Source: a bacterium (lineage in GTDB: Bacteria; Vulcanimicrobiota; JABDET01). From it: 64,000 nt of DNA. Within the stretch, counting starts at the first letter, position 1. Every line of letters begins with the position of its first letter. The DNA lies in assembly GCA_021800275.1 (NCBI GenBank), contig JAJYZB010000001.1, positions 62,001 through 126,000 on the forward strand. The letters are read 5' to 3'. Positions 1-64,000 of the stretch are shown here, one piece after another. The notes beneath the pieces were generated by a model. It had not been told where the DNA came from, searched no databases, and was given only the letters and a program-made list of their open reading frames with translations. Both the position numbers and the translations under genes were made by a program.

Positions 1-1
1 T

Positions 2-2176
2 TCGCCGGATCCCGGGGTTCGAGACTTTTTAGCTCACTATGGGCAGTGGCTGCATCTAACGCCCTTGAAAGACATCCCGCTGCATGAAGTTAAAAAGCTC
101 ATTATCGTGGATACTCGGGAAGCGAGAAGGCTTGGAGATCTGCGGGTTCTCATCGAAAACCCTGAGATAGAGCTGCATGTTTATGATCATCATCCTACGA
201 CTTATAGAGATATTGTGGGGGATTACAATTGTGTCAGACAGGTTGGCTCTACGACAACTCTCCTGATAGAACTTATTCAAGAAAAAAAGCTCCCTGTTTC
301 TCCTGAAGAAGCGACCCTGTTTTTAGCCGGCATCTATGCAGATACCGGATCTCTTTCTTTTCCAAGAACCACAGCTTCTGATCTAAATGCAGCAGCATGG
401 CTTTTAGAAAAAGGGGGGGATCTGAAAATTGTCACAGAACATCTGAACCGAACCCTTTCTCCTGAGCAGCGGGATCTGTTGAACCGTTTGCTGCTTTCTC
501 TCCAATTTTTTCAAATCAAGGATCAAAATTTTCTCATCACAAAAGCCTCTGTTTCTTATTATGCCAATGATGCTTCATTATTGACCCAGCGCATTTTAGA
601 TCTGGAAAAAACACAGGCTGCATTCAGTTTGATTCAGATGCAGGGGAGAATCTTTCTAATTGCTCGATCCGCTTCAAAAACAGTTAATGCAGCAGCCATC
701 TGCGAAGAATTTGGAGGAGGTGGACATGAGACCGCTGCTTCAGCTTCTTTAAAAGAAAATAATCTGGAAAAAGTGGAAGAGAAACTTCTTCTGGTTCTAA
801 AAAATAAAATCGAATCATCAGATTTGCAGCAGGCGCCCCAGCCGCCGCAGAACCAACAGGGATCCCAGGAATCTGTTGAAACCCTTCATCTGAAAGACTG
901 GAAATCAGTCCCTAAAGCGATCGCAGAACTTCTAAAAGAGATGGGAAAACTCGCGGATGATGAGCAGATCAATCTCTTTGTGGTGGGTGGATTTGTGCGG
1001 GATCTTATGCTGGGGATAGAAAATCTGGATTTAGATTTAGTGGTAGAAGGGGATGGAATCTCATTTGCTAAAAAAATGGCAGGGGTTTTAAAAGCTGATC
1101 TAACTATCCATGAGCCCTTTAAAACCGCTGTTTTAATTCTCCCTGACCAACTGAGAATTGATCTGGCGACAGCTCGATCGGAATTTTACGCGCGTCCTGC
1201 TGCTCTTCCTGAAGTCGCCAGCACCACCCTTAAACAGGATTTAACCCGCAGAGATTTTTCAATCAATGCCATGGCTTTAAAACTGAACCCGAATGATTTT
1301 GGGAGATTAATTGATTTCTTCGGAGGGCAGAGGGATCTGCAGCATGGGATTATTCGGGTGCTTCATTCCTCCAGTTTTATGGATGATCCCACTCGTATCT
1401 TCAGAGCTATTCGATATGAACAAAGGTATGGATTCCACATCGAATCTCACACAGAAAAACTGCTGAAAGAAGCGATCTATTCCGGTGTACTTTCAAAGCT
1501 TTCTCGGGATCGGATCAGAAACGAAATCATTCTTCTGCTTTCTGAAAAAAACCCGATCCCGGCGATCCAGAGAATCGGTAAACTAAAAGGACTTTCCTTA
1601 ATTCATCCCTCCTTAAGGCTCTCGGGGAATTCCCTGCAGATCTTAAAACAAATCCCCGAAGTTCTTGCTGCTTTCAGAGAAACCCTTCAAATTCAGGACC
1701 ATGACATCTGGATTATTTATGCCCTGGGTCTTTTCTGCCAACTGACTCCTGAAGAAATAGAAGAGCTGCTGATGAAATGGAAATTTCCCCTCCAAGACTC
1801 CCAAAAAATCAGCTTTCTAAAATCTAATTGGGAAAAAATGATTCATGAACTTTCCCATTCTGTTCCAAAAACTCCCAGCGAAATCTTTCAAAAATTAGAA
1901 AAAATTCCGTCAGAAGGGCTGGTGTTCTGTATGGCTTATTCCCGAAACCCTTTTTTAAAAGAAAGAATTGAGCAGTATGCCTTGAAATTCCAAAAAATGA
2001 AACTATTCCTTTCAGGAGAAGATTTAAAAGCTCTGGGGGTTCAACCTGGACCGATTTACAAGGAATGGCTTGCAAAAGTAAAAAACGAACAGATGGATGG
2101 GAACATTCAGACTCGGGAGCAGGCTCTGGAGTTCTTAAAAAAGAATCTGAAAGCCTCAGCCCAAAAGAAGGATTGA
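2..2176 (+). CDS. DHH phosphoesterase / CCA-adding tRNA nucleotidyltransferase fusion, 5'-truncated
   Basis: The reading frame is open back to base 2, so the start lies outside the window; a TTG at 65 is only an internal candidate. The N-terminal part is a DHH-family phosphoesterase. It has DHHP about 40 residues after that TTG, and the DHHA1 signature GGGGH near residue 217. The first DHH motif is missing because it lies upstream. A Pro/Gln-rich linker follows, then a class II tRNA nucleotidyltransferase: GGFVRD, the DLDLV catalytic acidic pair near residue 320, RRDFSINAMA near 395, and the RNA-binding segment with RIFRAIRYEQRYGF. Related fusions usually carry CBS domains between the two halves; none is visible here. 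The protein probably adds A or CCA to tRNA 3' ends, with an RNA or nucleotide phosphoesterase activity. It is followed after 52 bp by trpS. Confidence 0.88.
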   Translation, partial: SPDPGVRDFLAHYGQWLHLTPLKDIPLHEVKKLIIVDTREARRLGDLRVLIENPEIELHVYDHHPTTYRDIVGDYNCVRQVGSTTTLLIELIQEKKLPVSPEEATLFLAGIYADTGSLSFPRTTASDLNAAAWLLEKGGDLKIVTEHLNRTLSPEQRDLLNRLLLSLQFFQIKDQNFLITKASVSYYANDASLLTQRILDLEKTQAAFSLIQMQGRIFLIARSASKTVNAAAICEEFGGGGHETAASASLKENNLEKVEEKLLLVLKNKIESSDLQQAPQPPQNQQGSQESVETLHLKDWKSVPKAIAELLKEMGKLADDEQINLFVVGGFVRDLMLGIENLDLDLVVEGDGISFAKKMAGVLKADLTIHEPFKTAVLILPDQLRIDLATARSEFYARPAALPEVASTTLKQDLTRRDFSINAMALKLNPNDFGRLIDFFGGQRDLQHGIIRVLHSSSFMDDPTRIFRAIRYEQRYGFHIESHTEKLLKEAIYSGVLSKLSRDRIRNEIILLLSEKNPIPAIQRIGKLKGLSLIHPSLRLSGNSLQILKQIPEVLAAFRETLQIQDHDIWIIYALGLFCQLTPEEIEELLMKWKFPLQDSQKISFLKSNWEKMIHELSHSVPKTPSEIFQKLEKIPSEGLVFCMAYSRNPFLKERIEQYALKFQKMKLFLSGEDLKALGVQPGPIYKEWLAKVKNEQMDGNIQTREQALEFLKKNLKASAQKKD

Positions 2177-2228
2177 CTTCATGCCAATCCAAACCATAAC
2201 GAGTAAAAATTGATAGGAGCTGCACCAG

Positions 2229-3305
2229 ATGCCTAAAAAAAGATTGATGAGTGGAATGAGGCCCACAGGAAAACTGCATATTGGCCACTACCTTGGAGCC
2301 CTTGGAAACTGGAAAAAACTCCAGGATGAATATGAGTGTTTTTACTCTATTGTGGACTGGCATGCTTTAACAACCGGCTACCGCCAGACAGAAGAGATCC
2401 CTGAAAATATTAGAGAAATGGCTTTAGACTGGCTTTCCTGCGGCATTGACCCTGCCAAATCCACGATTTATATCCAGAGCCATATTCCTCAAATCGCTGA
2501 ACTTCATTTATTATTAAGCATGATTGTTCCAACCGCCTGGCTGGAAAGAGTCCCCACCTATAAAGAACAGCTGCAGGAACTGCTCAAACAAAGACTCAAT
2601 GAGCGACTTGATTCAGCTGCCAATATTCTTGAAGACCGCGAGGTTCGTGAAGAAGCGGCAAAAAGAAAAGAAATGGAATATCTGGCAACTTATGGGTTCC
2701 TGGGCTATCCCCTACTTCAAACAGCAGACATCTTATCAGTGAAAGGTGAAATTGTTCCTGTGGGCCAGGATCAGCTTCCCCATCTGGAATTCGCGAGAGA
2801 AGTGGTTCGCAGATTTCACTTCATCTTCCAAAAAAATATTTTCCCTGAGCCTGAGAGTTTATTGAGTGAAGCCCCTTTTGTTCCAGGTACTGATGGAAGA
2901 AAAATGAGCAAATCTTACAACAACGGAATTTTTATTTCAGATCCGCCTGAAGAGATACAAAAAAAAGTGAAGCAGACTGTGACTGATCCTCAGAAAATCC
3001 GCAGAGGGGATCCAGGCAGACCTGAAATTTGCAATATCTTTTTTTACCATCGTTTTTTCTCTTCAGAATCTCTTGTGAAAGAAACTGAAACAAACTGCAA
3101 AAATGGTTCTCTGGGGTGTGTGGACTGTAAAAAGAACCTGGCTCAAGTTTTAAGCGATAAACTGGCTCCAATCCGGGAAAAAAGGGAAGACCTTCTAAAA
3201 AATCCTGGAACCATCTCTGAAATCCTGGAAACAGGAGCTGCAGAAGCCAGAAAAACTGCCAGGCAGACTCTGGAAGAAATCAAAACAGCAGCCCACCAGC
3301 ATTAG
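2229..3305 (+). CDS. trpS: Tryptophan-tRNA ligase
   Basis: This is a class I aminoacyl-tRNA synthetase that charges tRNA-Trp in the cytoplasm. The HIGH signature appears as LHIGH at residues 16-20 and KMSKS near residue 225. The VPVGQDQ segment typical of TrpRS is between them. At 358 residues it is close to the usual bacterial length. A Cys-rich stretch near the C-terminus (GCVDCK) is also seen in many TrpRS. The ATG at 2229 is preceded by a TAGGAG Shine-Dalgarno at good spacing, so this start is well supported. It lies 52 bp after the DHH/CCA fusion gene and is probably cotranscribed with it. Confidence 0.97.
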   Translation: MPKKRLMSGMRPTGKLHIGHYLGALGNWKKLQDEYECFYSIVDWHALTTGYRQTEEIPENIREMALDWLSCGIDPAKSTIYIQSHIPQIAELHLLLSMIVPTAWLERVPTYKEQLQELLKQRLNERLDSAANILEDREVREEAAKRKEMEYLATYGFLGYPLLQTADILSVKGEIVPVGQDQLPHLEFAREVVRRFHFIFQKNIFPEPESLLSEAPFVPGTDGRKMSKSYNNGIFISDPPEEIQKKVKQTVTDPQKIRRGDPGRPEICNIFFYHRFFSSESLVKETETNCKNGSLGCVDCKKNLAQVLSDKLAPIREKREDLLKNPGTISEILETGAAEARKTARQTLEEIKTAAHQH

Positions 3306-3355
3306 CCGCCTCAGCGAGAAAAGAAAAAAATTTACAAATTGGACATCATTCACCC

Positions 3356-3384
3356 TTGATTTCGCTTTCTAAAAATAGTATGCT
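3356..3384 (+). promoter_or_regulatory. Candidate sigma-70-type promoter for the exported protein gene
   Basis: TTGATT (3356-3361) and TATGCT (3379-3384) are separated by exactly 17 bp, and lie just upstream of the AAGGAG site and ATG at 3404. Both boxes are imperfect matches to TTGACA/TATAAT, so this is a plausible rather than certain promoter. Confidence 0.4.
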
Positions 3385-3403
3385 TCTACGTGGAAAGGAG
3401 CCA

Positions 3404-3916
3404 ATGAAAATGGGGTTCAAATCTATTTTAACCGCAGCGCTTTTTCTGCTGCTCTTCTCCCCTTTTACTCGCTCAGAAGCTGCCCCGACAAATAAGGGCG
3501 CGGAAACGAATACTCAAGGAACTATAAAAATATCGGGCTCAAAAAAGAAAAATAAATCCAGCAGCTCTTTAACGTATCGAAGAGGTTTTGGAAATTTGAA
3601 TTTTAAAATCAATCTCGGACTGAGTCTCAACCAGTCAGATCCCTATTCTTCTTCAAATGCATTCCAGTTAAACTCTCGTTTAGCCTACAAAATAGGCGGC
3701 ACGATTTTCCATTTAAATTATGGCAGCGAGTATTCCCGAATGACAGGACTTTATCTCGACCCTTTTGCCTCAGTTCTCAATTATTCAGGACAAACCACCA
3801 GCGGTTACAGCAATTCCATTTTTGGAGGACTCCAGAGAAATCTGAATAAAACCACAAAATTGGATTTAATGATCAACAGCAGCGGCGCAGATCTGGGGAT
3901 CAAAATCGGTCTGTGA
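3404..3916 (+). CDS. Small exported protein, beta-strand rich
   Basis: I do not recognise the family. The ATG at 3404 follows AAAGGAG by 3-4 bases and opens with a clear signal peptide: Lys residues, then a hydrophobic run ending near a SEA site around residue 24. The upstream in-frame ATG at 3356 would bury the signal peptide behind 16 residues and has no ribosome site. The mature part is about 145 residues, first Lys/Ser-rich. It then alternates polar and hydrophobic residues with many Tyr, Ser, Asn and Gly, ending in hydrophobic LGIKIGL. That pattern suggests an outer-membrane or cell-surface beta-barrel or beta-sheet protein, but this is inference. It stands alone between trpS and thyX. 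Confidence 0.7.
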   Translation: MKMGFKSILTAALFLLLFSPFTRSEAAPTNKGAETNTQGTIKISGSKKKNKSSSSLTYRRGFGNLNFKINLGLSLNQSDPYSSSNAFQLNSRLAYKIGGTIFHLNYGSEYSRMTGLYLDPFASVLNYSGQTTSGYSNSIFGGLQRNLNKTTKLDLMINSSGADLGIKIGL

Positions 3917-4017
3917 TCCGCCCCTCTGCTTTTAACAAGTCATCTTTGGCAACAGGTTGACTTAACCCCTAAAGCGAACAGTTCATTAAACCCGAATAGG
4001 AAATGGAGGAGAGCGCT

Positions 4018-4884
4018 ATGCTGCAAGAAGCGGAAAAAATTCAAGAAAAAAAAGTGTTGGATAAAGGTTTTGTTTATCTCGTGGACATCATGGGGGATGA
4101 CAGCTCTATTGTTCAGGCTGCCAGAGTGAGTTATGGAAAAGGCACAAAAACAGTTCGCGAAGATCGAGGTTTAATTCGATACCTGATTCGCCACAGGCAT
4201 ACAACCCCATTTGAAATGGTGCAGACCAAATGGCATATTAAACTCCCCATTTTTGTCGCCCGTCAGTGGATGAGACATAGAGCAGCCTCTTATAATGAAT
4301 ACAGCCTCCGCTACAGCGAAGCTCGGGATGAATTTTATTTCCCGGAAGAAACCAGAATTCAATTCCAGAGCAGAGGAAATCGTCAGGGTTCAAGCTCAGA
4401 GCCTGTTCCTGAAGATTTTCAAAAAACCTTTCAGGAAAATCTGGATGACATCTGCAGAAAAGCTTATGACTGCTACACCCATCTGAATGATCTCGGATTA
4501 GCCCGAGAACTGATTCGAATCTTCCTCCCGGTCAATTTATACACCGAATTTTACTGGAGCATCAATCTCCACAATCTCATGCACTTTCTGGAACTCAGAA
4601 TGGATGCCCATGCCCAGTCAGAAATCCAAGCCTATGGTTTTGCCATTGCAGAAATCCTTAAAGAAAAACTCCCCATGACCTGGGAGGCTTTTGAAGACTA
4701 TGTTTTAAAGGGACAGAAACTCTCAAAACAGGAATGGAATCTGCTGCAGAAAGTCATGGATCTCGAAAAACTAAAATCTTATGAAGAGAACTTAGAAGCA
4801 GCGGGATTGAGCAAAGGAGAATGGAGAGAACTCCTGGAAAAACTAAAGGGGTTTGAGCAGTCCCCTGCGATTCAAAAAATTTAA
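4018..4884 (+). CDS. thyX: FAD-dependent thymidylate synthase ThyX
   Basis: ThyX methylates dUMP to dTMP using methylene-tetrahydrofolate and reduced FAD. The defining motif RHRxxSxNExSxRY is present as RHRAASYNEYSLRY, and an upstream RHRHTTPFE segment also fits the family. At 288 residues it is somewhat longer than the common 220-250, with a helical C-terminal tail. The ATG at 4018 is chosen because GGAGGAG lies 8 bases before it; the in-frame ATG at 4003 overlaps that site. The 3' end overlaps the convergent yqeG gene by 42 bp. The organism therefore has at least the flavin route to dTMP; ThyA was not seen in this window. Confidence 0.96.
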   Translation: MLQEAEKIQEKKVLDKGFVYLVDIMGDDSSIVQAARVSYGKGTKTVREDRGLIRYLIRHRHTTPFEMVQTKWHIKLPIFVARQWMRHRAASYNEYSLRYSEARDEFYFPEETRIQFQSRGNRQGSSSEPVPEDFQKTFQENLDDICRKAYDCYTHLNDLGLARELIRIFLPVNLYTEFYWSINLHNLMHFLELRMDAHAQSEIQAYGFAIAEILKEKLPMTWEAFEDYVLKGQKLSKQEWNLLQKVMDLEKLKSYEENLEAAGLSKGEWRELLEKLKGFEQSPAIQKI

Positions 4885-5367
4885 AATCATTTTTTCAGGA
4901 TATCGCATCAAAGCCGTGGTCAACAGCTCCTTTTTATCTAAAGGAGATACCAGGATAGTGAATAATTCACTTCTTTTCCCGCCCAGAATATCAGTGAACA
5001 ATTGATCTCCTATCACAGCGGTTTCAGCGGATTTTGTTCCCAGTTCGCTCAAAGCGCGCAGAAACACTTTTTTTCGAGGTTTTGCCGCGCGTGAAATGCA
5101 GGGAATCCCGAATTTACTGGAAAAAGCTTGAACTCTTTTAGGCAGACTGTTAGAGAGAAGACATCTCTTATATCCCAGTTCCCCCATGGCTTTAATCCAG
5201 GAGATGACTTCTTCTGAGACTTCCTGAGATCTGGGCTTAACCAGAGTATTGTCCAGATCAATAATAATTCCCTTAAAACCTTTTGCTTTAAGAGCTTTCA
5301 AATTAATTTCAAAAATAGAAGAGACATAAGCATCAGGACACAAATAATAAATACAGCGAGAAAACAT
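4843..5367 (-). CDS. yqeG: YqeG-family HAD phosphatase (HAD IIIA)
   Basis: This 174-residue protein belongs to the HAD superfamily subclass IIIA, YqeG type. Motif I is IDLDNTLV near residue 36, motif II is the LLSNS segment, and motif III/IV is the Lys of PRKK followed by VIGDQLFTDI. The N-terminus matches the YqeG family opening, with CPDAYVSSIFEI. Members are small phosphatases common in Firmicutes and related phyla; the physiological substrate is uncertain. The start codon is 2 bp downstream of the mltG stop, so both belong to one minus-strand operon. The C-terminal codons overlap thyX, which is convergent. Confidence 0.9.
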   Translation of the reverse strand: MFSRCIYYLCPDAYVSSIFEINLKALKAKGFKGIIIDLDNTLVKPRSQEVSEEVISWIKAMGELGYKRCLLSNSLPKRVQAFSSKFGIPCISRAAKPRKKVFLRALSELGTKSAETAVIGDQLFTDILGGKRSELFTILVSPLDKKELLTTALMRYPEKMILNFLNRRGLLKPL

Positions 5368-5369
5368 TT

Positions 5370-6401
5370 TTATTGACTGCCGATTTTTTGAGAGCGCGCC
5401 CTCAGCCAGTCATCGTATAAATGAATGTTATGCAGCTGTCCTGCATAATTAGCGCTGAACCGATGTCCGCCTTTTCCATTAGCCACATAATAAAGATAGG
5501 GAACATGGGCGGGATAAAGGGCAGCTTTGATCGAGGGAAGTCCAGGATTGGCAATAGGTCCTGGAGGAAAGCCTGGATGCAAATAAGTATTGTACAAAGA
5601 TTTTATGCTCAGATCTTTTCCTGTTAAATGACGAGTTTCTTCAGGGAGAAGATATTCTATTGTGGCATCACACTGCAGCGGCATCTTTTTCCGCAGCCGA
5701 TTGTAATAAACAGCAGCAATTAAAGGACGATCTTTTTCAATTTTTGCTTCTTTTTCAACCAGAGAAGCTAAAATAATGATTTTTCTCAAACTCATGGAAG
5801 GATGAGCTTTTTCATATAAAGGCAGAACTTGTTTCTTAAACTCCTGTGTCATGGGTTTGAAAACCTCTTGAGGGGTCATGCGAGGAGAAAAAAAATAAGT
5901 GTTAGGGAAAAGGAATCCTTCCAGTCCTGAAATGGTTTCATGAATCTGCGGAAGATGCAGACGCGCTTTCCGAGCAGCCGCCAGAAAAGCTCCTTTTGAA
6001 ACCACTCCTTTTTTGTTTAAAAGTTCAGAAATCTGCCTTAAATCAAACCCTTCGGGAATGGTCACCTTGATCAGAATGCTTTTCCCTAAAACTAATCTTC
6101 TCAAAATTTCCACTTCATTGTAAGAAGGAGAAAAGCGGTAGGTTCCCGCTTTCATTTTACTCTGCGCCCCTGTGAATCGAGACAATAAACGAAAAGAGAA
6201 AGCGGAGCGGATCAAGCCTTTATGGCTCAGTTCATCAGCGATCTGAGCGCAGCTGGATCCTGGAGGAACCACCACCAGTACCTTATTTTTTTTTAAAGAC
6301 ACCGGCACAAAAATTTCACGCGCGAAATAAGAAGCGGCCAGAAGAATAGAAAAAAGGATCAGCAGCAGAAAAGCCATCCATAATTGAAATCTCTTCATCA
6401 C
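5370..6401 (-). CDS. mltG: Endolytic murein transglycosylase MltG
   Basis: MltG cleaves nascent peptidoglycan strands at the cytoplasmic membrane and sets glycan length. The 343-residue protein has one N-terminal transmembrane segment (about residues 8-27). A LysM-like subdomain follows, around VVPPGSSCAQIADEL. The YceG catalytic domain comes next, with LVEKEAKI near residue 220, where the conserved Glu is the general acid. Other family signatures are YNRL, the NTYLHPGFPPGPIANPG region, and the late HRFSANYAGQ segment. The first two codons are both ATG, so the exact start could be one codon later. It sits 9 bp after mreB and 2 bp before yqeG, tying cell-wall cutting to the MreB elongation gene. 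Confidence 0.95.
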   Translation of the reverse strand: MMKRFQLWMAFLLLILFSILLAASYFAREIFVPVSLKKNKVLVVVPPGSSCAQIADELSHKGLIRSAFSFRLLSRFTGAQSKMKAGTYRFSPSYNEVEILRRLVLGKSILIKVTIPEGFDLRQISELLNKKGVVSKGAFLAAARKARLHLPQIHETISGLEGFLFPNTYFFSPRMTPQEVFKPMTQEFKKQVLPLYEKAHPSMSLRKIIILASLVEKEAKIEKDRPLIAAVYYNRLRKKMPLQCDATIEYLLPEETRHLTGKDLSIKSLYNTYLHPGFPPGPIANPGLPSIKAALYPAHVPYLYYVANGKGGHRFSANYAGQLHNIHLYDDWLRARSQKIGSQ

Positions 6402-6410
6402 TCTCTTTCC

Positions 6411-7484
6411 TCATGCCACTTCAACAGGGTGTTCCCAGTAAGTCGATCCTCTTCCCGCCACTTCTTTTAGAAAATGGAGATCCTCAAAAAGGCGGCCTGC
6501 GCCAAGAGCCACACAGTTAATCGGATCCTCTGCCAGACGGCATGGAATCTTAGTGGTTTCTTGAACCATAACAGGAAATCCGGAAATCATTGCTCCCCCT
6601 CCAGCCATCACAATTCCATGTTCCATAATATCTGAAACCAGTTCTGGAGGGGAATGTTCAAGGGTCGATTTTACTCCTTCCACAATTCTGGAGCAAGGCT
6701 CAAGCAGAGCTTCTCTAATGTCTCCCGAAGTAATGGTTTGTGAACGAGGAAGTCCAGAAAAAACATCTCTTCCGCGCACCTCTAAAGTTTTCTTCTCCTC
6801 TGGGGTAAAAACTGAACCCAACTGTATTTTTATCGTTTCTGCCGTTCTTTCGCCAATGATCAAATTGTATGTTTTTTTCAAGTAATTGACAATAGATTCA
6901 TCCATTTTATCCCCTGCCACCCTGAGAGACTGACTGGAAACAATCCCTCCCAGAGAAAGAATGGCAATCTCTGTGGTTCCACCGCCAATATCCACCATCA
7001 TGGAACCAACCGCTTCTCTTACAGGCATACCCGCCCCAATTGCAGCTAAAAAAGGCTGGGCTGCTAAAACGATATTTTTTCCCCCTGCATGATGGGCTGC
7101 TTCCTCAACCGCTCTTCTTTCCACAGGGGTGCAGTCAGAAGGTACGCCTAACACAATATTCAAACTGGAAAAATAATGATTCGGAACAGCCTTATTCACT
7201 AAAAATCGCAGCATTTCATAAGCCACTTCAAAATTGGCGATCACGCCATCCCTTAAAGGACGAATCACAGTAATATGAGGAGGAGTTCTGCCGTGCATTT
7301 GTTTAGCTTTTTCCCCCACAGCTATGACTTTCCGGGTATTTTGATTCATGGCGACGTACGAAGGCTCGCTGAATATAATGCCCGCCCCTCTTAAAAAAAC
7401 AGGAGTATTGCTGGTGCCTAAATCAATGCCAAGCTGAATTCCTAAAAACCCGAACCGCAAATTTTTTAAACTTAAAAAGCTCAT
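6411..7484 (-). CDS. mreB: Rod-shape actin homologue MreB
   Basis: MreB forms membrane-bound filaments that guide lateral wall synthesis. The ATPase signatures of the actin fold are clear: LGIDLGTSNT near residue 18 (phosphate 1), VDIGGGTTEIAI (phosphate 2) and GIVMAGGGAMISG (adenosine). At 357 residues it is slightly longer than the usual 330-345. The extra length is an N-terminal stretch before the actin fold. No MreC or MreD follows; instead mltG is directly downstream. This implies a rod-shaped or elongating cell, though mreC/mreD must lie elsewhere if present. Confidence 0.96.
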   Translation of the reverse strand: MSFLSLKNLRFGFLGIQLGIDLGTSNTPVFLRGAGIIFSEPSYVAMNQNTRKVIAVGEKAKQMHGRTPPHITVIRPLRDGVIANFEVAYEMLRFLVNKAVPNHYFSSLNIVLGVPSDCTPVERRAVEEAAHHAGGKNIVLAAQPFLAAIGAGMPVREAVGSMMVDIGGGTTEIAILSLGGIVSSQSLRVAGDKMDESIVNYLKKTYNLIIGERTAETIKIQLGSVFTPEEKKTLEVRGRDVFSGLPRSQTITSGDIREALLEPCSRIVEGVKSTLEHSPPELVSDIMEHGIVMAGGGAMISGFPVMVQETTKIPCRLAEDPINCVALGAGRLFEDLHFLKEVAGRGSTYWEHPVEVA

Positions 7485-7556
7485 TTATTTCTGCTTTTTC
7501 CATTTCACTCCATGAATTCCCTGTTCATGATCCTGCGGATCGACCCATTCACCAAT

Positions 7557-8147
7557 TTATTTTTTTTTGAATTTCTCCAGCATCTCCCATAAAACCCCTA
7601 CTGGCAGGCCCACCACATTGTAATAATCCCCTTCGATTTTTTTCACCAACAGCGAACCATGCCCTTGAATTCCATAGGCTCCTGCTTTATCTTTATACTC
7701 CCCTGTGGAAAGATACCACTTTAAAAAAGAGGGGGGCTTCTTATAAAACCAAACTTTTGTCACCACGGATCTAATGGCTGCTTGAGTGTTTTTCAAAAGG
7801 GCAACTGTTGTCACAACCTCGTGTTCATTCCCATTTAAGGTTCGCAGCATTTGAAAGGCTTGTTTTTCGCTTTCAGGCTTCCCTAAAATTTTGCCTTTTA
7901 ATCCCACTAAAGTGTCTGCCGCTAAAATCAGGGAATCGGGAAATTCTTCCTGCGCTTTTTTTGCTTTCATGCGAGCCAAAAAACGAGTTTGCTGAATCAG
8001 GGACGAAAATTTTGAGGAACGAATGGTTTCTGCAATTTCAGGATGATACGAAAAAAATTTCAATCCAAGTCTTTTTAATAATTCTTTCCTCCGGGGAGAG
8101 CTTGATGCCAGGACTAAAATTTGAGAGGACTCATTCCCTCTCTTCAG
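7557..8147 (-). CDS. maf: Maf/Ham1-fold nucleotide pyrophosphatase, probable non-ATG start
   Basis: Maf proteins hydrolyse non-canonical or methylated nucleoside triphosphates and affect septum formation. The core shows the ILAADTLV acidic segment, the KPESEKQAFQMLRTLNG motif and the late AGAYGIQGHG loop. The nearest TTG start (8063) would remove the signature SSSPRR loop. That loop is encoded in the same frame just upstream, followed by KELLKRLG. The frame therefore must begin further 5'. A CTG at 8145-8147 gives 196 residues, the normal Maf length; an ATT at 8118-8120 is an alternative. No ATG is available in frame. The gene starts 4 bp after the AMMECR1 stop, so translational coupling could support a rare start codon. 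Confidence 0.85.
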   Translation of the reverse strand: MKRGNESSQILVLASSSPRRKELLKRLGLKFFSYHPEIAETIRSSKFSSLIQQTRFLARMKAKKAQEEFPDSLILAADTLVGLKGKILGKPESEKQAFQMLRTLNGNEHEVVTTVALLKNTQAAIRSVVTKVWFYKKPPSFLKWYLSTGEYKDKAGAYGIQGHGSLLVKKIEGDYYNVVGLPVGVLWEMLEKFKKK

Positions 8148-8151
8148 GACA

Positions 8152-8685
8152 TTATTTCTTCCCGTAGCGGATCACCTTGAATTTCTGGATTTCATACTTT
8201 TCACTGCGACTGATTCCCGCTTTTTGTCGAGCAATATCAATCTGTTTTTCAGAAGTTTCAACCCCCTCTAAATCCGGGAGCAGAAGTCCGCTTTTATGCT
8301 CTGTATGAACGATCACTCCGTACACCCTGGGATCTAACTCTTGAATTGCGCGCACAGGCTCAGGTTTTTCAAGGACATCCACTGAAACTGTCAATTCTTT
8401 CAGTTCTTCCAATCTCACGGGCGGAAAGCGCGGATCACGAAGAGCAGAACTGACCGCATTATAAATAATCTCTTCTGCAAGAGAGCCTTTCATCGGAGCA
8501 ATGGTCCCTATGCAGCCTCTTAATTCTCCTCTTTTTTTAAGGGTCACAAAAGCTCCAGCTCTCTTCTTAAAGGGATCCGGCACTTCTTGAGGCGCCGGGA
8601 GATAATTTTTGCTGGTCAAATAATGCTGGATTGATTTTACAGCCAGATCCAGCGGGAAACTTTCTTCAATATTAAATTTATCCAT
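8152..8685 (-). CDS. amrA: AMMECR1 domain protein (AmmeMemoRadiSam system protein A)
   Basis: This 177-residue protein is a complete AMMECR1 domain. It contains the family's most conserved hexapeptide as LRGCIG near residue 56, and the PPVRLEELKELTVSVDVL strand region. Its molecular activity is not firmly known. In bacteria it co-occurs with MEMO1 and a radical SAM protein as the AmmeMemoRadiSam set. Here it overlaps the MEMO1 gene by 8 bp, and the matching radical SAM gene is about 8 kb away on the other strand (16541-17698). Confidence 0.94.
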   Translation of the reverse strand: MDKFNIEESFPLDLAVKSIQHYLTSKNYLPAPQEVPDPFKKRAGAFVTLKKRGELRGCIGTIAPMKGSLAEEIIYNAVSSALRDPRFPPVRLEELKELTVSVDVLEKPEPVRAIQELDPRVYGVIVHTEHKSGLLLPDLEGVETSEKQIDIARQKAGISRSEKYEIQKFKVIRYGKK

Positions 8686-9544
8686 GGCCCGCTTCTATTT
8701 TTTTCTCAAGGGTCTGGTAAGTGACAACTCCGTAGCCCACTCCAAAAGGACCCTCGTACGAAACCACTTCTTTCTGCAGATTTAAACCCTGGGTAGCTCC
8801 TAACATAATTAAAATCGGACGAAAACCGCATTCCCCGATCTTTTCAATGAACAGGGGATCCATTTTTAAAATTCCAGCTGCATCATGAACTTCCAGCAGC
8901 TCAAGAATTTTTTTGTCAAATTCTTTTCCTAAAGGCTCATACCCATAAGGGGCTGCTGGAATTAAGCGGTGAGATAAATCGCCGCTGGCAATCACAGCAG
9001 CTCGTTTTCCTTCTTTTTCCACAGCTTTCTGGACACAAACTCCAAATTCGAACAGGGTTGGATACGGCAGAAACCCGATGCTGATCAAGACCATCGGAAG
9101 ATCCAGCCCTGCCTCGCGAAAATAATAAAGAGGAACCATGGAAGCATGATCCAGATAAGGAGGAACCTCCCATTTTTTATAAGTCGTTTCATTTAATTCC
9201 GCAGCAGAAATACTTTTAGATGCAGCTTCCTCAAGGATGCGCATTCCTAATGAGGGATACCCTTTTGCAGCCAGTTTAACTGAGGAAGCCCCAAACTGTT
9301 TGAAATTCCCGCTGTACTGAAGCGATGTATAAACAGAGACAGCATCCTGAAAAACCGGTCCATGCGGGGTTATAAGAACCAGGACTTCAGGATGGGCATC
9401 CCTGAGTTTTTGAGAAAAAATCTGCAGTCCATTACGGCTTTTTAAACATTTTTCGATCTCTTCTCTGCCAATTTCGGGAACTAAAATCGGGGGATGGGGT
9501 GTCACCCCGCTGAAAACAATTTCTCCTTTTTCTGAAATCGCCAT
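8678..9544 (-). CDS. amrB: MEMO1 family protein (AmmeMemoRadiSam system protein B)
   Basis: The 288-residue protein belongs to the MEMO1 family, related in fold to class III extradiol dioxygenases. Family marks are the opening segment VTPHPPILVPEIG, ITPHGPVF, the DHASMVPLYY segment and ASGDLSH. The histidines in these segments correspond to the metal-site ligands of the fold. The biochemical function in bacteria is unresolved. Overlap with AMMECR1 indicates coupled translation and a shared role. Confidence 0.93.
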   Translation of the reverse strand: MAISEKGEIVFSGVTPHPPILVPEIGREEIEKCLKSRNGLQIFSQKLRDAHPEVLVLITPHGPVFQDAVSVYTSLQYSGNFKQFGASSVKLAAKGYPSLGMRILEEAASKSISAAELNETTYKKWEVPPYLDHASMVPLYYFREAGLDLPMVLISIGFLPYPTLFEFGVCVQKAVEKEGKRAAVIASGDLSHRLIPAAPYGYEPLGKEFDKKILELLEVHDAAGILKMDPLFIEKIGECGFRPILIMLGATQGLNLQKEVVSYEGPFGVGYGVVTYQTLEKKIEAGHG

Positions 9545-9554
9545 ATATTGCTCT

Positions 9555-10382
9555 CTATTCTTTTACTTCGAGGGAAGAGGGGAATCTCCCCTGATTTTCC
9601 TTTAATTCCTGATGGGCTTTTTCCACAATCCAGGCCAGATCAAAAACTTCCCTGGATTCTTCGAAACTGAGATGACACAAAAATTCGATATTCCCTTCAG
9701 CCCCGGAAACAGGAGAATGAGTAATTCCCTGCACAAAAAAAGCGTTCACCTCGAGCCACTCCATCATTTTATGCAGCACTTTTTCATGGATCTCTTTTTC
9801 TCTGATAACCCCTTTTTTAGCTGCGCCCCGTTCTGCTTCGAATTGAGGCTTTATCAGAACAAGAATTTCTCCATGAGGGAGCATGAGATCTCTGGCAGCA
9901 GGCAGAATCTTCTGGACAGAAATAAAACTGACATCCATGACACAGAGCAAAATCGCTTCAGGGATCTCTGCAGCAGTTAAATAACGGGCATTGGTTCTTT
10001 CCAGAGAAACAACTCTTGGATCCGTTCTCAATTTCCAGGACAGCTGCCCTTTCCCCACATCCACTGCATAAACCTTTGCAGCTCCATTCTGCAGCAGGCA
10101 GTCTGTAAATCCGCCGGTTGAAGCTCCGATGTCCAGGCAGATCTTTCCTTTAGGATTTACTTGAAAAACCTGAAGAGCTTTAGCCAGTTTTATCCCCCCT
10201 TTTCCAACATAAGGGAAAGGTTCAACCACTTCAATAAAAGAGGTGTCAGATACAGAATCTCCGGGCTTAAGGGCTGAGGAATGATTGACTTTAACCCTTC
10301 CCGCAAGAATCAGAGCCTGCGCCTGATGGCGAGTTTCAGCCAGCTTTTTTTCGACCAGAAGAAGATCAAGACGCTGCTTCAA
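9555..10382 (-). CDS. tlyA: TlyA family rRNA (cytidine-2'-O)-methyltransferase
   Basis: The first 60 residues form an S4 RNA-binding domain (RLDLLLVEKKLAETRHQAQ). A conserved linker, VGKGGIKLAKAL, leads to an FtsJ-like methyltransferase whose SAM motif is CLDIGASTGGFTDCLL near residue 81. TlyA enzymes methylate cytidines in 16S and, in some bacteria, 23S rRNA. At 275 residues this is the usual length. The start overlaps the xseB stop by 4 bp, an arrangement (xseA-xseB-tlyA) common in Firmicutes and other bacteria. Confidence 0.93.
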   Translation of the reverse strand: MKQRLDLLLVEKKLAETRHQAQALILAGRVKVNHSSALKPGDSVSDTSFIEVVEPFPYVGKGGIKLAKALQVFQVNPKGKICLDIGASTGGFTDCLLQNGAAKVYAVDVGKGQLSWKLRTDPRVVSLERTNARYLTAAEIPEAILLCVMDVSFISVQKILPAARDLMLPHGEILVLIKPQFEAERGAAKKGVIREKEIHEKVLHKMMEWLEVNAFFVQGITHSPVSGAEGNIEFLCHLSFEESREVFDLAWIVEKAHQELKENQGRFPSSLEVKE

Positions 10383-10615
10383 TCTTGAGTTTTTTCAAAC
10401 TGAAAAGGGGCAGCTTCTAAAGAACCATTTTCTTTTTGAACGACCACCTGCAGTTTTTCCTGAGCTTCTTTTAGTTTTTCCGAGCAGAGCGCAATAAACT
10501 GTTTCCCTTTTTCATACGCCTGGAGGGATTCTTCTAAAGGGAGATCGCCGGATTCGAGTTTTTTTACTAACTCTTCCAGTTTCTGGATGGTGGATTCATA
10601 AGAGAATTCATTCAT
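10379..10615 (-). CDS. xseB: Exodeoxyribonuclease VII small subunit
   Basis: The 78-residue helical protein has the XseB signature: FSYESTIQKLEELVKKLESG followed by LPLEESLQAYEKG. It binds XseA to form exonuclease VII, which degrades single-stranded DNA. It starts 30 bp downstream of the xseA stop and overlaps tlyA by 4 bp. Confidence 0.94.
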   Translation of the reverse strand: MNEFSYESTIQKLEELVKKLESGDLPLEESLQAYEKGKQFIALCSEKLKEAQEKLQVVVQKENGSLEAAPFQFEKTQD

Positions 10616-10645
10616 GGCAGCCTGTTTCTCTCCCGAATCATTTCT

Positions 10646-11821
10646 CTAACTAAAAAAATTCCCCTGGACAAACTGCTGCCTGGAATTCTTTTCAGAGGAT
10701 GATTTTTGAAATAAAGCCTCAACTGTTCCATCTGCAAAAATGAGAGTTCCCCTCTTTTTCTCCAGCGCCTTTTCAGCGGTTTTAATCGTTTTCCCAGCAG
10801 CAGTGACAAGGACATATCCCCTGTTTAAAATGCCGTAAGGGCTCAGAGCTTCCAGTTTTTCTCGCAGAGAATCCAGTTTCATGGCGCTTATTTTAAGTTT
10901 ATTCTGATAAGCTCGGTCTAACTGCTGCTGCAGATAATCCAAACGCTGCAGCTCTTTTTCTTGAATTTTCCTCTCCATGGAACGATTTAATCTCTGAGCC
11001 AGCTGCATTAACTGCTGCTGCAGATCCTTCTGCAGCGGAGAGATCAGTTCTGCTGCGGCAGAAGGAGTAGGAGCCCTTTTATCAGCCGCAAAATCCGCAA
11101 TAGTAAAATCCGTTTCATGTCCTACTCCTGAAATCACAGGAACTCTGCACTGAAAAATCTCTCGGGCTAAATTTTCATCATTAAAGCTCCACAAATCTTC
11201 AAGAGAACCTCCACCCCGGGCTAAAAGAATCACTTCCACATCAGGAAAAGACTGAAGTCTTTTTAAAGCTGCAATTAAATTTCCAGGAGCATCCTGTCCT
11301 TGAACAGGAGAAGGGGAGATCAAAATTTGAATCGCGGAATTTCTCCTCTGAATAATGGAAATCATATCATGGAGAGCTGCTCCTTGAAGACTGGTAACAA
11401 TCCCTACTGTTTTTGGAAAAAAGGGGATTGGTCTTTTTCGAGCAGGATCAAAAAGTCCTTCTTTTTCCAGCTTTTCTTTCAACTCCAGAAAAGCCAGATA
11501 CAGTTCCCCCACTCCATCAGGATTGAGATCCTGAACAATTAATTGATACTGGCTTCTCCCTGAAAAAATAGAGACACGCCCTGCTGCTGTAACTTTCATT
11601 CCTTCTTTAAGTTTGAATTTCAATCCCTGGTGCTCTTGTCGAAACATGACACAGGCTATCTGATGGGAAGAATCTTTTAAAGTAAAATACAGATGTCCTG
11701 ATGGATAAAGAGAAACTCCTGAAACCTCTCCTTTGACAAAACACATTCTCAAAAGTTCATCACTGTCAAAAAGAAGGCGAATGTGCTGGCACAGCTCGGC
11801 AACTGTTAAAACTCCGGACAT
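10646..11821 (-). CDS. xseA: Exodeoxyribonuclease VII large subunit
   Basis: XseA is the catalytic subunit of exonuclease VII. An N-terminal OB fold (GEVSGVSLYPSGHLYFTLKD) is followed by the catalytic region: VGIVTSLQGAALHD, the ILLARGGGSLEDLW motif near residue 195, and GVGHETDFTIADFAADKRAPTP split across the active site. A coiled coil of about 100 residues comes next. The ATG at 11819-11821 is preferred because it follows the acyP stop by one base and begins with the family opening SGVLTVAELCQHIR. An in-frame ATG at 11854 would overlap acyP and add 11 residues. Confidence 0.94.
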   Translation of the reverse strand: MSGVLTVAELCQHIRLLFDSDELLRMCFVKGEVSGVSLYPSGHLYFTLKDSSHQIACVMFRQEHQGLKFKLKEGMKVTAAGRVSIFSGRSQYQLIVQDLNPDGVGELYLAFLELKEKLEKEGLFDPARKRPIPFFPKTVGIVTSLQGAALHDMISIIQRRNSAIQILISPSPVQGQDAPGNLIAALKRLQSFPDVEVILLARGGGSLEDLWSFNDENLAREIFQCRVPVISGVGHETDFTIADFAADKRAPTPSAAAELISPLQKDLQQQLMQLAQRLNRSMERKIQEKELQRLDYLQQQLDRAYQNKLKISAMKLDSLREKLEALSPYGILNRGYVLVTAAGKTIKTAEKALEKKRGTLIFADGTVEALFQKSSSEKNSRQQFVQGNFFS

Positions 11822-11822
11822 C

Positions 11823-12116
11823 TTATTTCTCGCCATGAGTGATGACAAATCCATTGAATTCAGAAAAAGGGTCTTCCCAGAGAAGTTTCAAATCTTGAAT
11901 TTGTCCAGGGGCTCCCCCCTCACGAATTCTTTCCAGAACCTTTCCAATGCTCTCTTTTTCCCCCTGTAAAACCGCTTCCACTCGTCCATCATCCAGATTT
12001 CTCACAAATCCTGAGAGGGAAAATTTCAATGCCATAGAACGAATAAAAACCCTCATTCCAACTCCTTGAACTTCGCCGCTCAAATAGAGATGCGCCTGAA
12101 CTTTCAAAAGTTTCAA
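11823..12116 (-). CDS. acyP: Acylphosphatase
   Basis: The 97-residue enzyme hydrolyses acyl phosphates. Its signature loop is GEVQGVGMRVF near residue 14, with the catalytic Arg at the end of the loop; the second motif is GFVRNLDDGRVEAVLQG with the catalytic Asn. It overlaps the upstream exported-protein gene by 4 bp and precedes xseA by one base, so all three are probably on one transcript. Confidence 0.93.
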   Translation of the reverse strand: MKLLKVQAHLYLSGEVQGVGMRVFIRSMALKFSLSGFVRNLDDGRVEAVLQGEKESIGKVLERIREGGAPGQIQDLKLLWEDPFSEFNGFVITHGEK

Positions 12117-13189
12117 TGGATCACTCGGAAAGACTGCAGCATAGTCATAAACGTGGGGCGCATCGAATAAAAACTGCTCCTGGGGGCTGTGCAGACAAAC
12201 AAGTAAGATATTTTTGACAAAGTCATAACCAGAGCCCAGGATTTCATCATTTTGCCGTGAGGAAGGCGGTAAGAATAAACCAGAATTTTTACTTTTGCGG
12301 CATGTATCTTGAGTCGTTTCTCATGTAAAATTTTCAAACCTTTTATGGCATAAGCTAAAGACTGTTCATACATGGGCAGTATCTTTTTCTGAGACACTTT
12401 AAACATTCCCCCTGCTGAGGAGAGAACCTGAAAACTAGAACCGTGAAGTTGATACAGCAGAGGGTTTTCTCCAATATGCTGAACTTTCCAGGATTCAGGA
12501 TAAAAGAATTCATATTTGTCTTTGGGATCTTGATAAATCTTTTCTCCTGGAGGCAGCTGAGAGGACGCAGATTTTGATGAAGCAGCCGAGGAGGGAAATA
12601 ATTCGGTTTGGGGGGAAATTTTCGAGGTTCCCGGTTTTAGCGATTGAGCGGATGGATTTGAAGGAGATGAAAAAGGCGATAGAGACGGCTGGTGAGTTTT
12701 GACGCTTCTTAAGAGGCTCCAGAGTTCATCGGCAAAAAGCGGATATAAATCTTTTGAAATCTCAGATTCTTCAACGACAAGTCCGCCTTTTTTCATGAAT
12801 AAAATCCCGATTCCTACACGAGAAGGATGGTTTAAATCCTGACAAATAACCTCTTCCATTTTTCTGCCGTTTTTCAAAATGATTTTTTTATGACTGATAA
12901 TCCAGGACTCTTGATTTAAATAGGCAGCTGCCAGATCTTCCAATTTCCCTATACCTGACAGGACGTTGACCGTTAAAAAAGCATGAATTTGGAGATTTGC
13001 AGCTTTGAACTTTTTGGCAGAAGTAATGGGTTTCCAATCCGGCGGCACAAAAATCCAAAAAGAAATTCCATTTCGTTTATACTGCAAAATTCGGGGAACA
13101 TGCCACCTGGCTGCCCAACAAAAATGTCCTGCTGCTAAAAAAACAACAAAAAAGATAAAAAATTTACATTTTTTTAACATTTTAGTCAT
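12113..13189 (-). CDS. Exported protein with two PsbP/DUF1795-like domains
   Basis: The family is not identified with confidence. A Lys-rich start and a hydrophobic run ending CWAARW (about residue 27) form a signal peptide. Two similar halves follow. Residues ~38-165 (ISFWIFVPPDW) and ~225-358 (YEFFYPESWKV) each begin with the strand-Pro-x-x-Trp pattern typical of PsbP/Mog1-like sheets and end with a helix containing LLRSV or MLQSF. A Ser/Pro-rich linker of about 55 residues separates them. It is probably an extracytoplasmic protein of the envelope. It is upstream of acyP with a 4-bp overlap. Confidence 0.75.
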   Translation of the reverse strand: MTKMLKKCKFFIFFVVFLAAGHFCWAARWHVPRILQYKRNGISFWIFVPPDWKPITSAKKFKAANLQIHAFLTVNVLSGIGKLEDLAAAYLNQESWIISHKKIILKNGRKMEEVICQDLNHPSRVGIGILFMKKGGLVVEESEISKDLYPLFADELWSLLRSVKTHQPSLSPFSSPSNPSAQSLKPGTSKISPQTELFPSSAASSKSASSQLPPGEKIYQDPKDKYEFFYPESWKVQHIGENPLLYQLHGSSFQVLSSAGGMFKVSQKKILPMYEQSLAYAIKGLKILHEKRLKIHAAKVKILVYSYRLPHGKMMKSWALVMTLSKISYLFVCTAPRSSFYSMRPTFMTMLQSFRVIH

Positions 13190-13234
13190 TTTTTTTTAAA
13201 ATCTCCCTGCTATACTTAATTATATTAAACGTGA

Positions 13235-14449
13235 TTATTTCTCTCCCTCCAAAGGTGCCCTCTGCTCTGCAGAGGGTCTCTTCTTGATCCAGACCAATGG
13301 AGTTTGTTCATCACTGTTCCCCTGGGGATTATCCACAACTGCCTCTACCAGCTGCTGATCCTCAATTCCTGAGGATTTTCCAAGAATATCCACTTTCCCG
13401 AGATCATTGGCATCCACGACTGCTGCTTCAAGCCCGGTTTCTTCCCGAATTCTTAAAGCCAGTTGTCCAGGGTTCAATGGACCCATCACAACGGACTTGT
13501 CAAAAGGGGGAAGGGTCCCTGTGCAGTCATCAATAGTGGCTGCCTGTCTCCCGGCAATCCTGTAAAAATCCCCTGTTCTGCCAACAAGCCTTCCTGCCAG
13601 TCCGATCAAAACACCTGCCATCATGCGCGGCAAACCCACTTCCTCAATCGCTTTCTGCATGCTGTAGCAGGAAGCCAGGCTGGAATTAAACTGAAAAAAC
13701 CGATTTAAACGTTTAGCCCAGAATCCGGGAAAAATGCTGGTTACTGGATACACCCGATTTTGAGCAATGGCTGCCACAGATTCAGAGATCACCACCCAAT
13801 CCCCTGGTTCTGCTTTTCCATCCAGATACTGGCGCACTATTTTGACCCAATCTTCTCCAGGAAAAATTAAATGGGTGCGAATAGGCACAACATTCGGTTT
13901 CCCCGTTTTTTTAAGGGGTTCAGAAGAAACTGGTTTTTTAAAAGCATTTTCATTTTCTTTGAACTGAGCTAAAGGGACAGAAAATAAAAGACGTTCTGTT
14001 TTCAGTGGGGTCCTCCCATAATACCCATAAGAAAGCAGAAAATTTAAATGATTTAATGCTCTGACATCCTCCGGGCTAACCTGAATCAGAGCTCTGGCAA
14101 AAACCGATTTTTTAGGTTTAACAATAAAAGCTTCAAAATAACCATCTTTTCTGGGATTCTCTGCTAGAGTGAGTTTTACACAGCGTTCTCTGTCCTGATC
14201 TTCTTTTCTTTCTGGAACAGATTGAAGATCTCCAAAAATGACAAGAGCCTGCTCTTTTCTGCTGCGGTTAACAAAAGGAATATCAAACGACAAAAAAAGA
14301 GAATCCTCTTGCGGCATTTTAAAACAGTTCTGGATTCTGGCAGCATCCACATAAAGGTCACAGTCTCCTCTTAAAACAAAAGTCAGCCAATCCATAAAAA
14401 AAAGAAAAACAGAAAGCGAGAAGATGACTAGAACCAGGTCCAGAATCAT
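13235..14449 (-). CDS. Membrane-anchored protein with CofE-like (F420-0:glutamate ligase) domain
   Basis: An N-terminal hydrophobic segment (residues ~2-24) is followed by about 150 residues of unknown beta-rich sequence. From about residue 190 a domain resembles the coenzyme F420-0:gamma-glutamyl ligase family. Matching segments are IRTHLIFPGEDW, GDWVVISESVAAIAQNR, GRTGDFYRIAGRQAATID, VVMGPLNP and VVDANDLGKVDILG. Residues near the end (DNPQGNSDEQTPLVWI) also fit that divergent branch. True CofE adds glutamates to F420. No other F420 gene is in the window, so another peptide-type ligation is equally possible. The start overlaps the upstream small membrane protein by 4 bp. Confidence 0.65.
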   Translation of the reverse strand: MILDLVLVIFSLSVFLFFMDWLTFVLRGDCDLYVDAARIQNCFKMPQEDSLFLSFDIPFVNRSRKEQALVIFGDLQSVPERKEDQDRERCVKLTLAENPRKDGYFEAFIVKPKKSVFARALIQVSPEDVRALNHLNFLLSYGYYGRTPLKTERLLFSVPLAQFKENENAFKKPVSSEPLKKTGKPNVVPIRTHLIFPGEDWVKIVRQYLDGKAEPGDWVVISESVAAIAQNRVYPVTSIFPGFWAKRLNRFFQFNSSLASCYSMQKAIEEVGLPRMMAGVLIGLAGRLVGRTGDFYRIAGRQAATIDDCTGTLPPFDKSVVMGPLNPGQLALRIREETGLEAAVVDANDLGKVDILGKSSGIEDQQLVEAVVDNPQGNSDEQTPLVWIKKRPSAEQRAPLEGEK

Positions 14450-14712
14450 CGGGCAGCGCGCCTTGTCTGATAAGAACTGGCAGGCGGCTTGTTCAAACCA
14501 GGACGATTGTTCTTTTGTTCTCTAAACAGAATAAAACTGACCACAGAGGCTGTCACAGATACAGCGAAAAGAGCGGCGACAAGAACGAGAATCCAGGGAA
14601 ACCTGCGGTTTTCGGAATCGCTCTCAGAGCCTGGTGTTAAAACACCCCCCTTATTCAAATTTCTGTTTGACGTTGGCATGGAAACCTTTCGCAGTTTTCT
14701 ATCTGACTGCAA
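14446..14712 (-). CDS. Small single-pass membrane protein
   Basis: I do not recognise this protein. The frame runs further 5' to a GTG at 14745. A TTG at 14710-14712 is preceded by AGGAGAGG at 6 bases, the best ribosome site, and gives 88 residues. An ATG at 14677-14679 is a third option. The N-terminal half is polar and Ser/Asn-rich; one transmembrane helix (WILVLVAALFAVSVTASVVS) lies near the middle; the tail is basic and Pro-rich. It overlaps the CofE-like gene by 4 bp, so the two are probably made together and may form a membrane complex. Confidence 0.6.
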   Translation of the reverse strand: MQSDRKLRKVSMPTSNRNLNKGGVLTPGSESDSENRRFPWILVLVAALFAVSVTASVVSFILFREQKNNRPGLNKPPASSYQTRRAAR

Positions 14713-14883
14713 GATATTCCTCTCCTCTTCGCGCCGCAGTTCCACAGACCCGCTTGCAGAGCGGCTGAACCTGCTCTGGCAGCTCTAAAGGGACTTAAGA
14801 AATAGAAAGGGAAAAAAACGCTTTCGTATAATTTTAATCACACTGAAGAGGAAAGACACCTCTATCGTTAGGAGTTTGAACCC

Positions 14884-15858
14884 ATGTCTGAAAAAAGAAT
14901 CAACATCACGCAGTATGGAAATCCTGAAGTCATGACTCTTGAAGAGTTCTCCCTTCCTGAACCAGAACCAGGAACTGCAAGAGTTAAAATTATGGCAGCA
15001 GGGGTTAATTTCATTGATGTCTATCAAAGAAAAGGAGAGTATAAATCCAATCCCCCTATTCTCATCGGCAGCGAAGGCGCAGGAATTGTTGAAGCAGCCA
15101 ATTTAAATACTTTTAAAATAAAAACAGGAGATCGTGTCGCATGGACAGGGCTTTCAGGTTCTTATGCAACCCATGGGAATTTTCCGATTAACCGCCTGGT
15201 CAAACTCCCTGATACCCTCAGTTATGAGCAGGGAGCAGCCTGTATGCTGCAGGGAATGACAGCTCATTATTTAGCCTGTTCTGCTTATCCTCTTCAGGTG
15301 GAGGACAAATGTTTAATCCATGCTGGAGCTGGAGGGGTTGGTCAACTTTTGTCCCAAATCGCAAAAATGAAAGGGGCTTTTGTCATTACAACAGTTTCGA
15401 CAGGAGAAAAGAAAATAATCTCGCAGAAAGCCGGGGCTGATGAAGTTATTCTTTACACCCAGGTGGATTTCGAAAAACAAGTGCAGCAGTTAACCCGTGG
15501 AGAAGGGGTTCAAGTGGTTTATGATTCTGTTGGCAGGCAAACTTTTGAAAAGAGTTTAAACTGCCTCTGCAGAAGAGGATATCTCGTTTTATTCGGGCAG
15601 TCCAGCGGAGCTGTTCCCTCTCTAGACCCGCAAACTCTGAATGCGAAAGGGTCCTTGTATTTAACTCGACCCAAACTGGGAGATTACATTGAATCTCGAG
15701 AAGAACTTCTGTGGAGATCCGGAGAAATTTTCAACTGGATCCTCTCGGGAAAATTAAAGCTCAATATTGATAAAACTTTCCCTCTTTTAGAAGCGGCAAA
15801 AGCGCACCACTATCTCGAAAATCGCGAAACCAAAGGAAAGGTTTTACTGATCCCTTGA
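14884..15858 (+). CDS. Zinc-independent NADPH:quinone oxidoreductase (MDR family)
   Basis: The 324-residue enzyme is a QOR-type medium-chain dehydrogenase/reductase. The catalytic domain has AAGVNFIDVYQRKGEY, and the nucleotide-binding domain has HAGAGGVGQLLSQIAK near residue 150. A region around VVYDSVGRQTFEKSL is typical of quinone reductases. Zinc-ligand cysteines of the alcohol dehydrogenases are absent. It likely reduces quinones or enones with NADPH. GGAG lies 10 bases before the ATG. A TATAAT box at 14827-14832 could be its promoter, though no good -35 is visible. Confidence 0.92.
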   Translation: MSEKRINITQYGNPEVMTLEEFSLPEPEPGTARVKIMAAGVNFIDVYQRKGEYKSNPPILIGSEGAGIVEAANLNTFKIKTGDRVAWTGLSGSYATHGNFPINRLVKLPDTLSYEQGAACMLQGMTAHYLACSAYPLQVEDKCLIHAGAGGVGQLLSQIAKMKGAFVITTVSTGEKKIISQKAGADEVILYTQVDFEKQVQQLTRGEGVQVVYDSVGRQTFEKSLNCLCRRGYLVLFGQSSGAVPSLDPQTLNAKGSLYLTRPKLGDYIESREELLWRSGEIFNWILSGKLKLNIDKTFPLLEAAKAHHYLENRETKGKVLLIP

Positions 15859-15891
15859 TTCATCGGGAGCAGTCGAAGTGAGGCATCTTTC

Positions 15892-16560
15892 TTGAACGCA
15901 AAAAAAATCTACGAAAACATGACTTATGTCCAGCTGCTCTATCTCAACACCAGCAGCGTGTTAGATCAGGCATTACAGGGCAAACTCTCTCTGCAGGATT
16001 TCCTGGAAAACGAAAAAGAGATTGTAAGAATGTCGGGAGAATCAGACTCTAACCCCTTTCAAATCATTACCATCGCTCCCTTCATAAAATACTTTTTCTC
16101 CATGATGCATGAATGGTTAGGAAAGAAAAATAACGATTCTTTAATCTCTCTGATCCAGATTTACAATGGAACCCATGCCTATGAACACAACGGGATTCTA
16201 GAACCTCTGAACAGAAAGCTGAAAACTTCACCTAAATGGTACCTCCAAACTCTTGAGACCGCAGAGGCAGCTGTTCAAAAATCAGAATTAGAGCCCGGAT
16301 CCTTAGAAAAAATCGGATATTTGCTCAGGAACATCCCAATGGATGCGGCCGTTGGTTTTGTCTCTCAACTCACCCTCAAAAAAATCCTGTTCAATTTTGA
16401 CCCTTCTCTTGAGAACTCTAAAAAAGAAAAGATCCAGAAAGAAATTAAACCTCTTTTAGATTATTTAAAAGGAGAAAGCTCTCTTTCTTATAACTTGAAA
16501 ATTAGAGGGATGTACATCGTTTTTGATGTAGAGACAAAAAATGAACGCTCAAGTCTTTAG
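15892..16560 (+). CDS. Unknown helical protein coupled to the radical SAM gene
   Basis: I do not recognise this 222-residue protein. It starts at a TTG with GTGAGG 8 bases upstream; an ATG nine codons later is the alternative. The sequence is predicted mostly helical, with no signal peptide, membrane segment or Cys cluster. A run of charged residues lies around 180-195. Its last 20 bases overlap the start of the AmmeMemoRadiSam radical SAM gene in another frame, which suggests translational coupling and a linked role. Confidence 0.65.
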   Translation: MNAKKIYENMTYVQLLYLNTSSVLDQALQGKLSLQDFLENEKEIVRMSGESDSNPFQIITIAPFIKYFFSMMHEWLGKKNNDSLISLIQIYNGTHAYEHNGILEPLNRKLKTSPKWYLQTLETAEAAVQKSELEPGSLEKIGYLLRNIPMDAAVGFVSQLTLKKILFNFDPSLENSKKEKIQKEIKPLLDYLKGESSLSYNLKIRGMYIVFDVETKNERSSL

Positions 16561-17698
16561 GAAGTCAAGCAGCAGAGAGGAAACTGCATCAGAAACATCT
16601 TTAAAAGCCACTTTATCCCGCCTCTCAAAAGTCGGAGAACTTTATGAAAAACAGCCTGATGGGAAAGTCATTTGTTTTGCCTGTGGACACCGCTGCAAAA
16701 TTTTAAAAGGGCTGCCCGGTATCTGCAGGGTGAGATTCAATCAAGAGGGAACCCTTTATGTTCCCACCGGGTATGTCGGAGCCCTGCAGCTCGACCCTGT
16801 CGAAAAAAAACCTTTTTTCCACGCCCTTCCCGGGAGCAGAGCTTTAAGTTTTGGAATGCTGGGGTGCGACTACCACTGCAGCTATTGTCAAAACTGGGTT
16901 ACGTCTCAAGCTTTAAAAGATCCGGCAGCAGCTGCCATGGCAGACACAATTCCCATAACTCCTTCCGAATTCGTCGCACTGGCTCTTGAAAAGGGAGCGA
17001 AAATCGTGACCAGCACTTATAATGAACCCTTGATCACCAGTGAATGGGCTGTCGAAATTTTCAAAGAAGCCAGAAAAAAAGGGCTGGTGACTTCGTACGT
17101 TTCCAATGGGAATGGAACTCCAGAGGTCATTTCTTATATCAAGCCATGGGTGGATTTATATAAAGTTGATCTCAAGAGTTTTCAAGATAAAAATTACAGA
17201 AAATTAGGGGGAAAATTAGAAACCGTAAAAACCACAATCCAGGCTCTGGTTGAAAATGGATTCTGGGTGGAGATTGTAACTCTCGTTATCCCCGGATTTA
17301 ATGATTCTGATGAAGAGCTGCGAAATATCGCCCGATTTTTAAAAGGGATTTCTCCTTATCTGCCCTGGCATGTAACCGCTTTTCACAAGGATTATAAAAT
17401 GACTGATCCAGAGAACACATCAGCAGAGGCTTTAATCCGGGCAGCCCGCATCGGTCATGAAGAAGGGCTTGTTTTCGTCTATCCAGGCAATCTGCCTGAT
17501 GAAGTTGGAGATTTTGAAAACACTTACTGCCCTTTTTGTCAGAAAATTTTAATTCGAAGATCAGGATACGGAATCCTTGAAAACAGAGTTAAAAACGGCG
17601 ACTGTCCTGACTGCTGCAGCAGGATTCCTGGCATCTGGATGAAAAACGACGGCGCCATTGTTAAAAACCTTTTAAATCATCAATTCCATGGACACTGA
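16541..17698 (+). CDS. amrS: AmmeMemoRadiSam system radical SAM enzyme
   Basis: The 385-residue protein has an N-terminal Cys segment (CFACGHRC...GICRVR). The radical SAM 4Fe-4S motif CX3CX2C follows as GCDYHCSYC near residues 108-116. A TIM-barrel region with STYNEPLIT and VSNGNGTPE comes next. The C-terminus has four more cysteines (CPFC and CPDCC) like a zinc ribbon. This layout is typical of the AmmeMemoRadiSam radical SAM family, formerly called pyruvate-formate-lyase-activating-like. The partner genes AMMECR1 and MEMO1 are at 8152-9544 on the opposite strand. The reaction is not established from sequence. It overlaps the upstream unknown gene and the downstream kinase gene. Confidence 0.93.
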   Translation: MNAQVFRKSSSREETASETSLKATLSRLSKVGELYEKQPDGKVICFACGHRCKILKGLPGICRVRFNQEGTLYVPTGYVGALQLDPVEKKPFFHALPGSRALSFGMLGCDYHCSYCQNWVTSQALKDPAAAAMADTIPITPSEFVALALEKGAKIVTSTYNEPLITSEWAVEIFKEARKKGLVTSYVSNGNGTPEVISYIKPWVDLYKVDLKSFQDKNYRKLGGKLETVKTTIQALVENGFWVEIVTLVIPGFNDSDEELRNIARFLKGISPYLPWHVTAFHKDYKMTDPENTSAEALIRAARIGHEEGLVFVYPGNLPDEVGDFENTYCPFCQKILIRRSGYGILENRVKNGDCPDCCSRIPGIWMKNDGAIVKNLLNHQFHGH

Positions 17699-19007
17699 AA
17701 AAAATATACAGATTCTCGAAAAAAAAATACAAGCCTTAGAAGAACTGCTGGAAATCAATCTGTTTATCAATTCTACCCTGGATCTGGATCTGCTTTTAAA
17801 CCATATTCTCAATGTCTCTCAGAGAGTTTTAAATGCCCAGGCTGTTTCCATTCTGCTCTTAGACAAACCATCAGGCGAACTTTTTTTCCGATGCGCCCTT
17901 GGTCCAGGATCTAAAAACATCACTCCATACCATCTAAAACCAAAGGAAGGAATAGCAGGGACTGTGATTCAGAATCGCGCCCCTATCATGGTAGAAGATG
18001 TGCAGCAGGATTCCCGATTTGCAGGGAGATTTGACCGCCTTTCAGGATTTACAACCCGATCCCTTATCGCAGTTCCCATGTGGGCTAAAGAAGAAATCAT
18101 AGGAGTCCTTGAACTGATGAATAAAAATGCCTCTGCTCCTTCAGATGAAAAATCTGAGTCAACAACCTGCTTCACTTCTGATGACCTGGAAAAAGGGGGC
18201 ATTTTAGCTAACATGGCTGCAGTGGCTATTGATAATGCCCGCTTATACCAAGATCTTTCCAGGAGTTTCGAACTTTTAAAAAAAGCGGAAGAAATTAAAA
18301 CCCGATTCATTTCCATTATGTCCCATGAACTGAGAACCCCTCTGGTCCCCATCAAAGGATTTGCTTACATCTTAAAAAAAGAGCGGAGAAAATTGGATGA
18401 ATCCTCTCAAAATGAATTCTTGGCTGAAATCCTCAGAGCTTCTGAACACCTGGAACTTTTAATCCAGGATTTGTTCTGGGTGAATGACCTGGAAATGGAC
18501 CGATTCCAGCCGCGCTGCTCCCCTGCGCCTTTCATCCATCTCGTGCAGGAGGCTGTCCTGATAAAAAACATCAATCAAACAACCCATCCTCTGAACGTGG
18601 AAATAGATCCCGCACTTTTAAAAAAGGGGGATTTAATTTTGTTCGTGGATCCAGAAAAAATGACCCATCTTTTTGCGCACACTTTAGATAATGCTGTCAA
18701 ATTTTCTCCTGAAGGAGGTTCAATCAGGATCAAAGCCTCTCTTCTTCCGAACCATGAATTTCAAATCAGCATTGAGGACCATGGAATTGGAATCCCGGAG
18801 GAATATAGAGAAAAAGTGTTTGAACGATTTTTCCAGATTGACAATTCTGACACCCGAAAATTTGGCGGAACAGGGGTCGGCTTATTTATCGTCAAACGAA
18901 TTGCCGAAAGCCATGGGGGCAGCGTATCCTGTGAACGCGGTTCTGAAAAAGGAACAAAAATCGTGCTCCATCTCCCCTTATCAGCCATCAGCGGCCCTGT
19001 TCAATAA
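17688..19007 (+). CDS. Soluble GAF-domain sensor histidine kinase
   Basis: The 439-residue kinase has a short N-terminal coiled coil (residues 5-30), then a GAF domain (about 28-190). HisKA follows with SHELRTPLVPIKGF (His near 213), then HATPase_c with the N box DNAVKFSPEGG, the G1 box EDHGIGIPEEY and the G2 box GGTGVGLFIVK. There is no transmembrane segment, so it senses a cytoplasmic signal, probably a small ligand bound by GAF. No response regulator is adjacent, so its partner is unknown. The start overlaps amrS by 11 bp. Confidence 0.93.
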   Translation: MDTEKNIQILEKKIQALEELLEINLFINSTLDLDLLLNHILNVSQRVLNAQAVSILLLDKPSGELFFRCALGPGSKNITPYHLKPKEGIAGTVIQNRAPIMVEDVQQDSRFAGRFDRLSGFTTRSLIAVPMWAKEEIIGVLELMNKNASAPSDEKSESTTCFTSDDLEKGGILANMAAVAIDNARLYQDLSRSFELLKKAEEIKTRFISIMSHELRTPLVPIKGFAYILKKERRKLDESSQNEFLAEILRASEHLELLIQDLFWVNDLEMDRFQPRCSPAPFIHLVQEAVLIKNINQTTHPLNVEIDPALLKKGDLILFVDPEKMTHLFAHTLDNAVKFSPEGGSIRIKASLLPNHEFQISIEDHGIGIPEEYREKVFERFFQIDNSDTRKFGGTGVGLFIVKRIAESHGGSVSCERGSEKGTKIVLHLPLSAISGPVQ

Positions 19008-19058
19008 GAAAAAACTAAACATCAAGGAAGTTATAAACACAATGCAGAAGAGAGAATT

Positions 19059-19784
19059 ATGTCATACTATCGCCCTAGAGGTTATGGCGGGTTTCATATT
19101 TTTCCCGCAGAAACCCCTGTCACTAACTTTATCATTGCAGCCAACATTGTGACTTTTATCCTCCTGCTGCTCAAACTTGTACCCCTAACTTTAGTCCCTC
19201 TGCTCATCCCAACCTCATCATCTATGATCCGCGAACCCTGGGCTTTGTTAACCTATCCCTTTATTTCCCTTTCTGGCGGAGTCTGGACCCTGATAAACCT
19301 GTTATTCTCTTTATACTGGCTGTATTTTCTGGGTGGAATGATGGAAAGGAGCTGGGGCAGTCAGAGATTTTTATTCATGTTTTTAGGATTATCAGGAATT
19401 TCGGGACTTTTCTTAGCTTTTGGAGGAATGTTAACGGGAATTAATGTTCCCATTGAAAATTTGTGGCTGCCTCTGACAGCTTTAACAGTCATCTGGGCTG
19501 CCCATGATCCCCATTCCCCTGTCATGCTTTTCATTTTTCCAATGGAATTACGCTGGCTGGCAGTGATTGTCTGCGCTCTTTTATTCGTCAGCTATGCTAC
19601 AGTCAATCCAATTTTAGGCTTTTTCTCCCTGGGAGGTTCTATTGTCTCTTATTTTGTGGGAGGAGGAGGTTCTTCTTTTTCAAGAGGGGTAAGGGGAACT
19701 CGAAATTTACGCGGTTATAATCCTTTAGAATGGTACAAAAAATGGCAGTTTAAAAGAAAATTCCGCAGATTTTGGGGAGAATAA
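19059..19784 (+). CDS. Rhomboid-like membrane protein lacking the canonical catalytic His
   Basis: The 241-residue protein has about six hydrophobic segments. It shares the rhomboid layout: an N-terminal PVTNFIIAANIVTFILL, the GMMERSWGSQRFLFMFLGLSG region and a late FSLGGSIVSYFVGG. The serine position of the GxSG loop could be the one in GLSG. The last transmembrane helix, which in active rhomboids carries the catalytic His before GG, has SLGG instead. It is therefore probably a pseudoprotease. The C-terminus is basic (WYKKWQFKRKFRRF) and cytoplasmic. It is 51 bp downstream of the histidine kinase. Confidence 0.72.
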   Translation: MSYYRPRGYGGFHIFPAETPVTNFIIAANIVTFILLLLKLVPLTLVPLLIPTSSSMIREPWALLTYPFISLSGGVWTLINLLFSLYWLYFLGGMMERSWGSQRFLFMFLGLSGISGLFLAFGGMLTGINVPIENLWLPLTALTVIWAAHDPHSPVMLFIFPMELRWLAVIVCALLFVSYATVNPILGFFSLGGSIVSYFVGGGGSSFSRGVRGTRNLRGYNPLEWYKKWQFKRKFRRFWGE

Positions 19785-19843
19785 ACCTTATTTTTTTCTG
19801 ATCCACCGAAAAGTAAATTATTCGAGATTTTTTTTAAAATCCC

Positions 19844-19872
19844 TTGACATTCTATTTTTCTACTCTTATAAT
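19844..19872 (+). promoter_or_regulatory. Consensus sigma-A promoter P1 of sigH
   Basis: TTGACA (19844-19849), a 17-bp spacer and TATAAT (19867-19872) form a perfect match to the vegetative bacterial promoter. Transcription would begin near 19880 and read sigH and the two tRNA genes behind it. Confidence 0.88.
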
Positions 19873-19885
19873 GGAAGACGAGTGG

Positions 19886-19914
19886 TTGCATAAAAGCCAT
19901 TTTCTGGGTATAAT
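19886..19914 (+). promoter_or_regulatory. Second tandem promoter P2 of sigH
   Basis: TTGCAT (19886-19891), 17 bp, then a perfect TATAAT (19909-19914), exactly 42 bp downstream of P1. The -35 is weak, so activity may need an activator or be minor. Confidence 0.45.
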
Positions 19915-19967
19915 TGAAATGTACGGGTCCAATACCAGATAAGAGTCCAGAAAGGAAGGATGATAGT

Positions 19968-20618
19968 TTGAAAACTCAAGTGCTAGAAGCGCCCGGAAGT
20001 ACAGCCAGTTTTACTGAAATTACAGATGAAGAAGTGGTCAGTTACGCAAAAAACGGTGATGAGCTGGCAACTGAATATGTCATCAACAAATATAAGAATT
20101 TCGTTCGAGTTAAAGCAAAATCCTACTTTCTAGTAGGAGCTGATAGAGAAGATATTATTCAAGAAGGGATGATCGGGCTTTATAAAGCCATTAGAGATTT
20201 CAAAGCGGACAAATTATCTTCTTTCAGAGCTTTTGCCGAACTCTGTATAACCAGACAGATTATCACAGCTATTAAAACAGCCACCCGACAGAAACACATC
20301 CCTCTGAATTCTTACATCTCTCTGAATAAGCCCATTTATGACGATGATTCTGATAGAACCATGATGGATATTTTATCCGGCGTGAAAATCACCGATCCTG
20401 AAGAAGTCTTTATTAACCATGAGCTCTCCGGAGATATTCGAGAAAAAATTCAGGAAAATTTAAGTGAACTGGAATCCCTGGTTCTTGCCAGTTATTTGGA
20501 AGGCAAATCTTACCAGGAAATGGCTCGTGAACTAAATCGCCATGTTAAATCTATTGACAATGCGCTGCAGCGAGTCAAACGAAAGATTGAAAAGTCTTTA
20601 ACAGACGTCGATCTATAA
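19968..20618 (+). CDS. sigH: RNA polymerase sigma factor SigH (sigma-70 family)
   Basis: The protein is very close to the Firmicutes sigma-H (Spo0H) family. Region 2 contains KSYFLVGADREDIIQEGMIG and FAELCITRQIITAIKTATRQ, nearly the Bacillus wording. Region 4 ends SYQEMARELNRHVKSIDNAL, followed by RVKRKIEK. Sigma-H directs stationary-phase, competence or early sporulation genes in Firmicutes; its role here cannot be told. A TTG at 19968 is preferred, with AAGGAAGG 7 bases upstream, giving 216 residues. An in-frame ATG at 19914 lies within promoter P2. Two tRNA genes follow within 7 and 170 bp. Confidence 0.94.
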   Translation: MKTQVLEAPGSTASFTEITDEEVVSYAKNGDELATEYVINKYKNFVRVKAKSYFLVGADREDIIQEGMIGLYKAIRDFKADKLSSFRAFAELCITRQIITAIKTATRQKHIPLNSYISLNKPIYDDDSDRTMMDILSGVKITDPEEVFINHELSGDIREKIQENLSELESLVLASYLEGKSYQEMARELNRHVKSIDNALQRVKRKIEKSLTDVDL

Positions 20619-20624
20619 CCTGCT

Positions 20625-20699
20625 GCCGGGGTAGCTCAAAGGCAGAGCAGCCGCCTTGTAAGCGGCAGGTTGTCCGTTCGATTCGGATCCTCGGCTCCA
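20625..20699 (+). tRNA. tRNA-Thr (anticodon TGT)
   Basis: The sequence folds into a full cloverleaf. The acceptor stem GCCGGGG pairs with CCTCGGC, the anticodon stem GCCGC pairs with GCGGC, and the loop CTTGTAA holds TGT. CCA is encoded. It begins 6 bp after the sigH stop and is probably cotranscribed. Confidence 0.96.
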
Positions 20700-20786
20700 A
20701 AACGCAAAAATGACAGCACGTTATTTTCACCCCAAAATGGCAGCCAGGATTTTCTTCACGTCTTGCGAATTCATAAAAAGCCTTAC

Positions 20787-20873
20787 GGGTAGGTGGCCGA
20801 GTGGTTAAAGGCGCCAGACTGTAAATCTGGTCCGCATCGCGGTTCGGTGGTTCGAATCCATCCCTGCCCACCA
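20787..20873 (+). tRNA. tRNA-Tyr (anticodon GTA)
   Basis: The acceptor stem GGGTAGG pairs with CCTGCCC and CCA is encoded. The anticodon loop CTGTAAA holds GTA. A long variable arm (type II) fits bacterial tRNA-Tyr. It lies 87 bp after tRNA-Thr; the spacer has no gene. Confidence 0.96.
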
Positions 20874-20928
20874 GACTTAAGATTCAAAGATCAGAGGAAT
20901 TCAAGTCTGAATAGAAAAGAACTTCCTG

Positions 20929-22704
20929 ATGAATCCTAACACCCTTTTAGAATTGTTTGAACAAGGGGTTGAACTTCATACCAATCCAAAACTCCTCAAC
21001 TATAAAGGCGTGGATAAGAAGTGGCATTCGATTTCATCTGAGGAAACCCAAAAAAAAGTCAGACATATCGCCCTGGGTTTATCCTCTCTAGGAATTCAAA
21101 AAGGGGACAGAGTCTGCATTTTGTCAGAAGGAAGGCCAGAATGGACTCTCTGTGATTTAGCTCTTCTAACCTTAGGCGGAATTTTAGTCCCTCTGCACGT
21201 CACGCAGCCCCCTTATCAAATTGAGTACATTCTGAGCGACTGCGACCCCGAATACATCATCCTGTCCAATCGCTCCCTTTATGATCGGGTTTCCCCTCTC
21301 CTGCAGAAAACAGACATTAAAGAAAAAGTGATTGTATTTGACAGCCTTCCTCCTATTCCCCACTCAAAAACTCTGGATGAAGTGGAAGATGCAGGCATAA
21401 AAAAAGAGAAAAAAAACCCCGAGTTATACCAGGAACTGAGATCCAGAGTAAAATCTGAAGATCTGGCGACTATTATTTATACTTACAGTGATTCAGGAAC
21501 CCCTAGAGGAGCCATGCTGACCCATAAAAATCTGGTTTCAAACACTTTGTCCTGTTCTGATCTGTTTCTCATAAAAAAAGGGGAAGACACGGCTTTAAGT
21601 TATCTCCCCTTATCTCATGTTTTTGAACGGACTATTTTTTTTGTTTATCTTTATCATCAGATTCAAATCTATTATGCTGAATCACTCGAAAAACTGCTTC
21701 AAAATTTTAAAGAAATCAAACCGACGTTGATGACAACAGTTCCAAGACTGCTGGAAAAAACAGAAGAAGGGATTCTTAAAGCAGCTCAAAAACTCCCTTT
21801 TCTGGGAAAGATGCTGGCGCAGAAAATGATTTCATACGCTGAAAAATTCGATCCCGAAATTTCTTCTTCTCTGACGCAAAAACTGAAATACAAATTCTCG
21901 GATTTAATTTTATTTCGAAACCTGAGACGCTCTTTTGGGGGAAGACTGAAAGCGGTCATTTCAGGAGGAGCTAAGTTGAGACCTGAATTAGCCCGCCTCT
22001 TTTTAGCTTCTGGAATCCTGGTGCTGCAGGGTTATGGATTGACTGAAACTTCTCCTGTCATAACGGTCAATCTCCCCCAGAAAAACCGAATTGGATCCGT
22101 TGGACTTCCTGTTCCTGGAGTCTCTGTCAAAATTGCGGAAGATGGAGAGATCCTGGTTCAAGGACCCAATGTCATGAAAGGCTATTACAAAAACGAGGAA
22201 GCGACAAAAACAGCCCTGGATGGAGGATGGTTTCACACAGGGGATACAGGACATCTTGATCCGGATGGGTTTTTATTCATTACCGGACGCAAAAAGAGCC
22301 TCATGAAAAATTCGGGGGGGAAATACATTGCTCCATTGATGATCGAAAAAATTTTAAAATCCAATGAATATATAAAGGATGCCGTTGTTTTTGGGGAGGG
22401 AAAAAAATTCGTTTCAGCGCTCATTTTTCCAAATCTCTTGACTTTAAAAAATGCTCCTCCTTTAAAAAGTCTTGCAGCAGAAAATGACGCAGAATTTTTA
22501 AAACATCCTGAAACTCAAAATTTTTATGACAAAATCATCCAGGAAACGAATCATCGTCTTTCAAAATGGGAAGCGGTTAAAAAATTCTCTTTAATTTCCG
22601 AACCACTGCCAACTGATCAGACAGTAGAAACTCTCACCCCAAATGAAAAACGAAAAAAAATGGAAGAAAAATACCGCGCTTTAATTGAATCTTTTTATGA
22701 TTAG
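20929..22704 (+). CDS. AMP-dependent long-chain acyl-CoA synthetase-like protein, atypical P-loop
   Basis: The 591-residue protein belongs to the ANL superfamily, long-chain acyl-CoA synthetase branch. Motif A5 is GYGLTETSPV near residue 370. A8 is HTGDTGHLDPDG with RKKSLMKNSGGKYIAP, keeping the A10 lysine region. The ATP P-loop, normally YTSGTTGxPKG, reads YTYSDSGTPRG here (residues ~184-194). The Ser/Thr-rich core and the Lys are therefore changed. It probably activates fatty acids for the FadN/thiolase genes directly downstream, but activity may be altered. The stop overlaps the next gene's ATG. Confidence 0.88.
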   Translation: MNPNTLLELFEQGVELHTNPKLLNYKGVDKKWHSISSEETQKKVRHIALGLSSLGIQKGDRVCILSEGRPEWTLCDLALLTLGGILVPLHVTQPPYQIEYILSDCDPEYIILSNRSLYDRVSPLLQKTDIKEKVIVFDSLPPIPHSKTLDEVEDAGIKKEKKNPELYQELRSRVKSEDLATIIYTYSDSGTPRGAMLTHKNLVSNTLSCSDLFLIKKGEDTALSYLPLSHVFERTIFFVYLYHQIQIYYAESLEKLLQNFKEIKPTLMTTVPRLLEKTEEGILKAAQKLPFLGKMLAQKMISYAEKFDPEISSSLTQKLKYKFSDLILFRNLRRSFGGRLKAVISGGAKLRPELARLFLASGILVLQGYGLTETSPVITVNLPQKNRIGSVGLPVPGVSVKIAEDGEILVQGPNVMKGYYKNEEATKTALDGGWFHTGDTGHLDPDGFLFITGRKKSLMKNSGGKYIAPLMIEKILKSNEYIKDAVVFGEGKKFVSALIFPNLLTLKNAPPLKSLAAENDAEFLKHPETQNFYDKIIQETNHRLSKWEAVKKFSLISEPLPTDQTVETLTPNEKRKKMEEKYRALIESFYD

Positions 22705-24913
22705 AAAAAAAGAAATTAAAAAAACGGCTGTTTTAGGAGCCGGCATCATGGGGGCTCAGATTGCGGCTCACCTTGCCAATTCAGGCTTACAAGTTTTACT
22801 TCTGGATCTGCCATCAGGAACTCCTGGTTCCCCTGAGAGGAATAAACTTGCAAAACAAGGCCTTGAAACCGTCAAAAAGTTAAGCCCTCCCGCATTTTTC
22901 CTTCCCGAACTGGCTGCCAGAATAGACCTTGGAAATTTTGAAGATGATCTGGAAAAACTTCGGGACAGGGACTGGATTCTGGAAGCTGTTGTGGAAAAAG
23001 TGGAAGTCAAACAAACTCTTTTAAAAAAAATTGAGCCTTTCCGAAAAAATGAAAGCCTTGTCACCACTAATACTTCAGGAATTCCTATTTCCGAAATCTC
23101 TAAAAAATTCAGCCCGGAATTTCAAAACTATTTCATGGGGACCCATTTCTTTAATCCACCCCGATATCTAAAACTGCTGGAACTGATCCCGGGAAACTCT
23201 ACGCTTCCTGAAATCGTTCAAACCTTTCAGGATTTTGCCTCTAACCGCCTTGGAAAGAGAGTTCTTATCTGCAGAGATACTCCTGGTTTTATCGCTAACC
23301 GAATCGGAACTTTTGCTGTCTGTTTTATTCTTAAAGCCATGCAGGAAAGTGATCTAAAAGTAGAAGAGGTGGATGAAATCACGGGTCCGATCATCGGGAG
23401 GCCCAAAAGCGCCACTTTCCGCACTCTGGATCTGGTGGGATTGGACACTTTTGCTCACGTCGCTCAAAATCTTTACGATTCTCTGCCTGAAGATCCGATG
23501 AGAGAGTTCTTTAAGGTTCCTGATTTTGTGCTGCAGATGCTTTCTCAAAACAAACTGGGAGAAAAAACAAAACAAGGATTTTATAAAAAAATCACGGCAG
23601 AAAACGGTAGAAACGAAATTCTTTCTCTTGATCTGAAAACCTTAAACTATGTTCCTAGAAAACCTGTGATGTTTCCTTCCCTGCAGATGGCAGCATCCCA
23701 GGAAAACCTTAAAAATAAAATTAAATTTTTAGCTCAAGGAAAAGATAAAGCCTCTGATTTTTTCCGGAAAACAACGGCTGCATTAGCGGATTATGCTGCC
23801 GGCAAAATACCTGAAATTGCAGACCACTCTATTTCCATTGATCAAGCCATGAAATGGGGATTCAGTTGGGAAATTGGGCCCTTTGAACTCCAGGATATGC
23901 TGCTAAATCTCAAAATTTCCGCTCCGACAGACAGCAGCATCCATCCCTCTGTCATAAAACAAAACTCAGGAGCCAGTTTATTCGATTTAGGGGATGGAAT
24001 TTTAAATCTTGAATTTCATTCTAAAATGAATACCATTGGTGAAGACGTGTTGAACATGATGGAAGAATCCTTAGAAATTCTCGAAAAATATGAAGGGCTG
24101 GTCATTGGAAACCATGGGGAAAATTTCTGTATAGGGGCTAATCTGATGCTCATTCTAATGCTGGCGCAGGAAGAAGAATGGGACGAACTGGAAAAAGCCG
24201 TCAAAAAATTCCAGAATATCAATCAGAAAATTAAATATGCGCCTAAACCTGTTGTCACAGCTCCTTTTGGAAGAACCCTTGGAGGGGGCTGTGAAATCGT
24301 GCTGCACGCCCATGAAAGTGTGGCAGCAGCGGAAACCTACATAGGACTTGTAGAAATCGGAGCAGGTCTTGTTCCAGCAGGGGGAGGACTTAAAGAAATG
24401 CTGGCGCGCCTGGGCGAAAGCTCCCAATCCTATCCAGCAGCAGATCTCTTTAAACCTCTGCAGCAGATCTTTGAAACCATTGGATTCGCAAAAGTATCGG
24501 GAAGCGCGGCAGAAGCTAAAAAAATGGGATACCTGAGAAAAAAAGATCCGATTCTGATGAACTCTGATCACCTGCTGTCTGAAGCTAAAAAAGCGTGCCT
24601 CAATCTATCAAAAACCCCGTATATTCCGCTCGAACCTGAACTCATACTGGTTTATGGGCGGCCCTTGTATTCAAATTTTCTGATTGGACTCAATCTCTTA
24701 AAAGAAGGAGGAAAAATTACAGAATACGAGGCTTACTTAGGGAAAAAACTGGCATCTATTTTATCAGGAGGTGATTTCACTTCACCCCAGTGGGTTCCTG
24801 AATCTTATTTATTAGATCTTGAAAAAGAAACTTTTTTAAGCCTCTGCGGAGTCAAAAAAACTCAAGAAAGAATGCAGCATCTATTAAAACACGGGAAACC
24901 TTTAAGAAACTGA
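22697..24913 (+). CDS. fadN: 3-hydroxyacyl-CoA dehydrogenase / enoyl-CoA hydratase (FadN type)
   Basis: The N-terminal Rossmann domain starts at once with AVLGAGIMGAQIAAHLANSG. The dehydrogenase core follows with MGTHFFNPPRYLKLLELIPG and IANRIG. A C-terminal enoyl-CoA hydratase domain (from about residue 435) has NHGENFCIGANL and RTLGGGCEIVLHA. The order dehydrogenase-then-hydratase matches FadN of Bacillus rather than FadB of enterics. It catalyses the two middle steps of beta-oxidation. The ATG at 22697 overlaps the stop of the acyl-CoA ligase gene; a TTG at 22685 is the alternative. Thiolase follows one base after its stop. Confidence 0.93.
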   Translation: MIRKKEIKKTAVLGAGIMGAQIAAHLANSGLQVLLLDLPSGTPGSPERNKLAKQGLETVKKLSPPAFFLPELAARIDLGNFEDDLEKLRDRDWILEAVVEKVEVKQTLLKKIEPFRKNESLVTTNTSGIPISEISKKFSPEFQNYFMGTHFFNPPRYLKLLELIPGNSTLPEIVQTFQDFASNRLGKRVLICRDTPGFIANRIGTFAVCFILKAMQESDLKVEEVDEITGPIIGRPKSATFRTLDLVGLDTFAHVAQNLYDSLPEDPMREFFKVPDFVLQMLSQNKLGEKTKQGFYKKITAENGRNEILSLDLKTLNYVPRKPVMFPSLQMAASQENLKNKIKFLAQGKDKASDFFRKTTAALADYAAGKIPEIADHSISIDQAMKWGFSWEIGPFELQDMLLNLKISAPTDSSIHPSVIKQNSGASLFDLGDGILNLEFHSKMNTIGEDVLNMMEESLEILEKYEGLVIGNHGENFCIGANLMLILMLAQEEEWDELEKAVKKFQNINQKIKYAPKPVVTAPFGRTLGGGCEIVLHAHESVAAAETYIGLVEIGAGLVPAGGGLKEMLARLGESSQSYPAADLFKPLQQIFETIGFAKVSGSAAEAKKMGYLRKKDPILMNSDHLLSEAKKACLNLSKTPYIPLEPELILVYGRPLYSNFLIGLNLLKEGGKITEYEAYLGKKLASILSGGDFTSPQWVPESYLLDLEKETFLSLCGVKKTQERMQHLLKHGKPLRN

Positions 24914-24914
24914 G

Positions 24915-26096
24915 ATGAAAAAAACCGTTATCATTAAAGGTTTGAGGACAGCAGTTGGAAGAGCTCCTAATGGAGCCCTCAAAGAGGTTCGTTCTGATGA
25001 ACTTGCTGCATCTGTGATCCTGGAACTATTGAAACGAACCCCTGAATTAAACCCTGAAGAGATTGGAGATGTTATTTTAGGCTGCGCTTTCCCTGAAGCA
25101 GAACAAGGAATGAATGTGGCAAGAATTGCGGCTTTGAGGGCAGGACTGCCAGCAGCAGTTCCAGGGATGACTATCAATCGTTTCTGCGCTTCAGGAATCC
25201 AGGCTGCTGCCTGTGCAGCGGATCTGATCCAATCAGAAACCTGTGAAGTGGTTCTGGCGGGAGGAACAGAAACCATGAGCCTTGTTCCAATGGGCGGCAG
25301 CAGCTTTTCCGCCAATCCCTATCTTGCCGAATCTTATCCTAACACTTATCTTTCTATGGGATTAACAGCGGAAAATCTGCAGCAGGAATTTGGCATCAGC
25401 CGCGAAGAACAGGATCTTTTTTCTTATCAAAGCCACAAAAAAGCTGTAAAAGCGATTGAAGAGGGAAAATTCAAAGAAGAAATTGTTCCTTTTTCATTTC
25501 AAAAAAAATATTGGGGTCAATCCAATGTTCCACAGTCTGAAACGATTGTTTTTATGGAAGATGAAGGACCTAGAAAAGACACCTCTCTCGATAAATTGTC
25601 GAAATTAAAACCTGTTTTTAAAGAAAATGGAACTGTAACTGCAGGAAATTCATCTCAATTAAGCGATGGAGCTGCAGTCATTCTGCTCATGTCTGAAGAA
25701 AAAGCGAAAGCAGCGGGTTTAAAACCTGTTGGGCGCCTCAAATCTTATGCGGTTTCAGGAGTTGAACCTGAACGGATGGGAATTGGACCTGTGAAAGCGA
25801 TTCCAAAAGCTTTAAAAATGGCGGACTTAACGCTCCAGGACATCGGTTTAATTGAACTCAATGAAGCTTTTGCCGCTCAAACTCTGGCTGTCATAAAATC
25901 GCTGGGAATAAACTCTGAAATTCTTAATGTCAATGGAGGAGCCATTGCTTTAGGACATCCTTTAGGCTGCACAGGAGCCAGACTCACCATCAGCCTTTTA
26001 AATGAAATGAAACGAAGAAAAGTGCAGTATGGAATGGTCAGTCTGTGTGTCGGCGGAGGAATGGGGGCAGCAGCGGTTTTTGAGCTGCTATCCTAA
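24915..26096 (+). CDS. fadA: Acetyl-CoA acyltransferase (thiolase)
   Basis: The 393-residue thiolase has the nucleophilic Cys in NRFCASGIQAAACAADL near residue 93. The catalytic His is in GGAIALGHPLGCTGAR and the second Cys in LCVGGGMGAAAVFE. It completes beta-oxidation, or the reverse condensation, with the FadN-type protein just upstream. No acyl-CoA dehydrogenase or ETF gene is nearby. The 3' end overlaps the convergent M50 gene by 9 bp. Confidence 0.96.
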   Translation: MKKTVIIKGLRTAVGRAPNGALKEVRSDELAASVILELLKRTPELNPEEIGDVILGCAFPEAEQGMNVARIAALRAGLPAAVPGMTINRFCASGIQAAACAADLIQSETCEVVLAGGTETMSLVPMGGSSFSANPYLAESYPNTYLSMGLTAENLQQEFGISREEQDLFSYQSHKKAVKAIEEGKFKEEIVPFSFQKKYWGQSNVPQSETIVFMEDEGPRKDTSLDKLSKLKPVFKENGTVTAGNSSQLSDGAAVILLMSEEKAKAAGLKPVGRLKSYAVSGVEPERMGIGPVKAIPKALKMADLTLQDIGLIELNEAFAAQTLAVIKSLGINSEILNVNGGAIALGHPLGCTGARLTISLLNEMKRRKVQYGMVSLCVGGGMGAAAVFELLS

Positions 26097-26606
26097 ATAC
26101 TGAACCGGATAAATCCCCTTTTTTCGGAAAAAGAGATCGAATAAAATAGCGCCATCATTAATAGCTTTGTCTTTTTCATACTTGGGAATAAAATTCACGA
26201 GGATCTGATCTAAAAAAAAGATGCCCAGCAGAATCTTGAAAATTAAACCATTAAAATGATACCAGAGAACCGCAAAAAATATAAATTCAAAAATTAAACC
26301 TCCTGAAGCAAAGAAAAACTGCTGAAAAGGAGAAAAAGTTTTAGAACCTCTCCCTCCTAAGATCGTTCTGCCAAACCAGGGAAAACGTCCTATGCGAAGA
26401 GTGAATTTTTTTATTCGATAATGCTGATAAGGCAGCCTCCCAATTTCAATTCCTGAAACAGGAAACCCCAGCAGCTTCCCAATCAGATAATGACCTGATT
26501 CATGGAGAAAAATAAAAAACAGCATCACAGACAAGAACAAAATCCAAAAAGGAAGCAGCAGAAAGCGTAAAAATCGAGGTAAAAATTTAACTTCCCCCAA
26601 AAACAT
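26088..26606 (-). CDS. M50-family (site-2-protease-like) membrane metalloprotease
   Basis: The 172-residue protein is almost entirely hydrophobic. The zinc site HESGH is at residues 35-39, inside the first membrane helix. A later DGAIL segment preceded by NFIP matches the third zinc ligand region of S2P proteases. No PDZ domain is present. It is the last gene of the hrcA-dnaK-dnaJ transcript and overlaps dnaJ by 20 bp, hinting at membrane-protein quality control or intramembrane signalling tied to heat shock. That link is inference. Confidence 0.8.
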   Translation of the reverse strand: MFLGEVKFLPRFLRFLLLPFWILFLSVMLFFIFLHESGHYLIGKLLGFPVSGIEIGRLPYQHYRIKKFTLRIGRFPWFGRTILGGRGSKTFSPFQQFFFASGGLIFEFIFFAVLWYHFNGLIFKILLGIFFLDQILVNFIPKYEKDKAINDGAILFDLFFRKKGIYPVQYLG

Positions 26607-27714
26607 CCTTTAATTTCCCCATAAATCCTTTACTTGAATTCAGATTAACTCCCGAAATTTTTGCGAACTCCTGCAGCAGCTCCTTTTGTCTGTCATTAAT
26701 TTTTCTAGGCACCTCCACCTCAATAAGGACCATTTGATCTCCTCTGCTCATTCCATTCAAACCTGACATTCCTTTTCCTCGCAGACGAAAAACGGCCCCA
26801 TTCTGGGTTCCTGGCGGTATTTCGAGTTTTTCTTTTCCATCCAACGTAGGGACTTCCAGTTCTGCCCCTAAAACAGCTGCTGGAAATGAAATGGACAAAT
26901 AACAGATGATATTTAACCCTTCCCTTTTAAACTGGGGATGTGATTTTACAAATATAAAAAGATACAAATCTCCAGGAGGAGAACCTCGAAACCCAGCGGC
27001 CCCTTCTCCTTTGATTCTGATTCTTGTTCCTTCATCTACCCCTGCAGGAATTCTGGCTTTAATTTTGCGTTTCCCTTCTATGACACCTGTTCCAGCGCAA
27101 GAATGACAGGGATCTTTTAAAATCTCCCCCATGCCATGACACTTCGAACAAACTGCAGTTCTAACCATCCGACCGAAAAAAGAATTGTGGACTTCTTTAA
27201 TCTGACCCTGTCCACGGCAGGTTGAACAAGTCTCATATCCCCCTTTATTAGCTCCTGTTCCACTGCAGTCCTGACAAGGAACTGGAATTTTAACAGATAT
27301 TTCTTTCTCAACTCCAGCATAAGCTTCTTCAAGCGTGATTTCTAAATCATATCGAATATCTTCCCCTCTTAAAGGAGTTCTGCTTCTGCCCGAACGCGGT
27401 GTTCCTTCGCCAAAAAATGCTCCAATCAAATCATCGAACATGTCAAACCCGGTCGAAAAATCGAAATTGATCCCGTTTCCTCCGCTGCCTCCCTCAAAAG
27501 CCGCATGACCGAACTGGTCATATTTCGCCCTTTTCTCGGAATTGGACAAAATAGAAAAAGCCTCATTAATCTCTTTGAACTTGACTTCTGCTTCCTGCTT
27601 GTTTTCAGAAACATCAGGGTGATACTGCCGAGCTAATCCGCGATAAGCCTGTTTAATTTCTTCAAGAGTCGCTCTGGGGGAAACTCCCAGAACCTCGTAA
27701 TAATCCCTTTTCAC
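26587..27714 (-). CDS. dnaJ: Chaperone protein DnaJ
   Basis: This is a full type I Hsp40. It has a J domain (residues 1-70) with HPD, a Gly/Phe-rich linker, and four CxxCxGxG zinc repeats (CQDCSGTG, CSTCRGQG, CSKCHGMG, CHSCAGTG) around residues 148-210. C-terminal substrate domains ending in a dimerisation tail complete it. It stimulates DnaK ATPase and delivers substrates. At 375 residues it is of normal size. The start overlaps the thioredoxin-like gene by 4 bp. Confidence 0.97.
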   Translation of the reverse strand: MKRDYYEVLGVSPRATLEEIKQAYRGLARQYHPDVSENKQEAEVKFKEINEAFSILSNSEKRAKYDQFGHAAFEGGSGGNGINFDFSTGFDMFDDLIGAFFGEGTPRSGRSRTPLRGEDIRYDLEITLEEAYAGVEKEISVKIPVPCQDCSGTGANKGGYETCSTCRGQGQIKEVHNSFFGRMVRTAVCSKCHGMGEILKDPCHSCAGTGVIEGKRKIKARIPAGVDEGTRIRIKGEGAAGFRGSPPGDLYLFIFVKSHPQFKREGLNIICYLSISFPAAVLGAELEVPTLDGKEKLEIPPGTQNGAVFRLRGKGMSGLNGMSRGDQMVLIEVEVPRKINDRQKELLQEFAKISGVNLNSSKGFMGKLKDVFGGS

Positions 27715-28166
27715 TTCTTCTGATTCTGTCCAAGCAGAGCCACTTCATGCATCACATGAGACAGCTCATCTGGAGGGATATACCCCTCTAATCTCCCTAT
27801 CTCCCCATTCTTGAAACTGGCAAAAATGATGGTGGGAAGTCCTTGAATTCCGAAATACTCAGTTAAAGCTTTATGTTTATCAATGTTGATTCTGGTCATG
27901 ACAAAATGATGAGAAAGACGAATCACACTGCGATTCTGATAACTGGTTTTTTCCATTAACTGACAGTATTCGCACCAGGTGGCATAAAAATCTAAAAACA
28001 AAGGGCGATTGTTCTTTTTTGCCACATTTAATGAAACAGGAACAGAGGTAATCCAGTGAATTTTTTCTGCTTTCTGATAAGGGTTAGAACCATGATAATA
28101 TCGAAAAAATAATGACAGTCCCACTCCTAAAACAGCTGCAGCCGCAAGAATAATCCATTTTTTCAT
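27711..28166 (-). CDS. Membrane-anchored thioredoxin-fold protein
   Basis: A hydrophobic N-terminus (residues 4-22) acts as an anchor or signal. The thioredoxin-like domain has WCEYC (Cys65 and Cys68), the conserved strand LFLDFYAT before it, and the cis-Pro segment GLPTIIFAS. It resembles the DsbD C-terminal/thioredoxin_7 group, so it is likely an extracytoplasmic disulfide reductase or carrier. It lies between dnaK and dnaJ with 4-bp overlaps on both sides, an unusual insertion in this operon. Confidence 0.85.
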
Positions 28167-30019
28167 GGTTTCTGCTTGTCAAACCACCCGAAAATCTCTT
28201 CCTTACTAGGTTCTTCTTGTTTTTCAGATAATCCTTCTGTTTCTGCTTTTGCGGGAACAGATTGAACTCCTGAAATAGATCTTTCAGGAGATAGATAGAG
28301 TTGAGAAGTCAACATAAAAATAGCATCTTGCAAACTTCTTGTCTCTTGTTTGATTTTATCGTAATCTCGATTTTCGAGAACCTCTTTAAGACTCATAATA
28401 ATAACTCTCACCTGCTGCACTTTATCATCTCCAAAAATCTGACCATAATCTTTCAAAGTTCTTTCAGCCACGTCTATTTCGACCGCTGCTTTATTTCGAA
28501 TCTGCCTTTCTTCTCTTAAACGAATATCTTCATCAGCAAACTGCTGCGCTTCTTTAATCATCCGATTAATTTCCTCCTGGGACAAACCGGTCGGAGACTG
28601 CATCACGATTTTTTGTTTATTTCCAGTGGCCAGATCTTTAGCAGAAGTGCTGACAATTCCATTTGCATCAATTTCAAAAGCCACCTCGATTTGAGGAATT
28701 CCCCTTTTAGCAGGAGGAATATTTCTCAAATCAAAGGATCCCAGAAATTTATTGTGCTGGGCAAGTTCTCTTTCACCTTGATAAACCCGAACTTCAACTG
28801 TTGTTTGTCCATCCACAACCGTTGTAAAAATTTTAGCCTTGGAGCAGGGAATCTGGGTATTTCTTTCAATAATTCGGGTGAAAGCGCCGCCTGTAGTCTC
28901 AATTCCTAAAGATAAACTGGTCACATCTAATAAAACCAGATCTTTCACTTCTCCCGCTAATACAGCGCCTTGAATTGCGGCTCCCATGGCTACGACTTTA
29001 TCGGGATCCACTTCTCTGCTCGGTTCTTTTAAAAAGAGCTTCTGCGCCATTTTCTGGACCATCGGCATTCGGGTTGAACCCCCAACCAGAATCACCTTGT
29101 TAATCTGTCCTAAAGGAATTTTTGCGTCATCCAGAGCCCTTTTCGAAGGAGCAGCCAGTCTGTCAACCAGATCTTTTGTCAATTCCTCAAATTTTTCACG
29201 GGTTAACTCCATATCCAAATGTTTAGGTCCGCTGGGATCTGCAGCGATAAAAGGGAGATTGATCCGAGTTGTTTCTTTTTCAGACAGATCCCATTTCGCC
29301 GTTTCTGCAGCCTCTTTCAACCTCTGCATCGCGATTCTATCAATTCTTAAATCAATCCCCGACGATTTTTTAAATCCATCTACCAGATAATCCATAATTC
29401 GGCGATCCCAATCATCTCCGCCCAACTTCATGTCACCACTGGTGGAAATGACTTCAAAAACCCCGCTTTCAATCGTTAAAATAGAAACGTCGAAGGTTCC
29501 ACCGCCCAGATCGAAAACAAGAACAGTTTGACTCCCCTCCATTTTCTCTAATCCATAAGCCATGGCTGCAGCAGTTGGCTCATTCACGATCCTGACCACT
29601 TCCATTCCTGCAATAGTTCCCGCATCTTTTGTCGCCTGTCTTTCGGCATCATTAAAATAAGCCGGAACTGTAATCACAGCTTTATCCACGGTTTCTCCTA
29701 AACTGGCTTCTGCGTCTGACCTGATTTTTTGCAGAATCATGGCAGAAATCTCCTGAGGGGTATATTCTTGTTCATCCACACGAGCTTTAAAATCGGTTCC
29801 CATCTGTCTTTTAATCGAGACAATCGTTCTCTCGGGATTTGAGACAGCCTGGCGTTTAGCTAATTCTCCAACCACTCTTTCTCCCAACTTCGTAAACCCA
29901 ACAACAGATGGAGTTAAATGACTTCCTTCCGCATTGGTGATGACAACAGGCTCTCCTGCTTCCATCACAGCAGCCAGAGAGTTTGTAGTTCCTAAATCAA
30001 TTCCTATGATCTTTCCCAT
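28163..30019 (-). CDS. dnaK: Chaperone protein DnaK (Hsp70)
   Basis: The N-terminal ATPase has [23 protein letters not shown] and [14 protein letters not shown]. The interdomain linker [16 protein letters not shown] is present and the substrate domain follows. At 618 residues it is normal, but the tail ends [13 protein letters not shown] instead of the usual acidic EEVD-like end. It works with DnaJ and GrpE from the same operon. The gene begins 17 bp after grpE. Confidence 0.98.
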
Positions 30020-30036
30020 AGCTTAATTAAATAAAG

Positions 30037-30828
30037 CTAATTCGCCAGAGAAGCTCTAGCTACCTTCACCAGAGCAGGGCGGATTACTTTTTCCCCCAGT
30101 TTATAACCTTTTCGTATTTCTTCTATCACCGTATTCTCAGGAACATCTTCTCGAATAACGGTTTCAGCAGCTTCATGAAGGGAAGGATCAAAAGCAGATC
30201 CATTCGTAGGAATTTCTTTCACTCCTTCTCTTGAAAAAATCTCCTCAATCTGTCTTTTAATCATTTCAACGCCCTGGAAAATAGAACTCGCATCCCCAAA
30301 ATCTTTAAAATTTAACGCTCTCTCCAGATTGTCAAGAATCGGAAGAATTTTCAGGATCATTTTCTGGCGAATTTCTTCGGCTTTTTCCTCTACTTTCTTT
30401 TCAGAACGCTTCCGCAATTTATCGAATTCTTCTTCTATCCGATCACACTCAGACTCAAGGCGGCCGCACTTCAATTCTAATCGCTCAACCACTTCCTGCT
30501 GCTCATTTAATTTTTTTTCAAAAATCTGTCTGTCATCTTCCGCAGCAAAAGGTTGAAGAGCTTTTGAAGGAACCGTAAATTCTTCTAAACGAACCTTTAA
30601 CTTCGAATTCTCTGCTGCTTCTTTTTCATACAAATCTTTTAAAGTAACAAGAGCCAGATGATAACAGGTCAAAAATTCTTTCAAGTTAAATGTTTTAGAA
30701 AGATTCTCACACTTATTTCTCAGAAAACCAAGATCCTCAACCTGCTCCGCCAGTGTCAAGAGATCCCGCAAATGCAGAGCGCGGTAATTAGAGCGATTTT
30801 CGCCTTTCTTTTCAGGAGATCTGCTCAT
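30037..30828 (-). CDS. grpE: Nucleotide exchange factor GrpE, long N-terminal extension
   Basis: The C-terminal half is a standard GrpE: coiled coil, ILPILDNLERALNF, and the beta domain with FDPSLHEAAETV and GYKLGEKVIRPALVKVA. At 263 residues it is longer than the common 180-200. The first ~90 residues are an extra helical region before the coiled coil, with three Cys or Leu-rich stretches of unknown use. It exchanges ADP on DnaK. It overlaps the chaperonin gene by 17 bp. Confidence 0.95.
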   Translation of the reverse strand: MSRSPEKKGENRSNYRALHLRDLLTLAEQVEDLGFLRNKCENLSKTFNLKEFLTCYHLALVTLKDLYEKEAAENSKLKVRLEEFTVPSKALQPFAAEDDRQIFEKKLNEQQEVVERLELKCGRLESECDRIEEEFDKLRKRSEKKVEEKAEEIRQKMILKILPILDNLERALNFKDFGDASSIFQGVEMIKRQIEEIFSREGVKEIPTNGSAFDPSLHEAAETVIREDVPENTVIEEIRKGYKLGEKVIRPALVKVARASLAN

Positions 30829-32362
30829 GATCCCTCATTTTCACGACGCGATTGATTCTCAAAATGGCTTGAGCCACTTCAGAAGCTGTCTTCAACGCAA
30901 ACACCTTCACTTTTAAAGGATCAACCACTTTTTTTTCCAGCATATCGGCAGATTCTCCTGTTTCAAAATCCAGAGATAGAGAATTGAGATCTTGTTTTGA
31001 CTGAAGCCTGCAGATTTCCTCCGTTTTCTCCAGAGAATTATAGCCCGCATTGACAGCCATTTGAAAAAAAGGCTGCTTTAAGCCCTGGATCACGCAGTCC
31101 AGGCCATAAGAAGTCATGCCGCTGAATTCGCTCCTGCGAGATTCCAAAAATCGAACACAGGTCAGTTCACTGGCGCCTCCGCCAGGGACTACTCCTGACT
31201 GGAAAGCCGCCTGAAGAGAAGACGCAGCATCTCTTGTTTTTCTCCTTTTTTCCTCTGTCACCTGATCCGTGTTAGCTCCCACCAAAAGTGTTGAACTCGG
31301 CTTCCCTACCCCTCCTAAAATAACTATCATGCCGATTTCTTCCATTTCAAAAACGCTTTCAGCCTTTCCCAAAAACGTTCGAATGGATTCCGAAGTACGA
31401 TTCAATCCCGAGCGTTTTAAAGATCGGGCTCCTGTGCAGTTTGAAATATCTTTAAGATCTCGAGACGTGATTCTTCGAGCAGCAAAAGCCCCTGCCTGAA
31501 TCAGAATCTCTTCTGCTTCAGGCTCAATTCCGCCTGTCGTAAAAACAACATTCACTCCGAGAGATAAAATCCTCTGTAAATTCTCTAAAAACCGCTGCTT
31601 CAAATCCATGTTTTTTTTGAATCCTGATTCAGTGCGCAGGGATTCATTCTCCACTTCTTCTGGGCCCAGATTGTCTTCCAGAAGAAGAATCACTGCAGAA
31701 GAAATCCTGACTGGCATTAATGTTGAAACCCTTCCTTTTGAAAGAAGAGTTCCTTTAATTAATTGATCCTCCACTCCTGTTCGGGCAAAAATAATATCCG
31801 CAAATTTAAAAGAATGAGATGAAATCTTCTCTTTCCCCAGCTGCTGAGCAGCCTGGAAAATCATGGCAGCAGTCTTTTCATCTCCTCTCCCGGCGGTCAC
31901 TGCCACCTGCAGCAGAAACGGATCCTGTAATTCTGTCACTGGAATTCGGCATTTCTCACGCAGAATCTCGATCCCCAGCTCAGCTGCCTTCTCTATCCCC
32001 TCTAAAAGCCTGGAAACAGGAACTCCTTTCAAAATCTGGGCGATCCCTTCTTTTAGAATGGCAGCTGCCATCACAATCGCTGTTGTCGTTCCATCCCCGA
32101 CCTGAATATACTGCGATTTTGCAGCTTCTAAAATCATGCGAGACGCAGGGTGAGAAATTTCCATTTTTTCTAAAATCGCAACCCCTGAATTCGTCACTAA
32201 AATTTCGCCAAAAGGACCGACCATCATGGTATCCAGCCCTTTAGGGCCAAGAGTTCCTTCAACGGCGCGGGAAACAGCAAGCACTGCTGCCGCATTATTG
32301 TTTAAAGCTGCAGTGACCTCATCCACCTCTACCGTTTTTTCGCTGACTGAATTTCTCATCAT
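30812..32362 (-). CDS. Archaeal-like (group III) chaperonin
   Basis: The 516-residue protein is a TCP-1/thermosome-type chaperonin rather than GroEL. Marks are TLGPKGLDTMMV (residues 37-48), the segment EKMEISHPASRMILEAAKSQ, GDGTTTAIVMA (89-99) and VVPGGGASEL. Bacterial group III chaperonins of this kind are known from some Clostridia, where they lie in the dnaK operon, exactly as here between hrcA and grpE. They form a closed double ring with a built-in lid and need no GroES. One oddity: the ATPase Asp of the TNDG (GroEL Asp52) motif is Ser59 here, while the second catalytic Asp (GroEL Asp398) is kept as Asp378. It starts 7 bp after the hrcA stop. Confidence 0.93.
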   Translation of the reverse strand: MMRNSVSEKTVEVDEVTAALNNNAAAVLAVSRAVEGTLGPKGLDTMMVGPFGEILVTNSGVAILEKMEISHPASRMILEAAKSQYIQVGDGTTTAIVMAAAILKEGIAQILKGVPVSRLLEGIEKAAELGIEILREKCRIPVTELQDPFLLQVAVTAGRGDEKTAAMIFQAAQQLGKEKISSHSFKFADIIFARTGVEDQLIKGTLLSKGRVSTLMPVRISSAVILLLEDNLGPEEVENESLRTESGFKKNMDLKQRFLENLQRILSLGVNVVFTTGGIEPEAEEILIQAGAFAARRITSRDLKDISNCTGARSLKRSGLNRTSESIRTFLGKAESVFEMEEIGMIVILGGVGKPSSTLLVGANTDQVTEEKRRKTRDAASSLQAAFQSGVVPGGGASELTCVRFLESRRSEFSGMTSYGLDCVIQGLKQPFFQMAVNAGYNSLEKTEEICRLQSKQDLNSLSLDFETGESADMLEKKVVDPLKVKVFALKTASEVAQAILRINRVVKMRDHEQIS

Positions 32363-32369
32363 CGCGCAG

Positions 32370-33407
32370 TTATGACAAAACCTGGCTCAAACTCTGCGAA
32401 ATCAAGTTGGACGCATATTCTACAAGGGGAACAACATGAGGGTAATCCATTCGGGTTGGACCGACTAAAGCCAGAACTCCATAACCGGTTTGGTCATTTC
32501 CAAACGGGCTGGCGACAACACTAAAATCCTGAAAATTTTTAAGTGGATTTTCATCTCCAATCACAACATTTAAACCGGCTTTGGAGACAATTCTCTCGAA
32601 AAATTTAAAGAACCGATCCCCCTGTTCAAAATACTCCATCAAAGTTTTCAATCTATCAATATCCTGAAATTCAGGCTGCTTCAAAAGCTGATTTGTTCCC
32701 TCCACCAGAATTTTCACTCTGCTTTCTCTCTCTAAAAATTGAGAAACCGCTCTTAAAATTCTAACTATTATTCCTGAAAGCATCTCATCTGCGAGGTCAT
32801 CTAAAAACTGATCATTGATTTGACTGAGAGGGATCCCGCTGAAATGCTCATTTAAAAAATTATTCAAAAACTCCAGCTTATCCTGAGGAACATCCATTTC
32901 TAAAATGCGGTCAAAAACAAAACCATTCTCTGTCACCAGAACGTAAAGGAATCTTTGGGCATCAATAGGCACCAGTTCGATTTTTTTAAAGACCAGGGTA
33001 GGAACCGCAAATTGAAAAGCAACAGCCGCATATCCACCAATGTAAGAGACAATTCTAGCAGCTGCTTTCAGCATGCCGTCTATCTCGTCAAATTCTTTAT
33101 CCATCTCCTTCGAAATCCACTTTCTTTCCTTTGCGGAAAGATATTTTCTCTTCATCAGCCAATCCACATAATGTCTGTAGCCCTTATCTGTGGGAACCCT
33201 TCCTGAAGAGGCGTGGGGCTGTTTTAGATAACCAGACTGTTCTAAATCACTCATCCAATTCCTTAAAGTGGCAGAACTGGAATCCAATCCATGCATTCCC
33301 TCAATGGAAAGGGAAGCCACAGGAGAAGCAGTCTGAATATATTGATTGACCACAACTTTCAGCAAGCGCTCTTTTTTCTGATCCAGGGGTTCTTCAATTT
33401 TCACCAT
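32370..33407 (-). CDS. hrcA: Heat-inducible transcription repressor HrcA
   Basis: The 345-residue protein has the winged-helix domain (KVVVNQYIQTASPVAS and LDSSSATLRNWMSDLEQSGYL) followed by SSGRVPTDKGYRHYVDWL. A GAF-like HrcA domain ends with GVLALVGPTRMDYPHVVPLV. HrcA represses heat-shock operons by binding CIRCE inverted repeats. No CIRCE (TTAGCACTC-N9-GAGTGCTAA) is visible upstream of this operon. The ATG is only 8 bases after a TATAAT box and lacks a ribosome site, so the message may be leaderless. Confidence 0.96.
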   Translation of the reverse strand: MVKIEEPLDQKKERLLKVVVNQYIQTASPVASLSIEGMHGLDSSSATLRNWMSDLEQSGYLKQPHASSGRVPTDKGYRHYVDWLMKRKYLSAKERKWISKEMDKEFDEIDGMLKAAARIVSYIGGYAAVAFQFAVPTLVFKKIELVPIDAQRFLYVLVTENGFVFDRILEMDVPQDKLEFLNNFLNEHFSGIPLSQINDQFLDDLADEMLSGIIVRILRAVSQFLERESRVKILVEGTNQLLKQPEFQDIDRLKTLMEYFEQGDRFFKFFERIVSKAGLNVVIGDENPLKNFQDFSVVASPFGNDQTGYGVLALVGPTRMDYPHVVPLVEYASNLISQSLSQVLS

Positions 33408-33415
33408 TATGCTAT

Positions 33416-33421
33416 ATTATA
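33416..33421 (-). promoter_or_regulatory. -10 box of the hrcA-dnaK operon, possibly leaderless
   Basis: On the minus strand a perfect TATAAT lies here, 8 bases before the hrcA ATG. Normal initiation 6-8 bases downstream would place the 5' end at or next to the start codon. The -35 region is poor, which fits a regulated promoter or one read by an alternative sigma factor. Confidence 0.45.
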
Positions 33422-33493
33422 TACCCACTCAGACAGGATTATTCCTTGTAAACGCAAAAGAATAACTCTGAATCGCTGCTGTAAAACCGGACC

Positions 33494-33892
33494 ATGCCAA
33501 AAACTGATATCAGACCTTTAATACAAAAAGGGCTTAAAGAGCTGGGAAAAAACGACTATCAAACCGCTCTCCAAACCTTTAAAACGGCTGCTGCGGGAAA
33601 CCCTGAACATCCCGTTCCTTATCTTTTTGAAACGATCATTTTTCTCATCTTAAACCAAAACGCAGCAGCCTCAGAATCTCTCGAAAAAGGCATAAAAAAA
33701 GACTCTAAAAACCTGCTGGGCAAAAACCTCACGGCTCTTCTCCAATTCCGAGAAGGAAAAAAAGAGGAAGCTTTAACCTCTCTTAAAAAGACTGGAATCG
33801 CTGAAAATCCTCGAATTCAGGCTCTGCTGCTTTATGAAATCGAAAAAAATATCATGGAAATGGAAAAAACGGAGGGGAGTGAGCAGCAGTGA
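33494..33892 (+). CDS. Small TPR-like protein
   Basis: The 132-residue protein is helical. It begins IRPLIQKGLKELGKNDYQTALQTFKTA, a tetratricopeptide-like pair of helices, and continues with further helix pairs rich in Lys and Glu. No signal peptide or membrane segment is seen. It overlaps the next TPR gene by 4 bp. The two may once have been one reading frame or work as partners. The gene is divergent from hrcA. Confidence 0.75.
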   Translation: MPKTDIRPLIQKGLKELGKNDYQTALQTFKTAAAGNPEHPVPYLFETIIFLILNQNAAASESLEKGIKKDSKNLLGKNLTALLQFREGKKEEALTSLKKTGIAENPRIQALLLYEIEKNIMEMEKTEGSEQQ

Positions 33893-34356
33893 AGTGGCTT
33901 TCTTTCCGCCTCAACTATTTTCCTGGAAAAGACGCTCTTGAAAAAAAAGAATGGATAAAAGCTGAAGCCAGCCTGGAAAAAGCGGTTCAAATCTTTCCCG
34001 CTCATTCTGAAGCTGTCCTGAGTCTAGCCCAGGCAAAATGGAATCTCAACAAAAAAGAAGAAGCTTTTCATCTGATAGAGCCGCTGCTGGAACATTCATC
34101 TGATTCTACTGCAGCCTATTTTCTAATGGGTCGCTTTTCATTAGAAGAAAAACAGACCGATAAAGCTTGCGAATATTTTAAAAAAGCGGTCGAATCGAAT
34201 CCTAAAAATATAGAAGCATGGTATGAACTTGCCAGAATTTATCTGAAGCTAAATGAAACCGCGAAATCTATTGAAGCATTGGATCAAGTTACGCAGCAGG
34301 AACCTTTTTTCGTCCATACCCGCATGAAAGATTTAATGATCCTGCAAAAGAGCTGA
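33889..34356 (+). CDS. TPR-repeat protein
   Basis: The 155-residue protein carries about three tetratricopeptide repeats: the region KKEWIKAEASLEKAVQIFP, AAYFLMGRFSLEEKQ with ACEYFKKAVESNP, and NIEAWYELARIYLKLNETA. It begins with GTG overlapping the preceding gene. TPR proteins act as protein-protein scaffolds; the partner is unknown. hemB follows after 104 bp. Confidence 0.8.
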   Translation: MKWLSFRLNYFPGKDALEKKEWIKAEASLEKAVQIFPAHSEAVLSLAQAKWNLNKKEEAFHLIEPLLEHSSDSTAAYFLMGRFSLEEKQTDKACEYFKKAVESNPKNIEAWYELARIYLKLNETAKSIEALDQVTQQEPFFVHTRMKDLMILQKS

Positions 34357-34410
34357 AAAGGTATTTCCCCTCTCTCACAGAAATTACTGAAAAAGCGCAG
34401 CGCCGCCATC

Positions 34411-34464
34411 TCCTCCCCTGCAGAAAGGAGGACGAACTTGACTGAGGAGGTTTTCTTTTTATGA
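34411..34464 (+). promoter_or_regulatory. hemB leader with an 8-codon upstream frame and possible SD-masking hairpin
   Basis: AAAGGAGG (34424-34431) is followed at 6 bases by TTG (34438) opening an 8-codon frame that stops at TGA 34462-34464, overlapping the hemB ATG at 34461. hemB has its own GAGGAGG (34444-34450). TCCTCC (34411-34416) can pair with GGAGGA (34427-34432), hiding the first ribosome site. This could give coupled or attenuated translation of hemB; it is a prediction from sequence only. Confidence 0.4.
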
Positions 34465-35507
34465 ACTATCCAACTCGAAGGCCTAGAAGATTGAGATTAA
34501 ACTCTGTTATCAGGGGGATGGTAGAAGAAAATCACCTGGAAATTAAAAATTTTATTTATCCTCTTTTTGTCGTAGAGGGAAAAGAAATTAAAAAAGAAAT
34601 CCCCTCTATGCCAGGGCAGCACCAATTCTCCCTGGACAAACTCTCTTACGAGATTCAAGAAATTTCAAAACTGCAGATCCCGGCAGTTCTGCTTTTTGGA
34701 ATCCCCTCTTATAAAGATGAGACAGGATCAGAAGCCTGGAATCCTGATGGGATCATCCAAAAAGCGATAAAAATCATAAAAAAAGAAAATCCTGAACTTC
34801 TGGTCATCACAGATGTCTGTTTATGTGAATACACTTCTCACGGACACTGCGGAGTAATAGAAAAAAACGGAATGGTAAATAACGACAAAACCCTGGATCT
34901 CCTGGCTAGAGAAGCTGTCAGCCATGCGGATGCAGGAGCTGACATGATAGCCCCTTCTGACATGATGGATGGAAGAGTAGGAAGAATCAGAACAGAACTG
35001 GACTCACGGGGATTCCAGAATATTCCGATCCTGGCTTACAGTGTGAAATACGCCTCCGCATTTTATGGACCATTTCGAGAAGCCGCAGAATCAACTCCTC
35101 AGTTCGGAGACAGAAAAGGTTATCAGATGAACCCGGCTAACTCCAGAGAAGCTGTGCTTGAATCCGATCTTGATATTGAAGAAGGAGCAGATATTTTAAT
35201 GGTTAAACCTGCTCTGGCATACATGGACGTCATCCAGAAGATAAAAGAAAAATTCAACCTGCCTTTAGCCTGCTACAATGTCAGCGGAGAATACGCCATG
35301 GTCAAAGCAGCTGCTCAAAAGGGTTGGATTGATGAAAAACGCGTGGTTCTCGAAATTTTAACGGGGTTAAAAAGAGCAGGCGCAGATCTGATTATTTCTT
35401 ATCATGCCAAAGAAGCGGCTGTATGGCTGAAAGAAGGAACAGCAAACTTAAAATTTGAGCAGAAGCCTGACAGGTCCGAGCTAAAACCTGTAAAAATTAA
35501 AGTGTAA
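34461..35507 (+). CDS. hemB: Delta-aminolevulinic acid dehydratase (porphobilinogen synthase)
   Basis: HemB joins two 5-aminolevulinates into porphobilinogen. The 348-residue enzyme has the zinc-binding Cys cluster DVCLCEYTSHGHCG near residue 120, so it is the Zn-dependent type. The two active-site lysines lie in SVKYASAFYGPFREAA and ADILMVKPALAYMD. Its neighbours are TPR genes and a GDPD, while hemA and hemC are about 14 kb away, so the heme pathway is split over two loci. Confidence 0.97.
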   Translation: MNYPTRRPRRLRLNSVIRGMVEENHLEIKNFIYPLFVVEGKEIKKEIPSMPGQHQFSLDKLSYEIQEISKLQIPAVLLFGIPSYKDETGSEAWNPDGIIQKAIKIIKKENPELLVITDVCLCEYTSHGHCGVIEKNGMVNNDKTLDLLAREAVSHADAGADMIAPSDMMDGRVGRIRTELDSRGFQNIPILAYSVKYASAFYGPFREAAESTPQFGDRKGYQMNPANSREAVLESDLDIEEGADILMVKPALAYMDVIQKIKEKFNLPLACYNVSGEYAMVKAAAQKGWIDEKRVVLEILTGLKRAGADLIISYHAKEAAVWLKEGTANLKFEQKPDRSELKPVKIKV

Positions 35508-35509
35508 AA

Positions 35510-36190
35510 ATGCCCCCTCTGCTTATTGCCCATAGAGGTGGCAAAACCTATGGCTTTGAAAATGCCCTGGAAACTTCCAGAAAAGCGATACAGGCAAAAT
35601 GCGATTCAATTGAAGTGGACTTAAGAGCCACGAAAGATGGAGAAATTGTTCTGCTGCATGATGAAACCCTGGAACGAACGACAAATGCCACAGGAAAAAT
35701 CTCTGAATTTACCGCTTATGAACTCAAAAACATAAAACTTAAAAATGAGGAACCTATTCCCTTTCTAGATGAGCTTCTGACTCTAGCAAAAGGAAAGACC
35801 CTCCTGCATTTAGAAGTGAAAGAACCTGGTTTTGAAGAAAAACTGCTTCAAAGCCTTGAGCGGCATCAAATGAATGATCAAGTCTTTATCATCAGTTTTT
35901 ACACAGATGTGCTCAATGTCTGCCACCGCCTGAACCCAAAAATTAAAACAGGCTTTTTGTTTTTGACGCAGCCTCGATTTTCGAGAATTCCTAAATTCTG
36001 CAGCCTGGCTCTCCCGGAAGCAAAACTCATCACTCAAGAAACCTTAAAACAATTCAAAGAAAATGGAAGACAGGTTCACACCTGGGTTGTCAATCAACCG
36101 GAAAACGCGAAGCGATTGACAGCTCTAGGAGTGGATGGATTAGTCACAGACTGCCCCGAAAAATTATTAAATTCCGCATCTAACTCATAA
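35510..36190 (+). CDS. ugpQ: Glycerophosphodiester phosphodiesterase
   Basis: The 226-residue enzyme has the GDPD signature IAHRGGKTYGFENALET at the start. The metal-binding DSIEVDLRATKDGEIVLLHD follows, and the C-terminal HTWVVNQPENAKRL and GVDGLVTDCPE are present. It hydrolyses glycerophosphodiesters to glycerol-3-phosphate and an alcohol. No signal peptide is present, so it acts in the cytoplasm. It starts 2 bp after hemB and is likely cotranscribed. Confidence 0.95.
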   Translation: MPPLLIAHRGGKTYGFENALETSRKAIQAKCDSIEVDLRATKDGEIVLLHDETLERTTNATGKISEFTAYELKNIKLKNEEPIPFLDELLTLAKGKTLLHLEVKEPGFEEKLLQSLERHQMNDQVFIISFYTDVLNVCHRLNPKIKTGFLFLTQPRFSRIPKFCSLALPEAKLITQETLKQFKENGRQVHTWVVNQPENAKRLTALGVDGLVTDCPEKLLNSASNS

Positions 36191-36269
36191 TCCTATTCCA
36201 GCCGCGCAATTTCATTTTTCACTTGTTTCATTGTATAGCCTTATGTTAGTGCCTTTTGTTTTCGATTTA

Positions 36270-36374
36270 TCAGCGCGATAAGATAAGTCGCTGCATGTTC
36301 AGCGGGTGTTGTTTAAAGTCATGGTGCGGAATAACACGTCGGGGAGATCCTTTCCCACGAGCAACCTCGCGACA
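36270..36374 (-). pseudogene. Possible decayed C-terminal end of a HicA-like toxin
   Basis: On the minus strand this frame, closed at both ends by stops and lacking a start, reads GKGSPRRVIPHHDFKQHPLN and ends at a TGA. The wording resembles the C-terminal GSH...P.H core of HicA/YcfA mRNA interferases, with Pro in place of the catalytic His. The match is short and unproved. It lies 3' of the small frame at 36439-36570 on the same strand. Confidence 0.25.
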
Positions 36375-36438
36375 TCACGCATAAATCATGATCCTGGGTG
36401 AGGCATCATGACGGGTTCAACAAAAACTACAGCCAAGC

Positions 36439-36570
36439 TCAAGCTTGTGAAGGAAAATCCATAGGGTTATTAGAATATTCGCACATATGGATTTTTCTGC
36501 TAGGTTTTTGTTTTTCTTCCACACGGCTTAAAAATTTTTCAATGCTTTTGACCGTAATGTTGCATTTCAT
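36439..36570 (-). CDS. Possible 43-residue small protein
   Basis: An ATG at 36570 follows AGGAGG by 8 bases, one of the better ribosome sites in the window. The 43-residue product is basic, with two Cys, helical in its first half (VKSIEKFLSRVEEKQ), and not recognised. It lies in the otherwise empty 36191-36758 region, which differs from its surroundings. It could be the surviving part of a toxin-antitoxin or mobile gene. Confidence 0.4.
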   Translation of the reverse strand: MKCNITVKSIEKFLSRVEEKQKPSRKIHMCEYSNNPMDFPSQA

Positions 36571-36758
36571 TTTTGTTTCCTCCTTTTTACAGGTGTTTTC
36601 CATTTTGGCTGTTTTTACATGAGTTCCTTTACATTTCTTCGATTTATGTTAGGTACAGGTAGTGGCTGTTCAGTTCAGTCCTAAACAGACAGCAGAGCGA
36701 AGACAGCAGCATCCCTTAAAAAGGTAGTGTTCCCTTTTGAAGAATAAATCAATATTAA

Positions 36759-39700
36759 ATGCTGGAAATCCTAAAAGAAAATAAAACCATACAAAACTTA
36801 ATCACTTCTCTTTCGCAGCCTGGCTCTTCTATTCATCTCCATCAAATTGGAACTGCAGGACTGGGAATGCTCCTTGCCTGCCTTTATGAAAACTTAAACA
36901 AAAATTGGCAGGGCTGCCAGTTTTTATACATCGGCAGCTCAGAAGAAAAAATAAAAACCATCTTTTCAGACTGCAGCCTGTTCATTTCAGAGTCGCGAAT
37001 TTTCCCTTTTCAAAACCCTCTTCTCCCTGAAGAGATTGAAACCAGTGGTGAACGAATGGGAATTCTCCAGGAGTTAATCAAAAAAAAACCTCTTTTTATT
37101 TTTGCGACAGGGGAAGCTCTTGTTTCTCCAACCTGCGCTCCTGAACAAATCCAGCGGGAAGCTTTAATTTTAACCGCTGGAAAAACTTTTTCTCTAACAG
37201 CTCTGGCAGAGCTGCTGTCAAAATGGGGGTATCTCAAAACAGATCTGGTATTCAATAAGAATGAATTTTCAGTCAGAGGAGGAATTCTTGATTTTTATCC
37301 CCCATCAAAAGACGAATCCTTTAGAATTGAATGGTATGGAGATAAAATTGACACCATTCGAACTTTCAATCCAGTGAATCAAAGGTCAACTCAAAAAATC
37401 TCTTCCCTTGAGATTTTCCCTTCTGAATCTTTATACGAAAAAAAAGGAACTCTTTTAAATTATCTCTCTGAAAAAACCCTTTTCATTTTTGAAGAAGAAG
37501 AGAAAAAAAAATTTGAAAAAAATATAGAATCAAATTTCCACAGCAGATCTGCTTTGACATTAACCACAGCTCCTTCAGATCAAGTTCTAGAATGGCCCTT
37601 TAAACCTGTAGAACTGTTTACTCACCGTTTTCAAGAGTTTTTAAATAAAGCCGAGGAATATGTAAAAAAAGAAAAAATCTTTATTTTTACACGGCAAGGA
37701 TCCCGATTAAAAGAAGTGCTGGAAGAACACCACCTTCCTCAAATTCAAGTCCTCTCTTCCCCTTTAAGTCAAGGGTTTTCAATCCCAGGAAAACTCAGGA
37801 TCTATACAGATTATGAGCTTTTCGGCAGGGTTATCCCTAAACTAAAACGGCTGTCCCCTTCCAGACCCATTGTTCTGGAAGACTTAAAAGAAGGGGAAAT
37901 AGTCGTTCATTCAGCCCATGGAATTGCTCAATTTGAAGGGCTGATCCCTTTAGAAATTCAAGGCAAAAAACAAGATTATCTAAAACTTGGATTCAGAGGA
38001 AAAGACAAGCTGTATGTGCCTCTTGAAGAGATGGATCTCGTTGAAAAATATGTGGGACCAGAAGAAAAAGCGCCTGCTCTTTCAAAATTAGGAGGGAAAG
38101 ATTGGAATAACACAAAAACAAAAGCGAAAAAAGCAGCGGAAGAAGTCGCCAAAGAGTTAGTCACTTTATATGCGGCAAGAGCTGCTTTGCCAGGACACCC
38201 CTTTTCCCCTGATTCCCCCTGGCAGAGAGAATTAGAAGAAGCCTTTCCTTTTGAGACCACCCCGGATCAAGAAAAAGCGATTCTAGAAACTAAACAGGAC
38301 ATGGAAATCCAAACTCCAATGGACCGGTTAATTTTAGGGGATGTAGGGTATGGGAAAACAGAAGTGGCATTAAGAGCAGCTTTTAAAGCAGCAGCTGATG
38401 GGAAACAGGTCGCTCTCTTAGTCCCCACCACGATTTTAGCGCAGCAGCATTTTGAAACTTTCACGGAAAGATTAACCGCTTTCCCCCTTCATATAGAACT
38501 TCTCTCCAGATTCAAAACAAAAAGAGAACAGAAACAAATTTTAATGAAACTGTTTACAGGGGAGACTGACATTGTGATTGGAACTCACAGTTTACTTCAA
38601 AAAAATGTGGTTTTTAAAAATCTCGGGCTCCTCATTATTGATGAAGAACAGAGATTTGGGGTCAAACATAAAGAAACTTTAAAAAAACTGAAAGAAAATG
38701 TGGACGTTTTAACTCTTTCAGCCACCCCCATTCCGAGAACACTTTATTTATCTTTAACTGGAATCCGATCCATCAGCGTGATTGATACCCCTCCTAAAGA
38801 AAGGCTTCCTGTTAAAACTTATGTGGTCAGAAAAGATCCAGATTTAATTCAAACAGCAGTCAGGCAGGAGCTTTTAAGAGAAGGACAGATTTACTATCTT
38901 TACAATCGAATCGAAAAACTTCCCGAAAAAAAGAAAGAATTAGAATCTCTTATCCCTGAAGCTAAAATTCTGGTGGCTCATGGAAAAATAAACTCCGAAG
39001 ATCTGGAAGAACTGATGTGGAAATTCATGAAAGGATTTTATGATATCTTATTATGCACAACCATTATTGAAAATGGACTGGATATCCCAAGGGTCAACAC
39101 TTTAATTGTAGAGGATGCTCACCGTTTTGGATTAGGGCAGCTCTATCAACTGAGAGGAAGAGTGGGAAGGGCTGAAAAACAGGCTTATGCTTATTTCCTG
39201 CTGCCTGAAAATAAAACGCTGACTTCTCAAGCTGAGAAAAGACTGGACAGCATCCAGGAGCTGACTGAACTGGGTTCTGGTTATCAAATTGCCATGAGAG
39301 ATTTAGAAATTCGAGGAGCAGGACATCTTTTAGGCTTAAAGCAGCATGGGCAGCTGGCAAAAATTGGCTGCCACCTGTATTATCAAATCCTTTCTGAAGA
39401 GATAAAAAAACTAAAAGGAGAAAAAATCCCTTCTGCTGTCCCCCACATTCAGCTTGACCTTCCTGTTCAGGCTTTCATTCCTTCAGACTACATTTCAGCT
39501 CGCAGCATCAAATTGGATTTTTATAAAAGGACTGCTTCCTGTCAAACAGAAGCGCAAATTTCTGAAATTCTGGATGAGCTGCTGGACAGATTTGGAGACC
39601 CTCCTATAGAAGTTCTGAACCTTTTAGACCTGATGAAACTTAAATTAATGTGCATAGAACGCCATATTCAAGAAATTAAACTCCGCGATCAGGAACTGGT

Positions 39701-39806
39701 AATTCGATTCTGGGATGGGAAAAAGCCAGAAGAGACCTCACTTGGAAATGGGTTTTCGATAAAAGTATGTCTCCAATTTCTCAAATCCAAAATTCCTGTA
39801 ATTTAA
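36759..39806 (+). CDS. mfd: Transcription-repair coupling factor Mfd
   Basis: Mfd removes RNA polymerase stalled at lesions and recruits UvrA. The UvrB-like N-terminus is present (GFSVRGG-like SVRGGILDFYPP), as are the RNA-polymerase-interacting domain (GEIVVHSAHGIAQFEG) and the RecG-type motor with GDVGYGKTEVALRA and IIDEEQRFGVKHKE. TTIIENGLDIPRVNTLIV, QLRGRVGRAEKQAYAY and the TRG motif region follow. The C-terminal domain is complete. At 1015 residues it is shorter than the usual ~1150, mainly in the N-terminal part. The 3' end overlaps convergent cheR by 69 bp. No ribosome site is visible before the ATG. Confidence 0.96.
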   Translation: MLEILKENKTIQNLITSLSQPGSSIHLHQIGTAGLGMLLACLYENLNKNWQGCQFLYIGSSEEKIKTIFSDCSLFISESRIFPFQNPLLPEEIETSGERMGILQELIKKKPLFIFATGEALVSPTCAPEQIQREALILTAGKTFSLTALAELLSKWGYLKTDLVFNKNEFSVRGGILDFYPPSKDESFRIEWYGDKIDTIRTFNPVNQRSTQKISSLEIFPSESLYEKKGTLLNYLSEKTLFIFEEEEKKKFEKNIESNFHSRSALTLTTAPSDQVLEWPFKPVELFTHRFQEFLNKAEEYVKKEKIFIFTRQGSRLKEVLEEHHLPQIQVLSSPLSQGFSIPGKLRIYTDYELFGRVIPKLKRLSPSRPIVLEDLKEGEIVVHSAHGIAQFEGLIPLEIQGKKQDYLKLGFRGKDKLYVPLEEMDLVEKYVGPEEKAPALSKLGGKDWNNTKTKAKKAAEEVAKELVTLYAARAALPGHPFSPDSPWQRELEEAFPFETTPDQEKAILETKQDMEIQTPMDRLILGDVGYGKTEVALRAAFKAAADGKQVALLVPTTILAQQHFETFTERLTAFPLHIELLSRFKTKREQKQILMKLFTGETDIVIGTHSLLQKNVVFKNLGLLIIDEEQRFGVKHKETLKKLKENVDVLTLSATPIPRTLYLSLTGIRSISVIDTPPKERLPVKTYVVRKDPDLIQTAVRQELLREGQIYYLYNRIEKLPEKKKELESLIPEAKILVAHGKINSEDLEELMWKFMKGFYDILLCTTIIENGLDIPRVNTLIVEDAHRFGLGQLYQLRGRVGRAEKQAYAYFLLPENKTLTSQAEKRLDSIQELTELGSGYQIAMRDLEIRGAGHLLGLKQHGQLAKIGCHLYYQILSEEIKKLKGEKIPSAVPHIQLDLPVQAFIPSDYISARSIKLDFYKRTASCQTEAQISEILDELLDRFGDPPIEVLNLLDLMKLKLMCIERHIQEIKLRDQELVIRFWDGKKPEETSLGNGFSIKVCLQFLKSKIPVI

Positions 39807-40556
39807 AAGATTTTCTGTTCCCCCTGTAAACAAAACTCCTCCTGGTTCAAGAGACTGCCATAGATTAGAATACAATTGATTTTTCGCCGCTTCTCTAAAG
39901 TAAATCACCACATTTCTGCATAAAATTAAATGGAATTTTCGGCTCTCCATGGGGAGCAGCAGATCATGATTCAGAAATGTAATCTTCCGTTTAAGTTTAT
40001 CTTGAACCCTATAGTCATTTTGTTTTTTATCGAAATACATTTTTTTAAGCTCAGGAGAAACGTTTTTTAATTCTTTCTCAGGGAAAATGCCTGTTATTCC
40101 CCTGTTAAGAGCTTCTGCATCAATATCAGACGCTAAAATTTCATAGTCAAAGGATTTTTTTTGTTTCAGCTTTTCTTCCAGAAGGACAGCCAGAGAATAA
40201 GGTTCTTCCCCACTGGCGCACCCGGCGCTCCAAATTTTTAACAATTTAAATCTTTCAACCAATTGAAGAATAACCACGTGATCAAGGTAATCAAATAGAG
40301 TCTTATCTCTGAAAAATTCTGAAACGTTAATCGTGATGTAGTGTTTAAAATCTTCAACTTTTTGAGGATCTTTTTTCAAAAGAGTCAGGTAATCCTGAAA
40401 GTCTTTTACGCCCGCTCTAGACATAATGGTTGAGAGCAGACGAAGCATTTGCCCTGACTTATAATGTCCTATATCAAAGCCAGTAGCGGATAAAAGCCCC
40501 CTGCGAATCGTCTCAAGTTCAACCGGAGAAATCCCTTCTTTCAATTGGTCTGACAA
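39738..40556 (-). CDS. cheR: Chemotaxis protein methyltransferase CheR
   Basis: CheR methylates receptor glutamates with SAM. The 272-residue protein has the CheR N-terminal helical domain. The SAM site follows: KIWSAGCASGEEPYSLAVLL and ILASDIDAEALNRG, then ILCRNVVIYF and the closing FEKLETYFYRK. It is the last gene of the che operon and overlaps cheB by 16 bp and convergent mfd by 69 bp. Confidence 0.96.
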   Translation of the reverse strand: MSDQLKEGISPVELETIRRGLLSATGFDIGHYKSGQMLRLLSTIMSRAGVKDFQDYLTLLKKDPQKVEDFKHYITINVSEFFRDKTLFDYLDHVVILQLVERFKLLKIWSAGCASGEEPYSLAVLLEEKLKQKKSFDYEILASDIDAEALNRGITGIFPEKELKNVSPELKKMYFDKKQNDYRVQDKLKRKITFLNHDLLLPMESRKFHLILCRNVVIYFREAAKNQLYSNLWQSLEPGGVLFTGGTENLLNYRNFGFEKLETYFYRKPISK

Positions 40557-41572
40557 GTCAATTTCTCCATAATGAAATCGGGTATTTTTTCAAGCGAAAT
40601 GGCAAAATCACAGGCGCCAGCCTCAATCACGCTTTTGCTCATTCCATACACCACGCAGGAAGCTTCTGATTCAGCAATCACGATCCCTCCTGACAGCTTA
40701 ACTTCAACTGCTCCCTTTGTCCCATCCTTTCCCATCCCTGTTAAAATAACTGCGATCAAATCCTTTTTAAAAAGTTGAGCGCATGAAACAAGAGTCACGT
40801 CAATGGAGGGTCTGACACTATTCACAGGAGGGTCATCAGTCAGCATTATTTTTTTTTGATGGTTTAACACCAGATGTTTTCCTCCTGGCGCCACGAATAC
40901 TGTGCCCGCCCTCAGAGGCATAAAAGGGGCGGCCTCTTTCACCAGAATCTGAGACTCCGCAGCCAGACTCTCAATAAACCTTGAGGAATAGCCTTTAGGC
41001 AAATGCTGTATGACGAGAATTGGAGCCGGAAAATCAGGCGGGAGCCGTGGAATTAAATGCCTAATCGCCTGAGGTCCCCCAATAGAAGCCCCAATAACAA
41101 TTAGTTTAGAACTTTTAGAAGGTAGATGAAACTTGGGGCGAGGAGGTGGAATTTTAATCAAAGAAGACAATCTCCAAACTTTTGCTCGAGAAACCTGCAG
41201 CAGTTTCGCCGGAAAAGTTTCTCTCATTTCGTTCATCTGAGAAGCAGATGGTTTGGTCAGAAAATCAACGGCTCCTAATTGAAGAGCATCCAATGTAATC
41301 TGAGCATTTTCTTTGGCGTGAGAGGAAACGATTAAAACAGGAATTGGGTGATTTCGCATAATCTGTTTTAAAACTTCAATCCCTGTTTTTTTAGGAAGCT
41401 CTAAATCAAGAATGACCACATCGGGCTTCAATTCCTGCGCCATTTTTAAAGCTTCTTCCCCATCCCGAGCTTCTCCAACAATCCGGAAGCGATTGTCTCC
41501 TTCTAAAAATGAGCGAAACTGCATGCGCATGAAAGCCGAATCATCTACGACTAAAACTTTAACAGGAGTCAT
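40541..41572 (-). CDS. cheB: Chemotaxis response regulator / methylesterase CheB
   Basis: An N-terminal receiver (VLVVDDSAFMR, phospho-Asp in VVILDLELPKKTG, Lys in FLTKP) controls the C-terminal methylesterase. The catalytic residues sit in VIGASIGGPQAI (Ser), QHLPKGY (His) and AVILTGMGKDGTKG (Asp). It removes methyl groups, or deamidates, receptor sites. It overlaps cheD by 4 bp. Confidence 0.97.
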   Translation of the reverse strand: MTPVKVLVVDDSAFMRMQFRSFLEGDNRFRIVGEARDGEEALKMAQELKPDVVILDLELPKKTGIEVLKQIMRNHPIPVLIVSSHAKENAQITLDALQLGAVDFLTKPSASQMNEMRETFPAKLLQVSRAKVWRLSSLIKIPPPRPKFHLPSKSSKLIVIGASIGGPQAIRHLIPRLPPDFPAPILVIQHLPKGYSSRFIESLAAESQILVKEAAPFMPLRAGTVFVAPGGKHLVLNHQKKIMLTDDPPVNSVRPSIDVTLVSCAQLFKKDLIAVILTGMGKDGTKGAVEVKLSGGIVIAESEASCVVYGMSKSVIEAGACDFAISLEKIPDFIMEKLTCQTN

Positions 41573-42051
41573 AAAGAAACAGTGCCAACCATGCTTTTTA
41601 CGAAAACTTCCCCGGTCTTTACAAAAAATTTTACGTGCCTGCTGCGCACCCCGCCCAGATCTTTTGCTGCAACAGTCAATCGCATTTTTTTCAAAACCTC
41701 TTCACAAGCAGCTGAATTTTTTTCCCCGATAGCCAGCCTGGGAAGGGGATAGTTGCGTTTTAAAATTTCAGCTCCTCCTGTCAATTTCACAATCAGGTCG
41801 CTTTTTCTAGCTCCTAACCTGAGCATACCATCCAGAAGAACAGGAATTCCTGTATCAGCATATTTCCCTAAAATCGCAGGGCTGCTGCCATCGCTGCAGG
41901 GCAGCATGACATGAACCATTCCTGCTATCTTTTTTGAAGGACACCAGAACATGACAGCAACACAAGAACCTAAACCCAGAGTCGCTAAAACTTCGTCTGG
42001 ATCATCAGAAATCCGATATTCGCCAAAACCCACATAAACCGTTTTTTCCAT
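41569..42051 (-). CDS. cheD: Receptor glutamine deamidase CheD
   Basis: The 160-residue protein has the family catalytic Cys in LGLGSCVAVMFW and His in AGMVHVMLPCSD, followed by the conserved Thr region further on (KLTGGAEI). CheD deamidates receptor glutamines and partners with CheC. The gene lies between cheC and cheB, the usual neighbourhood in CheC/CheD systems. Confidence 0.94.
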   Translation of the reverse strand: MEKTVYVGFGEYRISDDPDEVLATLGLGSCVAVMFWCPSKKIAGMVHVMLPCSDGSSPAILGKYADTGIPVLLDGMLRLGARKSDLIVKLTGGAEILKRNYPLPRLAIGEKNSAACEEVLKKMRLTVAAKDLGGVRSRHVKFFVKTGEVFVKSMVGTVSL

Positions 42052-42058
42052 CGGGTAT

Positions 42059-42676
42059 CTATAGAAAAGGAGAAGCTTCTAAAAACCGCTGTGTCATCAC
42101 TTTTACAGAAGATGGGAGGGGAATAAAAAAGAAAAAACCTTTAATTTCGGACTCATGGCTGAAAAAAGTCGTTTCAACGGTCAGCAGCTCCTGAGTTTCA
42201 AGACTTAACTGAACTAAAGTTTCTTCGAAAACAGCTGCAGCCATTTCTGTAATCACTTCAGGTGGGGTGAAGTGAATGGTTAAACCTGTCATATTGGCTA
42301 AAGCTGAGATAAAAAAAGAACACGTAATATTAGCCATTTCAGCAAAAGCCGAAATCTCCAATTCTGATTGGTCCTTTTCTGTCCCTTTCAAAAGCTTTTT
42401 TTTACACTCTTCCCAACTGGTCAAAGGCAAAATCAAAAACATATGTCCTTCAATATCGCCTGAAAAAATAAGCCTTGCGGACGTGACTACCTGATCAGGC
42501 TGCCCTGTCAGAAAAAGAATTTTAGAGATTGGAAGAAAACCCATGACAGCGCTGGTCATCTGAATCGGCCGCTTTAAAAAACTCTGGAGCGCTTGAGAGG
42601 TTTCTTCAGTGCCTTTTCTGACAATCGCTTTCCAAACCTTTTCCTGAATTTCCTCAAAACGAGAATAACCTGGCAT
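42059..42676 (-). CDS. cheC: CheC-family CheY-P phosphatase
   Basis: The 205-residue protein has one clear CheC phosphatase helix, SAFAEMANITCSFFISALAN, with the ExxN pair; the second site near the N-terminus is degenerate. It resembles CheC with a single active site. It would dephosphorylate CheY and bind CheD next door. No CheZ is present. It begins directly at the cheY stop (0-1 bp). Confidence 0.85.
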   Translation of the reverse strand: MPGYSRFEEIQEKVWKAIVRKGTEETSQALQSFLKRPIQMTSAVMGFLPISKILFLTGQPDQVVTSARLIFSGDIEGHMFLILPLTSWEECKKKLLKGTEKDQSELEISAFAEMANITCSFFISALANMTGLTIHFTPPEVITEMAAAVFEETLVQLSLETQELLTVETTFFSHESEIKGFFFFIPLPSSVKVMTQRFLEASPFL

Positions 42677-43045
42677 TCAATTCTCCTTCAATCCCAGAAC
42701 TTTTCGAACGGTAAAAATTAATCGGTCAGAACGAACCGGTTTAATCAAATAATCTTCAGCTCCCAATTTAACAGCCTGCATCATAATGGATTTCTGGGAT
42801 TGAGCCGTCACCATAATCACCTTAACAGAAGGATGGGTCTTGCGAATCTCTGTCAGAGTCTCAATGCCGTTTTTTCCTGGCAGAGTGACATCTAGAAGAA
42901 CCAGATCAAACTCAAAATTTTTTAACTTTTCAAGAGCCGCTTCTCCACTGGCTGCTTCCATAAATTCCAGCCCCTGGTCTTGCAAAATCTCTTTTATCAA
43001 ATGCCTCTGAAAAACAGCGTCATCTACGATCAAAACTTTTTTCAT
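42677..43045 (-). CDS. cheY: Chemotaxis response regulator CheY
   Basis: This is a single receiver domain of 122 residues. It has the acidic pair in LIVDDAVFQR, phospho-Asp in LVLLDVTLPGKNG, Thr in VIMVTAQSQ and Lys in YLIKPV. It is the output regulator phosphorylated by CheA. It overlaps cheA by 4 bp. Confidence 0.95.
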   Translation of the reverse strand: MKKVLIVDDAVFQRHLIKEILQDQGLEFMEAASGEAALEKLKNFEFDLVLLDVTLPGKNGIETLTEIRKTHPSVKVIMVTAQSQKSIMMQAVKLGAEDYLIKPVRSDRLIFTVRKVLGLKEN

Positions 43046-44997
43046 GCAGCCTGACTGTAATGACGATGTTGAGACACCAAATTCAAAAATGACTGGACAT
43101 CAAAAATCAAAGCCACTGTCCCATCTCCTAAAATCGTCGCTCCTGCCACTCCAGACACATCTCCAATAAGAGTCCCCATTGTTTTAATGACAACCTCTTG
43201 TTTGTTTAAAAATTCATCCACTAAAATCCCAGCAAGACTCTCCCCATACGATACGACAACAATGTTATAACCTCCTCTGCAGTCAGGAAAAGGCTCTTCA
43301 TAAAATTCACCCATCCAGGTCAAGGGCAGCACCTCACCCCTTAAGACAAAAACAGGTTTTCCATCCAGGGTCCGAACCTTATCCTTCTCCACTGTAACGA
43401 TTTCTCTTACCACGCCGAGAGGAATAGCAAAAACAGTGTTCTGGTGCAAAACCATTAAAGCTTGAACAATGGCAAGGGTCAAGGGGATCTTAATCGTAAA
43501 CGTGGTTCCAGAGCCAACCCGGGTTTTAATATCCAGAGTTCCGCCAATTTTTTGAACATTCGCTTTTACAATGTCCATGCCCACTCCACGACCTGAAATA
43601 TCGCTGACTTTTTCAGCGGTTGAAAAACCAGGATAAAAAATCAAATGCAAAGCCTCTAAATAGCTCATCTCAAGAGACCGCTCTTTTGTTATAATTCCCT
43701 TTTCAACAGCCTGTTTTTTAACTCTTTCAACATCAATCCCAATTCCATCATCCTGGATCTGTATCACCAGATGATTCTCCTCTTGATAGGCAGACAACAT
43801 AATTTTTCCGCAGGATGGCTTACCTGATTTCTGGCGGATTTCCTGGGATTCAATCCCGTGATCCACTGCATTTCTTAAGAGATGGATTAAAGGATCGATC
43901 ATTTCCTCTAAAATAGCTCGATCCAGTTGAGTGTCTTCTCCATGCATTTCAAATTGTATGGGTTTCCCAGAACGATTGGCGAGGTCCCTGACCATTCTAG
44001 GAAACTTTTTGAAAATTAACTCGATCGGAACCAATCGGGCTTTCATAATGTGTTCCTGCAGCTCACCTGTCATTTTATCCAAATGCTGCGTGGTCTCTAA
44101 AATTTCCTCTCCATAAATTCCGCCCTCTCCTCGGGCTGTCAGCTCTGTTCCAAGGCGAATCAATCTCGTTTTGTCAATCACGATTTCTCCGACCAGATTC
44201 ATGAGGGTTTCAAAAACGTCTACATTGACCCGAATGGTGCGGGATGTTTTCATCTCCTGTCTGAGATCAGCGCCAAAATGGGATTTTTCTTCTTTTTGTT
44301 CAGGTCTCTGCGCTTTTGCAACTTTTATATTAGACAGTTCTGACACGAATTTTAGAAATTCACGAATAGAATCCGGATCGCTATTCGATTTTAAAGAGAC
44401 CTGAAATTCAGAAAATTCTCCTGCTCCTACTTTCAGATCCTCAAGAGCAGGAGAAGAACGTAAAATTTCTCCGCGCTTTTCCAGTTCCAGATAAGCTTGA
44501 TAAGCCCTGACACTGGGCAGCTCGCAGTCAGCCTCGAATTCAATCAGAATGTCGTAAACATTTTCCATGGAAGACGCGGCAGCGGCGCCTGAAGAGCTCA
44601 AATCTGTCTTACGTTTGACTAAACTTTCAAGAGAACGATGAATCTCAACAATATCCAGATTCACCGGCTGCCCCGATTCAAAACTTTGTTTAAACACTTT
44701 CAAAAGATCTAAGGAAGAAAAAAATAAATCAACCATTTCTCTATCAACAGACAATTTGCCCTGGCGCACTGAATCCAGAACAGACTCCACGCCATGGGTC
44801 AATTTTGCGACAGAATCCTGCCCGATGCTGGCTGCTGAACCTTTAATGGTGTGCGCAATGCGAAAAAGTTCTTGAATTCCTTCAGGAGTAACTTTTTTTT
44901 CCAGAGATAAAACCTGAAATTCAAATCCCTGCAGCAGTTCATCCAGTTCATCTAAAAATACTTTCAATTCTTCTTTGGAAATAGAAAATCCAAGCAT
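43042..44997 (-). CDS. cheA: Chemotaxis histidine kinase CheA
   Basis: The HPt domain carries the phospho-His (His49) in RIAHTIKGSAASIG. A middle region of about 100 residues holds a divergent alpha/beta domain where P2 normally lies. The dimerisation domain has MNLVGEIVIDKTRL. The kinase domain has HLLRNAVDHGIES, QDDGIGID and DISGRGVGMDIVK, and a CheW-like P5 domain ends the protein. At 651 residues it is normal. It sits between the REC-HTH-CheW gene (2 bp gap) and cheY. Confidence 0.97.
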   Translation of the reverse strand: MLGFSISKEELKVFLDELDELLQGFEFQVLSLEKKVTPEGIQELFRIAHTIKGSAASIGQDSVAKLTHGVESVLDSVRQGKLSVDREMVDLFFSSLDLLKVFKQSFESGQPVNLDIVEIHRSLESLVKRKTDLSSSGAAAASSMENVYDILIEFEADCELPSVRAYQAYLELEKRGEILRSSPALEDLKVGAGEFSEFQVSLKSNSDPDSIREFLKFVSELSNIKVAKAQRPEQKEEKSHFGADLRQEMKTSRTIRVNVDVFETLMNLVGEIVIDKTRLIRLGTELTARGEGGIYGEEILETTQHLDKMTGELQEHIMKARLVPIELIFKKFPRMVRDLANRSGKPIQFEMHGEDTQLDRAILEEMIDPLIHLLRNAVDHGIESQEIRQKSGKPSCGKIMLSAYQEENHLVIQIQDDGIGIDVERVKKQAVEKGIITKERSLEMSYLEALHLIFYPGFSTAEKVSDISGRGVGMDIVKANVQKIGGTLDIKTRVGSGTTFTIKIPLTLAIVQALMVLHQNTVFAIPLGVVREIVTVEKDKVRTLDGKPVFVLRGEVLPLTWMGEFYEEPFPDCRGGYNIVVVSYGESLAGILVDEFLNKQEVVIKTMGTLIGDVSGVAGATILGDGTVALIFDVQSFLNLVSQHRHYSQAA

Positions 44998-44999
44998 GA

Positions 45000-46250
45000 C
45001 TATTTTTCCGAGAAGTCAAGTTCAGACTGAGGCACAGAGATTATTTTTTTCGTATCCACGAGCAGAATCAATCTCTCCTCCAAATTCACAACCCCTTGAA
45101 TATAATCTCCTTCTTTTCTCTGTATGAGAGAAGGAGGCGGCTGGATCAAATCAGAGGGGATTCTTAAAACTTCTTTCACTGAGTCCACTATCATTCCAAT
45201 CACTTCCCTGGATTCCTGATCTGAAATCACCATGATTCTGGCTTCTTTAGTTTGTTCCTTAGGCTCAAACCCTAATTTTTTCCTCAAATCAAGGATCGGG
45301 ATAATCCTTCCTCTTAAATTCACAATCCCTTTCACGTAGGAAGAAACCTTAGGCACAGATGTGATTGGAAGCAGTCTTTGAATCTCTTGCAGATCGGTAA
45401 TTCTCATGGCAAATTCTTCTTTCCCTATTTGAAAAGTGACAAACTGAAAAGTTTCAGCCTTATCCGTTTTTTTCTCTCTATCCTGGGGTTCAGAAAAAAA
45501 AGTTTCCTGGGACCTCAAAGGAGGCTGCTTCAAAGAAGATATCGGCTCGACCACCGCTTCCTCCGCATCTTCTTTATCCATTGATTTGCTCTCTTCCACC
45601 TGTTTCGGGTTCATCGGCTGCTCGATCTTCTCTCTCTCAAACTCTTCTAACTCAGACTTTGCCTTTGCATTAATATTCAATTTTTGCCAGATGTTTTCCC
45701 AATGGGATTTTAAAAATTTCTTAGACAGGTTTAACTTTTTTTGAATCTGAGACAGACTCAATCCCGAAGAGCCGCTTTTTAAAAGCTCTTCTTCAACAGA
45801 AAGCAGAGGCTCTCCTGAAGGAAACGTTTTAAATTCTCGCAAAATAAACTGCGAAACTGAAGGCTTGAAAAAAATCCCTTCTTCGCAAAAATTTTTTAAT
45901 TCCTCAAGCACTTTATCTGGCTCTTGCTTAAAACACCATCCCCTTGCTCCCGATTTTAAACCTTGAAATAGAATCTCTTCTGAGACACTGGAATCCGCTA
46001 AAATGTAAATCCAGATAGAAGGAAAATCCTCTTGAATCTCCCGCAAGTAAGAATGACCTGTTTCACCAATCCATGCAGCATCAATTAAAAAAACATCAGG
46101 CAAAATCTTTCCCATCTGTTCTTTTGAAGGGAGTTCAGAGACAGCTTGAGGCATCCATCCGAAATGGCTGGCTTTTTCTGCCATGGAAGCCTGCAGAGAT
46201 GGATCTAAAAGGCAAATTAATAGAGTTTTATTAGATTTCATAATGATCAT
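45000..46250 (-). CDS. REC-LuxR HTH-CheW fusion protein
   Basis: The 416-residue protein has three parts. Residues ~8-125 are a receiver-like domain with the phospho-Asp site in VFLIDAAWIG and Lys in GWCFKQEP, but the usual acidic pair is reduced to one Asp (CLLDPS). Residues ~145-200 resemble a LuxR/GerE helix-turn-helix (GLSLSQIQKKLNLSKKFLK then HWENIWQKLNI). After an acidic linker, residues ~268-405 are a complete CheW domain (FQVTFQIGKEEFAM-like opening, VKGIVNLRGRIIPILDLRKK). It is the only CheW in the operon, so it must serve as the coupling protein between receptor and CheA. The DNA-binding part suggests a link from chemosensing to transcription. Confidence 0.85.
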   Translation of the reverse strand: MIIMKSNKTLLICLLDPSLQASMAEKASHFGWMPQAVSELPSKEQMGKILPDVFLIDAAWIGETGHSYLREIQEDFPSIWIYILADSSVSEEILFQGLKSGARGWCFKQEPDKVLEELKNFCEEGIFFKPSVSQFILREFKTFPSGEPLLSVEEELLKSGSSGLSLSQIQKKLNLSKKFLKSHWENIWQKLNINAKAKSELEEFEREKIEQPMNPKQVEESKSMDKEDAEEAVVEPISSLKQPPLRSQETFFSEPQDREKKTDKAETFQFVTFQIGKEEFAMRITDLQEIQRLLPITSVPKVSSYVKGIVNLRGRIIPILDLRKKLGFEPKEQTKEARIMVISDQESREVIGMIVDSVKEVLRIPSDLIQPPPSLIQRKEGDYIQGVVNLEERLILLVDTKKIISVPQSELDFSEK

Positions 46251-47458
46251 TAAGCCTCAATTAATTTTGTGCTGAACCGATCCGACAAAACGCCGAGTTT
46301 ATTGGCAGCTTCCACCATCTCCTGCACGACAGCCTGGACTTCATTGGTTCCATAAGCAATGACTTCGACGTTGGAAGCATTCTCATTAAAGAGTTGAACC
46401 AATCCTTCAAAAGCTTTAGAAACTTCGGTTGTGCTGGCAGCCATTTCTTCTGTGGCAGCCGTATTTTCCTGCACCACAGCAGCGACATCAGATATTCCTT
46501 TAACCAGAGAGCTGCTTTCCTGAGCCAGCTGCTCGGCAGCAGCAGAGATATTCTGCACCTGTGTATTGGTAGCATGGATGACATTCAGAATCTCTTTTAA
46601 GGCAACCCCTGCATCAGCCGCTATTTTTGATCCATCTTCTGCTTCTACTCTCCCCTCCTCCATAGCTGTCACTGCTTCCTGAGTTCCTTTCTGAATCGTT
46701 GAGATCAATCTTCCGATCTCTTTTGTGGCTTTTTGAGAACGTTCTGCCAATTTCCTGACTTCATCAGCCACAACAGCAAATCCGCGCCCATGTTCCCCCG
46801 CCCTGGCAGCTTCAATGGCTGCATTTAAAGCTAACAAATTCGTTTGGTCCGCGATTTCATCAATCACTTCCACAATCTCCCCAATCATCTCTGAACTCTG
46901 GCCCAGGGAACGAATTTTTTCAGCAGCTCCAAAAACCGTATTTCTCATCCGACTCATCCCTTCCATGGTTCTTGTAACAGCATCCTCCCCTTTTTTAGCA
47001 GCTTCTCCGGTTCGAAATGAAACATTAGATAAACTAACCGCTTCTCGAGCCACCTGCTCAATCGCCATATTCATTTTATCTGTTGAACGACTGGTATCAT
47101 CCACAGCTTTGCTCTGCTCCTGCGCCCCTTTAGCGATCTGTTCAATAGAAAGAACCAGCTGCTGGAAAAGAGAATTCACCTCTTTTACCATTTGATCCTG
47201 ACGAAAAGTTCCCTGAGCCAGACTCTCGGCTGCTTTATAACTTTCCTGAAAGGCAGTGTGCACTTTTTCTACGGTTGTAATGACAGAATAAGCCGCTGGA
47301 GCCAGATCCTTCAAAAGATCCATGTAATCGTTCAAGGCTCTTTCCAGGTTTCCCCTCCGCTTTTTTTCTTCTTCCACCTGAGACTGGAGAAGAATCGTCT
47401 CCTGCTGCCGCGATCCTTCCCGGACATCAGCACGTAAAAAATCCATCTTTTTAGGCAT
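46250..47458 (-). CDS. Soluble methyl-accepting chemotaxis protein
   Basis: The 402-residue receptor has a long coiled-coil signalling domain with the kinase-contact tip [17 protein letters not shown] and continuing [20 protein letters not shown]. Methylation helices flank it. No transmembrane segment or known sensor domain is present; the N-terminal ~60 residues are a charged coiled coil. It therefore senses a cytoplasmic cue or a partner protein. GGAGGG precedes the ATG. It is the first gene of the che operon. Confidence 0.95.
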
Positions 47459-47477
47459 TTTGATCCCTCCAGTCTCA

Positions 47478-47506
47478 ATTTTACTCCGAAAAACCTTTTA
47501 AGTAAA
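47478..47506 (-). promoter_or_regulatory. Candidate promoter of the chemotaxis operon
   Basis: On the minus strand TTTACT (47501-47506) and TAAAAT (47478-47483) are separated by 17 bp, and lie 20 bp before the mcp ATG. Each box differs from the consensus at one or two bases. A GGAGGG ribosome site follows. Confidence 0.5.
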
Positions 47507-47578
47507 GGTCCATTAGTACCTCCTGAAATAGGACTTTTGGACAGGGCAGCGAAACTATTTGGAAGCAAAGCTATTGTG

Positions 47579-48253
47579 ATGGATACGCCGCATATTATCT
47601 CTATGTTTGACAACATTACTCCAACCTATGACAAGTTGAATACCTGGTTTTCTTTCGGTTTAGATGCTTACTGGAGGAAAGAGCTGGTCAAGGCGATTCC
47701 TGTAAAACGAGGAAAAATTTTAGATTCCTGCACCGGGACAGGAAAGCTGGCATTTCTGATGGCAGAAAAAGGATATCAAGTAACGGGAATTGATCTGTCG
47801 CTGCCCATGCTGAATCTGGCAGAAAAAAACAAAAAAACTGGAAACACGGTTGAATTTTGCCAGGCGGATGCATTAAAACTTCCTTTTTCTGACAGCTCCT
47901 TTTCTGCTGTCACCAGCGCTTTCGCTTTAAGAAATCTCCCTGATTTAATTCAAGCATTTCGAGAGTCTTATCGAGTCCTTGATGATAAAGGAACTGCTTT
48001 ATTTCTAGATCTGACCCCTCCTTCTTTCCCCTTTGCTCGCCCTTTCCACCGCTTTTATTTAATGACTCTTTTACCTCTTGTTGGGAAAATAGTCTCTAAA
48101 GACCCAAAAGCCTATCATTATCTTGGAGCCTCTATCTTAAAATTTAAAACACGAACCCAAATTGCTGAAATTTTAAAATCTTCCGGGTTCAGAGAAGTTC
48201 AAATTTCGCTTTTATCGGGAGGAATCGCCACTCTTTGGAAAGCTCTCAAATAA
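47579..48253 (+). CDS. ubiE: Demethylmenaquinone/ubiquinone-type methyltransferase UbiE/MenG
   Basis: This class I SAM methyltransferase has the UbiE opening MFDNITPTYDKLNTWFSFG. SAM motif I is KILDSCTGTGKLAFLMAEKG, and the mid-protein segment is VTSAFALRNLPD. It methylates the quinone ring in menaquinone or ubiquinone synthesis. The ATG at 47579 gives 224 residues; a TTG at 47537 would add 14. The C-terminus overlaps hemA by 19 bp, so quinone and heme synthesis share a transcript, which fits a respiratory chain. Confidence 0.92.
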   Translation: MDTPHIISMFDNITPTYDKLNTWFSFGLDAYWRKELVKAIPVKRGKILDSCTGTGKLAFLMAEKGYQVTGIDLSLPMLNLAEKNKKTGNTVEFCQADALKLPFSDSSFSAVTSAFALRNLPDLIQAFRESYRVLDDKGTALFLDLTPPSFPFARPFHRFYLMTLLPLVGKIVSKDPKAYHYLGASILKFKTRTQIAEILKSSGFREVQISLLSGGIATLWKALK

Positions 48254-49533
48254 ATCTGCTGGTGACAGGACTAAACCATGAAACCGAGCTGAAAATTCGG
48301 GAAAAGCTCTCTTTCCATCCCGAACAGTTCAGTGAAGCTTTTGAAAAACTAAAAAAAATCCCGGAAGTTAGAGAAGCCGCTATTCTTTCAACCTGCAATA
48401 GAACTGAACTTTATGTCATTATGAATTCCCTCCCTAACAGCCAGCCGCTGGTTCATTATTTAAGCGAATTCCATCACATTCCATCGGATCTATTCCTGCG
48501 CCATCTTTACACAAAACAAGGACTGAATGCAGCCAGACATCTCTTCAGGGTAACAGCAGGACTGGATTCTCTTGTTCTAGGAGAAAATCAAATTTTAGGA
48601 CAGGTCAAACAGTCCTATAAAACAGGACAGCAGCACCAGACCCTTGGAACCACCCTTCATCGTTTATTTCAGAGGGCTATTGAAGCGGGAAAAAGGATTC
48701 GAAATGAAACCGCTGTTGGAGAAAATCCAGGTTCAATTGGGGAAGCCGCTGTTGAGCTGGCAAAACAAATTTTTGAGGACCTGGATAAACGAGGCGTTCT
48801 TGTCATTGGTGCCGGGGAAATCGGCGAAATTGTCATCGAATCCCTCATCGAAAGCGGAGCCTCTCAAATCATGGTAGCCAATCGAACCTATGAGAAGGCG
48901 CGAGAGCTGGCGCTGAGATTAAATGGAACCGCTTTCCCTTTTGAGGCTGTCACCCATGCTCTTATCCGAAGCGATATCGTGATCACAGCAACCGGTTCAT
49001 CAACCCCTATCCTCAAAAAAAATGAACTGGAAGAAATCATGAAGCAAAGACGACACTCCCCTCTTTTTATCATTGATATCGCTGTTCCAAGAGATGTGGA
49101 AGAAAGCGCTTCCAGAATTGAAAACTTATTCTTGTACAACATTGATGATCTGAAACAAATTGTGGAAGAATCGAATCAGGCATTCCAAAAAGAAATTCTG
49201 AAAGCCACCGATATTCTTGAAGAAGAACTTCGAAAATTTTCCGAATGGCATCAATCCCGTCAAATTGTCCCCACCATTAAATCTTTAACAGAAAAAACAG
49301 AAAAAATCAAAGAACAGGAACTCTCTAAAATTTTTCATCGCCTTCCTAACATCAGCGAAAAAGAAAAATCTGTTTTAGAACAATTTGCCGATTCAGTCAT
49401 CGCAAAAATTTTACATGAGCCTCTGGTGCAGCTGAGATCCATGTCCCATCATCCACTTGGACAGGAATATTTAGAAATAACGCGGCACTTGTTCAAGCTC
49501 GACTCAGAAAATCAAGAGGATTTTGACCCGTGA
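48235..49533 (+). CDS. hemA: Glutamyl-tRNA reductase
   Basis: HemA reduces glutamyl-tRNA to glutamate-1-semialdehyde, the first committed step of heme synthesis. The catalytic Cys is in LSTCNRTELYV. The shikimate-dehydrogenase-like NADPH domain has VLVIGAGEIGE, and a helical dimer domain ends the protein. The TTG at 48235 is supported by GGGAGG 11 bases upstream and by retention of the first strand NLLVTGLNH. At 432 residues it is normal. It overlaps ubiE and the hemX-like gene. Confidence 0.96.
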   Translation: MESSQINLLVTGLNHETELKIREKLSFHPEQFSEAFEKLKKIPEVREAAILSTCNRTELYVIMNSLPNSQPLVHYLSEFHHIPSDLFLRHLYTKQGLNAARHLFRVTAGLDSLVLGENQILGQVKQSYKTGQQHQTLGTTLHRLFQRAIEAGKRIRNETAVGENPGSIGEAAVELAKQIFEDLDKRGVLVIGAGEIGEIVIESLIESGASQIMVANRTYEKARELALRLNGTAFPFEAVTHALIRSDIVITATGSSTPILKKNELEEIMKQRRHSPLFIIDIAVPRDVEESASRIENLFLYNIDDLKQIVEESNQAFQKEILKATDILEEELRKFSEWHQSRQIVPTIKSLTEKTEKIKEQELSKIFHRLPNISEKEKSVLEQFADSVIAKILHEPLVQLRSMSHHPLGQEYLEITRHLFKLDSENQEDFDP

Positions 49534-50342
49534 TCCCAATACTCTGGGGACTTGCCGCCTGTTTGTATGGAACTTCGATTTTTTTCTTTCTTCTGCAGAT
49601 CTGGTATGACCAAAAATTCCTTGAAAAACTGGGATTAACCCTCGCTATTTTAGGAGCGCTTTCTCAGTCTCTGGCAATTCTCATGGAATGGATTGCCCTG
49701 AAACATTTTCCTGTTTTGAATATCCATGAAGCCCTTGGAACTTTCGCTGTTTTAATGATCGGCTTTTTTCTCGTCTTCCAGTGGAAGTGGCGGCTGCGCG
49801 GGTTTGGTTTTTTCTCTTCGGCTCTGGCATTTCTCTCAACTTTAATTTCGTACGCGTATCCAAGCGCAGTCCTGAATGCTCCTACCCCTGAACTTTCAGG
49901 AGCTCTGCTCGCTGTCCACGTGACGATCATTCTGGCGAGCTTTGGCTTATTTGGCTTAGCATTTTCCACTTCCATCAGCTACTTAATTCAAGACTATCTG
50001 CTGCACAAAAAACATTCCATCAAGCTGTCCAAAAAACTCCCCTCTCTGCTGCTGCTGGATTCTATCACCAATCACCTTGTCACCATAGGATTCATACTTT
50101 TAACCATTGGAATGGCTCTCGGCAGCATCTGGGCAAACCGCTGGTGGGGTTCCTGGTGGAATTGGAACCCGAAAGAAAAACTGGCGTTATTCACCTGGAT
50201 TATTTATGCCATTTATATTCATGCCCGCACCCTTACAGGAGAAAAAGGAAAAAAACTCGCCGTTCTCATCATCGCCGGATTTGCGCTTGTCATCTTCACT
50301 TTTCTCGCTTCTAATCTGCTGCCTGGCTCTGTCCATCCATGA
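49530..50342 (+). CDS. hemX: HemX/CcsA-like cytochrome c assembly membrane protein
   Basis: The 270-residue protein has about eight transmembrane helices and the tryptophan-rich motif RWWGSWWNWNPKE. That motif normally reads WxWDPKE in heme-handling CcsA/CcmC proteins; Asp is Asn here. In Firmicutes HemX lies between hemA and hemC and influences HemA levels; the order here is identical. It may bind heme at the membrane. The GTG start overlaps the hemA stop by 4 bp and the hemC start overlaps its stop. Confidence 0.88.
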   Translation: MIPILWGLAACLYGTSIFFFLLQIWYDQKFLEKLGLTLAILGALSQSLAILMEWIALKHFPVLNIHEALGTFAVLMIGFFLVFQWKWRLRGFGFFSSALAFLSTLISYAYPSAVLNAPTPELSGALLAVHVTIILASFGLFGLAFSTSISYLIQDYLLHKKHSIKLSKKLPSLLLLDSITNHLVTIGFILLTIGMALGSIWANRWWGSWWNWNPKEKLALFTWIIYAIYIHARTLTGEKGKKLAVLIIAGFALVIFTFLASNLLPGSVHP

Positions 50343-51247
50343 ACATTGTCATTGGCACGCGAGGCAGCCCACTTGCCCTTGTCCAGGCAGAATGGATTTC
50401 AAAAAAGCTTCTCAAAATCTCCTCCTCTCTAAAAACAGAGATTAAAATTATTAAAACCAGAGGAGATCAAATCCTGAATTTGCCCGTAAAAAAAATCGGA
50501 GACAAAGGGGTTTTTGTCAAAGAACTGGAAACTGCTCTGCAAAATCGAGAGATTGATCTAGCCGTCCACAGCGCAAAAGATCTTCCTGCTGATATTCCAG
50601 AGGATCTAATCCTCGCAGCTTTTCCTGAAAGGGAAGATCCCTCTGACGTCCTGATCTCAAAAAATGAAAATACGCTGGCTGCTCTGCCTTTAAAAGCAGT
50701 CATAGGAACAAGCGCTGCCAGGAGGCAGTCTCAGCTGCTGCATTATCGCCCGGATCTGAGAATAGAGCTGCTGAGGGGAAACGTGGAGACCCGTATCCGA
50801 AAACTGGACGAAGGGAAATACAGAGGCATTGTTCTGGCAAAAGCAGGGCTGAATCGTCTTAAAATTAAAAGAGGAAGAACAATCCCCAGAACCCTTATGC
50901 TTCCCTCTCTAGCCCAAGGGGCTCTGGCTGTTGAAATGCGAAGAAATGACAAAAAACTCTTGATGATCGCAAAACTCTTAAATGATAAAAAAACCTCCTT
51001 CTGCATTCAGGCAGAACGAAGTTTCCTTGCAGAAATGGAAGGAGGATGTCAAATACCCTTAGGTGGAATTGCGGAACTTTATAAATCCAAACTGAGGATG
51101 GAAGCCTTTATTGGAACTCCAGACGGGAGAAACTTAATTCGAGAAAGCATAGAAGGAGAAGCTTCTAAACCCATAGAACTTGGAAAAAAGTTAGCTTTTT
51201 TAATCCTTTCAAAAGGGGGAGACAAAATTAAAAGGACTCTTTTATGA
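50339..51247 (+). CDS. hemC: Hydroxymethylbilane synthase (porphobilinogen deaminase)
   Basis: HemC polymerises four porphobilinogens. The 302-residue enzyme begins IVIGTRGSPLALVQAEW, has HSAKDLPAD with the catalytic Asp region, RRQSQLLHYRPDL, and the dipyrromethane cofactor Cys in MEGGCQIPLG. It overlaps hemX and the zinc-ribbon regulator by 4 bp each. HemD is not next to it, although it usually follows in this operon type. Confidence 0.97.
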   Translation: MNIVIGTRGSPLALVQAEWISKKLLKISSSLKTEIKIIKTRGDQILNLPVKKIGDKGVFVKELETALQNREIDLAVHSAKDLPADIPEDLILAAFPEREDPSDVLISKNENTLAALPLKAVIGTSAARRQSQLLHYRPDLRIELLRGNVETRIRKLDEGKYRGIVLAKAGLNRLKIKRGRTIPRTLMLPSLAQGALAVEMRRNDKKLLMIAKLLNDKKTSFCIQAERSFLAEMEGGCQIPLGGIAELYKSKLRMEAFIGTPDGRNLIRESIEGEASKPIELGKKLAFLILSKGGDKIKRTLL

Positions 51248-51834
51248 ATAATGTTCGATGCCCTTCATGCAATGAAGAAAGCCCTGCTGACTTTCGTTTC
51301 TGCGGAAAATGCGGAGGAAAATTAATCCAGTACTGTCTATCCTGCGGATCTGAAAACCCTCTTCAGATCCAATTTTGCGGAAAATGTGGAACCAGTCTCT
51401 TAGAAAAAGAGCTCCCCAAAAAAGATCAGCCCCAAAACTCGGCTCCCGCAAAAATCCTGGTCGTGGATGATGAACCTTATATCACAAAACTGGTGAAACA
51501 TCTTCTGGAGTCTGAAGGCATGGAAGTCGAGGTGGCTGAAAATGCGAAAACAGCGGCCGATCTGGTCGCAAAATTCCGCCCGACAATCCTTATTACAGAT
51601 CGAATGATGCCTGACATGGATGGTTTTGAGCTGATTAAACTTCTCAGAAGAAATACAGAATTCAGCCAGATGAAAATCATCATGCTGACCGTAGTTGATA
51701 CTTTTGACGATATTCGCAGAAGCATACTGGTTGGAGCCGATGATTACATCCGAAAGCCGTTTGATCCACAGGAATTGATCTGGAGCGTCAAAAGGCACTT
51801 AAAAAAATTCCACCCATGGGAAGAGAAGAAGTAG
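51244..51834 (+). CDS. Zinc ribbon-receiver domain protein
   Basis: The 196-residue protein begins with two zinc-ribbon-like segments: CPSC...FCGKCGG and CLSCG...FCGKCGT. It then has a full receiver domain (ILVVDDEPYITK, phospho-Asp in LITDRMMPDMDG, Thr in IMLTVVD, Lys in YIRKPFD). No output domain follows. It lies between hemC (4-bp overlap) and birA (19-bp overlap). The ribbon could sense metal or bind nucleic acid or protein, and phosphorylation would switch it; the kinase is not adjacent. Confidence 0.85.
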   Translation: MNNVRCPSCNEESPADFRFCGKCGGKLIQYCLSCGSENPLQIQFCGKCGTSLLEKELPKKDQPQNSAPAKILVVDDEPYITKLVKHLLESEGMEVEVAENAKTAADLVAKFRPTILITDRMMPDMDGFELIKLLRRNTEFSQMKIIMLTVVDTFDDIRRSILVGADDYIRKPFDPQELIWSVKRHLKKFHPWEEKK

Positions 51835-52637
51835 ATCCTTTTGGCGAACAGGAACTACGTTCGTCCCTCAAAACAGAGCAGTTAGGAAAAACAATCTATC
51901 TTTACCCTTCCCTCGAATCCACGAATCTTCTTGCCAAACAGTTAGCTGAAAAAGGGGAAAAACATGGAGCCCTGGTGATCTCTGAAACTCAAACAAAAGG
52001 ACAAGGAAGACTTGGCAGATCCTGGCATTCTCCTCCTGGAGGTTTATGGTTTTCCTTAATTTTACGCCCTGATTTCTCAAAATTGATGCCCCAGCATCTG
52101 ACTTTTATCGCAGGACTCGCAGTTGTCCAGGCATGCTCCAAAATCATTCACTCTGTCTCTCTGCGGTGGCCCAATGATCTGTATGTCGAAAATAAAAAAC
52201 TAGGGGGTATTTTAACAGAGAGCAGAGCAAAAGGAGATCGGTTTGAGTATTTTATCATGGGCATTGGATTAAATGTGAATCTCGCTGAAAACCAGCTCCC
52301 TGAGGAATTGAAACCTCTAGCCACAAGTCTATACATCTTAAAAAAAGAACAGATTTCTCGCGCTGCTCTGCTGGGAGATATTCTGCTGCATTGGGAGAAA
52401 ATTTTAAACCACTATCCCCACCATGGATTTGCTCCGATTGTAAACTCCTGGAAAAAACATGCCGACTTTTTAGGGGCTTTTGTAAAAGTTGATACCCCTG
52501 CAGGGATCATTAAAGGAACAGCGGTTGATTTAAGTCCATCAGGAGCTTTAATGATTCAAGATCAGAGTGGACTCATCCATGAAATTTCCTGTGGTGATGT
52601 GAGGCTGCTGTCAATTGTCAGAACTCCTCACAGTTGA
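51816..52637 (+). CDS. birA: Biotin-protein ligase without DNA-binding domain
   Basis: The 273-residue enzyme attaches biotin to carrier proteins via biotinyl-AMP. Marks are LESTNLLAK, the adenylate loop GQGRLGRSW, SLRWPNDLYVENKKLGGIL and GIGLNVN. The C-terminal SH3-like domain has VDLSPSGALMIQD. The N-terminal helix-turn-helix of the repressor type is missing, so it is a monofunctional ligase. The 3' end overlaps the convergent sulfotransferase gene by 10 bp. Confidence 0.94.
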   Translation: MGREEVDPFGEQELRSSLKTEQLGKTIYLYPSLESTNLLAKQLAEKGEKHGALVISETQTKGQGRLGRSWHSPPGGLWFSLILRPDFSKLMPQHLTFIAGLAVVQACSKIIHSVSLRWPNDLYVENKKLGGILTESRAKGDRFEYFIMGIGLNVNLAENQLPEELKPLATSLYILKKEQISRAALLGDILLHWEKILNHYPHHGFAPIVNSWKKHADFLGAFVKVDTPAGIIKGTAVDLSPSGALMIQDQSGLIHEISCGDVRLLSIVRTPHS

Positions 52638-53455
52638 TTGGGATAAAACGTGTTGTAAAACAAGAAATAATTGTTTCGCACCATATCACAAACCCCTTTT
52701 CCAAGCACCTCCAAAAAATCCGAAGTCACAGGTTTCACCTTGCTGCGGATGAGGTGATCCCCATAAATCGTATGGTATTGATCATTTTCATGGGTTATTT
52801 GTTCCACGTTCTCAAAATCATGATTAAAATAGGGCTCTTCCAGATAATCATAAATCTTTTTCATCACTTCTGCCGGGTAAGCGGTCAAATCCTCAAAACG
52901 CACAATATGAAGCTGGCTCACCAGATCGGTCTGAACAGCTTCTATCAGCCTGGCGACAGCAATTCCAACAGGGGGACTGTTGAGCCAGTGCGCTGCTCGA
53001 TTATTCACCGTTATCATGTTCAAAGAACCTGTCGCTTCATCAGCATCAAGGCGATCGCGATTTTTACGAAAAAGTTTTTCCATGGAGGAGAGAATGGCGC
53101 GAAGATCACGGACACAGACAATATACTTAGGCTCAGGCACAAATTGTTTGACCCAATCATGATAATGGAACCAGGCTCGGCATTTATCCACACATACCGG
53201 TTTATCTGTAATTCCTTCAAAAAAACCGTTAATCGCATAACGGCAGTAATTAATAAAACCTTTCTGCATAAGAACAGGATCTTGAGCCTTAAATTCTGCC
53301 AGTTCCGTATAGTATCTCCTCGATGCCAGCATCAAATCCAGCACTCCGCTTGTAGGAGTGCAGTAAAATCGCGGATTCTGGGCAAGAATATTCTGTATAA
53401 GCGTGGAACCCGATCGGGGAAGAGAAGCATTAAACACTATTTTTCGATCCAACAT
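52628..53455 (-). CDS. Sulfotransferase family protein
   Basis: The 275-residue protein has the PAPS 5'-phosphosulfate loop as SLPRSGSTLIQN (residues 11-22). The 3'-phosphate region is YIVCVRDLRAILSSMEKL near residue 110. It resembles the sulfotransferases of cyanobacteria and proteobacteria that act on glycans or small molecules. No signal peptide or membrane anchor is present. GGAGG sits 4 bases before the ATG. It stands alone, and no PAPS-synthesis genes are in the window. The acceptor is unknown. Confidence 0.82.
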   Translation of the reverse strand: MLDRKIVFNASLPRSGSTLIQNILAQNPRFYCTPTSGVLDLMLASRRYYTELAEFKAQDPVLMQKGFINYCRYAINGFFEGITDKPVCVDKCRAWFHYHDWVKQFVPEPKYIVCVRDLRAILSSMEKLFRKNRDRLDADEATGSLNMITVNNRAAHWLNSPPVGIAVARLIEAVQTDLVSQLHIVRFEDLTAYPAEVMKKIYDYLEEPYFNHDFENVEQITHENDQYHTIYGDHLIRSKVKPVTSDFLEVLGKGVCDMVRNNYFLFYNTFYPNQL

Positions 53456-53582
53456 ATATCCTCCAGAGAAAAAACTTTAAGCTCCCTTTTAAACTTTCTG
53501 CATAATTCCCTAAAATATCCTTTAACCTTTTCTCCTTTACTCTGGATTTAACTATGAAAGGCAAAGCAAAGCTGGTTCTTTT

Positions 53583-54755
53583 TCAATTTGCAGAAGCGCA
53601 CCTGAAAGAAAATGCCATCACCTCTTTTGTTCCGTATTTTTTTTCAAGGATGAAATAAGGAAGCAGCTCGTTTCCATGTTTTTTTAAAATCTGTTTTTTT
53701 CTAAAGTCGTTCTGCTTCCAGTCTGCAATTTCATACATGATGCGGTGCGGAAGGCTTTTCAAATAATAGGGAGGGTTAGAGGGGAGGTTTTTTTTCAAAA
53801 GCCTTTTTCCGATCAGCCAGGCGATCCAATAAGGGAAAAGAGTTCTACTGATGCGGCAGACATCAGGCACAAGAAGGGAAGCGCTTAAATCAAATTTTCC
53901 TTGAGAAGCGTCCAGCACATCTTTGAGATAAAAAAGATCGTACTTTCCCTGTTCTTTTCCTTCCTGAACCGGAAGAAAAGTAGGAATGTTTAAGGAGAAA
54001 AATAAACCAAACTTTTGATTTAAATGGCTGATAATTTCTTCTGCCATTCGTTTAGCTTCTTCGGGTGAAGAAATCAAATTGGGAGCGCAGAGCTTACAGA
54101 CTTTTCTCTCCTGGAAGCGGTAATCAGGAAGAACGACGCCGCAGGAATAACACTCCAGGAAATGGAGATTGGAATTGGAAATCTCGTCTGCTGGCTGCAG
54201 AATAAGAGAAGAACCAACCCCTGTCAGGCATCCGCCAAATCGGGGCATTTCTGATCGGTAAAGACATGAGGAACAGCGTGGATTCACTAAATTATTGGAA
54301 TAAATTATTCCTAACTCACTTCCGCAGGCCGCGCATCTTTTAGCTTTTGTTTCACAGATCGGGCAGCTCTCTTTCCTACCTAACTGAAGCCAGGGGAGAC
54401 TGCAGCAGGAACATCTCATGGCTGTTTCTTCGCAGTTTTCGCAGAGGAAAACTTCCCCAATAAAGGTCAGCGCTTTTAAAAAATGAAAAGACTTTTCTAA
54501 AGTTAGCGGGCTTTCTATCCCACAGGCAAGACAAATTTGGGGCTGTTTCTTTCTGTCTCGTCTTTTTGCGAGAAGGGAAAAGTTTCCTGTTTTAAGATAC
54601 ATCAAACAGGGGAAACAGATTCTCCACCAACTGATCTTGAGCAGCAGTGTCCCAGTTCCTCTGGAGCAGAAAACGCATCGGACAGAATGGGGATAATCCC
54701 AATAAAGTTTAAGTCTTCTGGTGATGATTTCTTTTAAGTTTTTAATTTTTTTCAT
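53583..54755 (-). CDS. Protein with ten CxxC pairs (five zinc ribbons) and a possible degenerate DA1-like tail
   Basis: The 390-residue protein is not recognised with confidence. Residues ~25-225 contain ten CxxC pairs (CVFC, CFPC, CLAC, CENC, CSCC, CPIC, CAAC, CSSC, CYSC, CKLC), enough for five zinc ribbons. The C-terminal ~160 residues are helical, and the order ribbon-then-AEEII...GL recalls LIM/ribbon proteins with a DA1-like peptidase domain. No HExxH is visible, so any peptidase activity is doubtful. The ATG at 54755 follows AAGGAGGGG at 3-5 bases and replaces a longer TTG reading. It is 94 bp downstream of the hydrophobic unknown. Confidence 0.7.
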   Translation of the reverse strand: MKKIKNLKEIITRRLKLYWDYPHSVRCVFCSRGTGTLLLKISWWRICFPCLMYLKTGNFSLLAKRRDRKKQPQICLACGIESPLTLEKSFHFLKALTFIGEVFLCENCEETAMRCSCCSLPWLQLGRKESCPICETKAKRCAACGSELGIIYSNNLVNPRCSSCLYRSEMPRFGGCLTGVGSSLILQPADEISNSNLHFLECYSCGVVLPDYRFQERKVCKLCAPNLISSPEEAKRMAEEIISHLNQKFGLFFSLNIPTFLPVQEGKEQGKYDLFYLKDVLDASQGKFDLSASLLVPDVCRISRTLFPYWIAWLIGKRLLKKNLPSNPPYYLKSLPHRIMYEIADWKQNDFRKKQILKKHGNELLPYFILEKKYGTKEVMAFSFRCASAN

Positions 54756-54801
54756 AAGCCCCTCCTTCAAAAATGGGTGTCATTCTGATGATACAGGAGG
54801 G

Positions 54802-54822
54802 CTGTCAAAAATCTGTCAAAAA
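54802..54822. repeat. Tandem 10-bp repeat before the zinc-ribbon gene
   Basis: CTGTCAAAAA occurs at 54802-54811 and 54813-54822. On the minus strand each reads TTTTTGACAG, so two TTGACA boxes lie 11 bp apart. It may be a -35 element or an operator for the gene starting at 54755; no good -10 fits at standard spacing. Confidence 0.4.
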
Positions 54823-54849
54823 AAGAGGGATGACGGGTCTGTTAAAACT

Positions 54850-55554
54850 TCAATTAGACTTGTTTTTCTTAATCATTTGAGCCAGCTTGGACACTTTTTT
54901 TCTAACTTTAGCATTATTCAAAAAGAGCATCTTAACGCCCTGCACCACCCCTGCTGTCATAGAGGCGGGGAGAACAAGGATGCCTGACATGATGGCTGCT
55001 CCTGTCCATCCGCTGATCGCATTAAAAACCGAATTGGCTTTTTGAATTGCAGACATTCTATTTTTATAAGCCAGCAGACACCCTGCAGCGCTCACTCCGA
55101 TAGCAATTCCAATTCCTGGGATACCCAGACCAGCTAAAATAAGAGGAGTGGCTGAGCACCCAATTAAATCCAGAACTCCCATCTCAATGTAAGAACGTTG
55201 ATGTGTTTTTATTCCAGCGAAAATTTCAGACGCCCCAACCACAACTCCTAATCCCACAAAAGCTCCCATGGTGCTGTGGACCATGATCCCATCAACTCCA
55301 GGAGCATGAAACCAGACATGGGACATTTCAGCAGCTCCGTGGGACAGCTCTGAAAAACTTATTTTTGTTATTCCATGTCCAAGGGTTTCTAAGGCTTTTA
55401 AAAAAGCAGAGGTATCCAGACTGATTCCAGCAGCAGCCCCAAGAGCGGGTTGAATGAGCCCTGCTAGCGCTGAGCGGGCTTTTAAAGTGTCAGCAAGTTG
55501 TTTTGGGGATTTGCCTTTAAAAGGCGCCCTTACTGAATGGACAGGGTTAACCAT
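54850..55554 (-). CDS. Unknown hydrophobic Gly-rich membrane protein
   Basis: The 234-residue protein is not recognised. The first ~85 residues are moderately polar and contain two His-rich spots (ELSHGAAEMSHVWFH). The rest holds about four hydrophobic, Gly-rich helices. The tail is strongly basic (KVRKKVSKLAQMIKKNKSN). It may sit in the membrane with the basic end in the cytoplasm. The ATG is only 8 bases after a TATACT box and has no ribosome site. Confidence 0.6.
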   Translation of the reverse strand: MVNPVHSVRAPFKGKSPKQLADTLKARSALAGLIQPALGAAAGISLDTSAFLKALETLGHGITKISFSELSHGAAEMSHVWFHAPGVDGIMVHSTMGAFVGLGVVVGASEIFAGIKTHQRSYIEMGVLDLIGCSATPLILAGLGIPGIGIAIGVSAAGCLLAYKNRMSAIQKANSVFNAISGWTGAAIMSGILVLPASMTAGVVQGVKMLFLNNAKVRKKVSKLAQMIKKNKSN

Positions 55555-55562
55555 ACACTACC

Positions 55563-55591
55563 AGTATAAGGTGAAATCGTTTGAGCGTCTA
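55563..55591 (-). promoter_or_regulatory. Candidate promoter giving a leaderless message
   Basis: On the minus strand TAGACG (55586-55591) and TATACT (55563-55568) are 17 bp apart, 8 bases before the ATG at 55554. This spacing is the same as at hrcA and would start the RNA at or near the start codon. Confidence 0.45.
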
Positions 55592-55674
55592 TGAATAAAT
55601 TGTTAATTCTTTAGAAAAATTGCCCCTTTTTTAAAAGGGATTTGCGTTTTCTCAAAGAATTCACAAAATTAACC

Positions 55675-57243
55675 ATGAAACTGTCAAAACCGGTGTCTCT
55701 GCTTTTTACGGTTTTTCTCTGTCTGCTGGCAAAAATTTCTCTGGCAGGGGTAAGCCTCTATGTCTTTGATCAGCCTTATACAGGAAAATCTTTTTACAGC
55801 CATGGAACGATCTATGTGGAAGCCGCAAAAGTTTCAAAAATCCTCAATCTTCCTGTCGCGCAGAAAGGAAAAACTCTTTTTATCGGGCAAACTTTCAATG
55901 CCCAGGTTCATGGGATTCTAGTTTTGAATGGAAAAAGTTTTCAAAATGCGGTAAAAAAAGATGGAATAGTCTATGTTCCCCTCAAACCATTCATCAAAAA
56001 ACTGGGAGATAAGGTTCTTTTCGAGTCTGCAACCGATATTATTGAAGTCATTCCTGGAAACTCTCCTGTATCCCAATCTTCTGTTCAGGAGATCGTCAAA
56101 GAAAACAACGCAGCAGAAAACAATTCATCTCTTGAAAGTTTTAATCTATCTGCTTCAGCTCCTGTAGTTCCTTATTTAAAAGTCAGCCAGACAGAAAATA
56201 TAAATCCTTCACTGGCTCAATTCCTGGTTAGAAGAGGAAACGCGATTTATTATATCACTCGACTGAATCTATGGCAGACTAAATTCATTGTCCAAATATA
56301 CAGCTTGCTGCCCAGAATGCAGTCAGAAATAAGGGATAATTCAAGTTCTAACTCAATGAATTCTTTCTCTTCAGTGATGCTGGACATGATTAATTCTGAA
56401 ATTCAAATAATTAATAATTGGAAAGAAAATTTAAATCAAATCACTCCTCCGGTGGGGTTCCAGGATTCTTATGCAGCGCTGAGAGTCTATATAAGGGATA
56501 GTACAACCCTGTTCTCATCCCTGTTTGGTTCATTAGCGAATATGTTACAGAGCAGTTCTTCTCATATTTCCAAAATCGCTTTATTAAAAAAATATCTCCC
56601 TGCAATCATGCAGATTCAATCCGATCTTAATACCTACCAGGCAGATTTACAGTCTGATTTTAGAAATCTCCCTCAGTCAAATTCTGTGCAAAACGTAAAC
56701 CCTCAAGTTCTTCTTTACTTGAACCAGCTTCAGACTTGGGAAGACCAGTATTTTTTAGCAGGACAAACCAAATTTACTCAATTTTCTAACAGCAGCCTGC
56801 AAAATTTAAACTTTAAAAACCCGAACAGCGCTGCCCAGTTCAATCAACTCATGGAATCTCTGGAAAACTTCTACTCCCAGTCGAGTCAGGCTTTTTCGCA
56901 GATTAATCCCCCCGCCCAATTCCAAAATTCTCAGTCTGCTCTGCAGATAATGGCGAATGAGTATGGAAAAAACGAAGTTATTTTTTCTCAGCTTCAAACC
57001 ATGGTTTCATCGGCAGCGCAGTCTAAAAATGAAATTCCTCCTCCATCCTCCAATCTCTCCGCCCAGCAAAAACTTCAGCTGCTTCAAACAATACTGCTGC
57101 AGCAGCAGGAACAAATGTCTGAGGCGACGTATCAAACCCTGTCAATCATGAGAAATTTTAATGAAATTTCGATCCAAATGCAGATCGATGGTGGAAAATA
57201 TTTATCCACATTAAAAAGTGATCTAAAAAACTATAACCCGTGA
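55675..57243 (+). CDS. Exported protein with copper-amine-oxidase-N-like domain and long helical body
   Basis: The ATG at 55675 opens with a signal peptide (KPVSLLFTVFLCLLAKISLAG); a TTG at 55642 would add 11 residues but has no well-spaced ribosome site. Residues ~30-120 match the stalk/Cu-amine-oxidase N-terminal domain pattern: GTIYVEAAKVSKILNL and DGIVYVPLKPFIKKLG. The remaining ~400 residues are helical and rich in Gln, Ser and Asn, with three or more similar helical units containing NPPAQFQNSQSAL or TPPVGFQDSYAAL. It is probably a surface or periplasmic protein. The hydrolase gene starts 11 bp later. Confidence 0.78.
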   Translation: MKLSKPVSLLFTVFLCLLAKISLAGVSLYVFDQPYTGKSFYSHGTIYVEAAKVSKILNLPVAQKGKTLFIGQTFNAQVHGILVLNGKSFQNAVKKDGIVYVPLKPFIKKLGDKVLFESATDIIEVIPGNSPVSQSSVQEIVKENNAAENNSSLESFNLSASAPVVPYLKVSQTENINPSLAQFLVRRGNAIYYITRLNLWQTKFIVQIYSLLPRMQSEIRDNSSSNSMNSFSSVMLDMINSEIQIINNWKENLNQITPPVGFQDSYAALRVYIRDSTTLFSSLFGSLANMLQSSSSHISKIALLKKYLPAIMQIQSDLNTYQADLQSDFRNLPQSNSVQNVNPQVLLYLNQLQTWEDQYFLAGQTKFTQFSNSSLQNLNFKNPNSAAQFNQLMESLENFYSQSSQAFSQINPPAQFQNSQSALQIMANEYGKNEVIFSQLQTMVSSAAQSKNEIPPPSSNLSAQQKLQLLQTILLQQQEQMSEATYQTLSIMRNFNEISIQMQIDGGKYLSTLKSDLKNYNP

Positions 57244-57254
57244 ACTAAACTGCG

Positions 57255-58634
57255 ATGATGAATACAAAAAAGATTTTAGCGCTCTCCATTTTCTGTCTGC
57301 TCATATTCTCTTTTCATTCTGCTTTTGCAGGTCCTGGCTCTGCTGAAAAAAGCCAGAACAAGAGCCATTATATCGCTCAAACAAAAAAAATAATCAAACT
57401 CCTCGCCAACAAACAATTTGGAGCGGTTTTTTCCGATTTTACTCCGGCTGAAAAAAAAGTTTTAACGGTCAAAGGACTAAATGAAGGCTGGAAACTCATG
57501 ACTTCTGGATCAGGGCGATTTTTAAAAGTTTCTCACATTCTCATCACAAAAGAAATTTTCTTTAAAAAATTCCAGTACACGCTGGCAGCAGCAACCTGCC
57601 AGTTCAGCAACTCAAGCGTGGGAATACACATTGCCTTTAATCAACTGGGAAAAATTTCAAGCCTGCATTTTCTCCCCATTCTTTCCTATACCCCTCCTTC
57701 TGCCGCTTACGCCAATCCCAAACTGTTTCACGAAAAAAAAATTATTCTGGGAAAAAGAGAATACAGAGTCCATGGAACTCTGACTCTGCCTGATGGCAGC
57801 GGCCCATTCCCGGCTGTTGTGCTGCTTTCAGGTTCAGGACCCATGGATCAAAATGAAACCATGGGTCCTAATCAGCCCTTTAAAGATTTAGCATGGGGAT
57901 TGGCTTCTGCAGGAATCGCTGTTTTGAGATATGACAAACCAACAGAAGAAAATCCGGCAGATTTCAGCCCTCTCTCCGCCAATTTTACGGTTAAACAAGA
58001 ATACATGATTGATGCTGAAGCAGCCTTATCCTTTCTTAAAACAGTAAAACAAATCAATCCAAAACAGATTTTCCTGCTGGGACACAGTGAAGGAGGCATG
58101 GTTATCCCCAGGATAGCCAAAACTGATCCTCAAATTGCTGGATTAATTTTCATGGCTGCTCCAATTCACATGCTCAGACTGATTGTTTCTCAGGAATCTT
58201 ACCTGATTTCAATCACCCCTTTTAAAACGAAAATGGCAAAAGATCTGGCTCTTGTTCAAGTGAAAACTTTAAAAAATGAAATTAAAGACTTGAACTCAGG
58301 AGACCCTGGAGTCATTCCATCCGAAATCCTGGGCGCTCCTGCAGGCTACTGGTTAGATTTAAGACACCACAATCCTGCTGAAATCGCAGCTGCTTTAAAG
58401 CAGCCTCTGCTGCTGCTTCAGGGCGGCAGAGATCATCAAGTTCCTGTTTCTGAATTTAACCTCTGGAAAAAGGATTTAAAACCCAAAAAGAACGTGAATT
58501 TTAAATTTTATCCAAACCTGAATCATCTTTTCATGAAAGTCGCTGGAAGAATGGCTCTATCAGATTATTACCACGCAGGGCATGTCTCCATTAAAGTGAT
58601 CCGAAAAATAGCGAAATGGATCAAAAAACACTGA
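57255..58634 (+). CDS. Exported alpha/beta hydrolase with N-terminal DUF3887-like domain
   Basis: A signal peptide (residues 1-25, ending AFAGP) precedes a domain of ~110 residues resembling DUF3887, found before hydrolases. The alpha/beta hydrolase has the oxyanion segment VVLLSGSGPMDQNE, the nucleophile elbow LGHSEGG, the acid region LLQGGRDHQVP and a final His in NLNHLFM. It likely hydrolyses esters or peptides outside the cytoplasm. At 459 residues it is typical of this two-domain type. It is cotranscribed with the preceding exported protein. Confidence 0.9.
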   Translation: MMNTKKILALSIFCLLIFSFHSAFAGPGSAEKSQNKSHYIAQTKKIIKLLANKQFGAVFSDFTPAEKKVLTVKGLNEGWKLMTSGSGRFLKVSHILITKEIFFKKFQYTLAAATCQFSNSSVGIHIAFNQLGKISSLHFLPILSYTPPSAAYANPKLFHEKKIILGKREYRVHGTLTLPDGSGPFPAVVLLSGSGPMDQNETMGPNQPFKDLAWGLASAGIAVLRYDKPTEENPADFSPLSANFTVKQEYMIDAEAALSFLKTVKQINPKQIFLLGHSEGGMVIPRIAKTDPQIAGLIFMAAPIHMLRLIVSQESYLISITPFKTKMAKDLALVQVKTLKNEIKDLNSGDPGVIPSEILGAPAGYWLDLRHHNPAEIAAALKQPLLLLQGGRDHQVPVSEFNLWKKDLKPKKNVNFKFYPNLNHLFMKVAGRMALSDYYHAGHVSIKVIRKIAKWIKKH

Positions 58635-58639
58635 TATGG

Positions 58640-58747
58640 CGCTGACGCTGCGCTCTTCCTCCCTATTCGGTCGGCAGAAATTTCCCTTCGATTCCTCTCC
58701 GAGCTTCAACACAGTTTAACAACTTCATGGCGCGGCTGAGAGGAATC
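58640..58747 (+). repeat. 108-bp direct repeat, copy 1, carrying a tRNA-Arg 3' fragment
   Basis: This segment is identical to 58807-58914. Its last 20 bases (58728-58747) are the 3' end of the tRNA-Arg gene, so the copy holds a truncated tRNA. Inside, GATTCCTCTC and GAGAGGAATC form an inverted pair about 38 bp apart. Confidence 0.9.
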
Positions 58748-58806
58748 TCCTTCCGTTCGCTCATTCCACATTCGCTCTCTCCAGGCTGTGAAATTTCCTT
58801 CCACTC

Positions 58807-58914
58807 CGCTGACGCTGCGCTCTTCCTCCCTATTCGGTCGGCAGAAATTTCCCTTCGATTCCTCTCCGAGCTTCAACACAGTTTAACAACTTCATGGCGC
58901 GGCTGAGAGGAATC
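58807..58914 (+). repeat. 108-bp direct repeat, copy 2, continuous with tRNA-Arg
   Basis: It is identical to 58640-58747, offset 167 bp, with a 59-bp spacer (58748-58806) that itself looks like a degenerate relative (GAAATTTCC, TTCC and ATTC blocks). Copy 2 runs into the intact tRNA-Arg gene at 58895. Confidence 0.9.
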
Positions 58915-58970
58915 GAACCTCCAACCTTGGGCTTAGGAGTCCCCTGCTCTATCCATTGAGCTACAGCCGC
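58895..58970 (-). tRNA. tRNA-Arg (anticodon CCT)
   Basis: On the minus strand the acceptor GCGGCTG pairs with CAGCCGC and CCA is encoded. The anticodon loop CTCCTAA holds CCT, reading AGG. Its 3' 20 bases are duplicated in the 108-bp repeat. Confidence 0.95.
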
Positions 58971-59033
58971 AAACTGCAATTCTAAAGGCAGCCAGAACTC
59001 TGAAATCCCTTCAGATCAGCAGGATGACGCATA

Positions 59034-59810
59034 TTACCAACCAATAGAAGACCCGCCGCCTCCACCACTGTTCAAGAGACCTCCAACAACTGCTCCAAGA
59101 ACTCCTCCTCCTGCTGCAGCACTGGCTTGACCACCTCCAGCGTGCAGATATCGCCCAATCTCTTCAGCCAGATTAGAGATCGGCATGCTCTGCAGAATCA
59201 CTTTCCCTGGTCCTGTTAAAGTGGCAAGAAAAAGCCCCTCTCCTCCAAATAAAATATTTTTAAATCCAGGGACCATCTGAATATTAAAACCAACGGTCGC
59301 ATCTTGAACTCCCACATGACCTACATGCACTTTCATCATATCTCCAGCCTGCAGATCTTTTTCCACAATCTCTCCTGACATATCCAGGAAAACAGTTCCC
59401 GGTCCTGTCACTTTTTGCAAAATAAATCCTTCACCGCCAAACAATCCTGCCCCTATCTGCTGCCTGAAATACAAATCTAAATTCACTGAATGTTCGGCGC
59501 ATAAAAAAGAATCTTTTCTGCAAACTAAAGTTTCACCAGGCGCCAATTGTCGGGCTAAAATCTGTCCAGGGAAAATAGAAGCAAAAGCTACTAGACCTTG
59601 TCCATCGCTTGGAGAATACTCTGTGATGAAAAAACTGGCTCCTGCGAAAGCTCGCTTAATGGCTTTAAAAACTCCGCCCCCAGTATTGGTATTCATTCCC
59701 ATATTGGTGGTCATCCATGCCATCTGATGGGTTTGGCTGTAAACTGCCTCTCCAGGGCTTAAAACAATTTCTACGGTCTGCATTGTGGTTCCATTGATTT
59801 TATACTGCAT
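59034..59810 (-). CDS. AIM24 / TIGR00266 family protein
   Basis: The 258-residue protein belongs to the AIM24-like family. It is beta-rich, with FASIFPGQILARQLAPGETL, the central LFGGEGFILQKVTGPGTVFLDMSG and its echo LFGGEGLFLATLTGPGKVIL. It ends in a long Gly/Ala/Ser-rich tail (GGGGGSSIGW). The role is unknown in bacteria; the yeast namesake is mitochondrial. It lies alone between tRNA-Arg and tRNA-Thr on the same strand. Confidence 0.9.
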   Translation of the reverse strand: MQYKINGTTMQTVEIVLSPGEAVYSQTHQMAWMTTNMGMNTNTGGGVFKAIKRAFAGASFFITEYSPSDGQGLVAFASIFPGQILARQLAPGETLVCRKDSFLCAEHSVNLDLYFRQQIGAGLFGGEGFILQKVTGPGTVFLDMSGEIVEKDLQAGDMMKVHVGHVGVQDATVGFNIQMVPGFKNILFGGEGLFLATLTGPGKVILQSMPISNLAEEIGRYLHAGGGQASAAAGGGVLGAVVGGLLNSGGGGGSSIGW

Positions 59811-59832
59811 AACACGCCTCCTTATTTTTTTT

Positions 59833-59908
<76 letters not shown>

Positions 59909-60041
59909 AGAATGACGCTGACGCCACTCCTGTGTTCTGAAAAATCTATTCTGGAGGAGATTCTTTATACCTTCTCACATCTTCAGACACAGCGACAAAA
60001 AGGAATTTTCTCCTAAAAGTTAGAAACTCTTTTAAGCATAA

Positions 60042-60120
60042 GGGACGGTGGTGTAGCCTGGTTTAACACATCTGCCTGTCACGCAGAAGATCACGGGTTC
60101 AAATCCCGTCCGTCCCGCCA
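60042..60120 (+). tRNA. tRNA-Asp (anticodon GTC)
   Basis: The acceptor stem GGGACGG pairs with CCGTCCC. The anticodon loop CTGTCAC holds GTC and CCA is encoded. It is divergent from tRNA-Thr and precedes thiC by 72 bp, so thiC may be read from the same promoter. Confidence 0.95.
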
Positions 60121-60162
60121 TCCTGGCGCAGCGGACAGCTTTAAGGAGAAATGCGTTCATAA

Positions 60163-61953
<1,791 letters not shown>

Positions 61954-61964
61954 AGGAGACCAGC

Positions 61965-63125
61965 ATGAGCCAGCAGAGAAAAACAGACAGCATTGAAATC
62001 GCAGTCATTGGGGGTGGAGTCATTGGACTGGCGACAGGCTGGCGATTAGCCCGCTCAGGCAAAAAAGTCGTTGTTTTCGAAAAAAAAGAAGCGGGACGAG
62101 GAGCAGGCTGGGCTTCTGCGGGAATGCTTGCCCCTCAAACAGAAGCGGGCTATGAACAAAAAGATCTCCTGGAATTCAGCCTTGAGAGCTTACGAAAATA
62201 TCCTGAATTTTTAAGAGAATTAACGGAAGATTCAGGGATAAAAGTTGAAGCGGGAAAAACAGGAAGCTTGTTCTGCGCTCTAAATCGAGATGATCTAGAA
62301 CGCCTGCAGCGATTTTTCGATTTTCGGCAGCGGCTGGGATTTCCAGTGATGAAATTGAAGGGGGAAGAAACAAGAGAAAAAGAGCCCTATTTATCCCCTA
62401 GAGTCACAGCTTCAGTTTTTGTTCCTGATGACTGGCATTTAGATTCAAGAAAACTTTTAGCAGCTCTTAAAACAGCTTTTATCAATAAAGGAGGATTGAT
62501 TCATGAAGATTCTCCTGTGACTGAAATTTTGCTTGATGGTAAAACCGCAGCTGGAATAAAAGTTTTAGATCCTAAAACAAAAACAGAAAAAGAAGTAAAA
62601 GCTAATACCCTGGTTTTAGCAGCAGGCGCTTGGTCAAGCCAGATTAAAGGGCTGCCAGAAAATTTGATTCCTCCGATTCGCCCGATAAAGGGAATGATTT
62701 TAAACTTAAAAGCTGAATCCTGTCCCTTATCCCATGTCATTCGAGCTGAAGGAGTGTATCTGGTTCCTAAACAAAATGGGAGACTTTTAGTGGGAGCCAC
62801 CAGTGAAGAAAAAGGATATGATGTCTCTCCCCTTGCAGGAGGAATTAAAGACCTGCTTCAAAACGCTTTTGATATTGTTCCTGGAATTTCTGAATGCCCT
62901 CTTGAAGAGATTCAAATCGGGCTCCGTCCCGCCAATCGAGACCATTCCCCTGTTCTAGGACCCTCTCCAATTCAAGGCTTATATTATGCTGCAGGACACT
63001 ACCGTCATGGAATCCTGCTTGCCCCTATGACAGCTCTTGAGGTTTCACATTCTGTCCTCACAGGAGACTTTGAGCGATTGAAACCCTTTTCAATCACCCG
63101 ATTCTTTTCCTCTGCTGCTGCGTAA
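61965..63125 (+). CDS. thiO: Glycine oxidase ThiO
   Basis: The 386-residue FAD enzyme begins with the dinucleotide motif AVIGGGVIGLATGWRLARSG and has GWASAGMLAPQTEAGYE. It ends with IGLRPANRDHSPVLG and YYAAGHYRHGILLAP, the ThiO signature. It makes iminoglycine for the thiazole ring. AGGAG precedes the ATG. The use of ThiO rather than ThiH implies an oxygen-using thiazole route. Confidence 0.94.
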   Translation: MSQQRKTDSIEIAVIGGGVIGLATGWRLARSGKKVVVFEKKEAGRGAGWASAGMLAPQTEAGYEQKDLLEFSLESLRKYPEFLRELTEDSGIKVEAGKTGSLFCALNRDDLERLQRFFDFRQRLGFPVMKLKGEETREKEPYLSPRVTASVFVPDDWHLDSRKLLAALKTAFINKGGLIHEDSPVTEILLDGKTAAGIKVLDPKTKTEKEVKANTLVLAAGAWSSQIKGLPENLIPPIRPIKGMILNLKAESCPLSHVIRAEGVYLVPKQNGRLLVGATSEEKGYDVSPLAGGIKDLLQNAFDIVPGISECPLEEIQIGLRPANRDHSPVLGPSPIQGLYYAAGHYRHGILLAPMTALEVSHSVLTGDFERLKPFSITRFFSSAAA

Positions 63126-63128
63126 ACC

Positions 63129-63335
63129 ATGAAAATTTTTGTCAATGGAAAAGAAGTCCTGGCGGAAAACGATGAAACTCTTGGAACTCTTTTGCAAAAA
63201 TTTTTAATCTCTCAAGATACCCATGGAACAGCAGTAGCTGTTGGAGAAGAAGTAGTCCCCCAATCGAGCTGGAAAAAATTAACCTTAAAAGAAGGAGACA
63301 GGATAGAAATCGTTCGAGCTGTCCAGGGAGGATAA
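63129..63335 (+). CDS. thiS: Sulfur carrier protein ThiS
   Basis: The 68-residue ubiquitin-like protein starts MKIFVNGKEVLAEND and ends in the required Gly-Gly (VQGG), which is adenylated and charged with sulfur for thiazole synthesis. It is 3 bp after thiO. thiG and thiF are not here; the next gene is on the opposite strand. Confidence 0.95.
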   Translation: MKIFVNGKEVLAENDETLGTLLQKFLISQDTHGTAVAVGEEVVPQSSWKKLTLKEGDRIEIVRAVQGG

Positions 63336-63339
63336 ATCC

Positions 63340-63684
63340 TTATTTTTTTTGCAGCAGCTCCACTAACTTTGAAACTTTTTTAGGGATAGCGGCAAAAATA
63401 GCTTCATTTTTAAAATCCTCAGAATTGGCATCTGTAAAATAAGCGGTAAAAATGATATTCCTCACATTGGGATACTGTTTTTTGATCTCTTTTGCTAAAT
63501 CCACCCCATTCCCATCAGGAAGAACATAATCAATAACACACAGATCAATAACACTCTGTTTCAAGGCAGCTCTTGCCTGTTTGCAGTTTGAAGCTAATAT
63601 CAGATCCGTATATCCGTGTTCATTCAGAAGAAACTCAAGAGAGCTCAACATATTTCTGTCATCATCAATCAACAGAATTTTCAT
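63340..63684 (-). CDS. Single-domain response regulator
   Basis: The 114-residue receiver has the acidic cluster in LLIDDDRNML, phospho-Asp in CVIDYVLPDGNG, Thr in IFTAYF and Lys in IPKKVSK. The ATG at 63684 follows AAAGGA at 4 bases; a longer frame to 63774 is antisense to the ribosome site and unlikely. No output domain is present. It is 10 bp after a second regulator and both probably belong to a phosphorelay. Confidence 0.88.
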   Translation of the reverse strand: MKILLIDDDRNMLSSLEFLLNEHGYTDLILASNCKQARAALKQSVIDLCVIDYVLPDGNGVDLAKEIKKQYPNVRNIIFTAYFTDANSEDFKNEAIFAAIPKKVSKLVELLQKK

Positions 63685-63694
63685 TTTATCCTTT

Positions 63695-64000
63695 CTATTT
63701 TTGTTCCAGATTTTTGATGGCGCTGACCAGGGTCTGTATGTCCACAGGCTTTCTAAAACAAGTATAAATGCCAAGCCTGATCCCTTTTTGAATCAATTCT
63801 GCCACATCATATCCTGTCAGAAAAATAACAGGGGTTCCGGGTTTCATTCGATTGATCTCTTCGTACAGTTCTATGCCATTTTTTCCCGGCAGCACAATAT
63901 CAATGATGCAAATATTCACATTTTGCTTCGTAAATTTCTCAAAAGCCTCCTCAGCGTTTTTAGCGGTGTCAACCTTGTAACGATTCAACTCCAGCAGGGT
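63695..64000 (-). CDS. Response regulator receiver, 5'-truncated by window end
   Basis: The frame is open to the last base, so the start is outside. The visible ~100 residues are the rest of a receiver: phospho-Asp in NICIIDIVLPGKNG, Thr in VIFLTGYD and Lys in CFRKPVD. The protein ends LEQK just after, so it is a single-domain regulator or the end of a longer protein such as a hybrid kinase. Confidence 0.88.
   Translation of the reverse strand, partial: TLLELNRYKVDTAKNAEEAFEKFTKQNVNICIIDIVLPGKNGIELYEEINRMKPGTPVIFLTGYDVAELIQKGIRLGIYTCFRKPVDIQTLVSAIKNLEQK

Follow-up and report, generated by a model that had tools for sequence, protein, structure and literature searches.

A Group III chaperonin-Hsp70 operon enlarged in one bacterial family by thioredoxin and minimal site-2-protease-like genes

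A Group III chaperonin ring encoded within a dnaK operon is already known; the new part of the operon described here is, as judged by comparison of gene orders and protein sequences, a pair of genes for a thioredoxin and a miniature site-2-protease-like protein, added in one bacterial family. The operon lies on the minus strand at 26088-33407 of the window (the whole stretch analysed, 64,000 nucleotides of contig JAJYZB010000001.1), and its seven intact genes run hrcA-chaperonin-grpE-dnaK-thioredoxin-dnaJ-M50, the order and identities given in the original prediction:

33419..33424, minus strand: candidate -10, TATAAT (about 11 nt before the hrcA GTG start; consensus match only)
32370..33407, minus strand: hrcA, heat-inducible repressor, operon gene 1 (TIGR00331, 297.7 bits against a cut-off of 197.2; 345 aa from ATG)
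30812..32362, minus strand: Group III (archaeal-like) chaperonin, 516 aa, with a built-in lid and without the nucleotide-sensing loop (415 bits to C. hydrogenoformans 5x9u; alignment; trees)
30037..30828, minus strand: grpE, nucleotide exchange factor (PF01025 on residues 104-257; 17-nt overlap with the chaperonin gene)
28163..30019, minus strand: dnaK, Hsp70 (NF001413, 840 bits; clusters with DnaK of the phylum, 100/100)
27711..28166, minus strand: membrane-anchored thioredoxin-fold protein, 151 aa, DsbD-gamma-like (PF13098, 60 bits; 4-nt overlaps with dnaK and dnaJ)
26587..27714, minus strand: dnaJ, Hsp40, GTG start (TIGR02349, 434 bits, full-length; J domain, zinc centre and C-terminal domain)
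26088..26606, minus strand: minimal M50/site-2-protease-like membrane protein, 172 aa (PF02163, E 3.7e-5, below cut-off; 20-nt overlap with dnaJ)

Junctions between these genes range from -20 to +17 nt. All had been thought to be linked by overlaps, which holds for four (chaperonin/grpE, -17 nt; dnaK/thioredoxin and thioredoxin/dnaJ, -4 nt each; dnaJ/M50, -20 nt), whereas hrcA/chaperonin (+7 nt) and grpE/dnaK (+17 nt) are separated by short gaps. We infer that the seven genes form one transcript. A congener carries all seven with the same four overlaps and a chaperonin 79% identical to that of the window, and alignment of the start regions gives GTG at 33404 as the hrcA start common to both genomes. 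In the congener and upstream of groES, the upstream sequences and alignments reveal a -10-like element (GGGTATAAT) resembling the window's candidate; scans for promoters and terminators gave no clear excess over shuffles. GrpE has an additional ~100 aa at its N-terminus, and 3' of the M50 gene lies a convergent thiolase gene, with prmA-rsmE not there. Sought in other genomes, the full seven-gene order was found in the congener and dnaK-thioredoxin-dnaJ-M50 in a different genus, which rules out an assembly artefact.

The chaperonin ORF matches Cpn60_TCP1, and its comparison with structurally characterised relatives identifies it as Group III, not GroEL. It scores 415 bits against Ch-CPN of Carboxydothermus hydrogenoformans (5x9u), at most 203 against natural thermosomes, and 64 (best segment) against the GroEL of its own genome. 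Its gap pattern against Group II is that of Ch-CPN, the nucleotide-sensing loop being absent; the lid region aligns with Ch-CPN without gaps and carries the Group III deletion. Arg159, the equivalent of Ch-CPN Arg155, is invariant, and the alignment with Ch-CPN shows conservation of GDGTTT and Asp378 at the ATP site. The position of the gene within the dnaK operon is a further trait of Group III membership. In an 81-row tree the chaperonin falls outside GroEL (100) and joins Group III, separate from Group II (SH-aLRT 92); a 31-row tree does not settle the border between Groups II and III, and AU tests reject no alternative (p 0.24-0.26), so that on this test by itself the window chaperonin branch could also attach on the side of GroEL. 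Elsewhere in the genome, at C29, groES and groEL stand next to each other; this, the scores and the indels rule out a GroEL identity for the operon's chaperonin. The predicted presence of a thermosome-type ring, here of Group III, within the Hsp70 operon is thus borne out by bit scores, indels and operon slot, and the clustering with GroEL that would have contradicted it is seen in neither the best trees, the similarity nor the indels, the AU test alone not being decisive.

Such rings had been taken to be known from dnaK operons of a few Clostridia, a view that proved too narrow. That the Group III ring lies in the dnaK operon is a general published rule (PMC5635000, PMC5220055), and at about 90 loci in Bacillota and Armatimonadota we find hrcA-cpn-grpE-dnaK-dnaJ as far as the contigs extend, with one exception; the Bacillota carriers are Clostridia, Paenibacillaceae and Thermoactinomycetaceae. 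The window shares with the operon of C. hydrogenoformans (Techtmann and Robb 2010; PDB 5x9u/5x9v) its chaperonin class, the slot between hrcA and grpE and a coexisting GroES-GroEL. It differs in having a thioredoxin gene between dnaK and dnaJ, an M50 gene after dnaJ and no CIRCE at hrcA, and in its host, which is probably a deep lineage of Armatimonadota rather than a member of Bacillota. With the classical Bacillota operon, hrcA-grpE-dnaK-dnaJ-prmA-rsmE, it has the core order in common, but chaperonin, thioredoxin and M50 are inserted and no prmA-rsmE follows M50. We found no publication on Group III chaperonins in Armatimonadetes; in cpnDB, Armatimonadetes are entered under type I.

Whatever the function of the operon, its chaperonin might have come by transfer from Bacillota rather than by descent within the phylum together with the operon. 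The highest chaperonin identity outside the genus is indeed to Bacillota sequences (48%), and the trees do not settle the placing of the chaperonin inside Group III. Nevertheless, the best careful tree joins the window pair to the phylum's sequences, albeit with weak support (56/84), the adjoining DnaK groups with the phylum at 100/100, and the Group III gene is present in 10 of 149 phylum genomes (∼7%), in several families and in the same operon slot. We therefore consider transfer unlikely.

The two added genes are carried by three genomes only. In the second genus of the family, one contig reads dnaK tail-thioredoxin-dnaJ-M50-prmA-rsmE, with thioredoxin and M50 protein identities of 41-44%; this genome is 67% complete and the contig begins inside dnaK. 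It resembles the classical Bacillota operon in keeping prmA-rsmE, here behind dnaJ-M50. A profile search of all other Group III loci examined found neither gene, elsewhere in the 149 phylum genomes there were only weak, larger M50 matches, and a literature search returned no relevant paper on thioredoxin or M50 genes in dnaK operons. The combination of a chaperonin-Hsp70 operon with a membrane thioredoxin and a site-2-like protease, described as unfamiliar in the original prediction, accordingly has no counterpart among the other loci examined or in the papers found. Values of dN/dS are 0.16 for the thioredoxin gene, 0.20 for M50 and 0.07-0.13 for the remaining five; these ratios indicate that both added genes are under purifying selection, with their predicted active-site motifs intact.

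The thioredoxin has one N-terminal transmembrane segment (residues 3-21) and the motifs WCEYC and GLPT, of which WCxYC and the cis-proline are invariant in three of three homologues. Its top NCBIfam rows are of DsbD type and its PDB matches are thioredoxins and the DsbD C-terminal domain. Hydropathy and the positive-inside rule predict that the thioredoxin domain is extracytoplasmic, a placement that it would have in common with DsbD-gamma and related membrane-anchored thioredoxins, with which it shares WCxxC after D-F/L-Y-A and the GLPT cis-proline. Unlike DsbD-gamma, it is a stand-alone protein with a single N-terminal transmembrane segment and WCEYC, encoded inside a dnaK operon. The genome encodes one DsbD_TM/CcdA-type protein, a putative partner.

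The M50 protein scores 23.6 bits against a curated Pfam cut-off of 27.2 (homologues, 18-27 bits), and we therefore name it M50-like only. A profile built from three homologues finds Aquifex RseP (E 6e-5), and the best matches of its predicted model (pLDDT 79) are RseP structures (Foldseek E 2e-5 to 6e-4; probability 1.00; TM 0.44-0.49 by query). H35, E36 and H39 (HESGH) and N150, D151 and G152 (NDG) are invariant in all three homologues. On this modelling, the protein has the S2P core fold; intramembrane proteolysis is a putative activity. As in RseP and SpoIVFB, HExGH lies in the first core helix, a beta element stands between core helices, NDG forms the third-ligand motif, and the fold matches RseP. 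It differs from them in having just 172 aa, too short for a PDZ domain, in carrying NDG for the usual LDG, and in its sub-threshold Pfam score. Another, larger M50 protein is encoded in the genome.

A single regulon had been proposed for these genes. Co-transcription is probable, but the genome has a single CIRCE-like HrcA site, with 3 mismatches, and it precedes groES, the congener likewise having one only at groESL. Upstream of the window hrcA there is none within 3 mismatches, the best match having 7, while CIRCE is present at hrcA in 68 of 72 Bacillota counterparts. Because the CIRCE-like operator is found only at groESL, heat induction of the operon through HrcA is unproven. An inverted repeat at 33434-33470 (14 nt, 79%, 9-nt spacer) has the layout of a CIRCE without the sequence; since the congener has it only in part, we do not claim it as an operator.

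Such a lack of CIRCE would suit a signalling role, in which the M50-like protein is a site-2 protease cleaving a membrane-bound regulator, the thioredoxin is a redox sensor, and this operon control replaces HrcA-CIRCE; M50/S2P proteins are commonly involved in regulated intramembrane proteolysis, as established for RseP and SpoIVFB. We regard this as very improbable, given that no anti-sigma or sigma gene adjoins the M50 gene, that the protein lacks the length to hold the PDZ domain found in RseP, and that the larger M50 protein is encoded separately.

The reading that we favour, with some confidence, is that of a Group III/Hsp70 operon of the published type, enlarged in one family by two membrane genes acting in proteostasis. 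DnaK-DnaJ-GrpE would bind unfolded cytoplasmic proteins and hand part of them to the Group III ring, whose own lid would let it close without GroES. The anchored thioredoxin, with an extracytoplasmic active site and electrons from the CcdA/DsbD-type membrane protein of the genome, would reduce or reshuffle wrong disulfides in exported proteins, and the minimal M50 protease would cleave damaged or leftover membrane proteins within their membrane segments. Set between dnaK and dnaJ by 4-nt overlaps, the thioredoxin gene would keep this membrane arm in step with Hsp70 under stress. The joint function of chaperones, thioredoxin and M50 is something we infer only. A closer association, in which thiol reductase and minimal protease act directly with DnaJ, DnaK and the Group III ring on membrane-straddling proteins, in a two-sided operon specific to the family with HrcA control passed to groESL only, seems to us improbable.

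Alternatively, the thioredoxin and M50 genes may be ordinary membrane housekeeping genes that landed in a highly expressed operon and were retained for expression level only, without acting alongside the chaperones. Unrelated genes are common in bacterial operons, the second genus has prmA and rsmE after M50, and the insertion is confined to one family. However, two separate insertions flank dnaJ, both tightly overlapping, and both genes persist in two genera whose versions share 41-44% protein identity, though the window genus has no prmA-rsmE behind them; we accordingly hold this explanation possible, if somewhat doubtful.

In the papers found, Group III chaperonins are described as chiefly a Firmicutes trait, possibly an archaeal acquisition; their occurrence in some 7% of the phylum genomes examined, in the same slot and next to a DnaK that follows the phylum, provides material with which to test whether the operon predates that. 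The CIRCE contrast suggests that an operon-encoded repressor need not control its own operon. On the reading that we favour, the two membrane genes may couple folding in the cytoplasm to quality control at the membrane, and the conserved thioredoxin-dnaJ-M50 insertion makes a connection of Hsp70 with membrane/redox quality control concrete and open to test.

The seven ORFs of the operon are all on the minus strand and run from 33407 down to 26088 of the window, in this order:

First, minus strand: hrcA, 345 aa
Second, minus strand: Cpn60/TCP1 chaperonin (cpn), 516 aa
Third, minus strand: grpE, 263 aa
Fourth, minus strand: dnaK, 618 aa
Fifth, minus strand: thioredoxin-fold protein (trx), 151 aa
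Sixth, minus strand: dnaJ, 375 aa
Seventh, minus strand: M50-like membrane protein (M50), 172 aa

Stop-to-start distances at the six junctions are, in order, +7, -17, +17, -4, -4 and -20 nt. The original prediction had all seven genes linked by overlaps, which describes four of the junctions; the remaining two are gaps. The set is flanked by divergent TPR genes (starting at 33494) upstream of hrcA and by a convergent thiolase gene, which overlaps the end of M50 by 9 nt, downstream. Consensus scans for promoters and terminators around the operon were uninformative.

The best natural structural relative of the window chaperonin is the Group III chaperonin of Carboxydothermus hydrogenoformans (Ch-CPN, 5x9u), at 415 bits, against 203 bits for the best archaeal thermosome. 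In alignment with Ch-CPN the nucleotide-sensing loop is absent in the same way, the arginine matching Arg155 is kept and the lid aligns without gaps; the GDGTTT motif and the conserved Asp378 are also retained. The genome encodes exactly two Cpn60-family proteins, the other being a true groEL, with groES, on a different contig. In an 81-row tree the window chaperonin falls outside GroEL (support 100) and goes with Group III, not with Group II (92). There it forms a long branch that holds two species and has no settled position inside Group III. In a smaller, more careful tree it joins other sequences of its phylum with weak support (56/84), and the Group II/III border is left open, AU tests keeping alternative attachments (p 0.24-0.26). 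The neighbouring DnaK groups firmly with the phylum (100/100). From the larger tree and the operon slot, combined with similarity and indels, we conclude that this is a Group III chaperonin; the predicted thermosome-type identity is upheld against GroEL, with no alternative rejected by the AU tests of the smaller tree.

Two PDB entries, 9rwq and 9rwp, share the name 'Ancestral Group II Chaperonin (ACII)' yet differ in sequence, and the window protein is far closer to the former (457 vs 236 bits). It may be that 9rwq is a wrongly named Group III ancestor.

Group III chaperonins are encoded in DnaK operons with one exception (PMC5635000; PMC5220055). We compared 80 named loci, mostly from Bacillota with a few from Armatimonadota, and nine loci from genomes of the window's phylum; two of the named Armatimonadota loci are the same contigs as phylum genomes. 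The order hrcA-cpn-grpE-dnaK-dnaJ holds as far as contigs extend, except at L084, where grpE and dnaK were undetected, and L036, with no dnaJ in about 3 kb after dnaK. Such a chaperonin is present in 10 of 149 phylum genomes, in scattered families. Given this order and the published rule, a genome that has such a chaperonin can be expected to carry it inside the dnaK operon, and its restriction to a few Clostridia, as originally supposed, was too narrow. In another family of the phylum (genome G006) the same hrcA-cpn-grpE-dnaK slot is occupied by a very divergent chaperonin (L041:8122-9618; 32% identity, extremely long branch). At its N-terminus the GrpE of the phylum is extended by a long stretch that has no convincing match in Pfam (window 30520-30828; L036:4963-7959; L037:9894-10901; L040:9646-10863); its length is about 100 aa in the window, 178-234 aa in others and about 780 aa in the 998-aa protein of genome G010.

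The new element is trx between dnaK and dnaJ together with M50 behind dnaJ, the chaperonin slot being already known. The dnaK-dnaJ gap is usually about 108 nt (69 loci having both genes). The trx gene occupies it in the window, with M50 behind dnaJ, and likewise in the congener, a second species of the genus whose chaperonin is 79% identical. Searches of the Group III loci with profiles of the two proteins matched no further ORF, and elsewhere in the 149 phylum genomes the M50 profile gave nothing beyond weak matches to larger proteins. A search for the seven-gene order in other genomes bore out the arrangement: the congener repeats all seven genes with the same overlaps, and G002, a genome from another genus in the family and 67% complete, has a 4.9-kb contig that starts within dnaK and continues trx-dnaJ-M50-prmA-rsmE, with identities to the window proteins of 41% (trx) and 44% (M50). 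The G002 dnaK tail, EEEIFDWFKKQKS, was compared with that of the window; a C-terminal EEIFxWFxKQK is found in both genera (window 28163-28200; L140:1-80). Between the two congeners trx has a dN/dS of 0.16 and M50 one of 0.20 (dS near 1), low values which indicate that both are maintained. A serious rival explanation, which we consider possible but rather unlikely, is hitch-hiking, in which two useful membrane genes are carried along in the operon. A literature search, covering few subscription papers and PMC5635000 without its supplementary lists, found nothing on the trx/M50 additions or on Group III chaperonins of this phylum.

The original prediction also proposed a single regulon. The short junctions make the seven-gene set compact enough for one transcript; from the distribution of CIRCE, however, a single regulon does not follow. 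Searching the whole genome with the canonical pattern and up to three mismatches returned a single match, TTAGCAGTTAAGGAGTAAGACTGCTAA, before groES (G000:C29:120265-120291); this is a variant (TTAGCAGT...GACTGCTAA), unique in the genome and conserved in the congener, which on a related pattern has a nearly identical site before groES and nowhere else. Upstream of hrcA there is no comparable CIRCE (best, 7 mismatches). A CIRCE lies within 300 nt of hrcA in 68 of 72 Bacillota loci and, at that level, before hrcA in none of 10 phylum loci (one has 4 mismatches). With CIRCE at groES alone, the repressor gene hrcA resides in an operon that is probably not under its CIRCE control. The regions upstream of hrcA and groES each contain a GGGTATAAT-like -10. 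From the end of the candidate for hrcA (33404-33424 region) to the GTG start that the two congeners share is about 11 nt in the window and 8 nt in the second species, a distance so short that the hrcA transcript may have almost no leader.

A single membrane segment lies at the N-terminus of the thioredoxin, with lysines ahead of it; the protein also has a WCEYC site and a GLPT loop, and the C-terminal domain of DsbD is among its family matches. By the positive-inside rule the thioredoxin domain is predicted to face outward, and the one DsbD_TM protein encoded in the genome could be its electron supplier. The HESGH and NDG motifs of the M50 protein are invariant in three homologues, and the structure modelled from three sequences, with a mean pLDDT of 79, has RseP structures as its top matches; since the protein scores under Pfam's cut-off, we label it M50-like. 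A separate, larger M50 protein is encoded elsewhere in the genome. The most likely interpretation is that the operon serves under stress and has two arms, one in the cytoplasm and one at the membrane: the former would comprise Hsp70 and the lidded ring, hand-over between them being a proposal from the literature, and the latter would combine thiol reduction outside with proteolysis inside the membrane.

Follow-up and report, generated by a model that had tools for sequence, protein, structure and literature searches.

A group III chaperonin encoded in a DnaK operon has serine at the position of the first catalytic aspartate

A group III chaperonin with a single catalytic aspartate

We found that a group III chaperonin encoded in the window (the whole 64,000-nucleotide stretch of bacterial DNA that was analyzed) has serine at the position of the first of two catalytic aspartates, and that the remainder of its nucleotide site is complete. 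The family is an ordinary one, and the change in its active site is unusual and consistent. From the sequences compared, the lineage appears to have replaced this aspartate with alanine and, in the window's genus, with serine; a group within the Bacillota shows the same apparent loss. We think it fairly probable that the protein is a functional ATPase with a slow cycle driven by its remaining aspartate, the slow rate being suggested by analogy with GroEL and Hsp60 mutants. The gene and the residues of its nucleotide site are as follows.

30812..32362, minus strand: group III chaperonin, 516 amino acids (Pfam Cpn60_TCP1, 340.7 bits; nearest structures 9rwq and 5x9u/5x9v)
32183..32194, minus strand: TNSG motif, residues 57-60 (both Ch-CPN and the GroEL of this genome have TNDG)
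32186..32188, minus strand: Ser59 codon, TCA (position of GroEL Asp52 and Ch-CPN Asp56)
32108..32110, minus strand: Tyr85 codon, beside the Mg loop
32081..32098, minus strand: GDGTTT phosphate/Mg loop, residues 89-94, intact (Asp90 equals Ch-CPN Asp87)
31886..31888, minus strand: Arg159 codon, kept (equals Ch-CPN Arg155, the gamma-phosphate contact)
31229..31231, minus strand: Asp378 codon, kept (equals Ch-CPN Asp373 and GroEL Asp398)

The reading frame runs ILVTNSGVAIL where Ch-CPN, the group III chaperonin of Carboxydothermus hydrogenoformans, and most relatives have TNDG. In a phmmer pairwise alignment with Ch-CPN (PDB 5x9u), Ser59 lies opposite Asp56, Arg159 opposite Arg155, and Asp378 opposite Asp373. 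In the available part of the Ch-CPN report, Asp56 and Asp373 are termed conserved catalytic residues, and Arg155 is described as a gamma-phosphate contact conserved across group III (PMC5635000). The original prediction, made from the sequence alone, was that the first catalytic aspartate is absent, that the second is kept, and that the Mg-binding GDGTTT is intact. The alignment bears this out: Ser59 corresponds to Ch-CPN Asp56 and GroEL Asp52, with the TNSG coordinates exact, Asp378 corresponds to Ch-CPN Asp373, and GDGTTT is complete at 32098-32081. A change from an aspartate codon (GAT or GAC) to TCA takes at least two base changes.

Class assignment and structure

The window protein is a true group III chaperonin. 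Among solved structures, its best sequence match was ACIII, a reconstructed group III ancestor (PDB 9rwq; PMC12696368), at 457 bits (E 7e-136), followed by Ch-CPN (415 bits), an ancestral group II sequence (236 bits), and thermosomes (about 200 bits). An AlphaFold model built from nine aligned sequences had a mean pLDDT of 87.1, and Foldseek placed this model closest to Ch-CPN (PDB 5x9u/5x9v; TM 0.89 and 43% identity to the closed form, TM 0.85 to the open form), ahead of any group II structure. The group II nucleotide-sensing loop is absent. Residues 155-172 align with Ch-CPN without gaps, and the same stretch is four residues shorter than in the ancestral group II sequence. The group III gamma-phosphate arginine is present as Arg159, and the model has a built-in apical lid (helices 239-243 and 245-266).

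Like the window protein, Ch-CPN has no nucleotide-sensing loop and has the gamma-phosphate arginine, the second aspartate, and GDGTTT; the two differ in that Ch-CPN has Asp56 where the window protein has Ser59. ACIII also differs in having aspartate at this position, and it is reported to hydrolyze ATP (PMC12696368). The window protein thus has one of the two catalytic aspartates, Asp378, with Ser59 at the place of the other. As described in the available part of PMC5635000, the pair is conserved in group III but is not its defining trait. The chain of 9rwq is named ancestral group II (ACII) in the PDB copy; PMC12696368 gives 9RWQ as ACIII, and the sequence fits group III.

The serine is neither an error nor a sign of decay

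A relative in the same genus (L004, identical in sequence to L040) encodes a chaperonin that is 79% identical to the window protein and also has TNSG, with TCT as the serine codon. Because the sister species specifies this serine by a different codon, Ser59 is not a sequencing error. Between these two species, the chaperonin gene had dN of 0.125 and dS of 1.327 (NG86), a ratio of 0.094. This is in line with its operon neighbors in the same pair (grpE, 0.108; hrcA, 0.136; dnaK, 0.065). The chaperonin gene is under purifying selection.

The chance that the serine reflects misalignment, a sequencing error, or a pseudogene is negligible, and we found no point in favor of any of these. Misalignment is ruled out by the ungapped alignment to solved structures around Ser59. 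Error and pseudogene are ruled out by the second serine codon, by the dN/dS of 0.094, and by the model (pLDDT 87.1), whose closest structure is Ch-CPN.

Distribution of the aspartate loss

We searched 149 genomes of the window's phylum, taking matches with E of 3.1e-57 or better as group III; the remaining matches were at the level of GroEL. Group III genes were present in 10 of the genomes, and none of the 10 encodes the aspartate (7 alanine, 3 serine). One of the three serine sequences, L012, is divergent and has TASG. This sequence (G006:C10) is about 30% identical to the window protein, has His85, keeps R159 and D378, and lies between hrcA and grpE-dnaK. In a motif search, the scanned GroEL-type sequences of the phylum had TNDG or TKDG wherever the motif was found; the search found no motif in the GroEL-type fragment L017.

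Among the best 80 loci of our genome collection, 76 had aspartate and 4 did not, and these 4 are identical to 4 of the phylum's 10. The scan used two patterns, one of which favors alanine or serine, and all 80 loci also match the unbiased pattern. Of 291 genomes in the phylum of an Armatimonadota genome, 41 had a match at E of 1e-40 or better. Position 59 was read in 40 of these (39 aspartate, 1 histidine) and left unread in G413, whose match starts at residue 160. The histidine sequence, L190 (G417:C164), is a degraded paralogue with His59, R159G, and D378S; in contrast to the window protein, it is probably a genuine pseudo-ATPase. Of 398 genomes in the phylum of a Bacillota genome, 127 had such a match, and the position was read in 120 (109 aspartate, 11 alanine). 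It was left unread in G708, G463, G619, G820, and G561; the matches in G154 and G159 are L084 and L087, both with aspartate. Masked bases in L006 were read as X; L185, L194, and L195 each have one in-frame stop in the match and were represented by their longest open stretch, without reading through the stop.

The merged non-redundant set contained 229 sequences, including the window's own GroEL, and had aspartate in 207, alanine in 18, serine in 3, and histidine in 1. Given this proportion, and given that all 206 aspartate-bearing group III rows have N58, G60, and D90, the change is not chance variation. The question raised with the original prediction, whether serine is particular to the lineage or general in active group III chaperonins, is answered in favor of the lineage: the aspartate is missing from 10 of 10 group III genes in the phylum versus its presence in 207 of 229 sequences of the combined set, and Ch-CPN, with a measured ATPase, has Asp56. 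The comparison also extends that prediction, in that most relatives have alanine rather than serine, the loss is common to a Bacillota group, and the gamma-phosphate arginine is kept.

The Bacillota sequences without the aspartate (L153, L178, L193, L207, L208, L237, L242, L247, L250, L251, and L256) resemble the window protein in that the first aspartate is replaced (TNAG, with one TSAG) and the other catalytic residues are all kept. They differ in having alanine rather than serine and in having Gln85. In open-literature titles and the starts of abstracts, we found no report of a natural loss of the first aspartate in group III.

Number of losses

In the alignment, the reconstructed ancestor ACIII has aspartate at the position of Ser59, and the loss is therefore probably the derived state. 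We built a careful tree of 77 rows from which columns 59 and 85 were dropped; its rows do not include L189, L280, the GroEL L002, the degraded L190, or L012, which has a very long branch. On this tree, the rows without aspartate need 5 changes (bootstrap range 3-5, with a single change in 0 of 200 trees). Quick trees had suggested 4 changes, and a single-clade tree outscored the quick tree. Constraining all 20 non-aspartate rows to a single clade gave a tree that was 18.7 log units worse and was not rejected (AU p 0.116), and placing the nine phylum rows in one clade was not rejected either (AU p 0.385). Because the AU test rejects neither single clade, we give the number of losses as one to five and make no choice within that range. 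Serine codons of the TCN type are one base from alanine (GCN) and two or more from aspartate, and a path from aspartate through alanine to serine would fit these distances.

The rest of the site and the search for compensation

In the nine closer phylum rows and the 11 Bacillota rows without aspartate, T37, P40, G60, D90, G91, T92, T93, T94, R159, D378, and G395 are invariant, and N58 is present in all nine of the former and in 10 of the 11 latter. The adenine-side residue 156 is threonine, valine, or isoleucine in these rows, a conservative swap. These 20 rows have thus had a single residue removed from an otherwise complete site. Loss of several residues, a trait of pseudo-chaperonins, was not seen; the first aspartate alone is gone.

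The original prediction allowed that another aspartate might take the place of the missing one. The alignment comparison yielded no acidic residue gained exclusively in the sequences without aspartate, and no replacement acid common to the two groups was evident. Positions 65, 253, 339, and 448 are acidic more often in both non-aspartate groups, yet they are also acidic in 35-45% of aspartate sequences. At position 65, an acid is present in 8 of 9 phylum rows and 11 of 11 Bacillota non-aspartate rows versus 37% of the 206 aspartate rows. An independent-pair test on the tree had one supported pair, too few for a test. Because an acid at 65 is common alongside Asp59 and there is one independent pair, compensation by position 65, although suggestive, has no statistical support. 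Position 85, which is histidine or tyrosine in 10 of 10 group III proteins from the phylum and mostly glutamine, glutamate, or aspartate elsewhere, at first appeared to be a perfect second discriminator. All 11 Bacillota non-aspartate rows have Gln85, which rejects His/Tyr85 as a general compensation; one of the six His85 sequences in the set lies outside the window's phylum.

Slow cycling and its alternatives

The GroEL mutant D52A reportedly keeps about 20% of ATPase activity, and the double mutant D52A/D398A under 0.01%. The laboratory mutants D52A and D398A are like the window protein in having lost one of two catalytic aspartates; they differ in being engineered, whereas the state of the window protein is natural, lineage-wide, and found in another chaperonin group. 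The attacking water of GroEL lies between D52 and D398 (PMC10723157). D398A has about 2% ATPase with normal ATP binding, and the HSP60 mutant D398A retained the ability to refold rhodanese (PMC5855711). In DFT cluster models, one deprotonated aspartate can serve alone as the base (PMC12557358). In Ch-CPN, R155E/L and D373A strongly reduced the ATPase, and the ring adopted the closed form with AMPPNP and the open form with ADP (PMC5635000).

By analogy with these systems, ATP and Mg would bind normally to the window protein through Asp90 and Thr92-94, and ATP-driven closure of the ring would bring Arg159 and Asp378 onto the gamma-phosphate. Asp378 alone could then orient and deprotonate the attacking water, with hydrolysis continuing at a reduced rate. 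Because ATP binding closes group III rings and the ADP state is open, slower hydrolysis would lengthen the closed, encapsulated state. The slow turnover or long closed state put forward in the original prediction would follow by analogy with the GroEL and Hsp60 mutants.

The main rival to slow cycling is an ordinary rate, with group III depending less on the first aspartate. Group III has an arginine at the gamma-phosphate and little cooperativity, so the first aspartate could matter less, and Arg159 with Asp378 might suffice. In related forms of this explanation, His/Tyr85 (in the phylum only), an acid at 65, or a rearranged water network would replace the aspartate. The residues at 85 in the phylum and the frequent acid at 65 in both non-aspartate groups speak for such a site, but Gln85 in the Bacillota rows shows that 85 is no general compensation, and the acid at 65 often coexists with Asp59 and has one supported independent pair. 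We regard a compensated site with an ordinary rate as somewhat unlikely. A protein dead as an ATPase, binding ATP or nothing and acting as a holding cage or as a passive partner of the DnaK system, seems decidedly improbable. One catalytic aspartate is gone, and in other chaperonins, loss of the other leaves a few per cent of the ATPase activity; however, all 20 of the intact non-aspartate sequences have Asp378, Arg159, Asp90, and the TTT, and one would expect a pseudo-ATPase to have lost some site residues, as the degraded L190 did (R159G, D378S).

The change might also be near-neutral drift with no tuning, in a second chaperonin whose need for fast hydrolysis is relaxed, the loss having been inherited or spread once. 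A single origin of all 20 non-aspartate rows, which the AU test did not reject, is compatible with this. Against it, the aspartate and its neighbors are kept in the other sequences read (the 206 aspartate rows with invariant N58, G60, and D90), and the best tree scatters the losses. We consider drift unlikely. Slow cycling on Asp378 remains the reading we prefer.

The window's lineage has dropped one half of a two-aspartate, water-activating dyad that is treated as conserved chaperonin machinery, and has kept the rest. The statement that catalytic Asp56 is conserved is thus true for 207 of the 229 collected sequences and for 0 of 10 in the window's phylum. The lineage is a natural test of what determines the closed time of a folding chamber, and of whether group III, with an arginine on the gamma-phosphate, requires both acids.

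The chaperonin gene lies within a DnaK operon

The genes around the chaperonin gene are as follows.

32370..33407, minus strand: hrcA, heat-shock repressor, directly upstream of the chaperonin gene (PF01628, 182 bits)
30037..30828, minus strand: grpE, overlapping the end of the chaperonin gene (PF01025, 152 bits)
28163..30019, minus strand: dnaK (PF00012, 744 bits)
27711..28166, minus strand: thioredoxin-like protein between dnaK and dnaJ (PF13098)
26587..27714, minus strand: dnaJ (PF01556, PF00226, PF00684)

The heat-shock operon is complete, in the order hrcA-cpn-grpE-dnaK-trx-dnaJ, and the chaperonin gene is thus inside the DnaK operon, where group III chaperonin genes have been reported in the available part of PMC5635000. 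The hrcA-cpn-grpE-dnaK order is also present in the same-genus relative and, within the extent of the flanks, in the other non-aspartate loci examined. Across 11 non-aspartate loci, hrcA and grpE were found in 11 and dnaK in 10 (the flank of L011 ends first). Elsewhere, the window's genome has one canonical GroEL with TNDG and one GroES beside it.

With this arrangement, the group III protein could act as a slow-timer cage beside DnaK, DnaJ, and GrpE, with the ordinary GroEL/GroES doing the fast cycling. We suggest tentatively, as a possibility that we would not call likely, that one-aspartate catalysis evolved across the group III chaperonins of a phylum, and separately in a Bacillota group, as a heritable slow timer, integrated into the DnaK operon, that gives a long-closed chamber. 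If so, nature would have arrived more than once at an equivalent of the GroEL Asp52 mutants made in the laboratory.

The overlap between the reading frames of the chaperonin and grpE is 17 bases long (30812-30828). The thioredoxin-like gene (27711-28166, minus strand) encodes an N-terminal hydrophobic stretch and occupies the same place in the same-genus relative L040.
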